A stretch of 64,000 bases of DNA, from NCBI GenBank assembly GCA_003762715.1, contig RIBJ01000037.1, positions 1 through 64,000 on the forward strand. Direction: 5' to 3'. The notes beneath the pieces are model-generated. The model worked only from the letters and a program-made list of their open reading frames with translations, searched no databases and had not been told where the DNA came from. A program made the position numbers and the translations under genes. This stretch comes from Muribaculaceae bacterium Isolate-104 (HZI) (GTDB lineage: Bacteria > Bacteroidota > Bacteroidia > Bacteroidales > Muribaculaceae). This document shows, one piece after another, positions 1-64,000 of the stretch; within the stretch, counting starts at the first letter, position 1; every line of letters begins with the position of its first letter.

Positions 1-1
1 T

Positions 2-118
2 TTTCGGCGGTTATCAAGAAACTACGAGGATTCTTTAGAAACAGCAAGGCAAATGGTCATTATTGCAGGCATTGCGATGCTGCTAAATCGGCTCCCGAAT
101 ATTAACATTCATTATTAA
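2..118 (+). pseudogene. C-terminal end of an IS5-like transposase (cut by window edge)
   Basis: The second forward frame is open from the window edge to a TAA at 116-118 and gives a 38-residue tail containing RRLSRNYE and, further on, IAGIAMLLNRL. This pattern (RRL..-YE, then a hydrophobic helix ending in LNRL) is typical of the C-terminus of IS5-family DDE transposases. The stop codon merges directly into the terminal inverted repeat of the element. The rest of the gene lies outside the window, so whether it is intact cannot be told. The family call rests on this short tail. Confidence 0.6.
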
Positions 119-129
119 ACACCCTCTTA
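102..129 (+). mobile_element. Right terminal inverted repeat of the IS plus TTA target site
   Basis: Read on the minus strand, 126-102 begins GAGGGTGTTTAATAATGAAT. It overlaps the transposase stop codon and is followed on the plus strand by TTA at 127-129, which fits a TNA-type three-base target duplication as used by several IS5 groups. Nearly the same sequence occurs in the palindrome at 27850-27882, and the outer bases resemble the GAGTATGTTT ends of the 162-bp repeats. The left end of the IS is outside the window. Confidence 0.5.
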
Positions 130-178
130 GTGATTTTCGACAATATTACAATATGCCGAGAAGGAGAGAGGGGGAGGG

Positions 179-1378
179 TCAGTGGCGCCTGATGTGGAGA
201 GAGCCGTACATCATGGCTGCAAGTGCGGCAAACAGTATAAGGCTTCCCAACAATAGGGCGTATGTCGACAAAGACAGCATTATGTAGCAGCTTGCGTAAA
301 ACCCGGTGAGTATGGCACCTATGACCAGCGCTACTTTCCACGACACAAGCATTCGCCACATATAGCCGGCAATCAGGGCTACTGTCATGAACGAGGCTAT
401 CATGTAAGACGCTCCGAATGACATATGCTCGCTAAACGCAAGCAGCAGCGAATAAAACAGTATCAACGCCGCTCCTATGAGAAAATAGTTGAGCAGCGGT
501 ATGGTGCGCTTCATCACTACTTCAGCCAACAGCACGCTGATGTATGTGAGCATGATTATGATAAACGCGTATTTCAAAGAGCGCGACACTTTCTGGTAAC
601 GGTCAACACCTATCAGAAATTCGGCACCGGCATATCCCGAATCAGACCCGGAGTGCAGCCCGGAGTCGCGCCAGCTTGCGGAAAAACGGTTTTTCCATAC
701 GTTGCGTTCGTCGGGCAGACTCTCGAACGACGGATTTGATGCCTCGCCATCTATACTTACCGACGACTTAATTCCGACACGCTTTACATATACTCCACCT
801 GAGCCACGCACATCAAAATCGGTAGAGAATCCGACTCTCGCGGTCATGCCTGCCGTGGAAACCCTTGCCAACAGGCAGTCTTCGGCTACAGACCATTCTG
901 TTTTTCTGTCTCCGACCGTGAGCGGCGACAGGCGCTGTATCTGTTTTTTGGCGAGGCTCAGTTTTAAAATCACGGTGTCGCCCAGCGCCCTGAGGCTGTC
1001 GCCGCAGAATGAGCCGGACAAAGATACTCCGGCATTAAACACCTCTGCCTCATAGATATTGCGGTGAAGCGACATTGTGCCGACTTGAGCATGGCACACG
1101 AACTCTTCGGGACGCACACACTCCGCGCTGTCACGGTTTGCCACAGCCACAGGCCCGTTCACATACACTTCGCGCCCCCAGTCTTGAACTATCTGCTGTG
1201 CCACTTCGCGGCTCCGCCCCTCGCGTGAATATGACATCAGCCATATAGACAGCGCCCCGATCATGAGCAGCGCTCCCTGAAGCCCAAGCAGCAGTATCTT
1301 TACGCCATACGACATCGGCTTCCTCTCAAAAGGTGGAGGCGGAGGAGGAGGCAGCGGCGGTATATAACTGTTCATCAT
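179..1378 (-). CDS. creD: Cell envelope integrity protein CreD (full length)
   Basis: This 399-residue inner-membrane protein has a short cytoplasmic N-terminus with a run of prolines (residues 7-16), one membrane helix at about 25-48, a periplasmic domain of about 200 residues, and a C-terminal bundle of five or six helices (about 260-395). The LLNYFLIGAALILFYSLLLA and YALLLGSLILF stretches are characteristic of CreD, which in Gammaproteobacteria is linked to envelope integrity and beta-lactam or colicin tolerance. Its start overlaps the stop of the upstream gene as ATGA, so the two are translationally coupled. No CreBC-type two-component system is visible beside it. The family call is strong; the role in this organism is inferred. 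Confidence 0.82.
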   Translation of the reverse strand: MMNSYIPPLPPPPPPPFERKPMSYGVKILLLGLQGALLMIGALSIWLMSYSREGRSREVAQQIVQDWGREVYVNGPVAVANRDSAECVRPEEFVCHAQVGTMSLHRNIYEAEVFNAGVSLSGSFCGDSLRALGDTVILKLSLAKKQIQRLSPLTVGDRKTEWSVAEDCLLARVSTAGMTARVGFSTDFDVRGSGGVYVKRVGIKSSVSIDGEASNPSFESLPDERNVWKNRFSASWRDSGLHSGSDSGYAGAEFLIGVDRYQKVSRSLKYAFIIIMLTYISVLLAEVVMKRTIPLLNYFLIGAALILFYSLLLAFSEHMSFGASYMIASFMTVALIAGYMWRMLVSWKVALVIGAILTGFYASCYIMLSLSTYALLLGSLILFAALAAMMYGSLHIRRH

Positions 1379-2019
1379 TTTTCCAGAGTGAGTTCGCCGT
1401 TCTTCATCTTCAGCTTAAGCGTAAAGTACATAGCCACGGCAAGAATGGCGAACAGCGACAGGCTTCCGACAAGCAGAGCCATAGAGCCGAGTTTAATGAG
1501 AACAAACATCAGCGCGTACTCAGCCACAAGAATGGCGGTAATAAGCACAACGGCTTTTCTTATACCTGTTATTCCTTTTATATAAAGCGCTATAAGCCCT
1601 ATTGTCATGGCACTCACAATGATGTATGATGCGGCAAAAGGCAGTTTTTCGGAAAGCGCGAGCAGTATAAGATAAAACAGCGCGAGCGCCATGCCTGTAA
1701 GAGCGTACTGAAGCAGATTGACTATCTTGCGAAAACCGACTTCGGCAATGACTATTGTCATGAGAGTTATTGCCATGACACAGAAGCAATATGTAAGCGA
1801 GTGCGACAGCAGGTCGTAGCGACCGCCCTGCAGCAGCCCCGCCTCTACCCTGTCCGAGGCAAAACCGTCGATAGCGTTTGTAATCAGCGCCAGTGCCAGC
1901 GACACTCCGAGTATAAACATGGTGCGGAGTCCGAGCCAGCTCATTGTGTACACGGGGTTAGGATAACACACCGGGGGTATTTGCGGCGTTTCGGGATTGA
2001 GAGGTTGATTTGTAGACAT
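1375..2019 (-). CDS. Short CreD-like membrane protein lacking the periplasmic domain
   Basis: This 214-residue protein has a proline-rich cytoplasmic tail, one helix at about 30-52, a loop of only about 25 residues, and then the C-terminal helix bundle of CreD (LLQYALTGMALALFYLILLA and later ALLVGSLSLFAILAVAMY). It is therefore CreD without the roughly 200-residue periplasmic part and is a paralogue of the gene that follows it. The start at 2019 is preferred over 2049 because a promoter -7 element (TATATTTG on the minus strand, 2054-2047) covers the longer start. The two genes form one operon. It may act as a partner subunit of the full-length CreD, which is inference. Confidence 0.75.
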   Translation of the reverse strand: MSTNQPLNPETPQIPPVCYPNPVYTMSWLGLRTMFILGVSLALALITNAIDGFASDRVEAGLLQGGRYDLLSHSLTYCFCVMAITLMTIVIAEVGFRKIVNLLQYALTGMALALFYLILLALSEKLPFAASYIIVSAMTIGLIALYIKGITGIRKAVVLITAILVAEYALMFVLIKLGSMALLVGSLSLFAILAVAMYFTLKLKMKNGELTLEK

Positions 2020-2046
2020 TGCAGTATGTTTTTTTCGTATTTTCAG

Positions 2047-2054
2047 CAAATATA
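2047..2054 (-). promoter_or_regulatory. -7 element of the creD pair
   Basis: TATATTTG on the minus strand matches the Bacteroidetes TAnnTTTG element. It lies 27 bases before the chosen start at 2019. No clear -33 TTG was found. Confidence 0.5.
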
Positions 2055-2132
2055 CAATTTTTGCATGATTTTTTGAAAAAAAATTTGGTGCCGGTTAAAC
2101 TTTTCGGCAGCCGCGCAGTCTACCTTTCTGGT

Positions 2133-2172
2133 GAGCCGGAAACACAGAGGTGAAACGGCTCCTGTTTTTTAC
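2133..2172 (+). terminator. Orphan terminator-like hairpin
   Basis: GAGCCG at 2133-2138 pairs with CGGCTC at 2156-2161 and is followed by CTGTTTTTT. No gene ends just upstream on the plus strand, so it either belongs to a very short transcript or is fortuitous. A near-consensus TACCTTTC lies at 2121-2128. Confidence 0.3.
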
Positions 2173-2182
2173 CCGGTGCTTA

Positions 2183-2344
2183 GAGTATGTTTACTTTTAA
2201 CTTTATGAAATCTTTAGATGCCTTTCAGACCTGTTTGAAGATTTCGTTCAGTCATTATGGAACCCCATAACACCTTCTCTCAATCTCCAAACATACTCTG
2301 AAATCCGCTATAAATCTTAACATAAGCCAAAAATAAACATACTC
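2183..2344 (+). mobile_element. 162-bp MITE-like element, copy 1
   Basis: The element starts GAGTATGTTTACTTTT and ends in the reverse complement of nearly the same sequence (AAAATAAACATACTC), giving terminal inverted repeats of about 16 bases with one mismatch. TTA stands on both sides (2180-2182 and 2345-2347), which reads as a three-base target duplication. A second copy of exactly the same length lies in the opposite orientation at 31933-32094, with about seven differences. The element has no coding capacity. It occupies most of the space in front of the outer-membrane gene at 2386, and no promoter for that gene is apparent within it. Confidence 0.8.
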
Positions 2345-2385
2345 TTAAAGATACAAATAAACATAACCCAAAAAAGACTCATCAC

Positions 2386-5202
2386 ATAGCACGCCGCTGC
2401 GCAGTGGCAATAGTTGCAATGGCAGGCTGCGCCACACTCTGCTCATTCAATATAAGAGGAGTGGTAGCCGACCCCGACAGAGAGGGTCTTGTAGCAGCGA
2501 CTGTCAAACTTCTGAATGAAAAAGATTCGACATTCGTAAAAGGAGCCAAGAGCGGCAATAACGGCAGCTTTGTAATAAGCGATGTCAACAAAGGCAGATA
2601 CATTGTCGAGGCTACCTATCTCGGCTATGCCGCATCTCACAGAAATGTTACGGTAAACGCATCGAATGTGCGCCTCGACACTATAATGATGCAAGAGAGC
2701 GACTATGAGCTCGGCGAGGTGGTTGTGAAAGGGATACTGACCGAGATCAAGGTCATGGAGGACACCATTGAGTATAATGCCGGCGCCTACAAGACCCAGC
2801 CCAACGCGGTGATAGAGGATTTGCTCAAACGCCTTCCCGGAGTCGAGGTCGACTCCGACGGAAAAATCACCGTCAACGGCAAGGAGGTGTCGAAGATACT
2901 TATCGAGGACAAGGAATTTTTCAGCGACGACCCCAAGGTTGCGTCCAAGAACCTGCCGGTAAACATGATTGACAAGCTGCAGGTTGTAGACCGCAAGAGC
3001 GACCTTGCCCGAATGACGGGAGTAGATGACGGCGAGGAGGAAACCGTCATAAACCTCACCGTTAAGAAGGGAATGAAAAACGGCTGGTTTGGCAACGCAG
3101 AGGCAGGCTACGGCACAGACAGCCGGTACAATGCCAATTTCAATGTGAACCGTTTCTGGAATGACAACCAGTTTACCCTGCTCGGCAACTTCAACAATGT
3201 GAACCAGCTCGGCTTTACCGATGGCAATGCGTCACGCTTCCGTCGCTTCGGAGGCACAACAGGCATAACCACCTCACAAGCATTCGGCATAAACTTCAAC
3301 GTAGGCAACAAAGAGATTTTCAGAGTGGGCGGCAATGTGATGTACAGCCACACCGACCGCGACAACCGCACATCCACCGAAAGAGAATACCTTGTTCTTG
3401 ACCAGATGTCGTCAATAGGCAAATACACCCGCGACAAGGGTCACAACATACGCGCCGGCTTCAGGGTGGAGTGGAATCCCGACTCGTTCAACTCAATCGA
3501 TTTCCGCCCCCGCCTGTCATACAACATAAACGACTCATACAGCGAGGACTCCACTTTCAACTACGCCTCCGACGCACTGCGCTCAGCAATCAGCCGCAGT
3601 TTAAACACCGCAAGCAGCGACGGAAAATCGTTTGAATTCGGCGCCCAGTTCATATACAACCACAAGTTTCGCAGCCGCCGCGGCAGGTCGTTATCCGTAG
3701 ACCTCAACTACAGCCATTCAAATGTCACTGAAAACGAGCTTTCCTATTCGAGAAACATCTTCTATCTGTTCAACGACTCGACCGACATATACGACCAGCT
3801 TAACGACAACCACACATGGAGCGACAATGTGAGCGGCAGACTCACATTCACCGAGCCGCTCGGCAATGTGAAGAACGGCAGATTCATAAAACTGGCTTAC
3901 CGCCTCAACTACCGCTGGAACAACGCCGACAAGAATGTGTACGACCACCCGATAGCCATAGACCCGATTCTTGGACCGGTAATCGACTACACCCAGGAGA
4001 TTTTCAACCCAAGTCTCAGCAACCAGTTCCGCAACGACTACTTCAACCAGAATGTGCGCCTCAGCTTCCAGCAGATTACCAGCGCGCTCAACCTTGAGGC
4101 AGGTATCTCATTCGTGCCCACAATGTCAAAGAGCATGGACCTTATCAATTCGGAACGCAACATACCTGAACGCTGGGTGATGAATTTCGCGCCGTTTGTC
4201 AACTACCGTCACAAATTCAGCAAAACCCGTTCGCTCAACTTCCGCTACAACGGCAGGTCTTCGCAGCCGAGCCTCACCCAGCTGCAACCGGTACCCGATA
4301 TGTCAGACCCCATGAACATCATTCAGGGTAATCCGGAACTGAAGCCGACATTCTCGCACTCCATGAATCTCAGATTCCAGGATTTCAACGCCAAGTCACA
4401 GCGCAGCATAATGCTCATGGCAAACGCCAGCGTGGTACAGAACTCCATTATATCGAAAATGGTCAGAGACAGCCAGACAGGCGCACAGACCACCACATAC
4501 ACCAACGTAAACGGAGTGTGGAACGCTATGCTTGCAAACATGATTTCATTTCCTCTGCGCAACAAAATGTGGCAGTTCTCAAACAGCCTGTTCGGCAATT
4601 TCAGCCACGGTGTCGGCTTCAACAACGGACAGCGCAACAACAGCGAGGCACTGCGTGTCAATCTGTCTCCCGCAATATCATTCCGTCCTGAAAACCTCGA
4701 ATTTGAGTTCCGTCCCCGCTACGGGCTACAGTACACACACAACAGTGTGACCACAAACAGCAGCACCAAACCCACAGTGCATAACTACGGCGGCAGCTTC
4801 TCTGCCTACTACCGCACTCCCATAGATGTCATTCTGTCAAGCGATGTCACCTTTACTGCCACAAAAGGCTACTCGGAAGGCTACGACAAAAACGAATGGA
4901 TGTGGAACGCCTCAATATCCTACGAAACACTCCGCGACAAGTCGCTCACATTTGCTGTCAAGGCTTACGACCTACTCGGACAGCAGAGCAACATTAGCCG
5001 CGTAGCCACCGCCAACTACATTGACGACCAGCGTTTCAACTCACTGACCCGCTACTTCATGTTTACCGTCAGCTACCGTTTCAACACATTCGGCAAGGGC
5101 AGAGAGCCGGACAGCCGCAACCAGCGCGGACCCGGCGGTTTCGGCAGACCCGGTGGCTTCGGCAGACCGGACGGCTTCGGAGGACCGGGCGGGCGCCGAT
5201 AA
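2386..5202 (+). CDS. Outer-membrane beta-barrel protein (TonB-receptor-like, Omp_b-brl_3 type)
   Basis: The protein has a signal peptide, a carboxypeptidase-regulatory-like beta-sandwich (about residues 23-100), a plug-like region with the LLKRLPGVEVDSDGKITVNG motif typical of this family, and a long barrel with many alternating aromatic strands. Such proteins are SusC relatives without a known SusD partner. The tail is rich in Gly, Phe, Arg and Pro. The start is uncertain. The frame contains GTG at 2404, which would give a signal peptide with no positive charge, while an ATA at 2386 would give MARRCAVAIVAMAGC, a proper signal sequence; no ATG lies in between. The 2386 start is inferred, and a mutated ATG or a sequence error is possible. 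The MITE ends only 41 bases upstream. Substrate unknown. Confidence 0.8.
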   Translation: MARRCAVAIVAMAGCATLCSFNIRGVVADPDREGLVAATVKLLNEKDSTFVKGAKSGNNGSFVISDVNKGRYIVEATYLGYAASHRNVTVNASNVRLDTIMMQESDYELGEVVVKGILTEIKVMEDTIEYNAGAYKTQPNAVIEDLLKRLPGVEVDSDGKITVNGKEVSKILIEDKEFFSDDPKVASKNLPVNMIDKLQVVDRKSDLARMTGVDDGEEETVINLTVKKGMKNGWFGNAEAGYGTDSRYNANFNVNRFWNDNQFTLLGNFNNVNQLGFTDGNASRFRRFGGTTGITTSQAFGINFNVGNKEIFRVGGNVMYSHTDRDNRTSTEREYLVLDQMSSIGKYTRDKGHNIRAGFRVEWNPDSFNSIDFRPRLSYNINDSYSEDSTFNYASDALRSAISRSLNTASSDGKSFEFGAQFIYNHKFRSRRGRSLSVDLNYSHSNVTENELSYSRNIFYLFNDSTDIYDQLNDNHTWSDNVSGRLTFTEPLGNVKNGRFIKLAYRLNYRWNNADKNVYDHPIAIDPILGPVIDYTQEIFNPSLSNQFRNDYFNQNVRLSFQQITSALNLEAGISFVPTMSKSMDLINSERNIPERWVMNFAPFVNYRHKFSKTRSLNFRYNGRSSQPSLTQLQPVPDMSDPMNIIQGNPELKPTFSHSMNLRFQDFNAKSQRSIMLMANASVVQNSIISKMVRDSQTGAQTTTYTNVNGVWNAMLANMISFPLRNKMWQFSNSLFGNFSHGVGFNNGQRNNSEALRVNLSPAISFRPENLEFEFRPRYGLQYTHNSVTTNSSTKPTVHNYGGSFSAYYRTPIDVILSSDVTFTATKGYSEGYDKNEWMWNASISYETLRDKSLTFAVKAYDLLGQQSNISRVATANYIDDQRFNSLTRYFMFTVSYRFNTFGKGREPDSRNQRGPGGFGRPGGFGRPDGFGGPGGRR

Positions 5203-5228
5203 ACATCCACACCTTATTATATTATATA

Positions 5229-5271
5229 CAGCGAGGGGCTGTCTGAACCGGCAGCCCCCCGCTGTTTTTAT
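5229..5271 (+). terminator. Terminator after the outer-membrane barrel gene
   Basis: CAGCGAGGGGCTG and CAGCCCCCCGCTG form a long stem with one mismatch and a 10-base loop, followed by TTTTTATA. Confidence 0.8.
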
Positions 5272-5286
5272 ATTTCCTGCTGTGGA

Positions 5287-6009
5287 TTATTCTTCTGTTT
5301 CCTTGATGTTGTGGAACACATTCTGAACATCCTCATCCTCTTCGAACTTTTCAAGAAGTTTGTCAAGAGTAACACGCTGCTCCTCTGTAACCTCCTTGAG
5401 GTCGTTGGGAATGCGCTCAAACTCGGCGCTGATGATTTCAAAACCATTCTCCTCAAGATACTTCTGTATGTTTGAGAACTCCTCGAAAGCACCGTAGATG
5501 TCGATTTCCTCCTCGTCGGCAACAAGCTCGTCCACGCCATAGTCAATCAGCTCAAGCTCAAGTTCTTCAAGGTCAACTCCCTCTTTGGGCTTGATTTTGA
5601 AAACGCTCTTGTGGTCAAACATGAAAGAGAGGCTGCCCTGAGTGCCGAGGCTGCCGCCGTAGCGGTTGAAATACGAGCGCACGTTTGCCACTGTGCGGGT
5701 ATTGTTGTCTGTAGCAGCCTCAACAATTATAGCTATGCCGAAGGGCCCGTATCCTTCATAAACAATCTCCTTGTAATCGCCGGCATCCTTCTCGGTGGCT
5801 TTCTTGATAGCTCTCTCGACAGTGTCCTTGGGCATGTTTGCCGCCTTAGCATTCTGCATCAGGGCGCGCAGACGCGGGTTTGTGTCGGGGTCGGGACCAC
5901 CTGCTTTCGCAGCTATTGTTATTTCCTTGCCAATTCGGGTGAAAGTGCGGGACATATTGCCCCAGCGTTTCAGTTTTCTTGCTTTGCGGTATTCAAAAGC
6001 TCTTCCCAT
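5287..6009 (-). CDS. yebC: YebC/PmpR family protein
   Basis: This 240-residue protein is a complete YebC-family member. It has the conserved N-terminus with W-G-N-M-S-R-T-F, the AAKAGGPDPDTNPRLR stretch and the TVERAIKKA motif, followed by the two mixed alpha/beta domains. Members have been described as DNA-binding regulators and more recently as ribosome-associated factors that relieve stalling. The gene lies 26 bases downstream of pheT on the same strand, so it is probably transcribed with it from the strong promoter at 8529-8559. The acidic C-terminus (EEDEDVQN, KETEE) is usual for Bacteroidetes members. The family call is firm; which role applies here is not shown. Confidence 0.93.
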   Translation of the reverse strand: MGRAFEYRKARKLKRWGNMSRTFTRIGKEITIAAKAGGPDPDTNPRLRALMQNAKAANMPKDTVERAIKKATEKDAGDYKEIVYEGYGPFGIAIIVEAATDNNTRTVANVRSYFNRYGGSLGTQGSLSFMFDHKSVFKIKPKEGVDLEELELELIDYGVDELVADEEEIDIYGAFEEFSNIQKYLEENGFEIISAEFERIPNDLKEVTEEQRVTLDKLLEKFEEDEDVQNVFHNIKETEE

Positions 6010-6035
6010 TGTATTTATTTTTTATTCTGAAATAA

Positions 6036-8501
6036 TTATCTGAGTGATGCGCCGAGTTTTTTTGAGAGGTTGGCGGTTATCTTGTCCATTACACCCTCAA
6101 TCTGTTTGTCGGTAAGGGTTTTTTCATCGTCCTGGAGCATTATTGCCACAGCATACGATTTTTTGCCTTCGGGCAGATTCTTGCCTTCGTAAACGTCAAA
6201 CAGCTCGATTGATTTGAGGAGCTTGCGCTCGCTCTCTCTGACAACAGCCTCTACCTGCTCCATTGTCACCGCCGAGTCTATCAGCAGGGCAAGGTCGCGG
6301 CGCACAGCCTGAGTGCGCGGCAGCGGAGCATAAAGCGGGCTGCGCTTGGCAACAAGGCTCACAAGCGCTGTCCAGTCAAGTTCGGCAAACACAGCCTGCT
6401 GACGCATCGAGCATTTGGCGAGCTGCTTTTTCGCCACGATACCCATGATGCCAAGCAGCTTGCCGCTGCGGGTGGCAATGGTGAGACATGTGTCAAACAG
6501 TTCGTCAGCACCTTTTGACAGCTTGATTTCACGCGGAGACACACCAAGGCGCGCAAATATGTTTGCCACCACCGCCTTGAGATCAAAGAAAGTCGCATCT
6601 GCCTGCGGGCGCGCCCAGTTGCCGGGACGCAGCGCTCCGGTCATCCATATGCCGAGGCAGGCGCCTTCCGAGTAAGGAGCAAGAGGCTTGTCGGCTGTAG
6701 ACTCAGCCTGCGGGTTGCGGCTGTAGACATTGCCAAACTCATACATGAGCAGGTCGGGCAGACGGCGGTTTATGTTGTGGCTCAGTGATTCCAGCCCTCC
6801 GAAGAGCAGGGTGCGCCTCATCACGGCAAGGTCGCCGCTGAGAGGGTTGAGCAGACGCACGCAGCTGTCGGGAGAATAGCCTGTAAGGTCGGCGTAATAG
6901 CTTTCGGCAGTGAGCGAGTTGTTCATTATTTCATTAAAGCCGTTTGCCGTGAGCTGTTCGCCAATGAGATTTCTCAGGCGGTTGTCAACATCGGCACGGC
7001 TTTTCGACGACAGAGCCGAGCGCACTGTTGTGCCGGTCTCCACATTATTATAGCCGTATATTCTGAGTATATCCTCGACCACATCGCAGGGGCGGCGCAC
7101 ATCCACTCTGTATGTAGGCACCAGAAGCTGTGCGGCAGAGCTGTCTGCCGAAACTGTCTGTATTTCGAGAGAGGCGAGTATGGAATCTACCACATCGCGG
7201 GGTATCTCCTTGCCGATAAGAGAGTTGACATAGCTGTAGTTCAGTTCTACGGTATAGGGAGCAATCGGTTCGGGGTATATGTCAACCGGCTCGCCGCATA
7301 TTTCGCCTCCGGCAAGCTCCTTGACAAGCAGCGCGGCGAGTTTTACCGCCCACATTGTCGCATTGGGGTCTGTGCCGCGCTCGTAGCGGAACGAAGAGTC
7401 GGTAGAGAGTCCGTGGCGCCGCGCTGTCTTGCGCACAAATGTAGGATTGAAGTATGCGCTTTCAATGAAGATGTCGGTAGTGCTGTCGGAAACTCCGGAT
7501 TCGAGACCGCCGAACACACCGGCTATGCACATAGGCTCCTCGGCGTTGCATATCATGAGGTCACGGCTGTCGAGAGTGCGCTCCACTCCGTCAAGAGTAG
7601 TGAAACGGGTGTCCTGCGGGCAGGTGCGCACCACAATTCTGTCGCCTTTCACTTTTGCAAGGTCGAAACAGTGCAGCGGCTGCCCTATGCCGTGAAGGAT
7701 ATAGTTGGTTATATCCACAATGTTGTTTATGGGGCGCTGACCGATGACGGTGAGCCGGTCACGCAGCCATTTGGGGCTTTCGCCCACTTTGACGCCGCGT
7801 ATTGTGACACCGCTGTAGCGCGGACACGCATTGTGGTCGGCAACCTCAACCGAAACAGCTCCGGCGGGAGTGTCAGCCTTGAACCCGTCTGCCAGAGGTT
7901 TTTTCAGCGGCGATGCCACCGCATGGCGCGCAAGCCATGCGCTGAGGTCGCGGGCTACACCGTAATGGCTCGCAGCGTCGACACGGTTAGGGGTCAGGTC
8001 AACTTCAAGAACATAGTCGCTTGACAGTCCGTAGAGTTCGGCAGCGGGAATGCCCGGCTTTACTGAGGGGTCAAGCACAATGATGCCGTCGTGAGATGAG
8101 CCTACTCCGATTTCATCCTCGGCACAAATCATGCCGAAAGACTCGACACCGCGTATTTTTGATTTTTTTATCTGAAATTCTTTGTCGCCGTCGTACAGCA
8201 CTGTGCCGACAGTAGCCACTACCACGCTCTGCCCGGCAGCCACATTTGGCGCGCCGCACACAATCTGGGTAGGGGTGCCGTCGCCGAGGTCAACTGTAGT
8301 TATGTGAAGATGGTCGCTGTCGGGATGCTCCACACAGGTGAGCACCTTGCCGGTAACAATGCCTTTCAGACCGCCCTTTATGGACTCCACTTCCTCGACA
8401 GAACCGGTTTCCAGCCCCACGGAGGTCAGAGCCGCCGCAAGTTCGTCAGGAGTAAGGTTAAAGTCAATATATTGCTTTAGCCAGTTATAAGAAATGTTCA
8501 T
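6036..8501 (-). CDS. pheT: Phenylalanyl-tRNA synthetase beta subunit
   Basis: At 821 residues this is the normal length for PheT, which forms an alpha2beta2 enzyme with PheS to charge tRNA-Phe. An N-terminal tRNA-binding (EMAP-like) domain occupies about residues 40-155, followed by B3/B4 editing domains, B5 (NYSYVNSLIGKEIPRD region), a catalytic-like core, and a C-terminal FDX-ACT anticodon-binding domain with LPRTQAVRRDLALLID. The pheS gene is not in this window. The start is supported by a complete promoter 27 bases upstream. The gene is followed by yebC in the same direction. Confidence 0.96.
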   Translation of the reverse strand: MNISYNWLKQYIDFNLTPDELAAALTSVGLETGSVEEVESIKGGLKGIVTGKVLTCVEHPDSDHLHITTVDLGDGTPTQIVCGAPNVAAGQSVVVATVGTVLYDGDKEFQIKKSKIRGVESFGMICAEDEIGVGSSHDGIIVLDPSVKPGIPAAELYGLSSDYVLEVDLTPNRVDAASHYGVARDLSAWLARHAVASPLKKPLADGFKADTPAGAVSVEVADHNACPRYSGVTIRGVKVGESPKWLRDRLTVIGQRPINNIVDITNYILHGIGQPLHCFDLAKVKGDRIVVRTCPQDTRFTTLDGVERTLDSRDLMICNAEEPMCIAGVFGGLESGVSDSTTDIFIESAYFNPTFVRKTARRHGLSTDSSFRYERGTDPNATMWAVKLAALLVKELAGGEICGEPVDIYPEPIAPYTVELNYSYVNSLIGKEIPRDVVDSILASLEIQTVSADSSAAQLLVPTYRVDVRRPCDVVEDILRIYGYNNVETGTTVRSALSSKSRADVDNRLRNLIGEQLTANGFNEIMNNSLTAESYYADLTGYSPDSCVRLLNPLSGDLAVMRRTLLFGGLESLSHNINRRLPDLLMYEFGNVYSRNPQAESTADKPLAPYSEGACLGIWMTGALRPGNWARPQADATFFDLKAVVANIFARLGVSPREIKLSKGADELFDTCLTIATRSGKLLGIMGIVAKKQLAKCSMRQQAVFAELDWTALVSLVAKRSPLYAPLPRTQAVRRDLALLIDSAVTMEQVEAVVRESERKLLKSIELFDVYEGKNLPEGKKSYAVAIMLQDDEKTLTDKQIEGVMDKITANLSKKLGASLR

Positions 8502-8528
8502 GCAACTATTGTTTTCTCAATAATGGGA

Positions 8529-8559
8529 CAAAGTTACAAATAACGCCCTAAATATGCAA
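8529..8559 (-). promoter_or_regulatory. Promoter of pheT-yebC
   Basis: On the minus strand TTG (8559-8557) is separated by 20 bases from TAACTTTG (8536-8529), an exact match to the Bacteroidetes housekeeping consensus. The pheT start follows 27 bases later. Confidence 0.8.
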
Positions 8560-8597
8560 TAATTGCACCGGAGGCAAAGCGGTTTCAGCCGAGGTTG

Positions 8598-11500
8598 CTA
8601 CTGCTCGCGCACGGGACGCACCTGGCGGGTAGACATTGACCAGTCTCTGCCGGTAGCCGCTCTGGATTGCCCCTTATTTATCTGAGATGTGGCTCCGTTG
8701 GCACCTATATGTTCACCGGGGTTGGTGACAAAGTCAAGGGTAATGTTGTAGAATGATGACATATCTGAGATGGAACTAACAATCCCTGCCGCGTTAACTA
8801 CATCTGCAGTCCATAGAGAGCATGTGTTGCCGAAAAGCACTTCCTCCATGGGGAAACAGTAGCAATAAGGCAGGTAGCCGTCGGCGTCGCGACCTTCGTC
8901 CATGTCCCATTGCGGAGCACTGATGTTATAGTTCAGAGCTCCGGAACCCTTTCGCGCGGTAAGGAACGGCATTGCCGGAAGCTCAAGGTCGTAAACCTCA
9001 AACAGGTATTTGTATTCGTCGAGCATGGCTTTGCCTCTTGGCACGCACAGCCGGTCAAAGGCTCTGTTTGGCGGCACCATGAAGTCGGGCGGACACGGGT
9101 CGTAGACACTCTTTACAACCTGGTGCGCTGCCGAGCCTCCCGATTCGGCAAGATAGTCATCGGATTGGGTCTGACCTATGCACCACAAATCGGTATAAAA
9201 ATCATAATCAAGTCGTTTTGCATTGATGCCATTAGAGTTTGGAGCTCCGGTAGGCCAAGCGCCGAGATTCATTTTGTTTTCTGTTTTCAACGGCACCGGA
9301 CCGACATTTGTCATTTTGTCGTATTTACCGGTCCACCATGTAACATTATGGTCAACTACGGTTGAACCTTCCTCAGTATTCGTCATATTACCACTGGAAT
9401 CAAACATAGGCTGCATACGGTATATTGTGCCCATAGCCCACGGCAAGCGTGTAGCCTCTGCCATGGTAAACTGCTGGTAATACCAGTGACCTGCCCTGAG
9501 CGACTCGCGCTTAGAGCGACCGGAGCTGCTGAGGTTCTTGTTGTCAAACAGCCACCTATAGCTGTATTTGTTAGCTATGACTATGTGGTCTTCACTGACA
9601 AGAGGCGCCGGCATGTGGATTGTGCGCATCAAAGCATCCTTGCGCCCCCAGTTGTAGTAGGGAGCGTGTCCGCTGTTGGTGGCTATGTACTCGTCCTGCG
9701 AGGCTCGATACCTGTTTTTCGTCACAAAATACCCTGCCTCCTCTTTTGTCTGCGTGTCCTGAATGAAAGCGTTGCCGCGTTTTTGCAGCGGGCGCCAGTA
9801 GGTGGTGCGGCGCGGGTCGCTGCTTGCGCTCTGGGGGTATACCCATCCGAGGTTGGCTTTCATGAAGCTGTAGGTTTCGCCTATGTCATTGGGCACAGCC
9901 GAAGTGCCTGAATTGGAGCTGCCAGACACACCGTAGGGGTCGTAGTCGGTTGTCCACAGGTGCCAGCTCCACATTATGTCGCCGCTTGCATCGCGCACAG
10001 CCACAATGGTGTTGCCCTGCCCGATGTATGTGGAATCGACGTAGACCGTCAAAAACTCCTGGTCGACATGAACAAGCTGAACGGCGTGCTTGACATTGGT
10101 TGTTACGATAGCGGCATCGGCAATCGCCGCAGTGTTTCGCAGCCACGGGTCAGTTATGCGCCTGTTCTCTATATGGGTCATGAACGGATAGTTGCCGTTG
10201 TTGTTTGCCATGCCGTTCCACGCCTGGGAGTTTGTGGCGCCGTTCTTTATGCCGTTTCCGTACACAAGGGGTATGTTGTAATAGCCGGGGGCGTTGATGA
10301 TATAGCTGTTTGCCGTTGAATAGGTTTCATAGCGCCTGCCTGCCCAATAGCCGGAGAGATTGACAGGATTTTCCGCAGTGCCGACAGCGGGAGCCTTGCG
10401 GAGAGCTTCTGAGTGGCTGTCATCCCTGAGGGCATACTGGGGGTCTACGGTAACGTGCCCGCAGCACACCGAGTCTTCGAGATTTTTCTGGAAATACTCC
10501 ACAAACTCCTCTACCGATTTGTTGAAATCGGCGGGACGGTAGTCTTTCTTGCGTCCGGGAGTGCGGTCATAGGTCACAGTAGCCCAGTCGGGCGCCGGCA
10601 CTTCGTTGTTGTTTTCGTCATAGAATACCGGAGTCCACTCCACAGGCACAATCTTGCGTATGTTGCCCGCTTTGTCGTAGTACATGGCGTAGCTTATCAC
10701 CGTGTGGTTGTCAAATCCGCCGGAGTAGGGATATGCCCCGCCCTCTTTCACGAGCTTCAGCACATACTCGATGTCGTATGTGGTTATGACATAGGTCACT
10801 ATAGTACCCTGAACCCATTCGCGCTGATTGCCGTCATCGTCCTTGCCGCCGATTTTTCCGCGCATGATTATTGTTTCGCCTTCGTCATAGAATTCAGCCT
10901 CGATGTAGGCGCTTTCGGGCAGCTGTTGCGGCATGAGCATGAACATGCGGTCCTGCTCGGTCACACACCAGTAGTCATCGCCGCCCTCCTGACTGAATTC
11001 AGAGCGTATAGGCTCTTTTTCATCGCCGAAGAAATCATCTTCCTTGAGGTTGTACTCTGCATCGGGCTGCTTGCGCACCGACCATGTGCCTTTTTCAATC
11101 TTCTGGTCGCCTGGGGTGACACCAGGCTTGTCCGGGCGCACATCCGGGTTTATGTTCGGGTTAGAGGTATCGTCAGGGTCGGTGAAGTCGTATGGCGCGG
11201 TGGAGTATTTGTAGGTGCCGCTGCCGTAAACTCCGCCGAGGGTAACACGTTTCAGGCAGCTCGCCATGTGTGAGTCATCGACAAGAAACCGTACTCCGGT
11301 GAGAATATGGTCGAATCTCAACGGCACTGTGCGGCGGAAGTTACCCGGAGTGGTTACCGCAATGGCTCCGAGGTCTATCTGACGGTCGACATCGGGGTCA
11401 ACATCGTAGTCGAAACGCGGAGTGCCGTCCTCGGTATCATCTGTCTGGGTTAGTCCCGGAGTTCCGTAAGGAGCATATGCGAAAAAGCGTACACGGTTGT

Positions 11501-12209
11501 AGTCCTGCCCCCATACATTCCAGTAGTAGTTGCCTTCTGTGGTAAGCCACCGGTCGCCTGACATTTTAACCAGTTCGTCGTCCATGGTTTTTACAAGGTC
11601 GTCGGTATAGCCGAATCCGAGAACGCCGTCATAGCATATTGCGCTGACACCTACATTGGAGTAGAAATCAGCGACATTAGTCTCGTCGACAATGGTTGTG
11701 CGGCTGCCGGGACGCGAGGCTGCGGCAAGCGAGCGCAATTCAGACAGCGCTTTGTCGGTCATAGGTATTGTATTGACCTGAAGACGACCGTAACGGTCGC
11801 TGTTGCTCTGCACGTCAAGAGCTATGGATGATTTCAGTTCCTCTCGTCTCACGACTCCCTTGTCGCTGACATACAATGGGTCATCGGGGTCATAGGGCGA
11901 CATTGTGGCTACCTGAGGGAGGTACGTCTTGCCTGCCTGAATGAACAGGTTCGGATATGGCAATGTAACGCTGTCAAGCCTGAACAAATCTTCCCACGCC
12001 ACGACTGTATTGCCGTTGTCTGCCGAGCGGCTCGCGGTCCAGCCGTCGCTATAGTTCTGCACCACAAACCTCACGGTTTCCGATTCTTCAAGCTCCGGAG
12101 CGTCCGGCGCTTCGATATAATCGCGACACCCGCTCGCCAATGTCACCGACACAAGGAGCAGCGCGTTCATTGCCAAACGTATATGCGACAACGTATTGGA
12201 TTTATTCAT
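8598..12209 (-). CDS. Large fimbrillin-like (Mfa-type) lipoprotein
   Basis: The product is about 1203 residues, far longer than typical fimbrillins (300-500). The start at 12209 gives a lipoprotein signal (MNKSNTLSHIR, a hydrophobic core, then LASGC with Cys at residue 28), which suits secretion and surface anchoring; the longer frame from 12254 adds a poor N-terminus. The N-terminal third has fimbrillin marks: VRFFAYAPY near 230 and VPLRFDHILTGVRF near 305. A proline/aspartate-rich linker follows at about 355-390, then a region of unknown fold. The last 200 residues carry VYDPCPPDFMVP and end in RQVRPVREQ, as in FISUMP-type or tip-like fimbrial proteins of Bacteroidales. A minus-strand TAATTTTG lies at 12283-12276. 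It is alone, with no fimbrial operon nearby. Confidence 0.68.
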   Translation of the reverse strand: MNKSNTLSHIRLAMNALLLVSVTLASGCRDYIEAPDAPELEESETVRFVVQNYSDGWTASRSADNGNTVVAWEDLFRLDSVTLPYPNLFIQAGKTYLPQVATMSPYDPDDPLYVSDKGVVRREELKSSIALDVQSNSDRYGRLQVNTIPMTDKALSELRSLAAASRPGSRTTIVDETNVADFYSNVGVSAICYDGVLGFGYTDDLVKTMDDELVKMSGDRWLTTEGNYYWNVWGQDYNRVRFFAYAPYGTPGLTQTDDTEDGTPRFDYDVDPDVDRQIDLGAIAVTTPGNFRRTVPLRFDHILTGVRFLVDDSHMASCLKRVTLGGVYGSGTYKYSTAPYDFTDPDDTSNPNINPDVRPDKPGVTPGDQKIEKGTWSVRKQPDAEYNLKEDDFFGDEKEPIRSEFSQEGGDDYWCVTEQDRMFMLMPQQLPESAYIEAEFYDEGETIIMRGKIGGKDDDGNQREWVQGTIVTYVITTYDIEYVLKLVKEGGAYPYSGGFDNHTVISYAMYYDKAGNIRKIVPVEWTPVFYDENNNEVPAPDWATVTYDRTPGRKKDYRPADFNKSVEEFVEYFQKNLEDSVCCGHVTVDPQYALRDDSHSEALRKAPAVGTAENPVNLSGYWAGRRYETYSTANSYIINAPGYYNIPLVYGNGIKNGATNSQAWNGMANNNGNYPFMTHIENRRITDPWLRNTAAIADAAIVTTNVKHAVQLVHVDQEFLTVYVDSTYIGQGNTIVAVRDASGDIMWSWHLWTTDYDPYGVSGSSNSGTSAVPNDIGETYSFMKANLGWVYPQSASSDPRRTTYWRPLQKRGNAFIQDTQTKEEAGYFVTKNRYRASQDEYIATNSGHAPYYNWGRKDALMRTIHMPAPLVSEDHIVIANKYSYRWLFDNKNLSSSGRSKRESLRAGHWYYQQFTMAEATRLPWAMGTIYRMQPMFDSSGNMTNTEEGSTVVDHNVTWWTGKYDKMTNVGPVPLKTENKMNLGAWPTGAPNSNGINAKRLDYDFYTDLWCIGQTQSDDYLAESGGSAAHQVVKSVYDPCPPDFMVPPNRAFDRLCVPRGKAMLDEYKYLFEVYDLELPAMPFLTARKGSGALNYNISAPQWDMDEGRDADGYLPYCYCFPMEEVLFGNTCSLWTADVVNAAGIVSSISDMSSFYNITLDFVTNPGEHIGANGATSQINKGQSRAATGRDWSMSTRQVRPVREQ

Positions 12210-12275
12210 TTTCCTGTCTGATCGGGACGATACCGGCGCAAACCGACAAATCACCCCCGTTTTTCATATTTTGAG

Positions 12276-12283
12276 CAAAATTA
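12276..12283 (-). promoter_or_regulatory. -7 element of the fimbrillin-like gene
   Basis: TAATTTTG on the minus strand lies 66 bases before the start at 12209. No clear -33 element is present. Confidence 0.5.
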
Positions 12284-12338
12284 CAAAAAACTATCAATAT
12301 TGCACCACCCTTACATTCAAAAAATATTCATAACAAAA

Positions 12339-12367
12339 GCAAGCCCGGCGCAGTATGCCGGGCTTGC
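12339..12367 (-). terminator. Terminator of the C1 peptidase gene
   Basis: GCAAGCCCGGC and GCCGGGCTTGC form an 11-bp perfect stem with a 7-base loop. Read on the minus strand it is followed by TTTTGTTATG, just after the peptidase stop codon. Confidence 0.85.
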
Positions 12368-12392
12368 CGTGAGTGTGTCGGAATGCAATCCG

Positions 12393-13595
12393 TTATTTTT
12401 TCGCTATGTTCATTTTCTTGGCTATAGCGGCGGGCACAGCTTCCTTGTTTACATATATATCCATTGTCTTGGCAAGGAAGTAAGGCTCTGACACATAGAA
12501 GAAACCGTCATAAATCTGGTTTGCGGTCCATGAGTTCTGAACCTTGTAGTATTTGTTGCCGTTCTGGTCAACAGCCTTGCCGACAATAACCATGCCGTGG
12601 TCGTCGGTGGTTTCCTGACGGTCAAACATCTCCTGACGCATTTCCTGAGTCACGGCAATCTCTTCAACCGGGCCTTTTATGTCGTACTTTGATTTTTCTT
12701 TCTCGGCGGCGCTCAGTTTAACCCAGCGGCTGAGCTCGGTGCCTTCCATGTCTGCCTCGTTTTTGCCGGCAGGCATCACAGCATAGCCTTTAGTCCATTT
12801 GAAACCGCCTTCGCTGACGTCGGCAGCCCATGCCACCGAGTAGCCGTTGTCAATGGCGTTGTCGACAATCGCCTTCATCTCTTCAAGAGGCACATTGTGG
12901 TACTGACCTGAAATCCAGTTGTCAGACACCTCAAGCACAAAAGGCTGATAGAAGGGATGGTGGGTGAATGATGTTACCGCAACATAGTCGTCGGGATTAA
13001 TTTTCAGCGATTCGGCGAAGCTCTTGGGTGTGTATGTTTTGCCTTCGTACTCGAATGTTTCGGGCAGTTCGCCGAAATAAGCGTCGAGAATACCTTTAAG
13101 ACCTTTGCGCCATGCTGTTGACAGGCGGCGGTTTGACTTGCGGGCAACTCCGTTGATATAGCCGCTCATAGCCGCTTCAAGCTCGCCGTGCACATGGTTG
13201 TCCTCGCCATAGTTCAGACCGGCATACACGCTTTCGGGTACAGCTCCGTATGTAGCCCATACATAAGGCACGTCAAGCCCGCTGCCGCCCTGGCTGAAGT
13301 TGATTTTGCCGTTGGTGCGAATGTATTTGTCGGCTTTGTCGTCGTATGTGTGCCACACAACAAACATTTCGCTGAGGTCCACAGCCTTGCCGGTTTTGCG
13401 AAGAATCTCGTTTTCAAAGAAAGTGTTGCTTGAGAAGCACCAGCATGTTCCCGACTTGTTCTGGTCGCGCACAGGGCTTGTCTTAACGAGTTTCACATCG
13501 GTAAATTTGAATCCGGTGCTGTCCGGATGTTCGGGAGCCGCCCACGCGGTGGCTGCGATGCCCGCAGCGAGCGCTCCGCACAATAGCTTTTTCAT
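12393..13595 (-). CDS. Exported C1-family cysteine peptidase (bleomycin hydrolase / aminopeptidase C type)
   Basis: The 400-residue protein has a cleavable signal peptide (MKKLLCGALAAGIAATAWAA) and then a papain-fold core. The oxyanion Gln and catalytic Cys lie in VRDQNKSGTCWCF (Gln45, Cys51), the catalytic His in DDHGMVIVG and the Asn in VQNSW. The spacing and insertions match the bleomycin hydrolase family, C1B. Those enzymes are usually cytosolic, while Bacteroidales members often have signal peptides, so this one probably trims peptides in the periplasm. The start at 13595 is preferred to 13859 because the longer frame runs back through the promoter and antisense to nfnA. A -7 TATTTTTG lies at 13637-13630 on the minus strand. 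Confidence 0.87.
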   Translation of the reverse strand: MKKLLCGALAAGIAATAWAAPEHPDSTGFKFTDVKLVKTSPVRDQNKSGTCWCFSSNTFFENEILRKTGKAVDLSEMFVVWHTYDDKADKYIRTNGKINFSQGGSGLDVPYVWATYGAVPESVYAGLNYGEDNHVHGELEAAMSGYINGVARKSNRRLSTAWRKGLKGILDAYFGELPETFEYEGKTYTPKSFAESLKINPDDYVAVTSFTHHPFYQPFVLEVSDNWISGQYHNVPLEEMKAIVDNAIDNGYSVAWAADVSEGGFKWTKGYAVMPAGKNEADMEGTELSRWVKLSAAEKEKSKYDIKGPVEEIAVTQEMRQEMFDRQETTDDHGMVIVGKAVDQNGNKYYKVQNSWTANQIYDGFFYVSEPYFLAKTMDIYVNKEAVPAAIAKKMNIAKK

Positions 13596-13629
13596 TTTTT
13601 GCGATTGGAGGTTAAAAAATATTCTACCG

Positions 13630-13637
13630 CAAAAATA
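13630..13637 (-). promoter_or_regulatory. -7 element of the C1 peptidase gene
   Basis: TATTTTTG on the minus strand lies 34 bases before the start at 13595. It is divergent from the nfnA element at 13661. Confidence 0.45.
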
Positions 13638-13660
13638 AATAAAAAACATGTGATTTTTGC

Positions 13661-13668
13661 TATTTTTG
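13661..13668 (+). promoter_or_regulatory. -7 element of nfnA-nfnB
   Basis: TATTTTTG on the plus strand lies 48 bases before the nfnA start. The -33 region is A/T-rich without an exact TTG at the right distance. Confidence 0.45.
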
Positions 13669-13716
13669 CACAAATTACCATAGAACGCTGTCAAAAAATC
13701 AGTTTCAGACACTGCC

Positions 13717-14499
13717 ATGTTTAAAATAGTAGCAAAAGAGCACTTTTCGGAAAATGTCGTGAAGCTTGTGGTCGAGGCTCCGCTTATAGCCCGCTCGCGC
13801 AAGCCTGGACACTTCGTGATTGTGCGCGCCACCGAGGGAGGCGAGAGAATACCCCTCACAATAGCCGATTCAGACCCCTACAAAGGCACGATAACCCTTG
13901 TTGTTCAGCAGGTCGGAGTGTCAACGCGAAAAATCTGCGCTCTCGAGGCGGGAGACAGCCTTGAGGATGTTGCGGGCCCGCTCGGCAAAGCCACGCACAT
14001 TGAAAACGCCGGCACAGTGGTGTGCTGCGGCGGAGGTGTGGGTGTGGCTCCGCTGCTGCCTATCATCAAAGCCATGAAACAGGCAGGCAACAGGGTTGTG
14101 ACAGTACTTGCCGCCCGCACAAAGAACCTTGTAATTCTCGAGAAGGAGGTGGCTCCCTGGAGCGACGAGGTGATAATAATGACCGACGACGGCTCCTACG
14201 GCACCAAAGGGCTTGTAACCGAAGGTGTGGAGTCTGTCATAAACCGCGAGAAAGTGAATCTGGTAGTAACCATAGGGCCGGCGGTGATGATGAAATTCGT
14301 GGCTTTGCTCACCCGGAAATACAATGTGCCCACTATGTGTTCGCTGAACACCATAATGGTGGACGGCACCGGAATGTGCGGCGCCTGCCGGGTGACTGTG
14401 GACGGCAAAACCCGGTTTGTGTGCATAGACGGACCGGAATTTGACGCACACAAAGTCGATTTTGAAGAAATGATAATGCGCCTCAAGGCTTATAATTAA
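13717..14499 (+). CDS. nfnA: NfnA/SudB-type FAD/NAD-binding oxidoreductase subunit with 2Fe-2S motif
   Basis: This 260-residue flavoprotein resembles the electron-transfer subunit of dihydroorotate dehydrogenase and the small subunit of NADH-dependent ferredoxin:NADP oxidoreductase. It has an N-terminal FAD-binding barrel (ending in RIPLTIAD), an NAD-binding fold starting CCGGGVGVAPLLPI, and a C-terminal cysteine cluster C-x11-C-x2-C-x12-C in the region MCS...GMCGAC...RFVC that binds a 2Fe-2S centre. It is followed 12 bases later by the large subunit gene. Together they probably couple NADH, NADPH and ferredoxin pools in the cytoplasm; a sulfide dehydrogenase role (SudAB) has been assigned to close relatives. 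Confidence 0.85.
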   Translation: MFKIVAKEHFSENVVKLVVEAPLIARSRKPGHFVIVRATEGGERIPLTIADSDPYKGTITLVVQQVGVSTRKICALEAGDSLEDVAGPLGKATHIENAGTVVCCGGGVGVAPLLPIIKAMKQAGNRVVTVLAARTKNLVILEKEVAPWSDEVIIMTDDGSYGTKGLVTEGVESVINREKVNLVVTIGPAVMMKFVALLTRKYNVPTMCSLNTIMVDGTGMCGACRVTVDGKTRFVCIDGPEFDAHKVDFEEMIMRLKAYN

Positions 14500-14511
14500 T
14501 AAATTAGGAGT

Positions 14512-15984
14512 ATGTCTACAGAAAACAGTTGCCGCGACGCATCATGGCGTGCGGAGCTCAGAGGAGCGATGAACGCAAAGGAACGCGCCGCGATTCCTCG
14601 GGTGAAAATGCCTGAACTTGACGCGGCATACCGTGTGACAACATGCAGCGAGGAGGTGAACCAAGGCATTTCGGAAGAACAGGCGGTGCTTGAGGCAACC
14701 CGCTGCATGGACTGCCCTGACCCGCAGTGCGTGTCTGGCTGCCCGGTACACATCGACATTCCAGGATTCATAAAAAACATACAGCGCGGAGATTTCTCCG
14801 CTGCGGCTGCAACGTTGCGCCTCAGCAGCGCACTGCCCGCCGTTTGCGGCAGGGTGTGTCCGCAGGAGAAACAGTGCGAAAGCCGTTGCATTTACCACAA
14901 GATGAAGAAAGAGCCTGTGGCTATCGGCTACCTTGAACGCTTTGCGGCTGACACCGACAGACTCAGCGGCAAAACCGCAGCCACAAAGGCTGAGCCAAAC
15001 GGCATAAAGGTGGCGGTAGCCGGATCGGGCCCCGCGGGGCTGTCGTTTGCGGGCGACATGGCTCAGAGAGGTTTTGAAGTCACCGTTTTCGAGGCGCTGC
15101 ATGAAATAGGCGGTGTGCTCAAGTACGGCATACCCGAATTCAGGCTTCCGAACGAAATTGTAGACTCTGAGATAGAAACGCTCAAGGCTCTTGGCGTAAC
15201 ATTTGTAAAAGACTGCATTATAGGCAAGACAATTCCCTGCGAGGAGCTTGCGGGCATGGGATTCAAAGGGCTGTTTGTAGCTTCCGGCGCCGGGCTGCCC
15301 CGCTTCATGGGCATTCCCGGCGAAAACCTTATCGGAATCATGAGCAGCAACGAGTATCTGACCCGTGTAAACCTCATGGGAGCCGGGCGCAACGACTCCG
15401 ACACGCCTGTGTGTCATGGAAAGACCGCAGCTATCATAGGCGGCGGCAACACAGCGATGGACTCAGTGCGCACCGCGCGCCGCATGGGTGCAGAAAGAGC
15501 TATGGTGATATATCGCCGAAGCGAGGAAGAGATGCCGGCACGAATAGAAGAGGTGCGTCACGCCAAAGAGGAGGGAGTTGAATTTCTTACCTTGCACAAC
15601 CCGGTTGAATACCTCGGCGACGAGCGCGGACATGTGCGGGCAATGAGAGTTCAGCGAATGGAGCTCGGAGAGCCTGACGAGTCCGGGCGGCGGGCGCCGG
15701 TGGCTATCGAGGGAGCCATTGAGGAGATTCCGGTAGACATGGTTGTTGTGAGCGTCGGAGTGTCCCCGAACCCTCTGATACCGGACAGCGTCGCCGGGCT
15801 GAACGTAAGCCGTCGCGGCACCATCGAGGTTAACGAAAGCACAATGGAGTCGTCTGTTGCCGGACTGTATGCCGGCGGCGATATTGTGCGCGGCGGCGCC
15901 ACTGTAATCCTTGCCATGGGTGACGGCAAAAGAGCGGCAGCAGCAATGGCTGAATCGCTTCTGAGCCGGCTCACCACCGCATGA
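14512..15984 (+). CDS. nfnB: NfnB/GltD-like NADPH oxidoreductase subunit (gltA-annotated)
   Basis: This 490-residue protein matches the large subunit of NfnAB and the small subunit of glutamate synthase. The N-terminal domain (about 60-130) has two cysteine groups for 4Fe-4S clusters (CMDCPDPQCVSGCPV and CGRVCPQEKQCESRC). A FAD Rossmann motif (VAVAGSGPAGLSFAGD) begins near 162, and an NADP-binding motif (AAIIGGGNTAMDSVRTARR) near 304. No large GltB subunit is adjacent, while nfnA is, so the Nfn-type transhydrogenase assignment is preferred. GAGTATG at its start contains one of the few Shine-Dalgarno-like AGGAG sequences of the window. A strong terminator follows. Confidence 0.88.
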   Translation: MSTENSCRDASWRAELRGAMNAKERAAIPRVKMPELDAAYRVTTCSEEVNQGISEEQAVLEATRCMDCPDPQCVSGCPVHIDIPGFIKNIQRGDFSAAAATLRLSSALPAVCGRVCPQEKQCESRCIYHKMKKEPVAIGYLERFAADTDRLSGKTAATKAEPNGIKVAVAGSGPAGLSFAGDMAQRGFEVTVFEALHEIGGVLKYGIPEFRLPNEIVDSEIETLKALGVTFVKDCIIGKTIPCEELAGMGFKGLFVASGAGLPRFMGIPGENLIGIMSSNEYLTRVNLMGAGRNDSDTPVCHGKTAAIIGGGNTAMDSVRTARRMGAERAMVIYRRSEEEMPARIEEVRHAKEEGVEFLTLHNPVEYLGDERGHVRAMRVQRMELGEPDESGRRAPVAIEGAIEEIPVDMVVVSVGVSPNPLIPDSVAGLNVSRRGTIEVNESTMESSVAGLYAGGDIVRGGATVILAMGDGKRAAAAMAESLLSRLTTA

Positions 15985-16008
15985 CACACGAAACATAAGA
16001 TATTTACT

Positions 16009-16039
16009 ACGGAGCGGCAAACAAAACCGCTCCGTTTTT
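16009..16039 (+). terminator. Terminator of nfnA-nfnB
   Basis: ACGGAGCGG and CCGCTCCGT form a 9-bp stem with a 9-base A-rich loop, followed by TTTTC. Confidence 0.8.
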
Positions 16040-16077
16040 CATTTTATATAAAAAGACAGAATTAAACACCCTTTAAT

Positions 16078-16533
16078 ATGATACGGAAACTTTTATCTAT
16101 CTGCACAATCATCTTTGCCGCAGCGGCGTTATGCTCATGCTCGGAATCTCAGGAAAAAACATGCGACAAAATAGCCAAGGCTTTTGAAAAAGGCAATGAC
16201 ACAGAAGCCGCCGACCTGTGCGCCCGCCTGTACGCCGACCTGCCCCACTGCTCTATGAAAACTCTCGGCGACCTGACTGTAAGCTACTTCACACTTTCGG
16301 TTATCCACTCCACAAAAGCGGATGATGATTCCACATACGAGGCTATGAGCCGAATGGTGAAGTGTTACGACGCAGCCATGAAGCAGGACCCCACTGCCGC
16401 CAAAGCAATGTGGAAGCACATGGCAGAAGAGAGCATGAACCACGGACAGACATTTGACGTGCCTATGATAGCCGATGCGTTCCGAACCCAGCTGCAGCTG
16501 CACGAAATTTTAGACAACAAAGCTCCTGAATAA
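16078..16533 (+). CDS. Small lipoprotein of unknown function
   Basis: The 151-residue protein has a signal peptide with a lipobox (ALCSC, Cys21), so it is probably anchored in the membrane facing the periplasm or cell surface. The rest is predicted mainly helical. It contains several scattered cysteines (residues 9, 19, 21, 29 and later in LCARLY, LPHCSM and VKCYDA) and resembles a short helical-repeat protein, but no family was recognised. It stands alone between two terminators, in an operon of its own. Function unknown. Confidence 0.7.
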   Translation: MIRKLLSICTIIFAAAALCSCSESQEKTCDKIAKAFEKGNDTEAADLCARLYADLPHCSMKTLGDLTVSYFTLSVIHSTKADDDSTYEAMSRMVKCYDAAMKQDPTAAKAMWKHMAEESMNHGQTFDVPMIADAFRTQLQLHEILDNKAPE

Positions 16534-16550
16534 TTAGATTCAGGCTTTTT
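16525..16550 (+). terminator. Short hairpin over the lipoprotein stop codon
   Basis: CCTGAAT and ATTCAGG form a 7-bp stem around the TAA stop, followed by CTTTTTC. The larger hairpin just downstream is a second terminator. Confidence 0.5.
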
Positions 16551-16561
16551 CGCGACAATAC

Positions 16562-16609
16562 CGCAGGCGGCATGTATCCTTGAGCTGTGATACATGCCGC
16601 CTGCGTTTT
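16562..16609 (+). terminator. Strong 17-bp terminator hairpin
   Basis: CGCAGGCGGCATGTATC and its exact complement GATACATGCCGCCTGCG form a 17-bp stem with a 10-base loop, followed by TTTT. It separates the convergent lipoprotein and thioredoxin-like genes. Confidence 0.85.
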
Positions 16610-16669
16610 ACTCAAAAAAAGAAAACGGGTCTTGCAGGAACCGTTCGTCCTGAAGCCCGCTTGCTTCAA

Positions 16670-17161
16670 TTAGTTTCTTAACACTTGAGTCAAGGTTACA
16701 GAAGTGGGATTCGTAGCAATGATGCGACCCTCCGGGTCAATTAGAAATGATTTGAATCCATTGTCAAGATGGTATGCCTCAGTGATTTTTACGGCCTCAT
16801 CTTTGTTCACATGATACTGTGCGCCCGCTTTCAGATTGTCTCTGCGGATAATCTCCCGGAAGAGATTTTCGCTACGGTCAAGATTGACCGATACAAGACA
16901 AAATTGTTCTTCATCTGCATTCGCTGCGAAAGCGTCGAGCTCGCCTGCCTCTACTCTTGAGGCGGCATCACTTGATGCCCAGAATGCCAGAACCACATAG
17001 CGTCCTTTCAGGTCGGCAAGCGACATGGTTGTGTCGCTGTTTGTCAGTGTTATCGCAGGAGCCTTATAGCCATCAGCGGCCTCATAGACCCTGCCGGGAT
17101 AAGCCGACACTGTAATCAGAAGAACTGCGAAGAGCACAATGATTGTCATTGTTTTCTTCAT
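16670..17161 (-). CDS. Exported thioredoxin-fold protein without catalytic cysteines
   Basis: The 163-residue protein has a signal peptide (to about residue 22) and a TlpA/AhpC-like thioredoxin fold: YKAPAITLTNSDTTMSLADL, then LKGRYVVLAFWASSDAASR, and later KSFLIDPEGRIIATNP. In active relatives the WAS is followed by W-C-x-x-C; here it reads WASSDAAS, so both cysteines are missing and disulfide chemistry at that site is not expected. The only cysteine is in QFCLVSVNLD. A binding or structural role in the periplasm is likely. The promoter -7 TACCTTTG at 17322-17315 implies a leader of about 150 bases. Confidence 0.78.
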   Translation of the reverse strand: MKKTMTIIVLFAVLLITVSAYPGRVYEAADGYKAPAITLTNSDTTMSLADLKGRYVVLAFWASSDAASRVEAGELDAFAANADEEQFCLVSVNLDRSENLFREIIRRDNLKAGAQYHVNKDEAVKITEAYHLDNGFKSFLIDPEGRIIATNPTSVTLTQVLRN

Positions 17162-17314
17162 TCTGTTTGTTTAATGTTAGACTTAAGAATGCGACCGGGT
17201 AAGGAGAATTGCAAAATGTGTGTTATTGAATGTCTGTGAACCGCAGTCGTATTCCCGCCGATTTTCGGCGCCATGGAGGCGACTCTTCGTCTCCGCTTCA
17301 TATTGAAAACGCTG

Positions 17315-17347
17315 CAAAGGTACTAAAGTTTTCCTCCACCGGAAAAC
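17315..17347 (-). promoter_or_regulatory. Promoter with inverted-repeat operator candidate
   Basis: A minus-strand TACCTTTG (17322-17315) is preceded by the inverted repeat GTTTTCC (17328-17334), six bases, GGAAAAC (17341-17347). The repeat sits where the -33 contact would be and no TTG stands at the normal distance, so an activator or repressor site is plausible. It reads toward the thioredoxin-like gene at 17161. Confidence 0.45.
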
Positions 17348-17645
17348 CAACCCGGTATTATTCACCGTTTTAGCAAGACAACAGCACCGAAAAGCCGCTC
17401 TACATGCGAGTTAACGGCTATTGTTAATTTTTACCAACGGGTGGGCTAAAACACTACCCACACCCTCGTTTACGGAGCATATCCGCATTTCTGCGGCTCA
17501 TCCTCCGGGCAGTATCTCCCCCGCACCGGAACAGCCACATCCATACAATAAACCTGCATTAGTGTAAATGTAAATCTTTTTGGTCTAATAGTTCAATAAT
17601 ATCCTTGATTTACTCTTTTTAAGCGCTTAAACCGCTTTTATTTTG
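17348..17645. other. Intergenic stretch without recognised gene
   Basis: Between the two divergent promoters no credible ORF is seen. A modest hairpin (GTGGG 17441-17445 with CCCAC 17457-17461) and scattered short stems are present, but nothing that can be named. Confidence 0.4.
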
Positions 17646-17653
17646 TAATTTTG
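17646..17653 (+). promoter_or_regulatory. -7 element of the amidase gene
   Basis: TAATTTTG lies 24 bases before the ATG at 17678. It covers the alternative TTG start at 17651, which rules that start out. Confidence 0.6.
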
Positions 17654-17677
17654 CGCAAAATTTCAAAACAAACCGGG

Positions 17678-18829
17678 ATGATATCTCCTATTTTTTTCAG
17701 GAAAGCAATACTTCTTGCAATCTTTGCCGTTTGTGGCTGCATGAGTTCTGTCGCCTCCGGCTTCACGCTGGTCATTGACCCAGGTCACGGCAAGCAGGAC
17801 TTCGGTGCGGTAGGAAAAATCACCAACGAAAAAAGCATAAACCTCGCAGTAGCTCTCAAACTCGGCAAACTGATAAAAGAAAACATGCCGGATGTAAAAA
17901 TTGTCTACACCCGAAACAACGACACCTTCGTGCCTCTTCAAGGCAGAGCCGACATTGCCAACAAAGCCAAAGGCGACCTGTTTATTTCTATCCACGCCAA
18001 CTCCATTGACAAACGCGCGAAAAACTACCGCACTATAGCCGGAGCTTCGGTTTATACCCTCGGATTCAGACGCAGCGAAGAAAACCTTGCCGTGGCAATG
18101 CGCGAAAACGCCGTAATGAAACTCGAAAGCGACTACTCCACCACCTACGAAGGCTTTGACCCCAACTCCACGGAGTCATACATTATCTTTGAAATGAGCC
18201 AGAACAAACACATGGAGCAGAGCATCGAGGCGGCAAATGAAATTCAGAAAGAGCTTGTATCCACTGCCGGGCGCAAGGACCGCGGAGTAAGGCAAGCAAA
18301 CTTCTGGGTACTGTTCAAGACAAGCATGCCGGCGATTCTTGTAGAACTCGATTTCATTTGCAACCCCGAAATGGAACGCTTCATGAATTCAGAGTCGGGA
18401 CAAAACAAACTCGCCACTGCCATTTACAACGGGTTTGCCCGCTACAAGGCTGCGGAAGACAAACGGGTTGGGAATGCCACAGCCGCCCCAAAGATACTGA
18501 CAGCTAAGTCTGCCACCGCTCTCAACGACAGTCAGGAGGCAAAAGCCACCCGACTTGCAGACTCAGGCAACAGCAAAAATGAACAATCAGGCAACACACC
18601 TATTATATATAAGGTGCAGTTTCTTGTGTCGTCAAAAAAACTCAGCGCAGGCTCCCCTAAATTAAAAGGCATCGGTGACGCGGATTACTACACAGACGGA
18701 GGAATGATAAAGTACACCACCGGAGCGTTTGAGTCTGAACAGGATGCAGCCCAAAGACTCGTTGAGGTAAGAAAGAAATTCCCTGACGCCTTTATAATAA
18801 AAACCCAAGGAAACAAAAGAATAAAATAG
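17678..18829 (+). CDS. N-acetylmuramoyl-L-alanine amidase with C-terminal SPOR domain
   Basis: The 383-residue enzyme cleaves the amide bond between MurNAc and the peptide stem. After a signal peptide it has an Amidase_3 domain (about 30-260) with the zinc site pieces IDPGHGKQDFGA, NLAVALKLG, SIHANS and a late catalytic Glu in PAILVELDFICNP. A variable linker (about 265-310) leads to a SPOR-type domain (about 312-383, beginning IIYKVQFLVSS), which in related proteins binds denuded glycan at the division septum. The ATG at 17678 is chosen because the upstream TTG lies inside the promoter. It is followed 29 bases later by an MCE gene. Confidence 0.9.
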   Translation: MISPIFFRKAILLAIFAVCGCMSSVASGFTLVIDPGHGKQDFGAVGKITNEKSINLAVALKLGKLIKENMPDVKIVYTRNNDTFVPLQGRADIANKAKGDLFISIHANSIDKRAKNYRTIAGASVYTLGFRRSEENLAVAMRENAVMKLESDYSTTYEGFDPNSTESYIIFEMSQNKHMEQSIEAANEIQKELVSTAGRKDRGVRQANFWVLFKTSMPAILVELDFICNPEMERFMNSESGQNKLATAIYNGFARYKAAEDKRVGNATAAPKILTAKSATALNDSQEAKATRLADSGNSKNEQSGNTPIIYKVQFLVSSKKLSAGSPKLKGIGDADYYTDGGMIKYTTGAFESEQDAAQRLVEVRKKFPDAFIIKTQGNKRIK

Positions 18830-18858
18830 ACAACGAACAAACAACACAATACCCTAAT

Positions 18859-19779
18859 ATGAAAAAGAAATACTCTAAAGAGCTTCTTATAGGATTCACA
18901 GTCCTCATTACCCTCCTCATCATCTTCTTCGGTATAGATTATCTCAAGGGTGTGAACATTTTCAAAGCCGCAAACTATTACTATGCGTCATACACCGATG
19001 TAGCCGGTCTCGCCCAATCGGCTCCCGTGACCGTCAACGGCTACAAGGTAGGACTCGTAAGAGAAATTGAATACGAGTACGACAACCCTGGACACATAAG
19101 GGTTGAGCTGAGCCTTGACCGTAAGCTGAAAGTGCCGGCGGGCTCAGAGGCGGTGCTTGTCACAGACATGCTCGGCACCTCGTCGATAGAACTGAAAATG
19201 AGCAACAGCACCGAATACCACAATGTAGGCGACAAACTTACCGGTGTAAACTCGAAAGGGCTGATGGACAATGTCAGTAACGAACTGTTGCCTGCTGTCG
19301 GAAACATGGTGCCGAAAATAGATTCACTTCTCACTGCGGTGACAGCTCTGCTGACAGACCCCGCGCTCACCAATTCGGTAAAACGCCTTGACAATGTCAT
19401 GGCAAACCTCGAAACAAGCACAAAACAGCTCGGAGCCGTAATGGCAAACACCCCCTCCATCGCTTCTGATGCAAAAACTACAATGGCAAATGTCAAGGAT
19501 ATTTCCAATAACCTCACTGCAATATCCTCTGACCTCGCAGCGGCGACTGCCGAGCTAAAAAAAATGCCGCTTGACTCAACCCTCAACAATGTTCACCAGA
19601 TAACAAGCTCTCTTGAGGAGCTGACAAGCAAGCTCAACAGCCGACAGTCATCTGCCGGGCTGCTCCTGACCGACCCTCAGCTATACAACAACCTTGTAAA
19701 CGCCACCGCTTCGGTTGACTCTCTGATTGTCGACATAAAGAGAAATCCCAAAAGATACATCAGCATCAAGCTGCTATGA
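18859..19779 (+). CDS. MlaD/MCE-family lipid transport protein
   Basis: The 306-residue protein has one N-terminal membrane helix (about 8-28), an MCE domain (about 38-115, including YYASYTDVAGLAQSAPVTV and a G-x-V-G-x-V turn), and a long helical C-terminus (about 130-300) predicted to extend into the periplasm. MCE proteins form hexameric rings that move phospholipids between membranes with an ABC transporter; no permease or ATPase gene lies beside it here. It is probably cotranscribed with the amidase. The terminator right after the stop is very strong. Confidence 0.88.
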   Translation: MKKKYSKELLIGFTVLITLLIIFFGIDYLKGVNIFKAANYYYASYTDVAGLAQSAPVTVNGYKVGLVREIEYEYDNPGHIRVELSLDRKLKVPAGSEAVLVTDMLGTSSIELKMSNSTEYHNVGDKLTGVNSKGLMDNVSNELLPAVGNMVPKIDSLLTAVTALLTDPALTNSVKRLDNVMANLETSTKQLGAVMANTPSIASDAKTTMANVKDISNNLTAISSDLAAATAELKKMPLDSTLNNVHQITSSLEELTSKLNSRQSSAGLLLTDPQLYNNLVNATASVDSLIVDIKRNPKRYISIKLL

Positions 19780-19784
19780 TGCCA

Positions 19785-19823
19785 TGTTGTTATTTGTAAA
19801 GATTACAAATAACAACATTTTTT
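19785..19823 (+). terminator. Terminator of the amidase-MCE operon
   Basis: TGTTGTTATTTGTAA and TTACAAATAACAACA form a perfect 15-bp stem with a 3-base loop, followed by six T. Confidence 0.88.
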
Positions 19824-20118
19824 ACACCTCCGCCCATACTCGCTCAGAATGTGGGCGGAGCCTATGTTTTAACAATTGCATGCCGGGGTCGCATCTCCAT
19901 GAACCCAATACAAACGCTCCCCACGCACAGTTGATTTACAAGCACTTACCATTCTCAACCGGCACTACTGAAGACCACAAATTATCATAACAACATAATT
20001 GGCTGAACTTCAAGCACCTTATAATTTCATTCATTTTTCCAAAAAATTAAGCATTTTAATATCACAAAAATAAAGCGGAATTTTGCAGAAGAAAGTATAG
20101 CCAACCAATAGTATTTTT
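19824..20118. other. Region upstream of dnaA
   Basis: About 300 bases hold no credible ORF, no cluster of TTATCCACA-like DnaA boxes and no AT-rich unwinding repeats, so there is no support for an origin here. The last 80 bases are AT-rich and presumably contain the dnaA promoter, but no exact TAnnTTTG is present. Confidence 0.4.
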
Positions 20119-21507
20119 ATGGAGCAAGACCACACAATTCTGTGGGAGAAATGTCTCGCGATATTCCGTGACGTTCTTCCGCCGGAACAATTTGACGCCT
20201 GGTTCAAGCCGGTAACTTCTATAAGCTACCGCGACAACAACCTGAATGTTCTCGTGCCTTCACCGTACTTTGTGGAGCAGCTTGACGAACGCTACATCAA
20301 GCTGATTACAAAAACCCTTCACAAAGTCTACGGGCCCGAAGTCAAGCTGTTTTACCACTTCAATCAGGTAAGCAACGAACCGGCTACATCCGTAACCATA
20401 GAAAGCTCAAATCCGAGTTCTGCCGTCGCGCCGAAACCCGGAGCATCCTCCAATCCGTTCAACAGACCGGTAGAAAGCGCAGACATAGACGCGCAACTCA
20501 ACCCCCGCTATACTTTCGAAAACTACTGCAACAGTGTCAGCAACCGGGTGGCACGCTCCATTGGCGAAGCCATCGCCACCGACCCGAAGTGCAAGACATT
20601 CAACCCGTTGTTCATCTTCGGTTCGCCCGGCGTGGGCAAAACCCACCTCATCCAGGCAATAGGTATCAGAATAAAAGAACGCAATCCGCGTAGCAGAGTG
20701 CTCTACGTCACAGCCCGCCTGTTCGAAAGCCAGTACACCACCGCGCTGAAAAACAACCGCATAAACGACTTCATAAACTTTTACCAAAGTATTGATGTCC
20801 TTATTCTTGACGATATTCAGGATTTAATCGGCAAGGAAAGCACCCAGCGCACATTCTTTCACATCTTCAACCACCTGCAACTCAACCAGAAGCAGATTAT
20901 CCTGTCAAGCGACACCCGCCCGGCACAGATGGAAGGAATGGACAAAAGAATGCTTGACCGCTTCAAATGGGGCATGACTGCCGAACTTGAAAAGCCCGAC
21001 TACGAACTACGACGCAATGTGTTGTCTCAGAAAGCCAAGCAGGAAGGATTTAACATTCCCGACGAGGTGATAGACTACATAGCATCCAATGTCACAGAAA
21101 GCATTCGCGAGCTTGAAGGCATCATGGTGTCGCTCGGAGTACACGCAACGGTGCTTGGAGTGGATATAAACATCGACCTCGCAAGACGTGTGCTCGCAAA
21201 TGCGGTGAAAATAAATCTCAAACAGATAAACTTCGAGATTATCACCCAGGAAGTGAGCGCGTACTACAAGATTGAGCCTGACCAGCTCTTTACCAAATCT
21301 CGCAAAAGAGAAATCAGCGACGCAAGACAAATGGTGATGTTCCTTGCAAAAAAACACACCAAAATGCCGCTGAAAGCCATAGGCACAAGACTTGACAGAA
21401 CGCACGCCACAGTACTCTACGCCTGCAAGAATATCGAAGAACGCCTGCCTCTCGAAAAGAAACTCCAGGAAGATGTGGCAAGCATAGAAAATTCCCTTAT
21501 GGCATAA
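20119..21507 (+). CDS. dnaA: Chromosomal replication initiator protein DnaA
   Basis: The 462-residue protein has domain I (1-80), a short linker domain II (about 85-125), the AAA+ domain III with Walker A GSPGVGKTH (168-176) and Walker B VLILDDIQDL, and domain IV with the DnaA signature DRTHATVLYACKNI near 430-445 that reads the DnaA box. It starts replication by melting the origin. The gene is isolated from dnaN and recF, as is common in Bacteroidetes. A bidirectional terminator follows it. Confidence 0.97.
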   Translation: MEQDHTILWEKCLAIFRDVLPPEQFDAWFKPVTSISYRDNNLNVLVPSPYFVEQLDERYIKLITKTLHKVYGPEVKLFYHFNQVSNEPATSVTIESSNPSSAVAPKPGASSNPFNRPVESADIDAQLNPRYTFENYCNSVSNRVARSIGEAIATDPKCKTFNPLFIFGSPGVGKTHLIQAIGIRIKERNPRSRVLYVTARLFESQYTTALKNNRINDFINFYQSIDVLILDDIQDLIGKESTQRTFFHIFNHLQLNQKQIILSSDTRPAQMEGMDKRMLDRFKWGMTAELEKPDYELRRNVLSQKAKQEGFNIPDEVIDYIASNVTESIRELEGIMVSLGVHATVLGVDINIDLARRVLANAVKINLKQINFEIITQEVSAYYKIEPDQLFTKSRKREISDARQMVMFLAKKHTKMPLKAIGTRLDRTHATVLYACKNIEERLPLEKKLQEDVASIENSLMA

Positions 21508-21536
21508 GGAAGAAAAGCAAACGAGATTATATAAAC

Positions 21537-21563
21537 AGAGAGCCGGACAAAATCCGGCTCTCT
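21537..21563. terminator. Bidirectional terminator between dnaA and the nitroreductase gene
   Basis: AGAGAGCCGGA and TCCGGCTCTCT form an 11-bp stem with a 5-base loop. It is followed by GCTATTTTAA on the plus strand and lies directly after the stop codon of the convergent gene. Confidence 0.8.
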
Positions 21564-21564
21564 G

Positions 21565-22320
21565 CTATTTTAACGGCATTCCAAATCCGCGGCTCTCTAT
21601 AAAATCATAGTACACCTTTGAGAAATGCTCGTTTGCCTCACGTGTATACCTTACATCTGTAAACACCTGCGCCAGACTGCTCTTGCCATTCTCTGCAACA
21701 AACTTTCTGCTGTCCTCGCGAGCCTCTTTTTCCGCATACAGATTCTTTACCGCACTTTCATCGTAGTCCGAATAGCACTCCTTGTGAAGCACCGCGCCCA
21801 CAGGAAGCCGACCACAATCAGCTCCCTTTGACTTAGGGTAACCCAATGTAAGAGTGGTGACAGGCACTACAAATTCAGGCAATTCGAGAATCTCCGCTAT
21901 CTGGGGAGCGTTGTACGTAGTGGTGCCGAGATAACAGCAGCCGAGACCTTTCATCTCTGCCGCAGTACAGAACTGCTGGGCAAATATCACTGTGTCAAGC
22001 ACCGCTGTCATGAACGACTGAAAATTATCATATCCCGGTTTGGCACCACTCGCCTCACACCACTTTATAAAACGGTTGAAATCCGCACAAAATGTCAGCA
22101 CCACATCGCAACCCTCCACACTCGGCTGGTTGAAGTGACACGGAGCAAGACGTTTCTTCATTTCTTCCGACCGCGTGGCAACCACACTGTACAGCTGCAT
22201 GTTGCCAGTTGTCGGCGCGTGCGACGCCTCCTCAACCAACTTTTCCATAAGATCATCGCTTATGTGGCGTGACTCGTAAGCTCTCACCGTACGCCGTCCG
22301 ATAAAAAAATTCTCATTCAT
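21565..22320 (-). CDS. Nitroreductase-family FMN oxidoreductase
   Basis: The 251-residue protein is a flavin-dependent NAD(P)H oxidoreductase of the NfsA/FRP type. The N-terminal FMN-binding RRTVRAYE, the SHAPTTGNMQLYSVVAT helix and the late KGLGCCYLGTT and VTTLTLGYP segments are all family features. Such enzymes reduce nitro compounds, quinones or flavins in the cytoplasm; the natural substrate is unknown. It is divergent from the ribonucleotide reductase gene, with about 290 bases between them that contain a repeated 12-mer. Confidence 0.85.
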   Translation of the reverse strand: MNENFFIGRRTVRAYESRHISDDLMEKLVEEASHAPTTGNMQLYSVVATRSEEMKKRLAPCHFNQPSVEGCDVVLTFCADFNRFIKWCEASGAKPGYDNFQSFMTAVLDTVIFAQQFCTAAEMKGLGCCYLGTTTYNAPQIAEILELPEFVVPVTTLTLGYPKSKGADCGRLPVGAVLHKECYSDYDESAVKNLYAEKEAREDSRKFVAENGKSSLAQVFTDVRYTREANEHFSKVYYDFIESRGFGMPLK

Positions 22321-22386
22321 TATTTATAAGTTTATTTGCGCTTAAAATTACAAAATCCACAATCCAAAAGCAAGCACAGAAAACCA

Positions 22387-22464
22387 TTTTGGAAAACTCC
22401 GGACAACAAGCAAAAGCACACATTCATTGATTATAAGCGATTTACACGTTTGTTTTGGAAAACT
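22387..22464. promoter_or_regulatory. Two copies of a 12-bp motif between nitroreductase and nrdJ genes
   Basis: TTTTGGAAAACT occurs at 22387-22398 and again at 22453-22464, 66 bases apart and in the same orientation. The core GTTTTGGAAAAC of the second copy is close to a palindrome. It does not resemble the published NrdR box. It may be an operator pair for either divergent gene; this is inference. Confidence 0.35.
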
Positions 22465-22611
22465 TATCTACAATTAGCAAATTTATTATGCTCCGATTTG
22501 TCAGTATTAAAAATTATTGCAAATTTTGCACCATTGTTACAAAGTGATACTACAGGAAACTATACTTTCTATTTTTTGTCTATTTAGTAAGAATTTGAAA
22601 ATCATTGAAAA

Positions 22612-25143
22612 GTGGAGAACACTACCTACACCACAGACGAAGCCTTTGAGGCTTCGCTGAATTATTTTGGTGGCGACGAGCTAGCCGCCCGCGTCTGGGT
22701 AAGCAAATACGCCCTGAAAGACTCTTACGGGAATCTTTATGAAAAGACTCCCGCAGACATGCACCGCCGTCTTGCCGGCGAAATAGCGCGTATAGAAAAA
22801 AACTACCCCGACCCGATGAGCGAGCAGGAAATCTTTGACCTGCTTGACAAATTCCGCTACATTGTGCCTCAGGGCAGCCCCATGACAGGCATAGGAAACG
22901 AGCATCAGATTGCCTCCCTGAGCAACTGCTTTGTCATAGGTCTCGACGGCAAACCCGACTCGTACGGTGGCGTAATTAAGATAGACGAAGAACAGGTACA
23001 GCTCATGAAACGCCGCGGTGGCGTAGGTCATGACCTGTCGCACATCCGCCCCAAAGGCACTCCGGTAAAAAATTCGGCACTGACCTCCACCGGACTCGTG
23101 CCGTTCATGGAGCGCTATTCAAACTCCACCCGCGAGGTGGCTCAGGATGGCAGACGCGGGGCGCTGATGCTCAGCGTCAGCATAAAACACCCCGATTCCG
23201 AAGCCTTCATCGATGCTAAAATGACCGAAGGCAAAGTCACCGGAGCAAACGTGTCGGTGCGCCTTGACGACGAATTCATGAAAGCCGCCATTGCCGGCTC
23301 TACATACAGGCAGCAGTACCCCATTGACGCTGAAAATCCCGAGATTGTCCGCGATACCGATGCAAAAGCCCTGTGGGAAAAAATTGTACACAACGCTTGG
23401 AAAAGCGCTGAGCCCGGAGTGCTCTTCTGGGACACAATCATACGCGAATCAGTACCCGACAGCTACGCCGACCTCGGCTTCCAGACCATCTCCACCAACC
23501 CCTGCGGAGAAATACCCCTTTGCCCCTACGACAGCTGCCGACTTCTTGCCGTGAACCTGTACAGCTATGTCTCCAATCCCTTCACACAGGAAGCCAGATT
23601 TGATTTCGACCTCTTCAACAGCCACATCCGCAAGGCTCAGAGAATAATGGACGACATTATTGACCTTGAGGCTGAAAAAATTGACAAAATAATTGAAAAA
23701 ATAGAATCTGACCCGGAGACAGAAGAAGTAAAGGCGACAGAACTGAACCTTTGGAAAAAAATACGCACCAAAACACTCCTCGGCAGACGCACGGGCGTAG
23801 GTACTACCGGCGAAGGCGACATGCTCGCGGCTCTCGGTCTGCGTTATGGCACTCCTCAAGCCACCGATTTCTCCGAAAACGTACACAAGGCTATAGCCCT
23901 TGCAGCATACCGCGAATCTGTTGAGCTTGCCCGACAGCGCGGCGCATTTGCAATTTTCGATGCCGCACGCGAGGAAAACAACCCGTACATCAAGAGACTT
24001 GCAGAAGCTGACCCGCAGCTGTACGAAGACATGAAAAAATATGGCAGACGAAACATTGCCTGCCTCACCATAGCCCCCACCGGCACTACCAGCCTCATGA
24101 CACGCACAACCAGCGGCATCGAGCCGGTGTTCATGCCGGTATACAAACGCCGCCGCAAAATCAACCCCAACGACACAGACGTAAGAATAGATTTTGTGGA
24201 TGAAAACGGCGATGCCTTTGAGGAATACATCGTCTACCACCCGAAATTCGTCACCTGGATGGAAACTGCGGGTCTTGAAGTTCGACAAGACTACACTCAG
24301 GAGCAGATTGACGAACTTGTCGCCAAGTCACCTTATTATAAAGCGACATCCAACGACGTGGACTGGCTTGAAAAAGTAAGGATGCAGGGCCGTGTGCAGA
24401 AATGGGTCGACCACTCGATTTCCGTTACCATAAACCTGCCCAATGATGTTTCCGAAAGCCTTGTCAACGACCTTTATGTCGAAGCATGGAAAAGCGGCTG
24501 TAAAGGTTGCACCGTGTACCGCGACGGCAGCCGTTCGGGAGTGCTGGTATCCCTCTCTAAGAAAAAAACCGAATCGCATGCAGAAGCGGCACCCCATGTC
24601 ACAAAACGTCCTATCGAGCTTGAAGCCGATGTTGTACGCTTCCAAAACAACAAAGAAAAATGGATTGCGTTTGTGGGACTTATCGACGGAAAACCATACG
24701 AAATTTTCACCGGTCTCGCCGATGACGACGACGGCATTTTCTGCCCCAAGTCCGTCACCCACGGAAAAATAATCAAGGCTGTAGACGAAAAAGGTATTAA
24801 ACGCTACGACTTCCAGTTTATCAACAAGCGAGGCTACAAAACCACAATCGAAGGTCTTAGCGACAAATTCAACCCCGAATACTGGAACTACGCCAAACTC
24901 ATATCCGGAGTGCTGCGCTACGGTATGCCGATCGACCAGGTGCTCAAGCTCGTAGGTGGTCTGGAGCTTGACAGCCAGAGCATAAACACCTGGAAAATGG
25001 GCGTTGAGCGCGCATTGAAAAAATACCTGCCGAACGGAACCCAGGCAAAAGGTCAGAAATGCCCTAACTGCGGAAACGAGACACTGATATACCAGGAAGG
25101 ATGCCTAATCTGCACCTCGTGCGGCACATCCAAATGCGGCTAA
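22612..25143 (+). CDS. nrdJ: Adenosylcobalamin-dependent ribonucleotide reductase (class II)
   Basis: The 843-residue enzyme makes deoxyribonucleotides with a B12-derived radical and needs no oxygen. It has the ten-stranded reductase barrel with SLSNCFVIG (first active-site Cys), the loop NPCGEIPLCPYDSCRL (Cys-Glu pair), IAPTGTTSLM, and a C-terminal zinc-ribbon-like tail with CPNCG and CTSCGTSKCG that carries the redox-relay cysteines. GTG at 22612 is the start: an in-frame TGA lies two codons upstream and the next Met is at residue 62. The glucanotransferase gene follows after 24 bases, so the two may be cotranscribed. Confidence 0.94.
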   Translation: MENTTYTTDEAFEASLNYFGGDELAARVWVSKYALKDSYGNLYEKTPADMHRRLAGEIARIEKNYPDPMSEQEIFDLLDKFRYIVPQGSPMTGIGNEHQIASLSNCFVIGLDGKPDSYGGVIKIDEEQVQLMKRRGGVGHDLSHIRPKGTPVKNSALTSTGLVPFMERYSNSTREVAQDGRRGALMLSVSIKHPDSEAFIDAKMTEGKVTGANVSVRLDDEFMKAAIAGSTYRQQYPIDAENPEIVRDTDAKALWEKIVHNAWKSAEPGVLFWDTIIRESVPDSYADLGFQTISTNPCGEIPLCPYDSCRLLAVNLYSYVSNPFTQEARFDFDLFNSHIRKAQRIMDDIIDLEAEKIDKIIEKIESDPETEEVKATELNLWKKIRTKTLLGRRTGVGTTGEGDMLAALGLRYGTPQATDFSENVHKAIALAAYRESVELARQRGAFAIFDAAREENNPYIKRLAEADPQLYEDMKKYGRRNIACLTIAPTGTTSLMTRTTSGIEPVFMPVYKRRRKINPNDTDVRIDFVDENGDAFEEYIVYHPKFVTWMETAGLEVRQDYTQEQIDELVAKSPYYKATSNDVDWLEKVRMQGRVQKWVDHSISVTINLPNDVSESLVNDLYVEAWKSGCKGCTVYRDGSRSGVLVSLSKKKTESHAEAAPHVTKRPIELEADVVRFQNNKEKWIAFVGLIDGKPYEIFTGLADDDDGIFCPKSVTHGKIIKAVDEKGIKRYDFQFINKRGYKTTIEGLSDKFNPEYWNYAKLISGVLRYGMPIDQVLKLVGGLELDSQSINTWKMGVERALKKYLPNGTQAKGQKCPNCGNETLIYQEGCLICTSCGTSKCG

Positions 25144-25167
25144 CATCCACACTTTACCATTAAAGTC

Positions 25168-27831
25168 ATGAAAATAGGATTTCACATTGAATACCATACC
25201 CGCTGGGGGCAGAACCTAAGAATAACAGGCTCGTGCAAAGCGCTCGGTGCAGGCGACCCGTCAAAAGCGCCCCTGATGAGCACCGGCGACGGTGTAAACT
25301 GGCACCATACCATTGAAGCCACACCGGGCGAGGAGATTTCATACTCCTATTTCGTGACAGAATCCGACGGAACTGCAAGGCACGAATGGGGTGCGCAACG
25401 CAGCCTCGTAGCCGGCGCCGGCTGCAAATCAGTAGAAACAATCGACAGATGGCATGACCGTCCTGCCGACAAGCCATTCTACTCCACCGCGTTCGGCAAA
25501 TGCATATTTGCACGCTCCGGCGAATCCCACGGGCTCAAACCGGAGCCGGGGTCACTGACACTCGTTGTCGAAGCGCCTATGATTGCCCCGGGGCAAAGTC
25601 TGTTCATCTGCGGCAACACCCCGCTGCTCGGAAACTGGAATCCAAACAAGGCTGCGGCTTTTACCCCGCTTGAATTTCCGTTATGGGCTATAACTTTCGA
25701 AACCCCTCAAACCCCTCTGGACTTCAAGTTACTTGTTGCCGATGTGTGCGGTGACAAAATATGGGAAAACCACGACAACCGAACATTTAATCCCACATCT
25801 TTCGACTCCGACGCCGCAATTGTCAACTATTGCGGCTCTATTTCAAACCCCATGCCGCTGTGGAGGGGTGCCGGTGTCGCCGTCCCCGTATTCTCTCTGA
25901 GGTCTGACAAAGGGATGGGCATCGGTGAATTTCTGGATATAACAGCCATTGCCGACTGGGCGGCTTCGACCGGACAGTGCATAGTGCAGCTGCTGCCGGT
26001 TAACGACACCACTACCGACGGCGGCTGGGGCGACTCATACCCCTATAACGCCATATCCACATTCGCCCTCAACCCAATATACCTTCGTGTACAGGAAATC
26101 GGCACCCTCGCCGACAAAACGCGGATGACCGGCTACAGAAATTCAGCGGCACAGCTCAACACCCTCCCGGAAGTAGACTATCCCGCCGTATTCAAACTCA
26201 AGTCTGAATACCTCCGTGAAATATTTGCCGAGCAAGGACAGCACACCACAGACTCGCAGCCATTCAGAGACTTTGTAAGTAAAAACGCCGGCTGGCTTGA
26301 GCCCTATGTCGCGTTCTGCCTGCTCCGCGACCGCTTCGGCACAACAGACATGACCTCATGGGGCGAATACTCTGCATATTCTCCCGACAAAGTAAAAAAA
26401 CTGTTGCAGCACAACGCCGCACAAGCCGACTACTACCGCTTCCTCCAGTTCCATGCCGACCGGCAGCTCAGAGAAGTGCGCGAACACTGCCACCGCATTG
26501 GCGTAGCACTCAAAGGCGACATACCCATAGGCATCAGCCGCACAAGCGTCGACGCATGGATAGCGCCTGAGCTGTTCAACCTTGACGCAAGCGCCGGAGC
26601 GCCGCCGGACGCTTTTGCCATAAACGGACAAAACTGGGGATTTCCCACGTACAACTGGGAAAAGATGAGCGAAGACGGATTTGCCTGGTGGAAAGCTCGC
26701 TTTGAAAAAATGGCAGACTACTTCGATGCCTACCGCATCGACCACCTGCTCGGCTTTTTCAGAATATGGCAGATACCGCTTAGCGCCATCCACGGGCTGC
26801 TCGGCATCTTCAATCCGGCGCTGCCGCTTAGCGCCGACGAAATGAAGTACCGCTACGACTTCAGCTTTGACCGCTCGGCACATGCGACACCCCACATAAC
26901 CGACCGCATTCTCTCTGAGCTGTTTGGCGATGACGCGGACTTTGTGCACGAAAACTACCTGACCGCCGGCTACGGAAACCGTTACAGGCTACGCCCGCAG
27001 TACGACACCCAGCGCAAAATAGCCGACTCGTTTCCACCTCACGAAGCAGAATCGCGCGGCAACAGAATCTACAACGGGCTGCTCCGACTCGTCGAGGAAG
27101 TGCTTTTCATAGAAGACCCCGTTCACAAAGGCACCTGGCACCCGCGCATCAGCGCGGCGGCAACTTACGCCTTCAAGGACCTCGCCCCCTACGAACAGGA
27201 ACGCTACGCAATCATGTACCAGGACTTCTTCTTCAGCCGCAACGACGCCTTCTGGAGAGAAAAAGCCATGTGGAAACTCCCGCCACTGATAGACGCCACC
27301 GGAATGCTATGCTGCGGAGAAGACCTCGGCATGATACCCTCATGCGTGCCGTCGGTTATGGACGAGCTTGAAATACTGTCACTGAAAGTGCAGCGAATGC
27401 CCGACGACCCCTCACACGAGTTTGCCGACACAAGGCTATACCCTTACTACTGTGTGTGCACCACTTCCACCCACGACATGGGCGGTGTGAGACAATGGTG
27501 GGAAGAAGACCCCAGACGCACACAACGCTTCTACAACTCGGCGCTCGGGCTGAAAGGCGACGCTCCTTACTACGCAGAGCCTTGGATATGCGACCGCATA
27601 GTCACCGACCACCTCACAAGCCCGGCGATGCTGTGCATACTCCCCCTGCAGGATTGGCTCGCAATTGACGGACAGATACGCAGAAACGACCCCCGCCAGG
27701 AGCAGATCAACGACCCCGCCAATCCCCACAACCGCTGGAACTACCGCATGCACCTGACTCTTGACCAACTCCTCGCCCAAAGCGAATTCAACTCTTACCT
27801 GCGAAAGAAAATAGAAGCGTCAGGACGCTGA
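25168..27831 (+). CDS. malQ: 4-alpha-glucanotransferase with two N-terminal starch-binding domains
   Basis: The 887-residue cytoplasmic enzyme transfers alpha-1,4-glucan segments between maltodextrins. Two CBM20-like domains lie at about 1-110 (FHIEYHTRWGQNLRITGS) and 120-230 (LFICGNTPLLGNWN). The GH77 catalytic domain follows, with the nucleophile Asp in AYRIDHLLGFFRIWQ, the acid/base Glu in CCGEDLGMIPS and the third acid in STHDM. This architecture is that of plant DPE2 and Bacteroidetes MalQ, and the length is normal. It works in glycogen or maltose turnover. No other glycogen gene is nearby. Confidence 0.94.
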   Translation: MKIGFHIEYHTRWGQNLRITGSCKALGAGDPSKAPLMSTGDGVNWHHTIEATPGEEISYSYFVTESDGTARHEWGAQRSLVAGAGCKSVETIDRWHDRPADKPFYSTAFGKCIFARSGESHGLKPEPGSLTLVVEAPMIAPGQSLFICGNTPLLGNWNPNKAAAFTPLEFPLWAITFETPQTPLDFKLLVADVCGDKIWENHDNRTFNPTSFDSDAAIVNYCGSISNPMPLWRGAGVAVPVFSLRSDKGMGIGEFLDITAIADWAASTGQCIVQLLPVNDTTTDGGWGDSYPYNAISTFALNPIYLRVQEIGTLADKTRMTGYRNSAAQLNTLPEVDYPAVFKLKSEYLREIFAEQGQHTTDSQPFRDFVSKNAGWLEPYVAFCLLRDRFGTTDMTSWGEYSAYSPDKVKKLLQHNAAQADYYRFLQFHADRQLREVREHCHRIGVALKGDIPIGISRTSVDAWIAPELFNLDASAGAPPDAFAINGQNWGFPTYNWEKMSEDGFAWWKARFEKMADYFDAYRIDHLLGFFRIWQIPLSAIHGLLGIFNPALPLSADEMKYRYDFSFDRSAHATPHITDRILSELFGDDADFVHENYLTAGYGNRYRLRPQYDTQRKIADSFPPHEAESRGNRIYNGLLRLVEEVLFIEDPVHKGTWHPRISAAATYAFKDLAPYEQERYAIMYQDFFFSRNDAFWREKAMWKLPPLIDATGMLCCGEDLGMIPSCVPSVMDELEILSLKVQRMPDDPSHEFADTRLYPYYCVCTTSTHDMGGVRQWWEEDPRRTQRFYNSALGLKGDAPYYAEPWICDRIVTDHLTSPAMLCILPLQDWLAIDGQIRRNDPRQEQINDPANPHNRWNYRMHLTLDQLLAQSEFNSYLRKKIEASGR

Positions 27832-27849
27832 CTCTCAACAAATATGACA

Positions 27850-27882
27850 GAGGGTGTTTGATAATCATTGTTAAACACCCTC
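27850..27882 (+). repeat. 33-bp palindrome related to the IS terminal repeats; acts as malQ terminator
   Basis: GAGGGTGTTT at 27850-27859 and AAACACCCTC at 27873-27882 enclose 13 bases. Read outward, both arms resemble the IS end at 126-102: 22 of the first 25 bases match on the left arm, and 17 of 18 match on the reversed right arm. It is followed by TCTATTTTTCC and lies 18 bases after the malQ stop, so it can also serve as its terminator. It looks like a relic made of two IS ends, or a minimal derivative; no target duplication is evident. Confidence 0.55.
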
Positions 27883-27914
27883 TCTATTTTTCCGGTTATA
27901 TGCGCTGGATTGAG

Positions 27915-27922
27915 TATCTTTG
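27915..27922 (+). promoter_or_regulatory. -7 element of the PBP1A gene
   Basis: TATCTTTG lies 21 bases before the ATG at 27944; no clear -33 TTG. Confidence 0.5.
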
Positions 27923-27943
27923 CACGTCATTCTGTAACTGCGC

Positions 27944-30325
27944 ATGAAAAATCCATTAAACAACAATAACCTTACCAAGGGGCAACGCTCGGTTATAAAA
28001 CTGCTTTGGCTCCTTCTTGTGCTCGGAATAGCCGCCGTGGCAGTATTCTTTGTAATGGTGTACAACGGAGCAATCGGCTACATGCCTCCGGTGGAAGAAC
28101 TCAAAAACCCAAACGACCGTTTTGCGTCAGTCATATACTCCGCCGACGGGCAGGAACTCGGCAGATACTTCCGCAACACAGGCAACAGAGTCTATGCCGA
28201 CTATGACGAAATCAGCCAGCATGTTGTGGATGCCCTCATAGCAACAGAGGACAGCCGCTTCGAAGACCATTCTGGCATTGACATGAGAGCGCTCGCCCGC
28301 GTAGCGTTCAAGACCGTGCTGCTCGGCAACCGCAACAGCGGCGGCGGCTCTACAATCACCCAGCAGCTTGCAAAACAGCTATACTCCCCCGAATCGACCG
28401 GATTCGCCTCAAGAGTAATGCAAAAACCCATAGAATGGATGATTGCCGTGAAGCTCGAACGATTCTACAGCAAAGACGAGATTCTGAAAATGTATCTCAA
28501 CCAGTTCGACTTCCTTTACAACGCCGTCGGCATCAAATCAGCGGCATACGTCTACTTCGGCAAGCAATCCGAAGAACTCTCCATAGAGGAAGCGGCAACT
28601 CTGGTGGGCATGGTAAAAAACCCGTCGTACTACAACCCAGTGCGACAGCCCGAACGCACCCGCCAACGCAGAAACATCGTTCTTGAACAGATGTACAAAA
28701 ACGACAAAATAACCAAAGAGCAACTCGACTCGCTCAAAGAGCTGCCTCTGACCCTTGATTTCCACAAGGTCGACCACAAGGAGGGTCCCGCGCCATACTT
28801 CAGGGAAGAACTGCGGCGAATGCTCAGAGCAAAGCGCCCGGCTCTCGCCGACTACAGGGAATGGGACTACCAGAAATATGTCGAAGACTCCATTGCCTGG
28901 GCTAACAACCCACTGTTCGGCTGGATTGAAAAAAATCCGAAACCCGACGGCAGCAAATACGACATCTACACCGACGGACTGCGCATTTACACCACTATCG
29001 ACTCAAGAATGCAACGCTACGCCGAAGAAGCAGTAGTAGACCACATGAGCAAAACACTGCAGCCTGCTTTCTTCCGCGAAAAACGCAACAGCAAGCTCGC
29101 CCCCTACTCCACAAACAGAGGCGAGGTGACCGAGTCGCAGATAAACTCAATGATAAACCACTCCATACGCCAGACCGACCGCTACCGCGCCATGAAAAAA
29201 GCCGGAAAAAGCGACCAGGAGATACAGACAGCATTCACAACGCCCGTAGAGATGAAAGTGTTCTCATACTCCGGAGTTGTAGACACCGTGATGACTCCCC
29301 GCGACTCGCTGCTGTACACCAAGCACTTCCTGCGCACAGGCTTCATGGCAATGGACCCGGTAACCGGACATGTAAAGGCATATGTGGGAGGACCCAACTT
29401 CACCCACTTCCAGTACGACATGGTAAGCACCGGACGCAGACAGATAGGTTCCACGGCAAAACCGTTTCTGTACACATACGCAATGGAAGAAGGCTACACC
29501 CCGTGCGACGAATTTCTTAACGAACAGCCGGTTCTCTACGACGAAAACGGCAGAGAATGGACTCCCCGCAACTCCGGCTCCTCGCACATAGGCGAAATGG
29601 TCACACTGCGCTGGGCGCTCACAAACTCAAACAACTGGATTTCCGCACGTCTGCTGAGTCAGCTCTCCCCCGCCACACTGGTGCGCACAATGCACAACTT
29701 CGGCATAACAAGCCACCTCGACCCGGTGCTGTCGCTCAGCCTCGGCACAGCAGACGTATCACTGAAAGAAATGGTTGCAGCCTACTCAGCCTTTGCAAAC
29801 AAAGGCATGAGAGTCGACCCCGTGTTCGTCACAGCCATTGCCGACTCTAACGGCAACATAATATCCGAGTTTGCTCCGAGACACACAGAAGTAATCTCTG
29901 AAACAGCTTACTGGAAAATTCTCTCCATGCTGCTCAACGTAGTAGACGGAGGTACCGGCAGCCGACTGCGCCGACCGCCATACAACCTTACGGCCCAGAC
30001 CGGAGGCAAAACCGGAACAACAAACTCCAACTCCGACGGCTGGTTCATGGCATTCACCCCACAGCTCGTGGCAGGGGCATGGGTAGGCGGAGAAGAAAGA
30101 TACATCCACTTCAACAGCACGGCTATTGGTCAGGGAGCAAGCGCATCTCTTCCGATATACGGCAGCTTCATGAAAAAAGTGTATGCCGACAAAACCCTCC
30201 ACTACGACCAGAGCGCCAAATTCACATTTCCCGGCATAGACCTGTGCGAAAAAGAATTTTACGGCGAAATCATTGACTACGACAACGATGCCGAAGAAGC
30301 CTCGATAGAAGGCGTTTTTGACTAA
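27944..30325 (+). CDS. mrcA: Class A penicillin-binding protein (PBP1A-type)
   Basis: The 793-residue bifunctional peptidoglycan synthase has one N-terminal membrane helix (about 22-45), a glycosyltransferase GT51 domain (about 65-240) with catalytic Glu in ATEDSRFEDHSGID and the GGGSTITQQLAKQLY motif, and a transpeptidase domain with the S-x-x-K serine in QIGSTAKPFLY, the SNN motif in LTNSNNW and KTGTT near the end. The C-terminal tail is acidic and short. An alkyltransferase gene starts only two bases after its stop, so the two are cotranscribed. Confidence 0.93.
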   Translation: MKNPLNNNNLTKGQRSVIKLLWLLLVLGIAAVAVFFVMVYNGAIGYMPPVEELKNPNDRFASVIYSADGQELGRYFRNTGNRVYADYDEISQHVVDALIATEDSRFEDHSGIDMRALARVAFKTVLLGNRNSGGGSTITQQLAKQLYSPESTGFASRVMQKPIEWMIAVKLERFYSKDEILKMYLNQFDFLYNAVGIKSAAYVYFGKQSEELSIEEAATLVGMVKNPSYYNPVRQPERTRQRRNIVLEQMYKNDKITKEQLDSLKELPLTLDFHKVDHKEGPAPYFREELRRMLRAKRPALADYREWDYQKYVEDSIAWANNPLFGWIEKNPKPDGSKYDIYTDGLRIYTTIDSRMQRYAEEAVVDHMSKTLQPAFFREKRNSKLAPYSTNRGEVTESQINSMINHSIRQTDRYRAMKKAGKSDQEIQTAFTTPVEMKVFSYSGVVDTVMTPRDSLLYTKHFLRTGFMAMDPVTGHVKAYVGGPNFTHFQYDMVSTGRRQIGSTAKPFLYTYAMEEGYTPCDEFLNEQPVLYDENGREWTPRNSGSSHIGEMVTLRWALTNSNNWISARLLSQLSPATLVRTMHNFGITSHLDPVLSLSLGTADVSLKEMVAAYSAFANKGMRVDPVFVTAIADSNGNIISEFAPRHTEVISETAYWKILSMLLNVVDGGTGSRLRRPPYNLTAQTGGKTGTTNSNSDGWFMAFTPQLVAGAWVGGEERYIHFNSTAIGQGASASLPIYGSFMKKVYADKTLHYDQSAKFTFPGIDLCEKEFYGEIIDYDNDAEEASIEGVFD

Positions 30326-30327
30326 AC

Positions 30328-30810
30328 ATGAAACCGGTTCTCGTATCCACTCCGGCGGGTACACTTGCCGTAGGCGCCACTGCCACAGCCGTGGTGATGT
30401 GCGACTACACACACTCCCCCCACTTCAGCGCCCACTGCCACGACTGCGCACCACTTGAATGCGACAAGAGCATGACCGACACCGTCGTAGCCCGGCTCCT
30501 CGAATACTTCACCGGCACCAGAACCGCGTTCAACATACCTGTTGCACCGGCAGGCACCCCGTTCCGACAAAAAGTGTGGGCAGCTCTCGCAGAAATACCC
30601 TACGGCTCAACAGTCAGCTACACCGACATTGCAGCCGCGATAGGGCAACCGCGCGCAGTCAGAGCCGTTGCACAGGCAATAGCATCCAATCCGATAAACA
30701 TAATTCTGCCGTGCCACCGCGTGGTCGGCAAAAACGGACAGCTGACAGGCTACGCGGGAGGAATAGCCGCCAAGAAACTCCTGCTCCGGCTTGAAAAAGA
30801 ACATCTGTAG
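30328..30810 (+). CDS. ogt: Methylated-DNA--protein-cysteine methyltransferase
   Basis: The 160-residue suicide repair protein moves methyl groups from O6-methylguanine to its own cysteine. The acceptor lies in ILPCHRVVGKNGQLTGYAGG, and the DNA-binding region FRQKVWAALAEIPYGSTVSY precedes it. There is no N-terminal Ada domain, so it is an Ogt/MGT type of normal length. It is transcribed with the PBP1A gene, a link that seems only positional. Confidence 0.93.
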   Translation: MKPVLVSTPAGTLAVGATATAVVMCDYTHSPHFSAHCHDCAPLECDKSMTDTVVARLLEYFTGTRTAFNIPVAPAGTPFRQKVWAALAEIPYGSTVSYTDIAAAIGQPRAVRAVAQAIASNPINIILPCHRVVGKNGQLTGYAGGIAAKKLLLRLEKEHL

Positions 30811-30816
30811 CCAGCT

Positions 30817-31299
30817 TTATGCCTCTGCGGATATCTGCGACTTAATGTAATCCACCACAGACTCGGGATTGGTGCAGCCAAGCACATACTTGTCACCGTT
30901 TTTCAGCCTCACAAGGAAACAGTCGGATGATTTGCCATAAAAAGCGTAATAACGCCCCAAATCACCCTCTTTGAAAAAGCCCCAATAGCCCATAAAGCCT
31001 CCGGACGCAAAAATACGTATGGCTCCCATGGTCGGCTTAAACAATTCCACACCCGCCACATCGCGCATCAGGATTGTTTTTCGCCTCAGCAGACTGCCCA
31101 GTATAATTTTGTCAGGAGTAGCCTCAACATAAGCGGCACCATAAAATAGCGCACACACAATCAGCACAACATATACAGACAATATCATGACAAACGAAGC
31201 CTTGTTGTGAATACTGGCTATACACCCTACAAAAAGCAACACGAACAGAACCGCCGTCAGTATTGACGCAAACCTGCTAAATGCAATCTTTGACCTCAT
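30817..31299 (-). CDS. Small membrane protein with bacterial PH-like domain
   Basis: The 160-residue protein has two adjacent membrane helices (about 12-32 and 36-58) and then a soluble domain with YVEATPDKIILGSLLRRKTI and DVAGVELFKPTMGAIRIFAS, which fits a bacterial pleckstrin-homology (bPH/DUF304-like) fold. It ends with LVRLKNGDKYVLGCTNPE, a usual closing strand of such domains. It probably sits in the inner membrane; function unknown. A minus-strand TATTTTTG at 31354-31347 is the likely -7 element. Confidence 0.7.
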   Translation of the reverse strand: MRSKIAFSRFASILTAVLFVLLFVGCIASIHNKASFVMILSVYVVLIVCALFYGAAYVEATPDKIILGSLLRRKTILMRDVAGVELFKPTMGAIRIFASGGFMGYWGFFKEGDLGRYYAFYGKSSDCFLVRLKNGDKYVLGCTNPESVVDYIKSQISAEA

Positions 31300-31346
31300 A
31301 TTATAAGAGCTTGTTTAGTATTGAACATGCGAGAGCGCATGGTTTA

Positions 31347-31354
31347 CAAAAATA
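31347..31354 (-). promoter_or_regulatory. -7 element of the PH-like membrane protein gene
   Basis: TATTTTTG on the minus strand, 47 bases before the start at 31299. Confidence 0.4.
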
Positions 31355-31407
31355 CAAAAATTTTTGTCGAAGTACACAATATTGTGGAAATAGAGGAGGG
31401 CGGGAAT

Positions 31408-31448
31408 AAAAAAAAGAGAGTCATAAATATCAAATATTTATGACTCTC
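31408..31448 (-). terminator. Terminator of the tRNA operon
   Basis: GAGAGTCATAAATAT and ATATTTATGACTCTC form a perfect 15-bp stem with a 3-base loop. On the minus strand it ends in a run of eight T, right after tRNA-Leu. Confidence 0.9.
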
Positions 31449-31452
31449 AAGG

Positions 31453-31536
31453 TGTCCGAGATGAGATTCGAACTCACACAGCCCAACGGCCACTACCCCC
31501 TCAAAGTAGCGTGTCTACCAATTCCACCACCCGGAC
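31453..31536 (-). tRNA. tRNA-Leu (anticodon GAG)
   Basis: The 84-nt sequence folds as a class II tRNA. The acceptor stem is GTCCGGG/CTCGGAC with discriminator A, the anticodon loop is TTGAGGG between CTACT and GGTAG, there is a long variable arm, and the T arm holds GTTCGAATC. CCA is not encoded. It is the last gene of the minus-strand tRNA operon. Confidence 0.92.
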
Positions 31537-31582
31537 ATTTCTTGTCATCAATCACCGCCAGTCGCCCATTATAGTTTCTTAG

Positions 31583-31655
<73 letters not shown>

Positions 31656-31709
31656 GAGTTGGGCCAGCCTTTGACGCTGATGACAATTGTATTTTAAAAG
31701 AACTCTTGG

Positions 31710-31782
<73 letters not shown>

Positions 31783-31814
31783 AGTGGGCAACCGTTGTTT
31801 TTTCGTTTGCGATG

Positions 31815-31846
31815 CAAAGGTAGACATAATTTTCATTCCCACCAAA
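31815..31846 (-). promoter_or_regulatory. Promoter of the tRNA operon
   Basis: On the minus strand TTTG (31846-31843) is separated by 20 bases from TACCTTTG (31822-31815), an exact match to the Bacteroidetes consensus. Confidence 0.85.
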
Positions 31847-31932
31847 CGTTTTTGCAATTATTTTTTTCGTTTGGCGGGAATGAGTTATATATCAGCGTTT
31901 TAAATTTCAAAAAAAATATCCGGTTCTATTTA

Positions 31933-32094
31933 GAGTATGTTTACTTTTGGCTTATGTTTAGATTTAGAGTGGATTTCAGAGTATGTTTGGAGATTGAGAG
32001 AAGGTGTTATGGGGTTCCATAATGACTGAACGAAATCTTCAAACAGACCTGAAAGACATCTAAAGATTTCATAAAGTTAAAAGTAAACATACTC
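31933..32094 (-). mobile_element. 162-bp MITE-like element, copy 2 (at the tpx stop codon)
   Basis: This copy is the same length as copy 1 at 2183-2344, inverted relative to it and about 96% identical. It has terminal inverted repeats GAGTATGTTTACTTTT with no mismatch over 16 bases, and TTA on both sides (31930-31932 and 32095-32097). The right TTA is the TAA stop codon of tpx read on the minus strand. A further internal AGAGTATGTTT lies at 31978-31988. It has no coding capacity. Confidence 0.82.
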
Positions 32095-32604
32095 TTATAT
32101 TTCGCCTTTCAGCACTGCCAGGGCGGTTTTGTAGTCAGGCTCATCGGTAATCTGACCCACAAGCTCACGGTACACAACCTTGCGGTCTTTGTCAATAATT
32201 ATCACCGCGCGAGCCAAAAGTCCGGCAAGCGGACCGTCCACTATCTGAACCCCGTACTTCTGAGAGAACGCCGGCGAGCGAAATGCCGATGCCATTGTAA
32301 CACCCTCTATGCCGTTTGCTGTACAGAACCTCTTCATGGCAAATGGCAAATCCATGCTCACGCACACAACTGCGGTGTCGCTGAGCGAAGCAGCCTCGGT
32401 GTTGAAGCGGCGCACCGACATGGCGCACACATCGGTGTCAAGACTCGGGAATATATTAAGAACAATCTTTTTGCCGGGAAATGAATCGAGTGTGACAGTG
32501 TTCAAATCCACCCCTGCAAGCTGAAAGCCGGGCGCTGCCTCCCCTACCGACGGCAAAAAGCCGTAAACCTGCATGGGTGCATCCTTGAAATAAATTGTTT
32601 CCAT
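32095..32604 (-). CDS. tpx: Thiol peroxidase
   Basis: The 169-residue atypical two-cysteine peroxiredoxin reduces peroxides. The peroxidatic Cys60 is in FPSLDTDVCAMSVRRFN and the resolving Cys94 in MKRFCTANG, the spacing of E. coli Tpx (61 and 95). The fold is complete and lacks a signal peptide, so it is cytoplasmic or weakly periplasmic as in other Tpx. It follows the exported protein at 32630 after 25 bases in the same direction and may share its transcript. The MITE copy has landed exactly at its stop codon without altering the protein. Confidence 0.93.
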   Translation of the reverse strand: METIYFKDAPMQVYGFLPSVGEAAPGFQLAGVDLNTVTLDSFPGKKIVLNIFPSLDTDVCAMSVRRFNTEAASLSDTAVVCVSMDLPFAMKRFCTANGIEGVTMASAFRSPAFSQKYGVQIVDGPLAGLLARAVIIIDKDRKVVYRELVGQITDEPDYKTALAVLKGEI

Positions 32605-32629
32605 AAAAGTCTATTGATAATTGTTATTG

Positions 32630-33829
32630 TCAACGGTTCATAAGAGCCATTTTCTGTATAACAACAGATGAAAGATTATTGTTGTAGCCCACAATAACAT
32701 CTGCCACAGTCGAATCGGCATTCACAAGAAGTACAGACGGCAGCTGGGCAGCCCCCATGTCGCGCGCCACGCCGCGGGCGCTCTGCAATATTGTCTCACC
32801 CACCGCCGGTACCCCGGCAACACTTTCTATGAGGTCGGAATTGGTGGAGGTAAACACCAGAAGCAAGTCTGCTGACACCGGCGCCTCTGCAATCGCCGAA
32901 CGCAAGGCTTTGACTGCATCGGCGGCAAAAGAGGCGGCAGGGTCTATTATCGCCATGACAGTCGGCGCGGCAAAGCGGTCGCCGGTACGGCGGCTGTAAC
33001 GCTCGGCAGTGGGAGTCGGGGCATTGAAACCCGGCAGCGGACGACCTACAAGATTTTCCAAAGTGAAACTGCTGCGACGCATGCGGGCAAACACATCGGG
33101 ATAACGCTCTATCAGCGCCGGCTCCGTTATGACCGTTTCGGCGGGCTGAGGCGAGCCGAACTCTACATCGGCTGTCTGCTCGCTCACCGAGCCGGGGCTG
33201 TTTTCAAAATGAACCTTGCGAGGGAAATAGCTCTGCGGGTCAAGAACATACTCGCTTTCCATAGCGGTCTGTCCCCCTACCCTCATCACAGACCTGACAA
33301 CCGCCGCCGGCTCGCCGGCTACAACAGTATCTCCTACAAAGGTCACTTCGTAGCATGAATCTGACATCATTTTACGAAGCGACTCCGCTATCGACACCGG
33401 AAGGATATTGACAAACTGAGCCGACTGCTGCACTCCGTCCGACGAAGTGGCGCCGAACTTACGCGGCATAAACGGCACGGAATCCGACACCGCGTGATAC
33501 TCCTGCAGCTTGTCGCCGGAAAAACGGTAATGGTTGCCGGAAAAATACGCCGCAAAGCCGGTAACCGACGGTGTACGCCCGTCTATACTCCAGTCAATGA
33601 GGTATGAGCATGGAAAGAGCAGCGTATCGGCATCGCTACGGCATGTCACACCTATATTATATACCACATCCTCTGTAAGCTGCGGCATAGACACGGTAAA
33701 CCGCACCGGAACCGTCACATCAGTGACGCGGCTCAGCGAATCGACCACTGACGCCACCCCGCGGGCTCCGACGCCCGCGGGGGCAGCTGTCGCAGCAAGC
33801 AGCAGTAATAAAACTTTAATCCCTTTCAT
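32630..33829 (-). CDS. Exported protein of unknown function with degenerate thioredoxin-like C-terminus
   Basis: The 399-residue protein has a signal peptide (to about 22) and a beta-rich N-terminal domain (about 30-235) that resembles lipoprotein-carrier-like sheets (VGGQTAMESEYVLDPQSYFPRKVHF). The C-terminal domain (about 245-399) starts LVGRPLPGFNAPTP and continues PTVMAIIDPAASFAADAV and LPSVLLVNADSTVADVIVGY, which is a TlpA-like layout with the C-x-x-C replaced by DPAASFA. It is probably periplasmic. No named family was recognised. A near-consensus TATTTTTA lies upstream on the minus strand, divergent from the kinase promoter. Confidence 0.6.
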   Translation of the reverse strand: MKGIKVLLLLLAATAAPAGVGARGVASVVDSLSRVTDVTVPVRFTVSMPQLTEDVVYNIGVTCRSDADTLLFPCSYLIDWSIDGRTPSVTGFAAYFSGNHYRFSGDKLQEYHAVSDSVPFMPRKFGATSSDGVQQSAQFVNILPVSIAESLRKMMSDSCYEVTFVGDTVVAGEPAAVVRSVMRVGGQTAMESEYVLDPQSYFPRKVHFENSPGSVSEQTADVEFGSPQPAETVITEPALIERYPDVFARMRRSSFTLENLVGRPLPGFNAPTPTAERYSRRTGDRFAAPTVMAIIDPAASFAADAVKALRSAIAEAPVSADLLLVFTSTNSDLIESVAGVPAVGETILQSARGVARDMGAAQLPSVLLVNADSTVADVIVGYNNNLSSVVIQKMALMNR

Positions 33830-33923
33830 AAAAAAAACAAGTCGAAAACTTACTTATCAACGCGCCAGCTGTAAAAATAGTTCGCTACCCGCTGTTTTTT
33901 CTGAATTAAAAAGCCAATGCCAC

Positions 33924-33954
33924 TTGACTGCATCAGTCTTATTTATTACATTTG
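33924..33954 (+). promoter_or_regulatory. Promoter of the kinase-serB operon
   Basis: TTG (33924-33926), 20 bases, then TACATTTG (33947-33954). The ATG follows only five bases later, so the transcript should be leaderless or nearly so. Confidence 0.65.
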
Positions 33955-33959
33955 CTGTC

Positions 33960-34805
33960 ATGGACATGATAGTTGATTGCGGCAGTACAAAATGCAGGTG
34001 GACAGTGATAGGTCCGGGCATCCGGAGGGCGTTTGACTCTCCGGGGTTCAACCCCGCCCTGCTTGACACGCCGGAAATAGAATCGACTTTTGCCGACAGA
34101 GTGCCGCAGGGGCTTGAATCAATGATGTTTGAACAAGTATGGATTTATGCCGCAGGATGCCGCTCAGAAAGAGAAGAAAACGCATTGCGCGCCGCAGCGC
34201 AAAAGCTCTGGCGCAACGCGGCGGTGACCGCAGCGTCAGATGTGCTCGGAGCGGCGCGCGCGGTGTGCGGCACTGACAGCGGCATAGCCTGCATTCTCGG
34301 CACAGGGTCTAACTGCGCAATCTACTCGCCGAAACATGGTCTGGTGCGCTCCACTCCGCCACTCGGCTTTATACTGGGCGACGAAGGCAGTGGAGCCGAC
34401 ATTGGAAAAGCGCTGGTAAACCATGTGCTTAAACGCCGGTGGAACAGCGAACTTGTGTCAGACTTTCTCGACTCGCAACAGCTCACCGCCGACATAATTA
34501 TAAATAAGGTGTACCTCTGTCCGGAGCCTAACAGGTTTCTGGCATCGCTGACACACTGGGCTGCCGACAACATACACCGACCGGAAGTAGACCACCTCGT
34601 TGTAGAGCGTTTTCAGGCATTCATTGCCCGAAACATCCGCACTCTGTCCCCTCCCCGGCACCTCAAGGCAGGCTTTGTAGGGTCTGTAGCAAAAATCTTC
34701 GAACCCCAACTGAGAGCTGCCGCCGAAAAAGAATCCCTGCCTGTAGGCAAAATTGAAAAATCACCGGAAAACGGACTCATCGCTTTCCATTGCCATAAAA
34801 CATAA
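33960..34805 (+). CDS. BadF/BadG-type ATPase, N-acetylglucosamine kinase-like
   Basis: The 281-residue protein has the actin-like ATPase fold of GlcNAc and MurNAc kinases: phosphate loop VDCGSTKCRW at the start, DVLGAARAV, the second phosphate loop ACILGTGSNCAIYS, and GFILGDEGSGADIGK. The last motif is typical of the GlcNAc-kinase group, so a role in amino-sugar salvage in the cytoplasm is likely. The reading frame continues upstream to 33534, but ATG 33960 is chosen because a full promoter ends at 33954; ATG 33966 is an alternative. serB follows after 18 bases. Confidence 0.8.
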   Translation: MDMIVDCGSTKCRWTVIGPGIRRAFDSPGFNPALLDTPEIESTFADRVPQGLESMMFEQVWIYAAGCRSEREENALRAAAQKLWRNAAVTAASDVLGAARAVCGTDSGIACILGTGSNCAIYSPKHGLVRSTPPLGFILGDEGSGADIGKALVNHVLKRRWNSELVSDFLDSQQLTADIIINKVYLCPEPNRFLASLTHWAADNIHRPEVDHLVVERFQAFIARNIRTLSPPRHLKAGFVGSVAKIFEPQLRAAAEKESLPVGKIEKSPENGLIAFHCHKT

Positions 34806-34823
34806 TAGTAACGACACTTTACC

Positions 34824-36074
34824 ATGACCGACACTGAAAACAAACAGTTTGAACTCATTTTGCTCAACATAACCGGCAACGACCGTCCGGGAGTCACCGC
34901 CGTTCTTTCTGAAATCCTCGCCCGCTACAACGCCACTATTCTCGACATAGGGCAGGCAGACATCCACCACACCCTCGCGCTCGGCATACTTATAAAAACC
35001 GACAGCGCCGTGAGCGGCGACCTCATGAAAGACCTCCTTTTCAAATCATACGAACTGGGGGTGAACATACGCTTCAGTCCGGTATCCGAACAGGAGTACA
35101 CCCGGTGGGTCGACATGCAGGGCAAGGACCGCTGGATTATAACCATACTGGGCAGACGCCTCACCGCCAAAGCCATTGCCGAAGTGAGCAACGCCGTTGC
35201 CGAACAAGGGCTGAACATAGACGGCATAAAAAGACTCACCGGGCGTATGCCGCTTCACGGCGATGACCCGCTGAGCAAATCGTGCGTACAGGTCAGTGTG
35301 CGCGGATTTCTGAAGGACCAGACCGCCATGCAGAAAAGATTCATGCAGATAGCCAACGACAGGCAGGTGGACATATCACTTCAGGAAGACTCCATGTACC
35401 GCCGCAGCAGGCGTCTTGTGTGCTTCGACATGGACTCCACTCTTATCGGCACAGAAGTCATTGACGAACTCGCCGACCGCGCAAGTGTCGGTGAAGAGGT
35501 CAGGAAGATTACCGAAAGTGCCATGCGCGGCGAAATTGATTTCCGCGAAAGCTTCACCCGCCGCCTCGCCCTACTCAAAGGGCTTGACGAGAGTGTTCTT
35601 GAGGACATAGCGCGTAATCTGCCAATAACCGAGGGGGTTGACAGGATGATGACTGCGCTCAAACGCACCGGCTACAAAACCGCAATACTCTCAGGCGGAT
35701 TCACCTATTTCGGCAACTACCTCAAACAAAAATTCGGATTCGACTATGTGTATGCCAACGAGCTCGAGATTGTAGACGGCAAGCTGACAGGGCGACATGT
35801 GGGCGATATTGTCGACGGCAGACGCAAGGCTGAGCTGCTGAGACTGCTCGCTCAGGTCGAGAACGTGAACATACAGCAGACCATAGCGGTTGGAGACGGT
35901 GCCAACGACCTTCCGATGCTCGCCACTGCCGGACTCGGCATAGCGTTTCACGCAAAGCCCAAGGTGAAAGCCACTGCCGACCAGGCGCTGTCTACCATAG
36001 GGCTGGACGGCATTTTGTACTTCATCGGGTTCAAGGACACCCAGATTGCCGACCGGACAGGACGACAGGTCTGA
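34824..36074 (+). CDS. serB: Phosphoserine phosphatase with N-terminal ACT domains
   Basis: The 416-residue enzyme makes serine from phosphoserine. Two ACT-like domains lie at about 9-90 (NITGNDRPGVTAVLSEIL) and 103-185, and probably sense amino acids. The HAD phosphatase follows with nucleophile Asp202 in CFDMDSTLIGTEVIDE, the SGGFTYF motif, and GDGANDLPML near 355-365. The domain order is that of Bacteroides and mycobacterial SerB. It is in one operon with the kinase upstream. It ends three bases from the convergent barrel gene. Confidence 0.94.
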   Translation: MTDTENKQFELILLNITGNDRPGVTAVLSEILARYNATILDIGQADIHHTLALGILIKTDSAVSGDLMKDLLFKSYELGVNIRFSPVSEQEYTRWVDMQGKDRWIITILGRRLTAKAIAEVSNAVAEQGLNIDGIKRLTGRMPLHGDDPLSKSCVQVSVRGFLKDQTAMQKRFMQIANDRQVDISLQEDSMYRRSRRLVCFDMDSTLIGTEVIDELADRASVGEEVRKITESAMRGEIDFRESFTRRLALLKGLDESVLEDIARNLPITEGVDRMMTALKRTGYKTAILSGGFTYFGNYLKQKFGFDYVYANELEIVDGKLTGRHVGDIVDGRRKAELLRLLAQVENVNIQQTIAVGDGANDLPMLATAGLGIAFHAKPKVKATADQALSTIGLDGILYFIGFKDTQIADRTGRQV

Positions 36075-36077
36075 GAG

Positions 36078-36824
36078 TCAGAACTTGTAGCCCACCATTG
36101 CCAGCAGATTAATATTGTGGATGCGCGGATTTCTGATGCCGTCGTTGAAAGATATGTTCTTGAAACCTATCTGGCTGCGCACGCCAAGTGTCACATGTCT
36201 GCCAAACAGCAGCGATGTGGCGAGATGCAGACCGATGTCACTGCGCCGGAACGAGTTTATAAATGTGTTTGAGTCATTGAAGTACCCCGGACGGCTTGTC
36301 TCCACACGCGGCACAAGTTGCCCGAGCTCGTTGACAGAGGAGTTGTATATGGTCTGTTTCTGACTGCCGGCAATGCCGTAGCTGTAATACAGACCCGCGT
36401 CAATATTCCACCTCAGCCCCGTAAGAATGTTGAACCTGAAGGACATATACACCGGAATATTGGTATAGACATAGCGGTTGCGTATGAATATATTGCTCAC
36501 GGAAGTGATATTGTTTCCCACCGCCATGTTCAGCTTGTTGTGACCCACTACAAAATTAAGCTCCGTGCCCAGCCCGAGCCAGCCGCGCAGCCCGAACACC
36601 GCGCCAGCGCCCACACCGTAGCCCGCGCCCGACGATGAGTTCATCTCTGTTATCTCGCTGAAAGCGCTGCCGTAGTTCTGTATAATGCCGGTGGTGCCTC
36701 CGAGAATATGCACATCCGTTTCAACAAACCGTGACGGCGCGCCGTAGTCAACAAACTGCGCGTTAGCCACGAGTGGCAGCAATGTCACCGCCACCGCTGC
36801 AATAATCCTTGTCAAGCCTTTCAT
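36078..36824 (-). CDS. Small outer-membrane beta-barrel protein
   Basis: The 248-residue protein has a signal peptide ending in VANAQ and an alternating beta-strand pattern that closes with LAMVGYKF, as in the OMP_b-brl_2 (PorT-like) family of Bacteroidetes. An eight-stranded barrel is likely. The ligand or role is unknown. A -7 element TAAATTTG at 36866-36859 on the minus strand supports the start. It is monocistronic. Confidence 0.78.
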   Translation of the reverse strand: MKGLTRIIAAVAVTLLPLVANAQFVDYGAPSRFVETDVHILGGTTGIIQNYGSAFSEITEMNSSSGAGYGVGAGAVFGLRGWLGLGTELNFVVGHNKLNMAVGNNITSVSNIFIRNRYVYTNIPVYMSFRFNILTGLRWNIDAGLYYSYGIAGSQKQTIYNSSVNELGQLVPRVETSRPGYFNDSNTFINSFRRSDIGLHLATSLLFGRHVTLGVRSQIGFKNISFNDGIRNPRIHNINLLAMVGYKF

Positions 36825-36858
36825 TTGCTATATCTTAATTTGTTGGTTGTTGGTCGCA

Positions 36859-36866
36859 CAAATTTA
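36859..36866 (-). promoter_or_regulatory. -7 element of the small barrel gene
   Basis: TAAATTTG on the minus strand, 34 bases before the start at 36824. Confidence 0.5.
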
Positions 36867-36927
36867 CGCTTAAACCGCCACCTGTGCAAGCAGAGCGCGC
36901 GGTGTTGAAAAAATCGTCGAGATTTTT

Positions 36928-36958
36928 TTTGAAACAACGCGGCATTGATTTAACTTTG
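36928..36958 (+). promoter_or_regulatory. Promoter of the yitT-like gene
   Basis: TTTG (36928-36931), 19 bases, TAACTTTG (36951-36958): an exact consensus promoter, 53 bases before the ATG. Confidence 0.8.
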
Positions 36959-37011
36959 CCCGCGAAAAAAACGAGGCTGCGACAGTAGCGTACCATAACC
37001 TTAATATCGTC

Positions 37012-38016
37012 ATGCAAATTTCACGAGCAAAACTCTGGGTGTCTGCCAGAGACTACCTCTTCATTGTGATAGGGCTTATGCTCTATGCGTTCGGATTCAC
37101 CGCATTCGTGCTGCCGCAGAAAGTTGTGATGGGCGGCATGGCGGGTCTCGGGTCCGTAGTGTATTTCGGCACCCAGCGCCTTGTCGAAAACGGATCTTTC
37201 CCCTGGGCTATTCCTGTCGGAGTAACCATGTATGTGGTAAACTTCATTCTGCTGGTAATAGCATTTCGCATTGTGGCGCGCACATTTGTGATACGCACCT
37301 TGTTTGGCATGACAGTGCTGTCAGTGTTTATCTACATCTTCCAGCCGCTGTTCGGCAGCCTTAACATACTGCCCGACGACCATTTGCTCAACCTGATACT
37401 CGGCTCGGCTCTGATGGGCATCGGCATCGGCACCGTGTTTATCCACAACGGCTCGTCGGGCGGCACCGACATTGTGGCGGCGATGATAAACAAGGTGAGC
37501 AATGTAACCGTAGGCAGAACCATGATGATATGCGACTGCTTTATTGTCGGCTCGGCATTCTTTGTGCTCGGCTACTCGCTCGGCGAGATTGTCTACGGTC
37601 TGCTCGTGACCGTGCTCACCGGCTATATGTGCGACCTTGTCATAAACAGCGACCGACAGGCGGTGCAGTTCACCATATTTTCTAAAAAATGGGAAGAGAT
37701 TGCCAATGCGGTCAATGTAGAGGCAAACCGCGGATGCACCGCATTCAGTGGCATGGGCTGCTATTCGCGGCAGGAAGTGAAAATGCTCCTTGTAATGTGT
37801 CGCCGCATAGAAGCCGTGACCATATACCGTATCATAAAAAGCATTGACGAGGAGGCTTTCATCACCCAGACTAATGTAAACGGAGTGTACGGACGCGGCT
37901 TTGACCAGATAAAGGTAAAACGCAAACGCAAGGCTGCCGCCGCGCCGATATCCTATGCGCAGACCGCCGGAAGTGCTGAAAGGCTTCCGGAAGAAGCATC
38001 TGCCACCAAATCATAG
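37012..38016 (+). CDS. YitT-family membrane protein (DUF161/DUF2179)
   Basis: The 334-residue inner-membrane protein has five or six helices in about 14-215. GIGIGTVFIHNGSSGGTDIVAAMINK is the conserved central motif. A C-terminal soluble DUF2179 domain (about 220-300) with VTIYRIIKSIDEEAFITQ follows. The last 30 residues are basic and then low-complexity. Family members are widespread but have no settled function. The gene is monocistronic, with a perfect promoter and a terminator. Confidence 0.88.
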   Translation: MQISRAKLWVSARDYLFIVIGLMLYAFGFTAFVLPQKVVMGGMAGLGSVVYFGTQRLVENGSFPWAIPVGVTMYVVNFILLVIAFRIVARTFVIRTLFGMTVLSVFIYIFQPLFGSLNILPDDHLLNLILGSALMGIGIGTVFIHNGSSGGTDIVAAMINKVSNVTVGRTMMICDCFIVGSAFFVLGYSLGEIVYGLLVTVLTGYMCDLVINSDRQAVQFTIFSKKWEEIANAVNVEANRGCTAFSGMGCYSRQEVKMLLVMCRRIEAVTIYRIIKSIDEEAFITQTNVNGVYGRGFDQIKVKRKRKAAAAPISYAQTAGSAERLPEEASATKS

Positions 38017-38040
38017 GCAGACATACACTACCGGATAAAA

Positions 38041-38073
38041 AAACGGGACGCATCTCTATGATTTGCGTCCCGT
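38041..38073. terminator. Bidirectional terminator between yitT-like gene and hpf
   Basis: ACGGGACGCA (38043-38052) and TGCGTCCCGT (38064-38073) form a 10-bp stem with an 11-base loop. T tracts flank it on both strands. Confidence 0.85.
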
Positions 38074-38110
38074 CTGTTTTATCTGTCCGGCTCAGCAGCC
38101 GGCACCCGGT

Positions 38111-38404
38111 TTACTTTTTCGCCTTTTTCTTTTCAAGCTGGCGCTCAAGAGCTTCAAGGCACAGGTCTACAGCTTCCTCAAACGAGTCGGCCACTTTGGT
38201 TGCAACCATATCCTCCTGCTGAGGCACCACAAGTTTTATCACAGCCTCCTTGTTCATAGAAGTTTCCGGCTTTACAACCTTAAGGATGACTTCTGTTGTG
38301 GTAATATCCGGATAATGGCGCTGGATACGCTCCGCTTTCTTGTTGATGAACGCTGTCAGTTTTTCGGCGATGTCGAAATGGATGGCTTGAATTCTTACTT
38401 CCAT
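38111..38404 (-). CDS. hpf: Short-form ribosome hibernation factor (HPF/RaiA)
   Basis: The 97-residue protein matches the S30AE family. It begins MEVRIQAIHFDIAEKLTAFI, has the central KPETSMNKEAVIKLVVPQQ strand, and ends in a lysine-rich tail. It binds in the small-subunit A/P site to inactivate ribosomes in stationary phase. It has no long-form dimerisation domain. It begins two bases after the xerC stop, the usual Bacteroidales arrangement. Confidence 0.92.
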   Translation of the reverse strand: MEVRIQAIHFDIAEKLTAFINKKAERIQRHYPDITTTEVILKVVKPETSMNKEAVIKLVVPQQEDMVATKVADSFEEAVDLCLEALERQLEKKKAKK

Positions 38405-38406
38405 AA

Positions 38407-39303
38407 TTAACCTCCTTTTTTTGTGGCACGCGGGTGTGCCTGTTGATAATTTTGTTGAAGATCTCTATATGAGATGTGGGTATAAATCTGTGTTGTGGAG
38501 AGAGAGGAGTGTCCGAGGAGCTGCTGCACGGCTGTAAGCCCGGCTCCGTTGTTGAGCATGTCTGTGGCAAACGAATGGCGCAGCACATGCGGGCTAAGCC
38601 GCGCTGCATGGGCTGTGCCGCCGAGCGCTCCGTGAACCACATTGTACACCAGCTTTCTGTAAAGCGGCTCGCCTGTGACCCGGAGAAAAAACTCCGGCGC
38701 GCGCACCGCTATGAGTTCATTGCGCATTTGCCGGTATCTGTCTATCATCTGTGCCAATTCTGCTCCGAAAGGTATTATTCTTTCCTTATTACGCTTGCCG
38801 AGCACTTTTAGTTCACCGCCACGGGTGTCTACCGCGGTATCAAGAAGACCGGTCAGCTCCGAGCAGCGCATCCCTGTCGTGTACAGCATCGTCACTATCA
38901 GCCTGTCGCGCACCGCCTCGTAGTCATCCTCGTCGATGCGGCTGTCAATAACGGCATTTGTCTCTTCGGGGCGCACAAATACCGGCAACGGCTTGGCAAG
39001 CCTTGGCAGTGTCAGCTCCGAAGCGGGGTTCTGCGACACAACGCCCGAGCGCTGAAGGTAGCGGTAAAAGGCGCGCAGTGTCTGCACCTTGCGCCTCACC
39101 GTGGTTTGCCCGGCTCCGCTTCTTGCCACTGAAAGAATCCATTTGCGCAAATCGCCCACAGAGTAGCTTTGTGGCGTAAACTCAAGCCTGCCGCCTCCGG
39201 TAGCGAATTCTATCCACTGGTCCAGGTCTCTGCGATACGCGGCTATGGTGTTTGCCGAACTGTTGAGCTCGCATTGCATGTATGTCAGAAATGCGTCCTT
39301 CAT
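38407..39303 (-). CDS. xerC: Tyrosine recombinase XerC
   Basis: The 298-residue recombinase resolves chromosome dimers at dif with its partner XerD. It has an N-terminal SAM-like DNA-binding domain (1-95) and a catalytic domain with Arg146 (GMRCSEL), Lys170, His239-x-x-Arg242 (HVLRHSF), His265 and the nucleophile Tyr274 (TQIYTH). Length and the neighbouring hpf fit XerC of Bacteroidales and not a phage integrase. No attachment sites or phage genes lie around it. Confidence 0.9.
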   Translation of the reverse strand: MKDAFLTYMQCELNSSANTIAAYRRDLDQWIEFATGGGRLEFTPQSYSVGDLRKWILSVARSGAGQTTVRRKVQTLRAFYRYLQRSGVVSQNPASELTLPRLAKPLPVFVRPEETNAVIDSRIDEDDYEAVRDRLIVTMLYTTGMRCSELTGLLDTAVDTRGGELKVLGKRNKERIIPFGAELAQMIDRYRQMRNELIAVRAPEFFLRVTGEPLYRKLVYNVVHGALGGTAHAARLSPHVLRHSFATDMLNNGAGLTAVQQLLGHSSLSTTQIYTHISYRDLQQNYQQAHPRATKKGG

Positions 39304-39382
39304 AATTCGTTTCCTTCGTTTACGAAGTTAACACTTTTATAAAACAATTGCAAATCCGTCAGCAAAAAAATCATAGAAAAAA

Positions 39383-39412
39383 ATGCCCCCGGTATCACAC
39401 AGACACCGGGAG
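39383..39412 (-). terminator. Terminator of aspT-aspD
   Basis: CCCGGT (39388-39393) and ACCGGG (39405-39410) close a hairpin that on the minus strand is followed by GGCATTTTTTTC, directly after the aspD stop. Confidence 0.7.
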
Positions 39413-39433
39413 CGGTTACGATTTCTCACACAA

Positions 39434-41074
39434 TCAGCCTTTTCGCGATTCAAGGAATCGTTCGTGGTACTCGTCAAGAATCTTGCGTATCGCAGTTCCT
39501 ATCTTCAGGTATGCATCATCGTCAAGGTTAGCCAGCGAAGCCCTCACAGACCACGCGGGGCCGTCGAATCCGTCGCCGTTGAGGAGCACTATGGAGGTTT
39601 CTGTGGCAAGCCTCAGCACAAAGTCAAGAGGCAGGTAGTTGTCTTCAAGATACTTTGCAAATTCTTCGCCATAGAATTTCTTCGCCCACACCATCATGTC
39701 AATCTCGCTGTAATATCCGGCACGGTTAGGGTCGGGCAGCAATTTGAAGCCGGTTGTGCTCCAGAGATTGTTAAGACGGTGCTTGACCATGGAAATCAAT
39801 GGCAGCTGAATGTCATTTCTGTGCAGATAGGCAAATGCGGCAAACAGCGACATCTGTATCTGCTGAGGGGTAGACAGTCCCGCTGTGTGGTTTAGCGCCA
39901 CAAGGCGGCTGTCGGCGACCAAACGGTCTATGAATTTGAGCTTTCGCGGGGTGAGGGTGAGCGAGCTGTAACGCTTGTCAAGCGCTTTTTTCTCGGCGGG
40001 CGTGAGTTTTGACAGCAGCCTGTCAAACACATTGTCGGGGCGCAGTGCCATTGCCGCCACCCTCCAGCCGGTAGCACCGAAATATTTTGAAAACGAATAT
40101 AGACATATAGTGTTGTACGGCAGCACATACATGAGCGATTTGAACCCTTCTATAAATGTGCCGTACACATCATCAGTTATAATCATCAGGTCGGGATTGT
40201 CCTTCTTGACCACATCGACAATACGCGCCAGCACATCCGAAGCAAGACACACACTCGGCGGATTGGAGGGGTTGGTGATGCACACTGCCTTTATCGAGGG
40301 GTCGCGCAGCTTGTCTATCTCTTCGTCAGTGTACTGCCAGTCATGGTAGCCGCTGTGCTCCACTTTGTTGGCGCTTACGGTAACAATCTCCAGTCCGAAA
40401 TCCTCCAGTTCCGGAATCTCCAGATATGGGGTGAAGCAAGGGGTGAGCAGTGCAATCTTGTCGCCTTTCTTCAAGAGGTAGTTAGCCTTGAGGGTGTTGA
40501 ACATATAGCACATTCCGGCTGTGCTGCCCTCGGTGGCAAACAGGTCATAGTCAGTGGTGTCGTCACCGCCGCCCATTGCCCAGCGCAGATACTCGCGCAC
40601 TATTATCTCGGTGTATTTAAGTATTCGGGGCGGAGTGGGGTATTCGTCGCCTATTATACCGTCAACCAGCTCAAACACAAAATCGTCGGGGTCTGCCTTC
40701 AAATCCTCTGTAACATGGGTGTAGAAGTGCCGCAGCACTTTTGCTCCCAGCTCAGCCTCATGTTCTTTCAGAAACTCCAGAAAGCGGGCGGCAATTCCGT
40801 CCTGGGAAGGTATTGATACTATGCCCCAGTCGGGGTCGTAGGGTCTGCGGTCAGCCTCCTCCATGGCAAACTCACCGAGCAGAAAGAATGCCTTTCGCGG
40901 ATAGCTGAGCACCCAGTTGGGGTTTCCTCGCCCGGCGTTGAGCAGCGTCGCGGTGGAGCGTCGCGCTTTTTTCTCTGCCAGCGATATAAGAGTGCCTTTG
41001 ATTTCAAAAGGGCTCATCTGGGAAAGTTTTTCCTGGAACTCCCTGTTTTCAGTTTTTTTGTTTATCTCGCTCAT
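39434..41074 (-). CDS. aspD: Aspartate 4-decarboxylase (bifunctional aspartate aminotransferase)
   Basis: The 546-residue PLP enzyme converts L-aspartate to L-alanine and CO2. The fold-type I core has ITNPSNPPSVCLA, ITDDVYGTFIEGF, and the PLP lysine in YSFSKYFGATGWRVAA. The length (about 530-550) and the N-terminal extension distinguish it from plain aminotransferases. It lies 24 bases after aspT, so imported aspartate is decarboxylated and alanine returned. This consumes a cytoplasmic proton and yields proton motive force. Confidence 0.93.
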   Translation of the reverse strand: MSEINKKTENREFQEKLSQMSPFEIKGTLISLAEKKARRSTATLLNAGRGNPNWVLSYPRKAFFLLGEFAMEEADRRPYDPDWGIVSIPSQDGIAARFLEFLKEHEAELGAKVLRHFYTHVTEDLKADPDDFVFELVDGIIGDEYPTPPRILKYTEIIVREYLRWAMGGGDDTTDYDLFATEGSTAGMCYMFNTLKANYLLKKGDKIALLTPCFTPYLEIPELEDFGLEIVTVSANKVEHSGYHDWQYTDEEIDKLRDPSIKAVCITNPSNPPSVCLASDVLARIVDVVKKDNPDLMIITDDVYGTFIEGFKSLMYVLPYNTICLYSFSKYFGATGWRVAAMALRPDNVFDRLLSKLTPAEKKALDKRYSSLTLTPRKLKFIDRLVADSRLVALNHTAGLSTPQQIQMSLFAAFAYLHRNDIQLPLISMVKHRLNNLWSTTGFKLLPDPNRAGYYSEIDMMVWAKKFYGEEFAKYLEDNYLPLDFVLRLATETSIVLLNGDGFDGPAWSVRASLANLDDDAYLKIGTAIRKILDEYHERFLESRKG

Positions 41075-41098
41075 ATTATTGGTATTTTACAGTTATTG

Positions 41099-42799
41099 TC
41101 ATGCGTTCATAAGCACTATCACTACACCCATGAGTATCAGCATGGTATTGCCGACAGCGTAGGTAACGGTATAGCCCATAGCCGGAATCGAACTCTCTAT
41201 TGCATCCTGAACGGCGCCGAGGGTTGCGGTGGTTGTTCTTCCGCCTGCCACACAGCCGAGATTTACAGCCGGGCGGAATTTAAACACCTTGTTGCCGAGG
41301 AATATGCCTATCAGCAGCGGCAGCGATGTCGACACAACTCCGATGAAAAACACCACAAACCCTACCTGCTGCAGTCCTTTGACAAATGTCGGTCCTGCGG
41401 TGATGCCGATAACGGCTATGAACATGTTAAGTCCGAGGTTGTTCATCATCCACACCGCCGGCTCGGGAATACGCCCGAATGTGGGGTGTTTTGAACGCAG
41501 CCACCCGAACACAAGTCCGGAAATCAGAGCGCCTCCGCTGGTTGACAGACTTATCGGTATGCCTCCTGCATGTATTGTGAGCACGCCTATTATACAACCG
41601 AGAAATATGCCGAGCCCTACAGTGATTACATCGGTGGAATTGCTGGGCTTGTCAACATAACCGATTTTCGGCCCCGCCTCATTGACTTCCCGCTCAAGAC
41701 CTATTATAGTGAGAATATCTCCTGCCTGAAGCCGGGTCCGGGCAAATACCGGTATGTTTACATTTGCACGGACAATACTCTTTATAGATATGCCGTACAT
41801 GAATTTTTTTGTCCGTAATTCATCGACAGTCATGCCTGCCACAGTTTTTTTGGCAACCATTACCTGAATCTGTTCGGCAGGGAAGTTCAGCAAATCCGCG
41901 TCATTGACTTCATCACCAATCCACCTTTCATCGTCAATAATGAACTCGCGGCGTCCGGACAACACAATTTCGTCGCCTTTTGAAATCCGTATGTCCGGCG
42001 AAATCTCGCACACAGTTCCCTGTTTTCTCACTCTCTCCACAAACAGGCGTCTGCCCTGCTTTTCGAGATAATCCTCTATTTCGGGTATGGAGCGTTCTGT
42101 GTCGAAAAACTCGTTCTCAGCCTTATAGGCTCTGAAAGCCACGGGACGGTTGGCAAGAATATATGCGGGGTCGGATGTTATACTGCTTGTATTCATCTCT
42201 TTTTCAAGCTCGCGGGTGTCAGCCTTCACTTTTTCAAGACCGCCGAGCATTTTCGGACCCACCCAGCTTACAAGCCACGCCGACCCTATGGTGCCGTACA
42301 CATAGCACACCGCATAAGTCACGGGAATGATGTTTATCCACTCCTGCTTCTGAGCCGCCGAGACTGAAAGCGAGCCGATTGTGTCAATACCGGCGCCCAT
42401 TGCCGCCGATATTGTCTGCGCTCCGGCAAACACGCCAAGCGCCTCGCCGACATTATAGCCCATTACCTTGCAGGCGCCCCAGGTACACAGCAGACAGAGC
42501 ACGCACAGCAGCGCCGCGAAGCCCACCTGCTTGAGCCCCTCGCCCTTGAGCGACCTGAAAAACTGCGGCCCCACACTGTAGCCTATGGCAAACAGAAACA
42601 GCAGGAAAAACACATCCTTGACAGGTCCGGGGATCTGGATATCCATCTGCCCCACAAGCACTCCCACAAGGAGTACTGACGTTACAGTGCCAAGAGAAAA
42701 ACCTTTGAACTTCAGTTGTCCGAAATAAAAGCCAAGCCCTATTGTCAGGAAAATAGGTATGGCGGGGTTATTGCGGAACGTTTCTATAATCCAGTCCAT
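41099..42799 (-). CDS. aspT: Aspartate:alanine antiporter
   Basis: The 566-residue inner-membrane protein exchanges external aspartate for internal alanine. Two blocks of five helices flank a cytoplasmic region with two RCK_C-like domains (about 200-370), the layout of the AspT (AAEx) family. [17 protein letters not shown] and the C-terminal [19 protein letters not shown] are typical of the family. The start at 42799 (MDWIIETF) is preferred over 42835, which adds a weak N-terminus. It forms an operon with aspD. Confidence 0.92.
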
Positions 42800-42868
42800 A
42801 AAACAATGACAGTTGAAAGTTATAAATATAACCATTCAACGCCATCGCGCCTCTTATTGTTCCCCTTT

Positions 42869-43732
42869 CTAATGACAAAATATGCAAAACAGTATGCTGT
42901 ACAGCAGCATAGCCACCGCTGTCATGCCGAGCAACGGAGTCAGCGCCCTGCCCTTGCGGCGGCGCATTGCAGCCGCTATGCCGCACAGCGCCACAGCAAA
43001 CACCACCGGCACCCACCACACTCCGGCTTGCCGCCACTGCCCGAACATCAGCGCCATTGCAGCAAGCGACAAGGCTGCATACAGCCACGGCATCAGTCGC
43101 GCCCCTGCTTTCACCGCGAGAGTGCGCTTGCCGGCGGCACGGTCGTCGTCGGCATCGCGGTAATTGTTCACTATAAGGACATTCGCGCCGAGCAGACCTA
43201 AAGCCAGCGACCCCGCCGCACACGCGCCGCCCCATTCGCCGCTGCCAAGCCAGCATGTGAAATTGACAGGCACTATTCCGAAAAAAAGTATCACCGCCAC
43301 CTCGCCAAGCCCGTGGTGAGACAAAGGATAGGGCCCGGTACTGTAGGCGAGCGCGCCGGCTGCCACGGCAATGCCGACAGCCACCAGCCACCAGGGACCG
43401 TAAAACAGCAGGCACAGCCCGGCGACACATGCCATAGCCAGTGTAATGTATGTGGCGGCAAGCATAGCGCCCGGCGTTATGTCGCCCTCGGTCACTCCGC
43501 GCCTCGGACCCTCGCGCCCCGCCTTGTCGAGCCCGTTGCGGAAATCATAATACTCGTTTGCGAAATTGGATGCTATCTGGGCAAAAAGAGCCACCATGAA
43601 GCATAGCGCTATAGCCGCCGGGCGCACTGTGCCGTACAGACCGGCGTAACCCCAGCCAAGCACAACCCCTGCCAGCGACACCGGAAGTGTACGCAGCCTC
43701 ATAGCCTCCACCCAGCACTTTATCTTTGACAT
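42869..43732 (-). CDS. menA: 1,4-dihydroxy-2-naphthoate polyprenyltransferase
   Basis: The 287-residue inner-membrane UbiA-family enzyme attaches the isoprenoid tail in menaquinone synthesis. The first aspartate-rich motif is NFANEYYDFRNGLDKAG, followed by REGPRRGVTEG, and the second is YRDADDDRAAGKRTLAVKAG. Eight or nine membrane helices are evident. It is the last gene of the tsaC - ATPase - menA run, 16 bases after the ATPase gene. Other men genes are not in the window. Confidence 0.93.
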   Translation of the reverse strand: MSKIKCWVEAMRLRTLPVSLAGVVLGWGYAGLYGTVRPAAIALCFMVALFAQIASNFANEYYDFRNGLDKAGREGPRRGVTEGDITPGAMLAATYITLAMACVAGLCLLFYGPWWLVAVGIAVAAGALAYSTGPYPLSHHGLGEVAVILFFGIVPVNFTCWLGSGEWGGACAAGSLALGLLGANVLIVNNYRDADDDRAAGKRTLAVKAGARLMPWLYAALSLAAMALMFGQWRQAGVWWVPVVFAVALCGIAAAMRRRKGRALTPLLGMTAVAMLLYSILFCIFCH

Positions 43733-43748
43733 ATCGGATTATATCGGT

Positions 43749-45299
43749 TTACACTTTGAGTCCGAAACAGTTTCTGACCGCCTGCGCTATACGGCTTGCC
43801 TGACCGGTGCCGCCGCGCAGTATCGAGATTACACACCTCACATACTCGTCCTTATTGCGGAGACCGCACAAAGCCGCCACATTACTGCCCGAAATCATGG
43901 ACTTCTGGTTGTACACTCTCAGCACGCTCGCATAGTCGTCGCGCTCCACATATTTGCGAAACTCCCTGCAAAAACTTTCATAAAGCCCGCGCGGATTTAT
44001 CTCCGTGGCAAGCGATTTTATGTGCTGTTCAAGCATGTTTATGTTGTTGAAACGCCCGTCAATGCGGTACTCTACTGTGCGTTTGACCCTGTGGCGGGTG
44101 TGAAGCAGCGCCTGCTGGCGCAAATCATGCCTGAACTGGGCTATCACCGAGCGTTTCACCTTTTCAAACACCCGGTTTTCATCCTTGCCACGCGTTTTTG
44201 CCACCGCCTTTATCACCTCTTCGAGCATCATGATGTTTTCTATCTCCGCAACTTCCGGCACCATGATTTTTTTGCCGCGCAGGTACTCGACCTCGTGCGC
44301 GTCGCGGCGGTCCCTGTCCACTATTCCGAAAGAATCCATGTGATGAAAGGCGCTCAGGTCGTTAAACGCCCGCGTGGCCTCTATGACCTTGTTGCAGCTG
44401 CCGAGCGATTTGACAGTGTACTCCCTGAACACAAGCGGATACAGCTTCGCGTCAATGGAATTTACTCCGTCGCCCTCTATAAACAGCACCGGCTTTCTGG
44501 CGCCGATTATCGCCATGTATATCTCGTCGGACATACCCTCCTGCGGCGGGAGGATGTCATACTCCCATGTCACCGAGGCGGCGTCGTAGTCACGCACCCA
44601 CACAACGATTCCGTCGCCGCGCGACGAGGCAAACTCAAGGTCGTGGGTGGTGTACACATATGTGCAGTCAGGTCTGAGCTGCTCAACCTTGTTCCACAAC
44701 GCCTGCATTATAGACGGGTGCATGAACATTTCAGGGCTGTCGATAAACACAACTCCGTTTTGTGGAGCGTACAGAACCCCGGCGAGGTAATATATCGCAG
44801 CCCGTTCGCCATCGCTGAGCTTCAAGGCACTGTAGCTGCGCGAATCGGTGCCCCTGCTGAACAGGAATTTACCGCTCTCGACAAGAATATTGCTCTCCGG
44901 AAACAGCTCTTTCCACGCCCCGGCAAGAACATCCAGTTTCGTTCCCGGCAACTTTGCCCCTGAATCTCCTCCACGGCTCATCTTATAGTTTATAAGGGTT
45001 GCCATTTCGTCATGCATCAGCAGGGCAAACAGTTTGTCTATTTCAGACGATGCCTGCGGTTTGAACGCCGTCATGCCGTATGCCTCCTCGAACAGGCGGC
45101 TCACAGGCGACCCGTCGCCATTGCCGTAAAGACCCTGCAGAGCCGACAGACGGTATGACTTGTCGCCGAGCTCTTCATAGAGCTTCGCAGTGAAACGGCT
45201 CTTTCCCGATCCGTTCGCACCTATTATAATAAGGCGACCGTGATTGTCATCGATTTCTGTCGCCTCACCGTTTTTTCGCGGAGGTAATGTTATAACCAT
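43749..45299 (-). CDS. Fused ABC-type ATPase and Toprim-like (DUF4435) protein
   Basis: The 516-residue protein starts with an SMC/ABC-like ATPase: Walker A GANGSGKS (27-34), the LSDGE signature (161-165), Walker B VVFIDSPE (183-190) and the TTHD switch (217-220). A Toprim-like part follows, with FIEGDG (Glu275) and GIVDRDRRD (Asp328, Asp330), as in DUF4435. The order ATPase then Toprim is that of OLD nucleases, and DUF4435 is the effector domain of the two-gene PARIS anti-phage system. The last 150 residues are helical and basic. It starts four bases after tsaC and ends 16 before menA. Defence is an inference; a housekeeping role is possible. Confidence 0.75.
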   Translation of the reverse strand: MVITLPPRKNGEATEIDDNHGRLIIIGANGSGKSRFTAKLYEELGDKSYRLSALQGLYGNGDGSPVSRLFEEAYGMTAFKPQASSEIDKLFALLMHDEMATLINYKMSRGGDSGAKLPGTKLDVLAGAWKELFPESNILVESGKFLFSRGTDSRSYSALKLSDGERAAIYYLAGVLYAPQNGVVFIDSPEMFMHPSIMQALWNKVEQLRPDCTYVYTTHDLEFASSRGDGIVVWVRDYDAASVTWEYDILPPQEGMSDEIYMAIIGARKPVLFIEGDGVNSIDAKLYPLVFREYTVKSLGSCNKVIEATRAFNDLSAFHHMDSFGIVDRDRRDAHEVEYLRGKKIMVPEVAEIENIMMLEEVIKAVAKTRGKDENRVFEKVKRSVIAQFRHDLRQQALLHTRHRVKRTVEYRIDGRFNNINMLEQHIKSLATEINPRGLYESFCREFRKYVERDDYASVLRVYNQKSMISGSNVAALCGLRNKDEYVRCVISILRGGTGQASRIAQAVRNCFGLKV

Positions 45300-45303
45300 A
45301 ATC

Positions 45304-45921
45304 TCAGTCTATAAGCATGCCCGCTCCCTGACGTACTATCTCCGGTAACGAGCTGTCTGTTATATCAACAACGGTAGACGGCTCGCCGGGCACATCGCCG
45401 CCGTCTATTATAAGGCTCACCTTGTCGGCATACGCCAGCGCCACCACTTCCGGCGATGACACCGACTCCACCGACCGTTCTTCATCGTAGCTGACAGATG
45501 TGGTTAGCAGCGGATTGCCGAGCTCGCGGGCAAGCGCTGTGGCAATAGGATTGCCCGGCACACGCACCCCCACTGTGCGGCGCCCCTTGAATATCTTGGG
45601 GAGCGTGGTAGCCGCCGGCAGTATGAATGTGAAGGGACCGGGAAGATTGGCCTTCAGTATGCGAAAGGCTTTGTTGTCTATCCTGGCGTATTCGCTCGCC
45701 TGCGATATGTCGGAGCACACTATAGACAATGACTCTTTCTGCGGGTTGATACCCTTGATTCGGCATATCTTTTCTATTGCTCCCTGATTCAGCGCCGAAC
45801 ACGCTATGGCGTACAGAGTGTCGGTGGGGTACAGAATCAGCTCACCGCCGCGGAGTGCCTCCACCGCCTCGTCTACCATTTTTTCATTTATGCTGCTTGG
45901 ATATATTCTCAGACTTCTCAT
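45304..45921 (-). CDS. tsaC: L-threonylcarbamoyladenylate synthase (Sua5/YrdC family)
   Basis: The 205-residue enzyme makes the activated carbamoyl-threonine used for the t6A modification of tRNAs reading ANN codons. YPTDTLYAIACSALNQGAIEKICRIKG and the KNLPGPFTFIL-like ANLPGPFTFILPA segment are characteristic, as is VGVRVPGNPIA. The start at 45921 is chosen because the -7 element TACTTTTG lies at 45966-45959 and excludes the longer frame from 46002. It leads a three-gene operon. Confidence 0.9.
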   Translation of the reverse strand: MRSLRIYPSSINEKMVDEAVEALRGGELILYPTDTLYAIACSALNQGAIEKICRIKGINPQKESLSIVCSDISQASEYARIDNKAFRILKANLPGPFTFILPAATTLPKIFKGRRTVGVRVPGNPIATALARELGNPLLTTSVSYDEERSVESVSSPEVVALAYADKVSLIIDGGDVPGEPSTVVDITDSSLPEIVRQGAGMLID

Positions 45922-45958
45922 CCTTATTAAGCTGACGCACATGTGAGTGCGCGCATCA

Positions 45959-45966
45959 CAAAAGTA
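45959..45966 (-). promoter_or_regulatory. -7 element of tsaC operon
   Basis: TACTTTTG on the minus strand, 37 bases before the start. It sits directly downstream of the terminator of the small transcript at 45981-46052. Confidence 0.55.
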
Positions 45967-45980
45967 GCAAAAATATCTAC

Positions 45981-46052
45981 AAAAAAAAAAGAGATGTTTC
46001 ACAACATCTCTTTCCTTAAACCTTTATCTTAATCTAATACTATGAAAAACAC
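45981..46052 (-). ncRNA. Candidate ~70-nt small RNA or leader transcript
   Basis: On the minus strand a full promoter (TTG 46087-46085, 19 bases, TACTTTTG 46065-46058) is followed about 50 bases on by a strong terminator: GAGATGTT, GTGA loop, AACATCTC (46010-45991), then ten T (to 45981). Between them there is no ATG ORF; a GTG would give a seven-codon peptide only. The unit looks like an independent small RNA; it could also be an attenuated leader of tsaC, although that gene has its own -7 element after the terminator. Confidence 0.55.
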
Positions 46053-46057
46053 ACGCA

Positions 46058-46087
46058 CAAAAGTAGTATTACTTTTTGATACAGCAA
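46058..46087 (-). promoter_or_regulatory. Promoter of the candidate small RNA
   Basis: TTG, 19 bases, TACTTTTG on the minus strand: a full consensus match with no gene start behind it. Confidence 0.6.
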
Positions 46088-46174
46088 TAAACCATGTGTT
46101 ATATTTAAATATTTTTCACAAAAAAAATCTGTTTTTCTCCAATTTTAGCGTCTAAAAGCCACACAATGTTTGCT

Positions 46175-46216
46175 TAACTTTGCCACACATATATATATTA
46201 AGGTGTATATTAAGGT
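46175..46216 (+). promoter_or_regulatory. -7 element and tandem 11-mers before the acetyltransferase gene
   Basis: TAACTTTG lies at 46175-46182. In the leader TATATTAAGGT occurs twice (46194-46204 and 46206-46216), separated by one base. The ATG is at 46229. Confidence 0.45.
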
Positions 46217-46228
46217 TAAACTGACGGC

Positions 46229-46687
46229 ATGACTACCTCATTGCACATACGAGAGTACAACGGCTACATAAACCCTATCATGCCCCTGCTTCTTGTCGGT
46301 GACGAATCAGAACAGATGGTGCGCGGCTATATCGGCTCCTGCACCATATATGTCGGCACATGCAACAACGACATTGTAGCGGTATGCGCCGTCATGGAAA
46401 CAGAGCCGGGCACAGTCGAGGTCAAGAATCTGGCGGTTACACAGTCAATGCGCAGACAAGGAATCGGACGAGCTATGCTGAACCATGTCGAGTCGCCACT
46501 GAACCCGCACACCATATCACTCGGCACCGGAGAAACACCGTCAACCCTCAGGTTTTACAAATCGTGCGGCTACGAAGTGTCGCACATAATCCCCGGCTTT
46601 TTTACCGACAACTATCCTGCCCCCATTATAGAAGAAGGTGTAAGACTCCGCGACATGATATGCCTTGTCAAGCATCCGCAGCATTGA
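46229..46687 (+). CDS. GNAT-family N-acetyltransferase
   Basis: The 152-residue protein has the GNAT core: VKNLAVTQSMRRQGIGRAML carries the acetyl-CoA loop R/Q-x-x-G-I-G, and STLRFYKSCGYEVSH is the usual fourth motif. The acceptor substrate cannot be told from sequence. It is monocistronic. The promoter of the following RNA gene overlaps its stop codon. Confidence 0.85.
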   Translation: MTTSLHIREYNGYINPIMPLLLVGDESEQMVRGYIGSCTIYVGTCNNDIVAVCAVMETEPGTVEVKNLAVTQSMRRQGIGRAMLNHVESPLNPHTISLGTGETPSTLRFYKSCGYEVSHIIPGFFTDNYPAPIIEEGVRLRDMICLVKHPQH

Positions 46688-46713
46688 AATTTTAAGAAAA
46701 TTTCCTAATTTTG
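46684..46713 (+). promoter_or_regulatory. Promoter of the candidate structured RNA
   Basis: TTG (46684-46686), 19 bases, TAATTTTG (46706-46713): a full consensus promoter overlapping the acetyltransferase stop codon. Confidence 0.7.
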
Positions 46714-46718
46714 CAGCG

Positions 46719-47032
46719 CAGACCGCTATGCAGAAGCCCGGTCGGGGTTTGAGCGGCGGGATGCAAACATAATGGAAAGCGTTTACTCGACGCTCTTTCT
46801 TGACAAACGGAAATCTGGTAAATTTTCAATCTTCGTCAGGAATGCAGCAAACAGTAGATGCCCTGTGGATATGTATATTCCATCAATTGTAAGCGCGCGA
46901 GCGCTGGCTTTTGGTGCTTACACATATTCTGCGTGAGGCTTCTGCATGTTTGCTCGTTCAACGAAGATGGGCAATACCAGAGCCTCCGTTTGTGGGACGA
47001 GCAACAAGTATGGCTCTCACGCTTTTTCTTTC
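46719..47032 (+). ncRNA. Candidate ~310-nt structured non-coding RNA
   Basis: A full promoter drives a region without a credible ORF but with many stems: AGCGT/ACGCT near 46777-46793; GGATATGT with ACATATTC enclosing GTAAGC/GCTTAC (about 46867-46929); and a final rod of GCGTGAG (46931-46937) with CTCACGC (47016-47022) around TTGCTCG (46950-46956) with CGAGCAA (46998-47004). The rod is followed by TTTTTCTTTC and acts as a terminator. GTCAGG...GCAGCA (about 46835-46850) recalls the SRP RNA core, but the GGAA-capped helix is absent. It could be a known Bacteroidales RNA, a new one, or a long attenuated leader of the gene at 47084. Confidence 0.55.
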
Positions 47033-47083
47033 TAACCAATATTACAGAATGCCGATGTGAGAACCCAGCGGCAAAGCCACATT

Positions 47084-47896
47084 ATGAAAAGATACTTTAA
47101 ATTCCAGATTCTGGCACTCTCAGCCATGATGATGTCTTTCGCTTCATGTAGCGATGAACCAGACGAACCAACTCAAGACAGCCCCGAGGAACCCAAGGTG
47201 GAAAATGTGTTTCCCGCTGGAGTTCCCGCATCTGTAAACGGTACTACGATTACCACAAATGACAAGGGGCAAGTAACGAAAATCGTTAATAGCTATGAGA
47301 CCATACGCATTGAGTATGGTACATTCTCCCGCGCCGAGGACTTTAATGTCAAGGCAACCATCGTTGACGACTACGACACTGAAATTTTCTATATGCAAAC
47401 CAACTCCCAGGGATTTGCAGCCTATGTACTTCAAGTGTACAGCGATCCTACAGCGGGAGAATATGAAGATGGTACTGATACTTGGAAATTCGAGTATAAC
47501 AAGGACGGACAAATGACTCGTCTTCAACGTAGCGAGAGTGGAGATGACTTTACCATAACCTACACTGACGGTAACATAACCAAAGTTGTACAGATAGACG
47601 GTGACAATGACAGGCATGAATTTACCATCAATTACACCGGAGGGAAACCCAACAAAGGATGTGTAATGGAATTTGATGACTTTTTCGGCATTGACATGGA
47701 CGAAATGGGAATATTCTATTATGCAGGTCTACTTGGCAAAGCGACCAAGAACCTCCCGACAGGCATTGATGAAAAAGGAAGTGATGGTTATAACTATTCT
47801 GAAACTTTTCATTGGGAGTTCAATTCCAATGACCTTCCTACAAAGTTCTGGTCTGGCGACTCTATCGATGGGGCTATTACATGGGAGTGGAAATAA
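47084..47896 (+). CDS. DUF4595-like lipoprotein
   Basis: The 270-residue protein has a lipoprotein signal (SFASC, Cys23), an acidic linker (DEPDEPTQDSPEEPK), and then repeating beta-strand units with a Y-x-x-x-G-x-x-T/I pattern (TITTNDKGQVTKIVNSYETI, KFEYNKDGQMTRLQ, TITYTDGNITKVV). These resemble YD/RHS-like hairpins and are typical of DUF4595 proteins of Bacteroidetes. Surface or periplasmic location is likely; function unknown. ATG 47084 is chosen over 47057 because it starts a clean signal peptide. Expression may depend on read-through of the terminator at 47016-47032. Confidence 0.75.
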   Translation: MKRYFKFQILALSAMMMSFASCSDEPDEPTQDSPEEPKVENVFPAGVPASVNGTTITTNDKGQVTKIVNSYETIRIEYGTFSRAEDFNVKATIVDDYDTEIFYMQTNSQGFAAYVLQVYSDPTAGEYEDGTDTWKFEYNKDGQMTRLQRSESGDDFTITYTDGNITKVVQIDGDNDRHEFTINYTGGKPNKGCVMEFDDFFGIDMDEMGIFYYAGLLGKATKNLPTGIDEKGSDGYNYSETFHWEFNSNDLPTKFWSGDSIDGAITWEWK

Positions 47897-47914
47897 AATT
47901 CTTTAATAAAATTC

Positions 47915-47945
47915 AAAGAGGCTGTGTTACACACAGCCTCTTTTT
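47915..47945 (+). terminator. Terminator of the DUF4595-like gene
   Basis: AAAGAGGCTGTGT and ACACAGCCTCTTT form a 13-bp perfect stem with a 3-base loop, then TTCTT. Confidence 0.88.
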
Positions 47946-48144
47946 CTTAGTAGTGGTATGCTGCCGACATTAAATGGTTATGTGCTTTATAGCTTGTTTA
48001 GGCATGGCGGTTCTTTAACATTTCCCCTCTAAAATTTTAACAGTTAAAGGATGGCGGTCAGATAACTGTCGGGATGTCAGCGCGTTGCATTTTTTAACAT
48101 TCACGAGTGTGAAAATTAAGACAATATCAGGCTGATTCGTGTCG

Positions 48145-48152
48145 TAACTTTG
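48145..48152 (+). promoter_or_regulatory. -7 element before the gene at 48184
   Basis: TAACTTTG lies 31 bases before the ATG. No exact TTG at the -33 distance. The rest of the 47946-48144 spacer shows nothing recognisable. Confidence 0.5.
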
Positions 48153-48183
48153 CACACACGCAAACAATTAAAAAACACACAAA

Positions 48184-48747
48184 ATGAGAAAGAAAAAACA
48201 AATCAGCCTGCGCATTGAATGGATTGAAGCCGTAGAGTTCCTTGACGAGTCATTGCAGCTGCTTGTACTAAAAGCGGTTATAGCTTATCTTACAGACGGG
48301 ACAGAGACCGAGTTTGACAGCACCGAGGCTACATGCACATTCCTCGCCATAAAGAAAGATATTGACGCCCGCGCAGAGGAGCGCCGCCGCAAGGCTGCCG
48401 AGCGCCGTGCCAAAAAAGCTCCCGTGCCGGGCTATATCCCTGAGAAGGCTCCCGAAAATCTTGACGAGAGAGTAGCAGCCAACGGCCTTGTGGGCTGGGT
48501 GGTCAGCTGCCATTCGTTCAAGGATTTCCGCCGGTTTGACAAACGGTTGCTTGCCGAGCTTGCCCTTCAGGTGTGCGACTGGTGGCGCGAGCATCCGAGC
48601 GAAGAGTTGCCGAGCCAGCAGAAAATTCGCGCGGAGATAAACGCCCGTTTCGGCAAAGTTGCCGACGAACTCGCCGGAAGTACCTATGTAACCCGCGAAA
48701 AATGGCTCGCACACATGGCTCCATATACAGCCAGGCGCCGTGGGTAA
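48184..48747 (+). CDS. DUF6291-like protein, possible replication-organizer relative
   Basis: The 187-residue protein begins with a basic patch and a helical domain (about 8-65) in which a W-I-E-A-V-E-F-L motif and the later AIVAYLTDGTE-like LKAVIAYLTDGTETEFDS recall the N-terminal domain of DnaD-like proteins of mobile elements. A charged helix with EERRRKAAERRAKKAP follows, then a C-terminal helical part. The DUF assignment is from memory of the pattern. It stands alone, with no phage or plasmid genes around it. Function unknown. Confidence 0.55.
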   Translation: MRKKKQISLRIEWIEAVEFLDESLQLLVLKAVIAYLTDGTETEFDSTEATCTFLAIKKDIDARAEERRRKAAERRAKKAPVPGYIPEKAPENLDERVAANGLVGWVVSCHSFKDFRRFDKRLLAELALQVCDWWREHPSEELPSQQKIRAEINARFGKVADELAGSTYVTREKWLAHMAPYTARRRG

Positions 48748-48779
48748 TTTGCACAGGTACTTTATTTGGCGTAAATTTG
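48748..48779 (+). promoter_or_regulatory. Promoter of the DUF4923 gene
   Basis: TTTG (48748-48751), 20 bases, TAAATTTG (48772-48779): a perfect consensus that begins at the base after the upstream stop codon. The ATG is seven bases further on, so the leader is almost absent. Confidence 0.8.
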
Positions 48780-48786
48780 CAGCATT

Positions 48787-49386
48787 ATGAAACACCTGAT
48801 TATAAGCATTGCAGTAGCTATGATGGGCATCCAGAGCGCCAGCGCCCAGCTGGATGTGAAAAGCATCCTCGGCAATCTCATTTCCTCCGACAAAATAACT
48901 ATCGAGAAAATCAGCGGCAGCTGGAGCTATTCCGCTCCCGCAGTAACATTCAAGAGCAGCAACCTGCTAAAGAAAGCCGGCGGAGCCGCAGCTTCGAGCG
49001 CGGCAGAGGCCAAGCTCGCCCCCTACTACACCAAAGCGGGGCTGAACAAAATGAGTCTGACAATCAACCCTGACAGCACATTTACAATGACGCTGAACAA
49101 AACAACCCTGAAAGGAACCATCGCTACTACTGCCGATGAAAATTCAGAGGCTAATTTTGTTTTCAATTTCAAGCTCGGCGGCAAGCTGCCTATCGGCAAA
49201 ATGGACGCGTATGTGACTGTAAGCGGCAGCAGCTCCATGAGTGTGACTTTCGATGTGTCGAAGCTCGTAGCGATAATAGAGAAAGCCGGTGCGGTGACAA
49301 AAAACTCGACACTGACAAGTATCACCAAAGTACTTGAGAGCTACGACGGCATCTGCGCCGGTTTCAAGCTGAGCAAAAACAAATAA
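48787..49386 (+). CDS. DUF4923-family exported protein
   Basis: The 199-residue protein has a signal peptide ending in SASAQ, then SILGNLISSDKITIEKISGSW and a beta-rich domain (VTFKSSNLLKKAGG, TMTLNKTTLKGTI, FVFNFKLGGKLPIGKMDAYV). This is the layout of DUF4923 proteins, found mainly in gut Bacteroidales. A lipocalin-like or beta-sandwich fold in the periplasm is likely. Function unknown. The perfect promoter suggests strong expression. A glycosyltransferase gene starts six bases after its stop. Confidence 0.8.
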   Translation: MKHLIISIAVAMMGIQSASAQLDVKSILGNLISSDKITIEKISGSWSYSAPAVTFKSSNLLKKAGGAAASSAAEAKLAPYYTKAGLNKMSLTINPDSTFTMTLNKTTLKGTIATTADENSEANFVFNFKLGGKLPIGKMDAYVTVSGSSSMSVTFDVSKLVAIIEKAGAVTKNSTLTSITKVLESYDGICAGFKLSKNK

Positions 49387-49392
49387 AGCCGC

Positions 49393-50205
49393 ATGATCAC
49401 AGCCTCGGTTGTGACATACCGCACCGACAGCGCCGAACTTGAACGCTGCCTCGGTGCGCTACAGCGTAGCAGCGTTGCGACAGTGTATGTGATTGACAAC
49501 GCGTCGGAACAGCGAGTCAAGGACATAGCTGCCGGTTTTTCGAAAGCAGAATACACCGCCAACATCAACTCCGGCTATGGAGCCGCCCATAACATTGCCC
49601 TTCGCAAGGCTATCGGCACCGGGGCTCTCTACCACCTTGTGCTGAACACGGATGTTGACTTTGAGCCTGATGCTGTAGAGCTGACTGCCGCCTATCTTGA
49701 ACGCAACGCGGACACCGGCATGGTTCAGCCACGCATTGTCGGAGCCGACGGCGCTCTCCTTCACTCGTGCCGTCTGCTCCCCACCCCCTTTGACCTTATC
49801 ATACGCCGTTTTCTGCCCGACAGGCTCTTTGTCAGCCGCCGGAAAGAATATCTGCTTGAGCATCTTGACTACAGCGCCGAGCACAATATCCCCTATCACC
49901 AGGGCAGCTTCATGATGCTGCGGCTGAAGGCAGTGGAACAATGCGGAGGGTTTGACGAACGTTTTTTCATGTATCCCGAGGACATAGACCTTACAAGGCG
50001 CATCCACCGCAACTGGCGCACAATGTATATGCCTGACGCGAGTGTGACCCACTTCCACCGCGCCGGTTCATACCATTCATTCAGACTGCTGGCAGTGCAT
50101 GTGGTAAACATCTGCCGCTATTTCAACAAATGGGGATGGTGGAGCGACAAAGAAAGAACCCGTTTCAACGCGCCGCTGAGAGCAAAAAAAAACGGCGCCC
50201 GCTGA
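49393..50205 (+). CDS. Family 2 glycosyltransferase (rhamnosyltransferase-like)
   Basis: The 270-residue cytoplasmic GT-A enzyme has the nucleotide-sugar-binding IDNAS, the NSGYGAAHNIALR motif, the metal-binding NTDVDF (DxD equivalent) and YPEDIDLTRRI near 195-205. It resembles WbbL-type enzymes that add sugars to lipid-linked glycans. It is cotranscribed with the DUF4923 gene and is not inside a polysaccharide cluster. Its last codons (K-K-N-G-A-R) lie inside the terminator of the convergent lipoprotein gene. Confidence 0.87.
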   Translation: MITASVVTYRTDSAELERCLGALQRSSVATVYVIDNASEQRVKDIAAGFSKAEYTANINSGYGAAHNIALRKAIGTGALYHLVLNTDVDFEPDAVELTAAYLERNADTGMVQPRIVGADGALLHSCRLLPTPFDLIIRRFLPDRLFVSRRKEYLLEHLDYSAEHNIPYHQGSFMMLRLKAVEQCGGFDERFFMYPEDIDLTRRIHRNWRTMYMPDASVTHFHRAGSYHSFRLLAVHVVNICRYFNKWGWWSDKERTRFNAPLRAKKNGAR

Positions 50206-50213
50206 CGGGCGCC
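50184..50213 (-). terminator. Terminator of clpB-lipoprotein operon, inside the glycosyltransferase end
   Basis: GGCGCCCG and CGGGCGCC form an 8-bp stem whose loop CTGA holds the glycosyltransferase stop codon. On the minus strand it is followed by GTTTTTTTTTG, so it terminates the convergent transcript. Confidence 0.75.
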
Positions 50214-50234
50214 GCCTGTACGGCATCAAGCCGC

Positions 50235-50717
50235 TTACTCCGACGTTATGGACGGGTGTGTGTTGATAATGCCCTGCTCTGTGCCTTCAGACGGCTCAGG
50301 AATCTCCTCGGCGGTGGCTACCACCACAAAATCCGTGGCATAATAGCCAACTGCAGGAGAACAGCCCTCCTCAACAATGCCCATACGCATTGACAGCAGG
50401 TGCTTGCCTACTTCAAATGTACCCGGCTCGAATGCCACTCCGAACGGGCTTATATTCGTAACACCTATAACCCATCCGTCAAGTCCGTACTCGACAGAGG
50501 TCAGCCCGACCTTCGCACCCTCACGCAAAGGAACAGCAGCAACGGATGTTATTTCAAAAGGCTGGTCCTGCAGCACATACAGAGTGCCGTCGACCATAGT
50601 GGCTCCGGTATAGGTTGTGTTGATATCCACCATAGGCAGTTCGTCATCATCGCTACAGGATGCAAAACCGACAGCGAGCATCAGCAGAGCCGGAAAAATA
50701 AACGCGATTTTCTTCAT
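50235..50717 (-). CDS. Small lipoprotein of unknown function
   Basis: The 160-residue protein has a lipoprotein signal (GFASC, Cys21) and an aspartate-rich linker SDDDELP. The rest is beta-rich, with PFEITSVAAVPLREGAKVGLTSV and GTFEVGKHLLSMRMG, suggesting an immunoglobulin-like or DUF4625-like sandwich. No family could be fixed. The start at 50717 is chosen over 50726 for the signal peptide. It lies 25 bases after clpB and may be transcribed with it. Confidence 0.65.
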   Translation of the reverse strand: MKKIAFIFPALLMLAVGFASCSDDDELPMVDINTTYTGATMVDGTLYVLQDQPFEITSVAAVPLREGAKVGLTSVEYGLDGWVIGVTNISPFGVAFEPGTFEVGKHLLSMRMGIVEEGCSPAVGYYATDFVVVATAEEIPEPSEGTEQGIINTHPSITSE

Positions 50718-50742
50718 ATTATACAAGATATAGAATTAGTAC

Positions 50743-53334
50743 TTAATTTTTAAATATCAGACCCTTGTCGCCGTCGGTGTCTATAACTATAGGATTGTCT
50801 TTGTCAACCTTCTGCGCGAGAATGTCTTTTGACAACTGGTTGAGCACGAGCCGGTGTATAGCTCTCTTGACGGGACGCGCTCCAAACTCGGGGTCGTACC
50901 CCTCCTCGGCAAGGTACCTCAGAGCCGACGGCGTAACCTCAAGCTGCACTCCGTTTTTGGCGAGCATCTTTTTTATGCCCTCAATCTGAAGACCTACAAT
51001 CTCTTCAATCTCAACCTCGTTGAGAGGAGTGAACATAATGGTTTCGTCAATACGGTTCAGGAACTCCGGACGGATAGTCTGTTTGAGCATCTCGATAACC
51101 TGAGCCTTGGTTTTCTCTATTGTCTCGTCGCGGTTTTCGGCAGTCATTGCGGCGAAATTGTCGCGGATAACATTCGAGCCCATATTGCTCGTCATTATTA
51201 TTATGGTGTTCTTGAAGTTGACCAGACGCCCCTTGTTGTCGGTAAGCCTGCCGTCGTCAAGCACCTGCAGCAATATATTGAAAACATCGGGGTGAGCCTT
51301 CTCTATCTCGTCGAAAAGCACTACCGAATAGGGCTTGCGGCGCACTGCCTCTGTGAGCTGACCGCCTTCGTCGTAGCCTACATATCCCGGAGGCGCTCCG
51401 ACAAGACGGCTCACAGTATGCTTCTCCTGGTACTCGCTCATGTCGATTCGTGTCATCATGTTCTCGTCATCGAACAGATACTCGGCAAGCGCCTTGGCAA
51501 GCTCGGTCTTGCCCACACCGGTTGTGCCGAGGAATATGAACGACCCTATAGGACGGCGGGGGTCATTAAGACCCGCACGGCTGCGGCGCACCGCATCGGC
51601 AATAGCCCTGATAGCCTCCTCCTGACCCACAACACGGTTGTGAAGCTCATCCTCAAGGTGGAGCAGCTTGTCTTTTTCACTCTGCACCATCTTGTTTACC
51701 GGAATACCGGTCCAGCGAGAAACCACATCGGCAATATCCTCCGCGTCGACCTCCTCCTTTATAAGAGCCTTTTCGCCCTGCATCATGCCCAGCTGTGCCT
51801 GGATTTCAGCATTCTCTCGCTCCTTTTCCTGTATGCGTGAATACCTGATTTCGGCAACCTTGGCATAATCGCCTTCTCTCTCGGCACGGTCTGCCTCAAA
51901 ATTCAGCTGTTCAATGTCTATTTTGTTCTGCTGTATACGGTTTATCAAATCCTTTTCAGCTTTCCACTTGGCGGTGAATTCCTTCTCCTCCTCGCGCATT
52001 GAAGCGAGATCTTTTTCAATCTCCTTGACCTTGGCAGTGTCGCCCTCGCGTTTTATCGCCTCGCGCTCAATCTCCTTCTGGGCTATCTTGCGCGAAATCT
52101 CGTCAAGAGCCTGCGGCACCGAATCAACCTCAAGGCGCAGCTTTGACGCCGCCTCATCCACAAGGTCAATAGCCTTGTCTGGCAGAAAACGGTCTGTTAT
52201 ATAGCGCTCCGACAGCTGCACCGCAGCAATAATCGCCTCATCACGGATACGCACCTTGTGGTGGTTTTCGTAACGTTCCTTGAGCCCGCGCAGTATCGCG
52301 ATTGCGCTCATCTCGTCAGGCTCGTTCACCATTACTTTCTGAAAACGGCGCTCAAGAGCCTTGTCTTTCTCGAAATACTTCTGGTACTCGTCAAGCGTTG
52401 TGGCACCGATGCTCCTCAGCTCGCCGCGCGCAAGCGCAGGCTTAAGTATATTGGCGGCATCCATGGCACCCTCGCCCTTGCCGGCTCCTACAAGAGTGTG
52501 TATCTCGTCTATGAACAGAATTATCTCGCCGTCGCTCTGGGTCACCTCGTTGACAATAGCCTTAAGACGCTCCTCAAACTCGCCTTTGTACTTGGCTCCC
52601 GCTACTAGAGCGCCCATGTCAAGCGAAAAAATCTGTTTGGAGCGAAGATTTTCAGGCACATCGCCACGCACAATTCTCTGCGCGAGACCCTCGGCAATGG
52701 CAGTCTTGCCGGTTCCCGGCTCACCTATCAGCATAGGATTGTTTTTTGTACGCCTGCTCAGAATCTGAAGCACACGGCGAATCTCGTCATCTCTGCCTAT
52801 TACCGGGTCCAGCTTGCCGGAACGCGCCCGCTCGTTCAGATTTATAGCATATTTGCCAAGGGCGTTATAGGTTTCCTCCGCGCTTTGGTCGGTGGCTTTC
52901 TTACCCTTGCGCAACTCCTCGACAGCTCCGCGCAGCTCCTTTTCGCTGAGACCGGCATCCTTAAGGATAGCCGATGCAGGCGAATTTATCTCGAAAACAG
53001 CAAGCAGCAGCGCCTCAAGGGTCACATACTCATCGCCCTGCTTCTTGGCAATATCCACCGCCTTCTGCAACACATCTTTGGAAGTGCGGCTAAGGTATGG
53101 CTCTCCGCCGGACACCTTCGGCTGTGCGGCAATCTCCTTGTCTACCGCAGACATAACCATAGGCAGTCCCGCACCGGTCTTGGCAAAAATAAATTTTACC
53201 AACGACTCTCCCTCTGACAAAACAGCCTTCAGAATATGAACCGGCTCTATAGCCTGGCTACCATTGTTTCTGGTCAGTTCAACCGCCTTCTGAATAGCCT
53301 CTTGCGACTTAATTGTGAAATTGTTGAAATTCAT
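50743..53334 (-). CDS. clpB: ATP-dependent disaggregase ClpB
   Basis: The 863-residue Hsp100 chaperone rescues aggregated proteins with DnaK. It has the double-Clp N-domain (1-145), AAA1 with GEPGTGKT and [10 protein letters not shown], the coiled-coil M-domain (about 400-525, charged Glu/Lys/Arg repeats) and AAA2 with [11 protein letters not shown] and the [13 protein letters not shown] segment. The length is normal. No clear TAnnTTTG element is seen upstream, so a heat-shock promoter of another type is possible. Confidence 0.96.
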
Positions 53335-53437
53335 AGTAACGTGAATAATCCATTTTTAAATTCTAACACACGGCATCTCAATAAGGTTTGCACCGGACGC
53401 CCTGTAATTTTCATTTTAATATTAAAGCATAAATAGC

Positions 53438-53445
53438 TACCTTTG
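53438..53445 (+). promoter_or_regulatory. -7 element of the DUF5106-to-rsmE operon
   Basis: TACCTTTG lies 29 bases before the ATG at 53475 and excludes a GTG start at 53445. Confidence 0.55.
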
Positions 53446-53474
53446 TGACTGCAATTTATGTGCCAACTTTATTA

Positions 53475-54365
53475 ATGACCGAAATGAAAAGACTTCTTTA
53501 TACCGCGCTGACCGTAATGGCAATCCTTGCGGCACTCCCCGCAAAAGCCGCTACAGACACATATTTCCCTTATCCTATAGTACCCGACTCCATAGTAACC
53601 CTTCAGGGGCGCGCCGACTTTCTCGTCACACATTTCTGGGACTTCTGCGACATGAAAAAAGGTTTTTCGTCGCGTGCCAAAATGGCAGAAGCCTTTAGCG
53701 ACTACCTGTCGTTCATGCCTCACGCATCAGCCAAAACCGTTCACAAATCCATAGCAAAACTGCTGAAGGACCTGGAAAAGCAGCCTGCCGACCAGCTGTT
53801 TTTCGCACAGAAAGCTGAAGAATTGATTCATTCCGACACATCCGAAGTTTTCAGCGACGAGCTGTTTTTACCTTTCGCAAGAGCCGTGGTTGAAAACAAA
53901 CGCATACCCGCAAAAGACAAAACCCATTTCATTGACCAGACAAAAATACTCACAGCCACTATGCTCGGCTCGCGGATGCCGGACATAGCATACACCGACC
54001 GCAACGGAAACAAAGCTGTGTTCTCGCCCGACTCGACTCAGGTAACGATACTCTTCTTCAACGAGCCCGACAACCATGAATGCCTTCTTGCCAAGGCAAG
54101 GCTCAACGCCGACTCGAAATCGTCATCGTTCATTGCCGACGGCATAATGAAAATCGTAGCCATCACAAAGACCGAACCCGGCGAAGACTGGATTTCTTTC
54201 GCAAAGACAATGCCCGAAACATGGACAGTGGGAGCGGTTCCGGACATCGACAAAATCTACGACATCCGTATAATCCCCGGATTCTATGTGATAGACCAAG
54301 GCGGAAACATACTGCTCAAAAACGCGAATATAAACCAGATTATATCAATCATTTCCAACCTCTGA
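53475..54365 (+). CDS. DUF5106-type exported protein with degenerate thioredoxin domain
   Basis: The roughly 296-residue protein has a signal peptide (MKRLLYTALTVMAILAALPAKA), an N-terminal helical DUF5106 region (about 30-165, with FLVTHFWDFCDMKKGF), and a thioredoxin-like C-terminus (about 170-296). In the usual redox position it reads FFNEPDNHECLLAKARL, so only one cysteine remains. IPGFYVIDQGGNILLKNA is the usual closing part of the fold. The start may be ATG 53475 or 53484; the promoter excludes anything earlier. It leads an operon with DoxX and mnmA. Confidence 0.75.
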   Translation: MTEMKRLLYTALTVMAILAALPAKAATDTYFPYPIVPDSIVTLQGRADFLVTHFWDFCDMKKGFSSRAKMAEAFSDYLSFMPHASAKTVHKSIAKLLKDLEKQPADQLFFAQKAEELIHSDTSEVFSDELFLPFARAVVENKRIPAKDKTHFIDQTKILTATMLGSRMPDIAYTDRNGNKAVFSPDSTQVTILFFNEPDNHECLLAKARLNADSKSSSFIADGIMKIVAITKTEPGEDWISFAKTMPETWTVGAVPDIDKIYDIRIIPGFYVIDQGGNILLKNANINQIISIISNL

Positions 54366-54370
54366 GCCAA

Positions 54371-54880
54371 ATGGGAAAGCTAAACGAAATCATAGCCTCG
54401 ACATTTGTCAGATGCACAGGCTACACATATTCCAACATGGCAAGACTGTTTATCAGGCTGTTTGTCGGTGTGATGTTCATGCAGTTCGGCATAAGGCATC
54501 TCGTAAACTACGAAGCAATGGCAAACACCTTCCCGACCATACTCGGCTGGAGTTCCCAGACATGCCTTATACTCATGATTGTTATCGAGATAGTGTGCTC
54601 GCTTCTGATTATGACCGGCTTTCTCACCAGAATAGCCACAATACCGCCTATCATATCCATGGTCGCTGCCGAATACTATATACTGCACGACCTTGTGCCG
54701 CACACCTCGGTCTACGGACTTGATTCAGTTCAGCCCGGCTATCTGCCGATAATGTTCATCGGCATATACCTGTTCATACTGCTTGCCGGTCCCGGCAAAA
54801 TTTCGCTCGACTATTTCATATCCATCTTCCTGATAGGCAGACACGGCAAAAACGAGAGCGAAGAACTTGAGGAAGTATAA
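54371..54880 (+). CDS. DoxX-family membrane protein
   Basis: The 169-residue protein has four membrane helices. IRLFVGVMFMQFGIRHLVNYEAM opens the DoxX core, and the later helices are LILMIVIEIVCSLLIMTGFL, IPPIISMVAAEYYI and FIGIYLFILLAGPG. DoxX relatives often go with quinone-linked redox or oxidative-stress proteins; this one follows a thioredoxin-fold protein by five bases. ATG 54371 is the first sensible start. The substrate is unknown. Confidence 0.8.
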   Translation: MGKLNEIIASTFVRCTGYTYSNMARLFIRLFVGVMFMQFGIRHLVNYEAMANTFPTILGWSSQTCLILMIVIEIVCSLLIMTGFLTRIATIPPIISMVAAEYYILHDLVPHTSVYGLDSVQPGYLPIMFIGIYLFILLAGPGKISLDYFISIFLIGRHGKNESEELEEV

Positions 54881-54891
54881 CATTTTGACTG

Positions 54892-56001
54892 ATGAATATA
54901 GCGGTACTGATATCCGGAGGCGTTGACAGCGCGGTTGCCGTTCACCGCCTCGTAGAGCAGGGACACTCCCTGCACCTATTCTATATAAGAATCGGGCTTG
55001 ATGTAAGCGAAGGCGGAGACTGCTACGCGGAAGAGGACATAGAAATGTGCCGTGCGATAGCTGCCCGCTACAAACTGCCGCTTGACATTGTGTCGCTCCA
55101 CAACGAGTATTGGGACAATGTCATGGAGTACGCCATAAACGCCGTCAAGGCAGGGCTCACCCCGAACCCCGACATAATGTGCAACCGGATGATTAAATTC
55201 GGATTCTTTGAACAGCGGTGGGGACACGAGTTTGACCGCACCGCCACCGGGCACTACGCCAACACAATAGAACAGGACGGGCTTGTGTATCTCGCAACCG
55301 CTCCCGACCCGGTGAAAGACCAGACCGACTTCCTTGCACGCATAACATACCCGCAGCTTAAACACCTGATATTCCCTATCGGCGACATGCCCAAAAGCGC
55401 TGTGCGCGAAACCGCCATGTCGCTGAAACTGCCCAATGCTTTCCGCAAAGACAGCCAAGGGATATGCTTCCTCGGCAAAATAAACTACAACGATTTCATA
55501 AGGCGCCACCTCGGAGAGAAAAAGGGGCCCATAGTCGAAATAGAGACCGGCAAAAAAATCGGCGAGCACAACGGCTTTTGGTTCCACACAATCGGACAGC
55601 GCAAAGGGCTGGGACTCAGCGGAGGTCCGTGGTATGTGGTCAAAAAATGCGTCAATGACAACGTTGTCTATGTGTCGCGCGGATACGACACCGAAAAACA
55701 ATATGGCAACCTGCTGCACCTCGACCAGATACACTGGATTACCCGCGACCCGTGGGGCGAATCATGCGACCATGTGCCCGTGACATTCAAAAACCGCCAT
55801 TCACCCGAATTTCTATCCGGCACACTCACCAGGCTGCAAGACGGAGAGTACCTTATTGAAAGCGACACCAAAGTACAAGGCATCGCTCCGGGACAATACG
55901 GCGTAATCTATGACCGCAGCAGCAAAATATGCTTCGGCTCCGGAATCATCACCGGACGGCAGATAAACCACACTCATTCCAACCAAACACTACCGCTATG
56001 A
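54892..56001 (+). CDS. mnmA: tRNA-specific 2-thiouridylase MnmA
   Basis: The 369-residue enzyme thiolates U34 of tRNA-Lys, -Glu and -Gln. The ATP-pyrophosphatase loop SGGVDS is at 8-13, the catalytic Cys97 in [13 protein letters not shown] and the second Cys192 in DSQGICFLG, all in normal places. The C-terminal beta-barrel is present. Its stop overlaps the next start as ATGA. It is the third gene of the operon starting at 53475. Confidence 0.94.
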
Positions 56002-56609
56002 CAGACAGAGTGAGACTAAAAGTGCTCGGAATTTCTTACAGCCAGATTCAGACAGGAGCCTACGCACTGATTCTTGCCCAGTCCGACGGTCCGTACCGCA
56101 TACCGGTAGTCATCGGCGCCGCCGAAGCACAGTCAATAGCTTTGAGAATGGAGAGCATTACCCCTCCACGACCTATGACCCACGACCTGTTTGTTAGTTT
56201 CGCCCACGCGTTCGGGGTCAAGCTGACAGATGTGTTCATATACAAATTCGAGGACGGAATTTTCTCATCAGAACTGACATTTACCGACGGAGAGCGCACC
56301 ATAAAAATCGACTCCAGGACATCCGATGCCATAGCGATAGCCATGCGCACAGGAACACCGATATACACAACCCGAAACATTCTCGACGAAACCGGTTTCA
56401 TAATGGAAGTCCAGTCAGATGAAGACCTCGACAACGACGATGAGGACTCCGACCAGGACTACTCCGTCGAAACGCCATTTTCTGAGCCGAAACTCGAAAA
56501 CTACACCGTGGAAGAGCTCGAACGCACCCTTGAGAAACTAATCCGCGACGAGCAATACGAAGAAGCCGCCAAAGTCAGCGAACTGATTAAAAAGAAAAAG
56601 AACCGATAA
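55998..56609 (+). CDS. Bifunctional nuclease (BFN/DUF151) with C-terminal UVR motif
   Basis: The 203-residue protein has the BFN domain (about 3-135: [52 protein letters not shown]), an acidic linker ([14 protein letters not shown]), and a UVR domain at 168-203 ([20 protein letters not shown]). Proteins of this kind have been reported to cut DNA and RNA, while UVR motifs mediate contact with UvrB or Clp partners. ATG 55998 overlaps the mnmA stop by four bases. Confidence 0.88.
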
Positions 56610-56642
56610 GCATAAAAAAACCAACATTCATTGTCACCGATT

Positions 56643-58025
56643 ATGTCAAGTATAGTTTTTCGTCTGATAATACTCAACTTCCTCCAGTTTGCCGTGTGGG
56701 GAAGCTACCTAACATGCCTCGGACAATACCTCGGCTCAGCCGGTATCGGAGCTGACATAGCACTGTTCTACAGTGTGCAGGGTCTCGTATCGATATTCAT
56801 GCCGGCTATCATAGGCATTATCGCCGACAAATGGATTCCGGCTCAGAAAATGCTTGGTTTGTGCCACCTGCTTGCCGCCGCATTCATGGGAGCGGCCTGG
56901 TACTACGGCTACACCCACACCGAACTTGAGTTTGCCCCCTTCTTCACTCTCTACTCCCTCAGCGTGGCTTTCTACATGCCCACAATAGCACTCGCAAACT
57001 CCACCGCATTCAAAATACTGCACAGCCACGGCAAAAATCCGGTCGAGGCATTCCCTCCGATAAGAGTGCTCGGCACAGTAGGGTTCATAGCCTCCATGTG
57101 GTTTGTAAACTCGGTATACTACCACGAAGGCTCTTTCGGATTCACACTCAGCGAGTCAAACCCCTTTGCCGACTACCGCTTCCAGTACACCGACATGCAG
57201 CTTCTCACCTGCGCTGCACTCGGTCTGCTGCTCGGACTTTTCTGCCTCACCCTGCCCAAATGCGCCCTCGCCTCACGGAGCGACAGACACTCGTTTGCCG
57301 AAAACTTCGGACTGTCGGCTTTCAGGCTGTTTTCCGACAAGCGAATGGCTATATTCTTTATATTCTCCATGCTCCTCGGCGTGGCTCTTCAGATTACCAA
57401 CGGATTTGCCACCACCTTCATATCCAGCTTCAAAGGGGTGGCTGAGTACGCCACAACATTCGGTGCGAACAACGCTACCCTGCTGACCTCGCTCTCCCAG
57501 ATTTCCGAAGCGGCATGCATTCTGCTCATACCCTTCTTTCTCAAGAAATACGGCATCAAGAAAGTCATGCTCATTGCAATGGCAGCCTGGGTACTGCGTT
57601 TCGCCTTCTTCGGGCTTGGCAACCCCGGCGGCGGATTGTGGCTGTTCATCCTGTCAATGCTCGTCTACGGAGTGGCATTCGACTTCTTCAACGTATCGGG
57701 CGCCCTGTTTGTCGAGCAGGAAACCAACGACTCTATCAAATCATCGGCGCAAGGACTGTTCATGCTCATGACCAACGGCATAGGAGCTTCCGTCGGCACA
57801 CTTATAGCCGGCGAGATTGTAAACGCCTACTGCTCATGGCAGACAATAGACGGAAAATCATATATGCTCGGCAACTGGCAGACTCCGTGGTTCATTTTCG
57901 CGGCATACTCCCTCGTTGTGTGCATACTCTTCGCCATATTGTTCAAATACAGACCCATCCCTCCGGTGCCGGCTGCGGATGCCGACATATCCAAGGCTGA
58001 GAACACATCGCTTGAAATAGAATAA
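56643..58025 (+). CDS. Nucleoside permease, NupG-type major facilitator
   Basis: The 460-residue inner-membrane protein has 12 helices. IILNFLQFAVWGSYLTCLGQYL at the N-terminus and the motif PPIRVLGTVGFIASMW near 135-150 are typical of the nucleoside:H+ symporter family (NupG/XapB). Helix 10 carries GVAFDFFNVSGALFVEQE. The start at 56643 (ATG) is chosen over the TTG at 56631. rsmE starts one base after the stop. Confidence 0.88.
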   Translation: MSSIVFRLIILNFLQFAVWGSYLTCLGQYLGSAGIGADIALFYSVQGLVSIFMPAIIGIIADKWIPAQKMLGLCHLLAAAFMGAAWYYGYTHTELEFAPFFTLYSLSVAFYMPTIALANSTAFKILHSHGKNPVEAFPPIRVLGTVGFIASMWFVNSVYYHEGSFGFTLSESNPFADYRFQYTDMQLLTCAALGLLLGLFCLTLPKCALASRSDRHSFAENFGLSAFRLFSDKRMAIFFIFSMLLGVALQITNGFATTFISSFKGVAEYATTFGANNATLLTSLSQISEAACILLIPFFLKKYGIKKVMLIAMAAWVLRFAFFGLGNPGGGLWLFILSMLVYGVAFDFFNVSGALFVEQETNDSIKSSAQGLFMLMTNGIGASVGTLIAGEIVNAYCSWQTIDGKSYMLGNWQTPWFIFAAYSLVVCILFAILFKYRPIPPVPAADADISKAENTSLEIE

Positions 58026-58026
58026 C

Positions 58027-58743
58027 ATGATTCAGTTTTACGCCCCCGACATACTTACCGACCCGGTATTGCCCGAAAGCGACTCGCAGCACTGCTGCCG
58101 GGTGCTACGCATGGGAGCCGGCGATGAGATTGAAGTAATTGACGGCAAAGGCAACCGCTACAGTTGCACAATAACCGCACCCCACTCCAGACACACTGCT
58201 GTGGAAGTGCGCGACTGCACACCCGTGCCACTGTCATGGAGCCAGAACATCACTGTTGCGGTAGCTCCCACAAAGCACCTCGACAGAATGGAATGGCTGG
58301 TTGAAAAACTCACTGAAATCGGCGTCAACAGAATAATACCCCTCCACTGCGCCCGTTCCGAACGCAAGGAAATAAAAACCGAACGGCTTGAGAAAATTGC
58401 CGTTTCCGCCATGAAGCAGTCGCTGAAAGCCCACCTGCCGGAGATTTTGCCCATGACACCGTTTGCCGCTGTCGCGGCAATGCCATGCACGCAAAAATTC
58501 ATAGCTTACTGTGACCGTTCACTGCCCAGGCTCCTGCTCGCCGGGCAATACCGTCCCCACACCGACGCCATGATACTGATCGGTCCGGAAGGCGACTTTT
58601 CACCCGAGGAAATCAAATCAGCACTTGAACTCGGATTCACACCGGTGAGCCTTGGCGACAACCGCCTTCGCACCGAAACAGCCGCACTGTTCGCATGTTC
58701 CACTTTCCATGTGCTTGACATGGCATCAGACCACGGCAGATAA
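58027..58743 (+). CDS. rsmE: 16S rRNA (uracil1498-N3)-methyltransferase
   Basis: The 238-residue SPOUT enzyme methylates U1498 of 16S rRNA. The N-terminal PUA-like domain (1-70) is followed by the knot with MILIGPEGDFSPEEI and SLGDNRLRTETAALFA. It is the last gene of the operon; 87 bases separate it from the TPR gene. Confidence 0.93.
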   Translation: MIQFYAPDILTDPVLPESDSQHCCRVLRMGAGDEIEVIDGKGNRYSCTITAPHSRHTAVEVRDCTPVPLSWSQNITVAVAPTKHLDRMEWLVEKLTEIGVNRIIPLHCARSERKEIKTERLEKIAVSAMKQSLKAHLPEILPMTPFAAVAAMPCTQKFIAYCDRSLPRLLLAGQYRPHTDAMILIGPEGDFSPEEIKSALELGFTPVSLGDNRLRTETAALFACSTFHVLDMASDHGR

Positions 58744-58830
58744 CCGTCCGGCAACACCTATTATATATGACGGCATAGCTACAATAGTTTCATTTTCATA
58801 TCGACAATCGCAAGTAAACATCACATTCTT

Positions 58831-60423
58831 ATGAATATCAAAAACATAGCCCTTTCAATTGTGTTAGCGTCGTCCACTGCGACGGGCATTGCACAGACAA
58901 CCGCCGACTCACCCATGTCGCGCGCGGTGATGAGCGTATACGACAAAATGATTGAAGAAAATCCCGCCGACTACGAAACCCTCTTCGCACGAGGCTCGGA
59001 ATACTACAACCAGGATGACTATATCAAGGCTCTCGACGACATCAACTCCGCTCTGCGCTATGCTCCCGAAAACGCCAAAGACCTGAGATTCGGAGCATAC
59101 AGACTGCGTGCGGCTATAAACGAACGGCAGCACCGTTTCAACGACGCATACAACGACATCAACTCCGCACTCGCGATTTTTTCCGAATCGCCCGCCTGCA
59201 TACAGCAGCGCGCCAACATAGAATTTGAACTCGGCAAATACTCCGACGCCAAATACGACTACAACCGCCTGCTCGGACGCTACCCCCGCAACCAGGAAGC
59301 CCTGTTCGGTCTCGCCAGAGTAGCTGTAAAAGAAAACAACATAGGTTTAGCCAATGACTACGCCGACCGCGCGGTAGAGATGATGCCGTATGCCGCAGAC
59401 TCATACATTCGCCGCGCAGGCGTGCGCTCCATGATGGACAACGCCGAAGGCGCGGTCGATGACTATATCATAGCCCTCACCACCGACGACGCCTCAAACT
59501 CGCGTGCCCTCGGCGCTCTTGTGGCTCTTGCCGACAAAAACTACCCCGCCGTGATGAACGGGCTCTCAAGAGCCATCCGCCAGGCTCCGCGTGTAGGCAT
59601 GTTCTACTACATCCGCGCCGCCATTGCCGAGGCTCACCACAACTACACTTCCGCTATCTCCGACTACGACAAGATTCTAAACGACAAGCTCTACTCATAT
59701 GCCGGGCTGAACTCTTCTCTCGCAAAATGCTTCTATGCCCTCGGACAGTACGACACAGCCCTCGCCAACGCCGACTATGCCATAAGCGCCACCTCCGACA
59801 ACGCTCCCTACTACGCCCTCAAAGCCGATATCCTTATTGCTCTCGGCGAGTACAGCGAAGCCCTTGCCAACGCTGAAAGAGCATTGCAGAAAGACCCCTC
59901 ATCCAAAGCTGCATTCCAGGCTAAGGCAAACGCCCAGATTGCACTCGGAAACCCGGCGGAAGCATCTGTGACTCTTGCCGAGGCGCTGCTCGCCGACCCT
60001 TCCGACCCACAGCTCCTTGTGAACCGCGCATGGCTGTGCGAAACAAAACTCAACCAGCCCGACCTTGCCAGAAACCTTTACGAAAGAGCTGCCGCCGACA
60101 ACGACCCCGCCAATGTAAAATCACTGAAAGGGTTCGCCCTGTACCGACTCGGAAAAGAAAATGAGGCAGACTCGTGGTTCACATCGCTGCTCAACAACGA
60201 AAACGACAATGACGGACTGATAAACTACTATGCCGCATGTTACTACGCCGAAAAAGGCAGCCTTGAAAAAGCTGCCGACTGCATGGAAAAGTCTCTTGAA
60301 AAAGGGTACGCCAACTATCACAACTGGGTAGACTGCAACGGACCCGTGACTGTAGCCGCTCTCCGTGACACCCCCAGATTCAAAGGCTATATATCGCGGT
60401 TCTCACCGATATTCAACCGCTGA
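58831..60423 (+). CDS. Exported tetratricopeptide-repeat protein
   Basis: The 530-residue protein has a signal peptide (to about 22) and roughly 12 TPR units covering most of its length. Examples are ALFARGSEYYNQDDYIKALD, FGLARVAVKENNIGLANDYA, ALKADILIALGEYSEALANA and ALYRLGKENEADSWFTSL. It is probably a periplasmic scaffold; partner unknown. Its 3' end overlaps the convergent acetyltransferase gene by 37 bases. No promoter with an exact -7 element was seen. Confidence 0.85.
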   Translation: MNIKNIALSIVLASSTATGIAQTTADSPMSRAVMSVYDKMIEENPADYETLFARGSEYYNQDDYIKALDDINSALRYAPENAKDLRFGAYRLRAAINERQHRFNDAYNDINSALAIFSESPACIQQRANIEFELGKYSDAKYDYNRLLGRYPRNQEALFGLARVAVKENNIGLANDYADRAVEMMPYAADSYIRRAGVRSMMDNAEGAVDDYIIALTTDDASNSRALGALVALADKNYPAVMNGLSRAIRQAPRVGMFYYIRAAIAEAHHNYTSAISDYDKILNDKLYSYAGLNSSLAKCFYALGQYDTALANADYAISATSDNAPYYALKADILIALGEYSEALANAERALQKDPSSKAAFQAKANAQIALGNPAEASVTLAEALLADPSDPQLLVNRAWLCETKLNQPDLARNLYERAAADNDPANVKSLKGFALYRLGKENEADSWFTSLLNNENDNDGLINYYAACYYAEKGSLEKAADCMEKSLEKGYANYHNWVDCNGPVTVAALRDTPRFKGYISRFSPIFNR

Positions 60424-60932
60424 TAGACATAGGCGTCCTCATATCTTGAGCCGACACGGAGCCAGGAACGCAACCTGCCGCATATACCATAGCCGAGCGA
60501 CTCGAACATACGGCGGCAAGGCTCATTGCCGGCGGGCACCACAGCCCAAAGCTGATGCATGCCGAGCCTCATGAAGCAATAGCGCTCAAGCAGAGCCACC
60601 GCCATATAACCGTAGCCCATGCGGCGCACGCTCCCGTCAACAAGAATGCCAATTCCAGCCCGGAGATTCACCGGGTCGAAATCATACAGATCGGCAGTGC
60701 CAACAGCTCTGCCGGTCTTTTTTTCCTCTATAACCAGCCTCAGCTGGCGCGCGGCAAACACATCCGCGTCATAACAGGCTATGTACTCCTCCAGCTGCCT
60801 GCGCGAAAAAGGAGCCGTGGCACACCCCACATTCCACAGCCTCGTATCATTCTCCCAAAGATACAGACTGTCAAGGTCTCCCGGCTCGAGAGCCCTCAGT
60901 ACAATACTGTCGTTGCTAAGTAATGCATCCAT
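60387..60932 (-). CDS. RimJ/RimL-like GNAT acetyltransferase
   Basis: The 181-residue protein has the Acetyltransf_3 layout: SIVLRALEPGDLDSLYLWEN at the start, then GTADLYDFDPVNLRAGIGIL, VRRMGYGYMAVALLERYCF with the acetyl-CoA loop, and NEPCRRMFESLGY. Relatives acetylate ribosomal proteins, amino sugars or spermidine. Start 60932 (MDALLSND) is four bases from the recR stop, so it belongs to the recR operon. Confidence 0.86.
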   Translation of the reverse strand: MDALLSNDSIVLRALEPGDLDSLYLWENDTRLWNVGCATAPFSRRQLEEYIACYDADVFAARQLRLVIEEKKTGRAVGTADLYDFDPVNLRAGIGILVDGSVRRMGYGYMAVALLERYCFMRLGMHQLWAVVPAGNEPCRRMFESLGYGICGRLRSWLRVGSRYEDAYVYQRLNIGENRDI

Positions 60933-60936
60933 GATT

Positions 60937-61563
60937 TCACTGATTGAATGAATCGCTGAAAAGAGTGCGCTGCAGCAAAGAGCGCCCCAGAGTAAGCTCG
61001 TCCGTGTACTCGATTTCATTGCCCACAGCCATTCCTCTTGCAAGCTGTGTTATTCTGACCCCCTCCAGCGCGCCGAGCTTGCGAAAAATATAAAAATTGG
61101 TAGTGTCACCCTCCATGGTAGCGGCGAGCGCCAGTATCACCTCGGTAATACCTTCATCAGCCACACGCCTCACAAGGCTGTCTATCTCAAGCTGGTCGGG
61201 ACCCACTCCGTCCATCGGCGATATCACACCGCCGAGAACATGATACACACCGTTGTACTGACCGGTGTTTTCTATGCTCATCACGTCACGCACATTCTCC
61301 ACAACACACACCGTCTTGTGGTCGCGCTGCGGTGAGGCGCACACCGGACACACCTCCGTTTCCGAGATATTATGACACTCCCCGCAGTAGCGGATATTCT
61401 TGCGAAGGTCTATTATAGCCTCGCCCAGCGCGATACCCTCGCTCTCGTCGCGCCGCAGTATATGCAATGCGAGACGCAATGCTGTCTTGCGTCCCACTCC
61501 CGGAAGCCTCGACAGCTCCCTTACTGCATTTTCAAGCAAACCTGATGCGTATTCTTCATCCAT
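60937..61563 (-). CDS. recR: Recombination protein RecR
   Basis: The 208-residue protein loads RecA with RecF and RecO. It has the helix-hairpin-helix ([16 protein letters not shown], 18-33), a zinc finger with Cys60, Cys63, Cys72 and Cys75, and a Toprim domain beginning [10 protein letters not shown]. Length is normal. Start 61563 follows the promoter element TAAATTTG (61579-61572) by eight bases; the frame upstream to 61620 is discarded. Confidence 0.94.
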
Positions 61564-61571
61564 AACTACTG

Positions 61572-61598
61572 CAAATTTACTGCTTTTTATTAATTTTG
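61572..61598. promoter_or_regulatory. Overlapping divergent promoters of recR and panC
   Basis: TAAATTTG on the minus strand (61579-61572) serves recR and TAATTTTG on the plus strand (61591-61598) serves panC. The two -7 boxes are 11 bases apart, so polymerase cannot occupy both. Confidence 0.55.
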
Positions 61599-61627
61599 CA
61601 CCGTATTTTTCACAGATCACTACTTAC

Positions 61628-62467
61628 ATGGAAATAATACGCACAGTAGCCGAACTTGAAGCCCGCACCGCTGACCTGCGTCAGCAGGGGCGCTCTATCG
61701 GTCTGGTGCCCACTATGGGCGCGCTGCACGCCGGGCACATGAGCCTTGTCAAGCGCGCAAGAGAAGAAAACGACATTGTGGTGGCGAGCGTCTTCGTCAA
61801 CCCCACACAGTTCAACAACCCGGAGGATTTGCGCACATACCCGCGCACCGAACAAGCCGACTGCACGCTGCTTGAGCAGGGCGGAGTGGACATTGCCTTC
61901 ATACCCACGGCAGAAGAAATCTACCCCGAACCGGACACCAGAGTGTTTGACCTCGGACCCGTGGCTGAGGTGATGGAAGGAGCCATGCGCCCCGGTCACT
62001 TCAACGGAGTGGCTCAGATTGTCAGCAAACTCTTTGCCATGACCTGCCCCACCCGCGCCTACTTCGGCGAGAAAGACTTCCAGCAGATAGCCGTGATACG
62101 CCGCATGACAGAGCTTGAAGGCTTCGACCCCGAGATTGTGCCGTGTCCGATACAGCGCGAGCAGGACGGTCTTGCGCTGAGCAGCCGCAATGTGCGCCTT
62201 ACCCCTGAACAGAGAGCCATTGCGCCCGCTATCGCAAAAACACTCGTTTCAAGCCTTGACTGGGCGAAAACCCACAACGTGGAACAGACAAAACGCTTTG
62301 TCACGGAAACAGTGAACTCGTTTCCGCACATGAAAGTTGAATACTACGAGATTGTCGACGGAAAAACCATGCAGCCGGTCAGCGACTGGTCGCAGACAAA
62401 AGAGCCGGTAGGATGCATCACCGTTTTCTGCGGCGATGTACGCCTCATTGACAACATCAGATATTGA
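61628..62467 (+). CDS. panC: Pantothenate synthetase
   Basis: The 279-residue enzyme joins pantoate and beta-alanine. It has [14 protein letters not shown] (28-41, HIGH-like motif), [16 protein letters not shown], and [15 protein letters not shown] with the KMSKS-like serine pair. panD follows after seven bases, so beta-alanine supply and use are coupled. Confidence 0.95.
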
Positions 62468-62474
62468 CAAAACA

Positions 62475-62828
62475 ATGCTTATAGAAGTACTAAAATCAAA
62501 AATACACCGGGTTACTGTTACAGAATCCAACCTCAACTACATAGGCAGCATAACCATTGACTCGCTGCTCATGGAGGCTGCCGGCATCATAGCCGGAGAA
62601 AGAGTGTATATAGTCGACAACAACAACGGTGAGCGGCTCGACACCTATGTCATCCCCGGAGAGCCCGGCAGCGGAATGATTTGCCTCAACGGCGCGGCGG
62701 CGCGCAAGGTACAGCCCGGCGACATCGTCATAATAATGAGCTATGCCGCCATGACTCCCGAAGAGGCACGCACATTCAAGCCCTCGGTGATTTTTCCCGA
62801 CACAGCCACTAACAAGCTAATAAAATAA
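62475..62828 (+). CDS. panD: Aspartate 1-decarboxylase
   Basis: The 117-residue proenzyme makes beta-alanine from aspartate. It self-cleaves between Gly24 and Ser25 ([10 protein letters not shown]) to form the pyruvoyl group. The length and the [18 protein letters not shown] segment are typical. ATG 62475 places the cleavage site exactly at the canonical residue number. ffh begins seven bases after the stop. Confidence 0.96.
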
Positions 62829-62835
62829 ATCAGAT

Positions 62836-64000
62836 ATGTTTGAAAACCTCAGCGAACGGCTCGAACGCAGCTTCAAGCTCCTGAAGGGGCAGGGCAAAAT
62901 AACAGAGATAAACGTTGCGGAAACCCTGAAGGACGTGCGCAGAGCGCTCCTTGACGCCGACGTCAACTACAAGGTAGCAAAGAACTTCACCGACACCGTA
63001 AAGGCAAAGGCTCTGGGACAGAATGTGCTCACAGCCGTAAAGCCGAGCGAAATGATGGTGAAGATTGTCCATGACGAACTCACCGCCCTCATGGGAGGCG
63101 ACACCGCCCAGATAAACATCTCAGGCAACCCTGCGGTCATCCTCATGTCAGGTCTGCAAGGTTCCGGTAAGACAACATTCTCAGGCAAACTCGCAAAAAA
63201 ACTGAAAAGCGAAAAAGCCAAACGCCCCTTGCTCGTGGCTTGCGACGTGTACCGCCCCGCCGCCATCGACCAGCTGAAGGTTCTCGGAGAGCAGATAGAC
63301 GTGCCGGTCTACTCCGAAGAGGGCAACAACAACCCGGTGGCTATTGCTGAAAACGCCATAAAATTCGCAAAATCAAACCACCACGACCTTGTCATTGTCG
63401 ACACCGCCGGACGCCTTGCCGTCGACGAGCAGATGATGCAGGAGATAGAAGCCATCAAAAAGGCTGTCAAGCCCGACGAAATTCTTTTCGTGGTCGACGC
63501 CATGACCGGTCAGGATGCCGTAAACACCGCAAAGGAGTTCAATGACCGCCTTGACTTTGACGGCGTGGTGCTTACCAAACTCGACGGCGACACCAGAGGC
63601 GGTGCGGCGCTTTCCATACGCACCGTCGTTACAAAACCCATCAAATTTGTCGGCACAGGCGAAAAGCTCGACGCACTGGATTTGTTCCACCCCTCGCGTA
63701 TGGCAGACCGCATCCTCGGCATGGGCGACATTGTTTCGCTCGTTGAAAAAGCGCAGCAGGCAATAGATGAAAAGGAGGCAGCCGAGCTGCAGCGCAAAAT
63801 CGCCAAAAACCAGTTCAACTTCGACGACTTCCTGAGCCAGATACAGCAAATCAAGAAGATGGGCAACCTCAAGGACCTCGCCTCCATGATACCCGGCGTG
63901 GGCAAAGCCATAAAAGACATCGACATAGACGACAACGCATTCAAAGGCATCGAGGCTATAATACACTCCATGACTCCGGCAGAGCGCCAGCGCCCCGACA
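62836..64000 (+). CDS. ffh: Signal recognition particle protein Ffh (3' end outside window)
   Basis: The first 388 residues are visible. The N-domain (1-90) is followed by the GTPase with G1 loop GLQGSGKTT (106-114), DVYRPAAIDQLK, DTAGRL and TKLDGDTRGG; the start of the methionine-rich M-domain follows (FDDFLSQIQQIKKMGNLKDL). Ffh binds signal peptides and SRP RNA. The gene is cut by the window end with no sign of damage. Confidence 0.95.
   Translation, partial: MFENLSERLERSFKLLKGQGKITEINVAETLKDVRRALLDADVNYKVAKNFTDTVKAKALGQNVLTAVKPSEMMVKIVHDELTALMGGDTAQINISGNPAVILMSGLQGSGKTTFSGKLAKKLKSEKAKRPLLVACDVYRPAAIDQLKVLGEQIDVPVYSEEGNNNPVAIAENAIKFAKSNHHDLVIVDTAGRLAVDEQMMQEIEAIKKAVKPDEILFVVDAMTGQDAVNTAKEFNDRLDFDGVVLTKLDGDTRGGAALSIRTVVTKPIKFVGTGEKLDALDLFHPSRMADRILGMGDIVSLVEKAQQAIDEKEAAELQRKIAKNQFNFDDFLSQIQQIKKMGNLKDLASMIPGVGKAIKDIDIDDNAFKGIEAIIHSMTPAERQRPD

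What the first reader, a model, noticed from the sequence alone, without database searches (positions are those of the whole stretch)
2183..2344. Pair of 162-bp MITE-like elements in inverted orientation 29.6 kb apart
2183-2344 and 31933-32094 have the same length, opposite orientation and only about seven differences. Both have terminal inverted repeats starting GAGTATGTTT and both are flanked by TTA on each side. Identical size plus direct TTA flanks argue for transposition and not for a chance regulatory repeat. They contain no ORF, so a transposase must act in trans.
Basis: seen in the sequence. Interest (0 to 1): 0.7.

Follow-up and report, generated by a model that had tools for sequence, protein, structure and literature searches.

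The report
Jumping repeats sharing a conserved hairpin
The two 162-bp repeats are real miniature transposons moved by an IS5-type transposase, and inside them sits a previously uncatalogued folded hairpin that the same bacterial family keeps in several otherwise unrelated mobile elements, which suggests that the folded strand itself does a job.

Summary
Confirmed: 2183-2344 and 31933-32094 are inverted 162-bp copies (96% identical), each flanked by TTA. The genome holds six full copies and two internally deleted ones; relatives hold more at other places. Of 86 complete elements of this kind, 60 have identical TTA/TTA or TAA/TAA flanks. One relative has the orthologous site empty. Insertion sequences with the same ends (GAGTATGTTTACTTTT, 890 bp) encode an IS5-family transposase in another genus; this assembly has none.

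The unexpected part: the interior is a ~100-nt hairpin with conserved loops (AGGAG...GACYGA) shared by at least eight MITE families with different ends. It also lies just inside one or both ends of one IS5 clade. Across 29 dissimilar versions, 30 of 33 base pairs show changes on both sides. Within-helix mismatches are G.T rather than A.C (36:3) and A.G rather than T.C (38:1), so one strand is selected as a fold, probably as RNA. It is absent from Rfam and nearly restricted to Muribaculaceae (up to 55 copies per genome). Its function is not shown; I favour a read-through RNA structure that shields the insertion. New variant of a known kind.

The parts
2183..2344 (-). MITE copy 1 (family A), 162 bp; hairpin strand is the minus strand
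2180..2182 (.). TTA target-site duplication, left
2345..2347 (.). TTA target-site duplication, right
2183..2198 (+). terminal inverted repeat GAGTATGTTTACTTTT
2329..2344 (-). terminal inverted repeat GAGTATGTTTATTTTT
2216..2311 (-). conserved hairpin module (model R1, 78.5 bits)
   Evidence: covariation
2247..2276 (-). hairpin apex GAAGGTGTTATGGGGTTCCATAATGACTGAA, shared with MITE families that have other ends
31933..32094 (+). MITE copy 2 (family A), 162 bp; hairpin strand is the plus strand
31930..31932 (.). TTA target-site duplication, left
32095..32097 (.). TTA target-site duplication, right; also the stop codon of the adjacent minus-strand gene
31966..32061 (+). conserved hairpin module (model R1, 86.8 bits)
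32000..32030 (+). hairpin apex GAAGGTGTTATGGGGTTCCATAATGACTGAA
32095..32604 (-). flanking gene, a Tpx-like peroxiredoxin by my reading of the ORF (name not tested); orthologous to G010, where the site is empty

Best explanation
The pair are copies of a non-autonomous IS5-family transposon (MITE). Its ~16-24-bp ends are recognised in trans by an IS5-type DDE transposase that inserts at TTA/TAA and duplicates 3 bp. Between the ends lies a modular hairpin of about 100 nt. It resembles, and is probably homologous to, the subterminal hairpins of one IS5 clade and is also carried by MITEs whose ends match other IS5 clades. The hairpin is maintained as a single-stranded fold of one strand, most likely RNA, with two conserved tandem G.A internal loops. 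My favoured role: in the hairpin-bearing ISs both hairpins face inward, so each forms only in transcripts that enter from a flanking host gene; the fold then shields the element from read-through and makes the insertion tolerable. Shown: copies, ends, target duplication, one empty site, matching ISs, conserved strand-specific fold, shuffling between families. Inferred: actual transposition, that the fold is RNA, and the shielding role (about 0.35 on its own).
For: Copies and flanks. Empty site. ISs with the same ends: L161 and L166 for family A, L162 for B, L176 for F, L159 near H. Transposases match NCBIfam NF033580 (IS5 family) at 9.5e-54 and 4.4e-52, and Pfam DUF4096 + DDE_Tnp_1. One apex in MITE families with different ends. 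Inward hairpins near IS ends. Covariation: 29 sequences, 30 of 33 pairs changed on both sides, score 0.709 vs 0.224 shuffled and <=0.144 slid. Family A alone: 13 of 35 pairs changed on both sides, 0.323 vs 0.147. Strand asymmetry outside the apex: G.T 36 vs A.C 3, A.G 38 vs T.C 1. RNA fold -61.3 (z -10.7) on the hairpin strand vs -37.2 (z -5.4) on the other. Hairpin-bearing ISs form one clade (support 0.997) while MITEs with other clades' ends carry hairpins too. Chimera L115 joins two families at the apex.
Against: No transcript or protein data exist here. One-hairpin MITEs show no strand preference against the upstream gene (35 vs 37) and only a weak trend against the downstream gene (30 vs 47, p 0.07), so shielding would work for only one transcription direction. 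IS clades without the hairpin thrive: G219 has at least eight IS copies and no hairpin. The family A ISs that I found are from another genus, and L161 carries an in-frame stop. G.T and G.A pairs are also tolerated in single-stranded DNA.
Confidence: 0.8

Rival explanations
1. The hairpin works as single-stranded DNA: one strand extrudes during replication or excision and is bound by the transposase or a host factor that helps transposition.
For: Strand asymmetry fits ssDNA as well as RNA. Both hairpins of an IS lie on the 5'-ending strands. No gene-orientation bias in MITEs. MITEs that lack any gene still keep it.
Against: Related IS5 elements transpose without any hairpin, and IS5 transposases are understood to act on double-stranded ends (own knowledge).
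Confidence: 0.3
2. An ordinary MITE whose interior is only a long inverted repeat, with pairing kept by quasi-palindrome correction during replication and no selected function.
For: The whole element is an imperfect palindrome (69% self-match on the opposite strand); many MITE transcripts fold (PMC10969869).
Against: Template correction would remove mismatches on both strands equally, yet G.T and A.G persist and A.C and T.C do not. The loop letters AGGAG/GACYGA are kept while the arms diverge.
Confidence: 0.15
3. A host-serving regulatory RNA (attenuator, stabiliser or terminator) that has been domesticated at these loci.
For: All 86 elements are intergenic, often close to a stop codon.
Against: No clear orientation preference to neighbouring genes, loci not conserved between relatives, copies behave as transposons.
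Confidence: 0.08
4. A chance or regulatory repeat, not a transposon.
For: None found beyond the intergenic positions.
Against: Identical TWA flanks, empty site, copies in several genera, ISs with the same ends.
Confidence: 0.02

Closest known systems
IS5-family MITEs of Porphyromonas gingivalis (BrickBuilt, MITE239, MITEPgRS/MITE464, MITE700; PMC4596501)
   Same: Bacteroidales, intergenic, ends matching IS5-family ISs (e.g. GAGACTGTTGCA), no transposase of their own.
   Different: No shared hairpin across families was reported in the passages read; target duplications variable there, mostly TTA/TAA here.
Correia elements (CREE/NEMIS) of Neisseria (PMC2649163)
   Same: Small inverted-repeat elements with a core; they bind RNase III and are cleaved or protected.
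   Different: Here an internal hairpin separate from the ends, with compensatory changes, is shared by MITEs with different ends and by ISs.
IS5 family insertion sequences (NCBIfam NF033580; DUF4096 + DDE_Tnp_1)
   Same: Provide the matching ends and TTA/TAA flanks; one clade carries the same hairpin near its ends.
   Different: The 162-bp element has no transposase; the ISs found with its type of ends lack the hairpin.
Insertion sequences with non-coding RNAs (IS200/IS605 omega RNA, IS110 bridge RNA; own knowledge)
   Same: A conserved structured RNA lies in the non-coding part of a mobile element.
   Different: Different transposase type; no guide or target-pairing loop has been identified here; RNA nature unproven.

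Membership tests
MITE | Short, non-coding, with terminal inverted repeats | tested here: met
   162 bp, 16-bp ends with at most one mismatch, no coding ORF
MITE | Target-site duplications | tested here: met
   60 of 86 complete elements with identical TTA/TTA or TAA/TAA flanks
MITE | Multiple dispersed copies and empty orthologous sites | tested here: met
   six full copies in G000; empty site in G010 for copy 2; seven relatives lack a hairpin beside the orthologous outer-membrane gene of copy 1
MITE | Ends match an autonomous element | tested here: met
   L166 GAGTATGTTTACTTTTAA and L161 GAGTGTGTTTACTTTTAAC, about 890-bp ISs
MITE | Mobilised in trans by that transposase | not testable with these tools
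   needs a transposition assay
IS5-family derivative | Partner transposase belongs to the IS5 family | tested here: met
   NF033580 over cut-off, DUF4096 + DDE_Tnp_1; the family A ISs of G237 and G290 also pass NF033580
IS5-family derivative | Matching transposase in the same genome | tested here: not met
   no NF033580 match at E<=0.01 in G000; assembly in 80 contigs, so loss and non-assembly cannot be told apart; not a strict requirement for a MITE
Known Rfam RNA family | Match to a curated covariance model | tested here: not met
   no match at gathering score in the window except tRNAs; only sub-threshold chance hits in the element
Structured RNA | Covariation supporting pairs | tested here: met
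   apical-stem pairs partly by construction, see full report
Structured RNA | Transcribed | not testable with these tools
   no expression data

The most novel reading that the evidence does not exclude
The hairpin is a new class of structured non-coding RNA carried by DDE (IS5) transposons, and an RNA acting in cis is needed for, or strongly favours, mobilisation; this would explain why MITEs without genes, served by different IS5 transposases, all keep it.
Probability: 0.15. Interest if true: 0.88.

Novelty: new variant of a known kind. Interest (0 to 1): 0.62.

Why it matters
MITEs are usually treated as IS leftovers with ends and filler. Here the filler is the conserved part: one folded module travels between mobile elements that use different transposases, with compensatory mutations keeping the fold. 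It offers a concrete, searchable structure (model R1) for asking whether RNA or single-stranded DNA folds contribute to DDE transposition or to host tolerance of insertions in abundant gut bacteria.

Tried and rejected
Rfam at gathering and permissive thresholds: nothing. Phages and plasmids: no match to the 162-mer; IMG/VR: two contigs with the apex, one of the same length as a Paramuribaculum intestinale contig. Orientation to host genes: no clear bias, so a host 5' or 3' UTR role was dropped. Kink-turn and dif/attC site were considered and rejected by eye: the internal loops are symmetric 2x2 GA/GA. The first transposase tree was wrong because minus-strand ORFs were missed; redone. A Bacteroidales-type promoter inside the element was sought by eye without a convincing -33/-7 pair. 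Literature searches for such a hairpin in IS5 or Muribaculaceae found nothing.

Full report
Observation. The two stretches are as described: 162 bp, opposite orientation, 96% identical, each between direct TTA triplets. The end motif occurs four times in the window against 0.02 expected. In the whole genome (2.84 Mb, 80 contigs) there are six full copies and two shortened ones: about 83 bp on C22 and 58 bp on C29, both keeping the two ends and having lost the middle. Homologues of 161-163 bp occur in genomes of the same and other genera, 81-91% identical, at other places.

It is a transposon. In 86 complete one-hairpin elements collected from the loci (families A, B, C, H), 38 have TAA/TAA and 22 TTA/TTA as flanks; none lies inside an ORF of 110 aa or more. 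The exact ends of family C are uncertain by a base, which accounts for some of the unmatched flanks. For copy 2, the relative G010 has tRNA-Gly followed by the same downstream gene with the 162 bp missing and a single TTA. For copy 1, seven relatives carrying the orthologous outer-membrane gene have no hairpin in the stretch fetched around it; the left flank is not conserved, so that site is not a strict empty site.

Partner. A transposase from G017 (L145) matches NCBIfam NF033580, IS5 family, at 9.5e-54 with Pfam DUF4096 and DDE_Tnp_1. Its homologues occur in 51 of 247 family genomes. ISs with readable ends show TTA/TAA flanks, and their ends match the MITE families: L166 and L161 for family A, L162 for B (GAAACTGTTTAAATTT), L176 for F (GACCCCGTTCCC), L159 near H (GAGAGTGTTTGAATTT), L168-L170 and L183 near E. 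G000 has no such transposase at E<=0.01, so at present the copies look orphaned, or the IS was not assembled.

The hairpin. A scan of one genome per species for the apex GGNGTTATGGGGYTCCATAAYRACTGAA gave 77 loci, nearly all Muribaculaceae by title. The apex sits in the centre of elements with at least eight different ends. Six ISs of 1.0-1.3 kb carry the same architecture just inside one or both ends, read from outside inward, with different letters in the stems but the same loops: GA, two base pairs, GA, stem, loop, stem, GA, CY, GA. Twenty-nine versions with arms less than 80% alike align almost without gaps. Thirty of 33 pairs change on both sides; 87.5% of cells are paired against 60% shuffled and about 40% when slid. 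Within family A alone, with the ends left out, 13 of 35 pairs change on both sides.

Bias that I introduced. The representatives were collected with a filter that demands a fully paired apical stem (G.T allowed) and fixed loop letters. The invariance of the loop letters and the pairing of the apical stem are therefore partly built in. The outer arms were never filtered, and the tests hold there: 25 of 25 outer pairs vary on both sides; single mismatches outside the apex are G.T 36 against A.C 3 and A.G 38 against T.C 1; over the fixed alignment G.T 67 against A.C 23 in the outer helix, with 24 of 29 sequences showing more G.T. Family A, collected by its ends and not by the apex, gives G.T 22 against A.C 2. 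Under strand-neutral mutation these should be equal. Sequences are related, so the p-values are optimistic. The 25 of 25 strand-stability count is by construction, since copies were oriented by stability; in the ten lineages printed, the stabler strand was always the one with the AGGAG...GACYGA type of loops.

Spread. Model R1 finds 21 copies in G000: six of family A, six of a GAGTATGTTTGAATTT family, seven of a GAAACTGTTTAAATTTAATT family, and two in one element with two inward hairpins. Other genomes: G017 55, G237 48, G006 42, G085 42, G066 12, G290 4, G219 none. In the order, 149 genomes gave two outside the family (G631, two hairpins with other ends; G104, one weak). In the phylum, 296 genomes gave none but G000 (filters stricter, few candidates scored per genome, so weak matches may be missed).

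Shuffling. Hairpin-bearing ISs form one clade (support 0.997); ISs with the ends of families A, B and H lack the hairpin, though MITEs with those ends have it. L115 is a chimera: outer parts 89% identical to an A/H-type element (L078), middle 93% identical to an E-type end (L093), with both matches overlapping in the apex. The apex therefore served, at least once, as the junction for exchanging ends.

How it works. The mobilisation in trans by an IS5 transposase is strongly supported by anatomy but not assayed. The strand-specific fold is supported by two kinds of signal, covariation and mismatch asymmetry. Whether it acts as RNA or as single-stranded DNA, and what it does, is open. I favour RNA formed in transcripts that run into the element, with a shielding effect; the lack of gene-orientation bias and the success of hairpin-free ISs speak against a strict need for it.

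Against known systems. Closest published relatives are the IS5-type MITEs of Porphyromonas gingivalis (PMC4596501), and by behaviour the Correia elements that meet RNase III (PMC2649163, abstract only). That MITE transcripts often fold is known (PMC10969869). A hairpin module shared across MITE families with different ends and near IS ends was not found in the papers searched, which cover only open-licence papers.

Noticed in passing
G000:C11:109192-109448 (L197, L199): A ~330-bp element with two different hairpins facing inward and ends GAGGTTGTTTAAAAAC; similar pairs 165-190 bp apart are frequent in G085 and G066.
   Followed up: partly
L115 (NZ_JAIDKI010000123.1): Chimeric MITE joining two families at the hairpin apex.
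   Followed up: yes
G000:C22:18760-18842 and G000:C29:21363-21420: Internal-deletion derivatives of the MITE that keep both ends; the C29 one lies close to a second MITE of another family.
   Followed up: partly
G219: At least eight near-identical family-B type IS copies but no hairpin at all in the genome.
   Followed up: no
L164 (G183:C1), locus 1358-1453: A hairpin MITE with ends GAGATTGTCTAAATTT appears to abut an IS with the same ends.
   Followed up: no
L211, L214 (G631): Hairpins of this type in another Bacteroidales family inside elements with different ends (TGTTCTRTAAATT).
   Followed up: no
window 31583-31782: Two tRNA genes with identical Rfam scores in tandem just left of copy 2.
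   Followed up: no
L146 (G000:C3:7236-7685): A 1213-bp IS with a DDE_Tnp_1 transposase, ends GTAGATGACAAAAATT and TTA flanks in the window's own genome; a possible relative of the D-family MITE ends, not tested.
   Followed up: no
JAMPAP01 contigs (L070, L092, L104): A MAG titled Lachnoclostridium carries many of these Muribaculaceae-type elements; the title is probably wrong.
   Followed up: no
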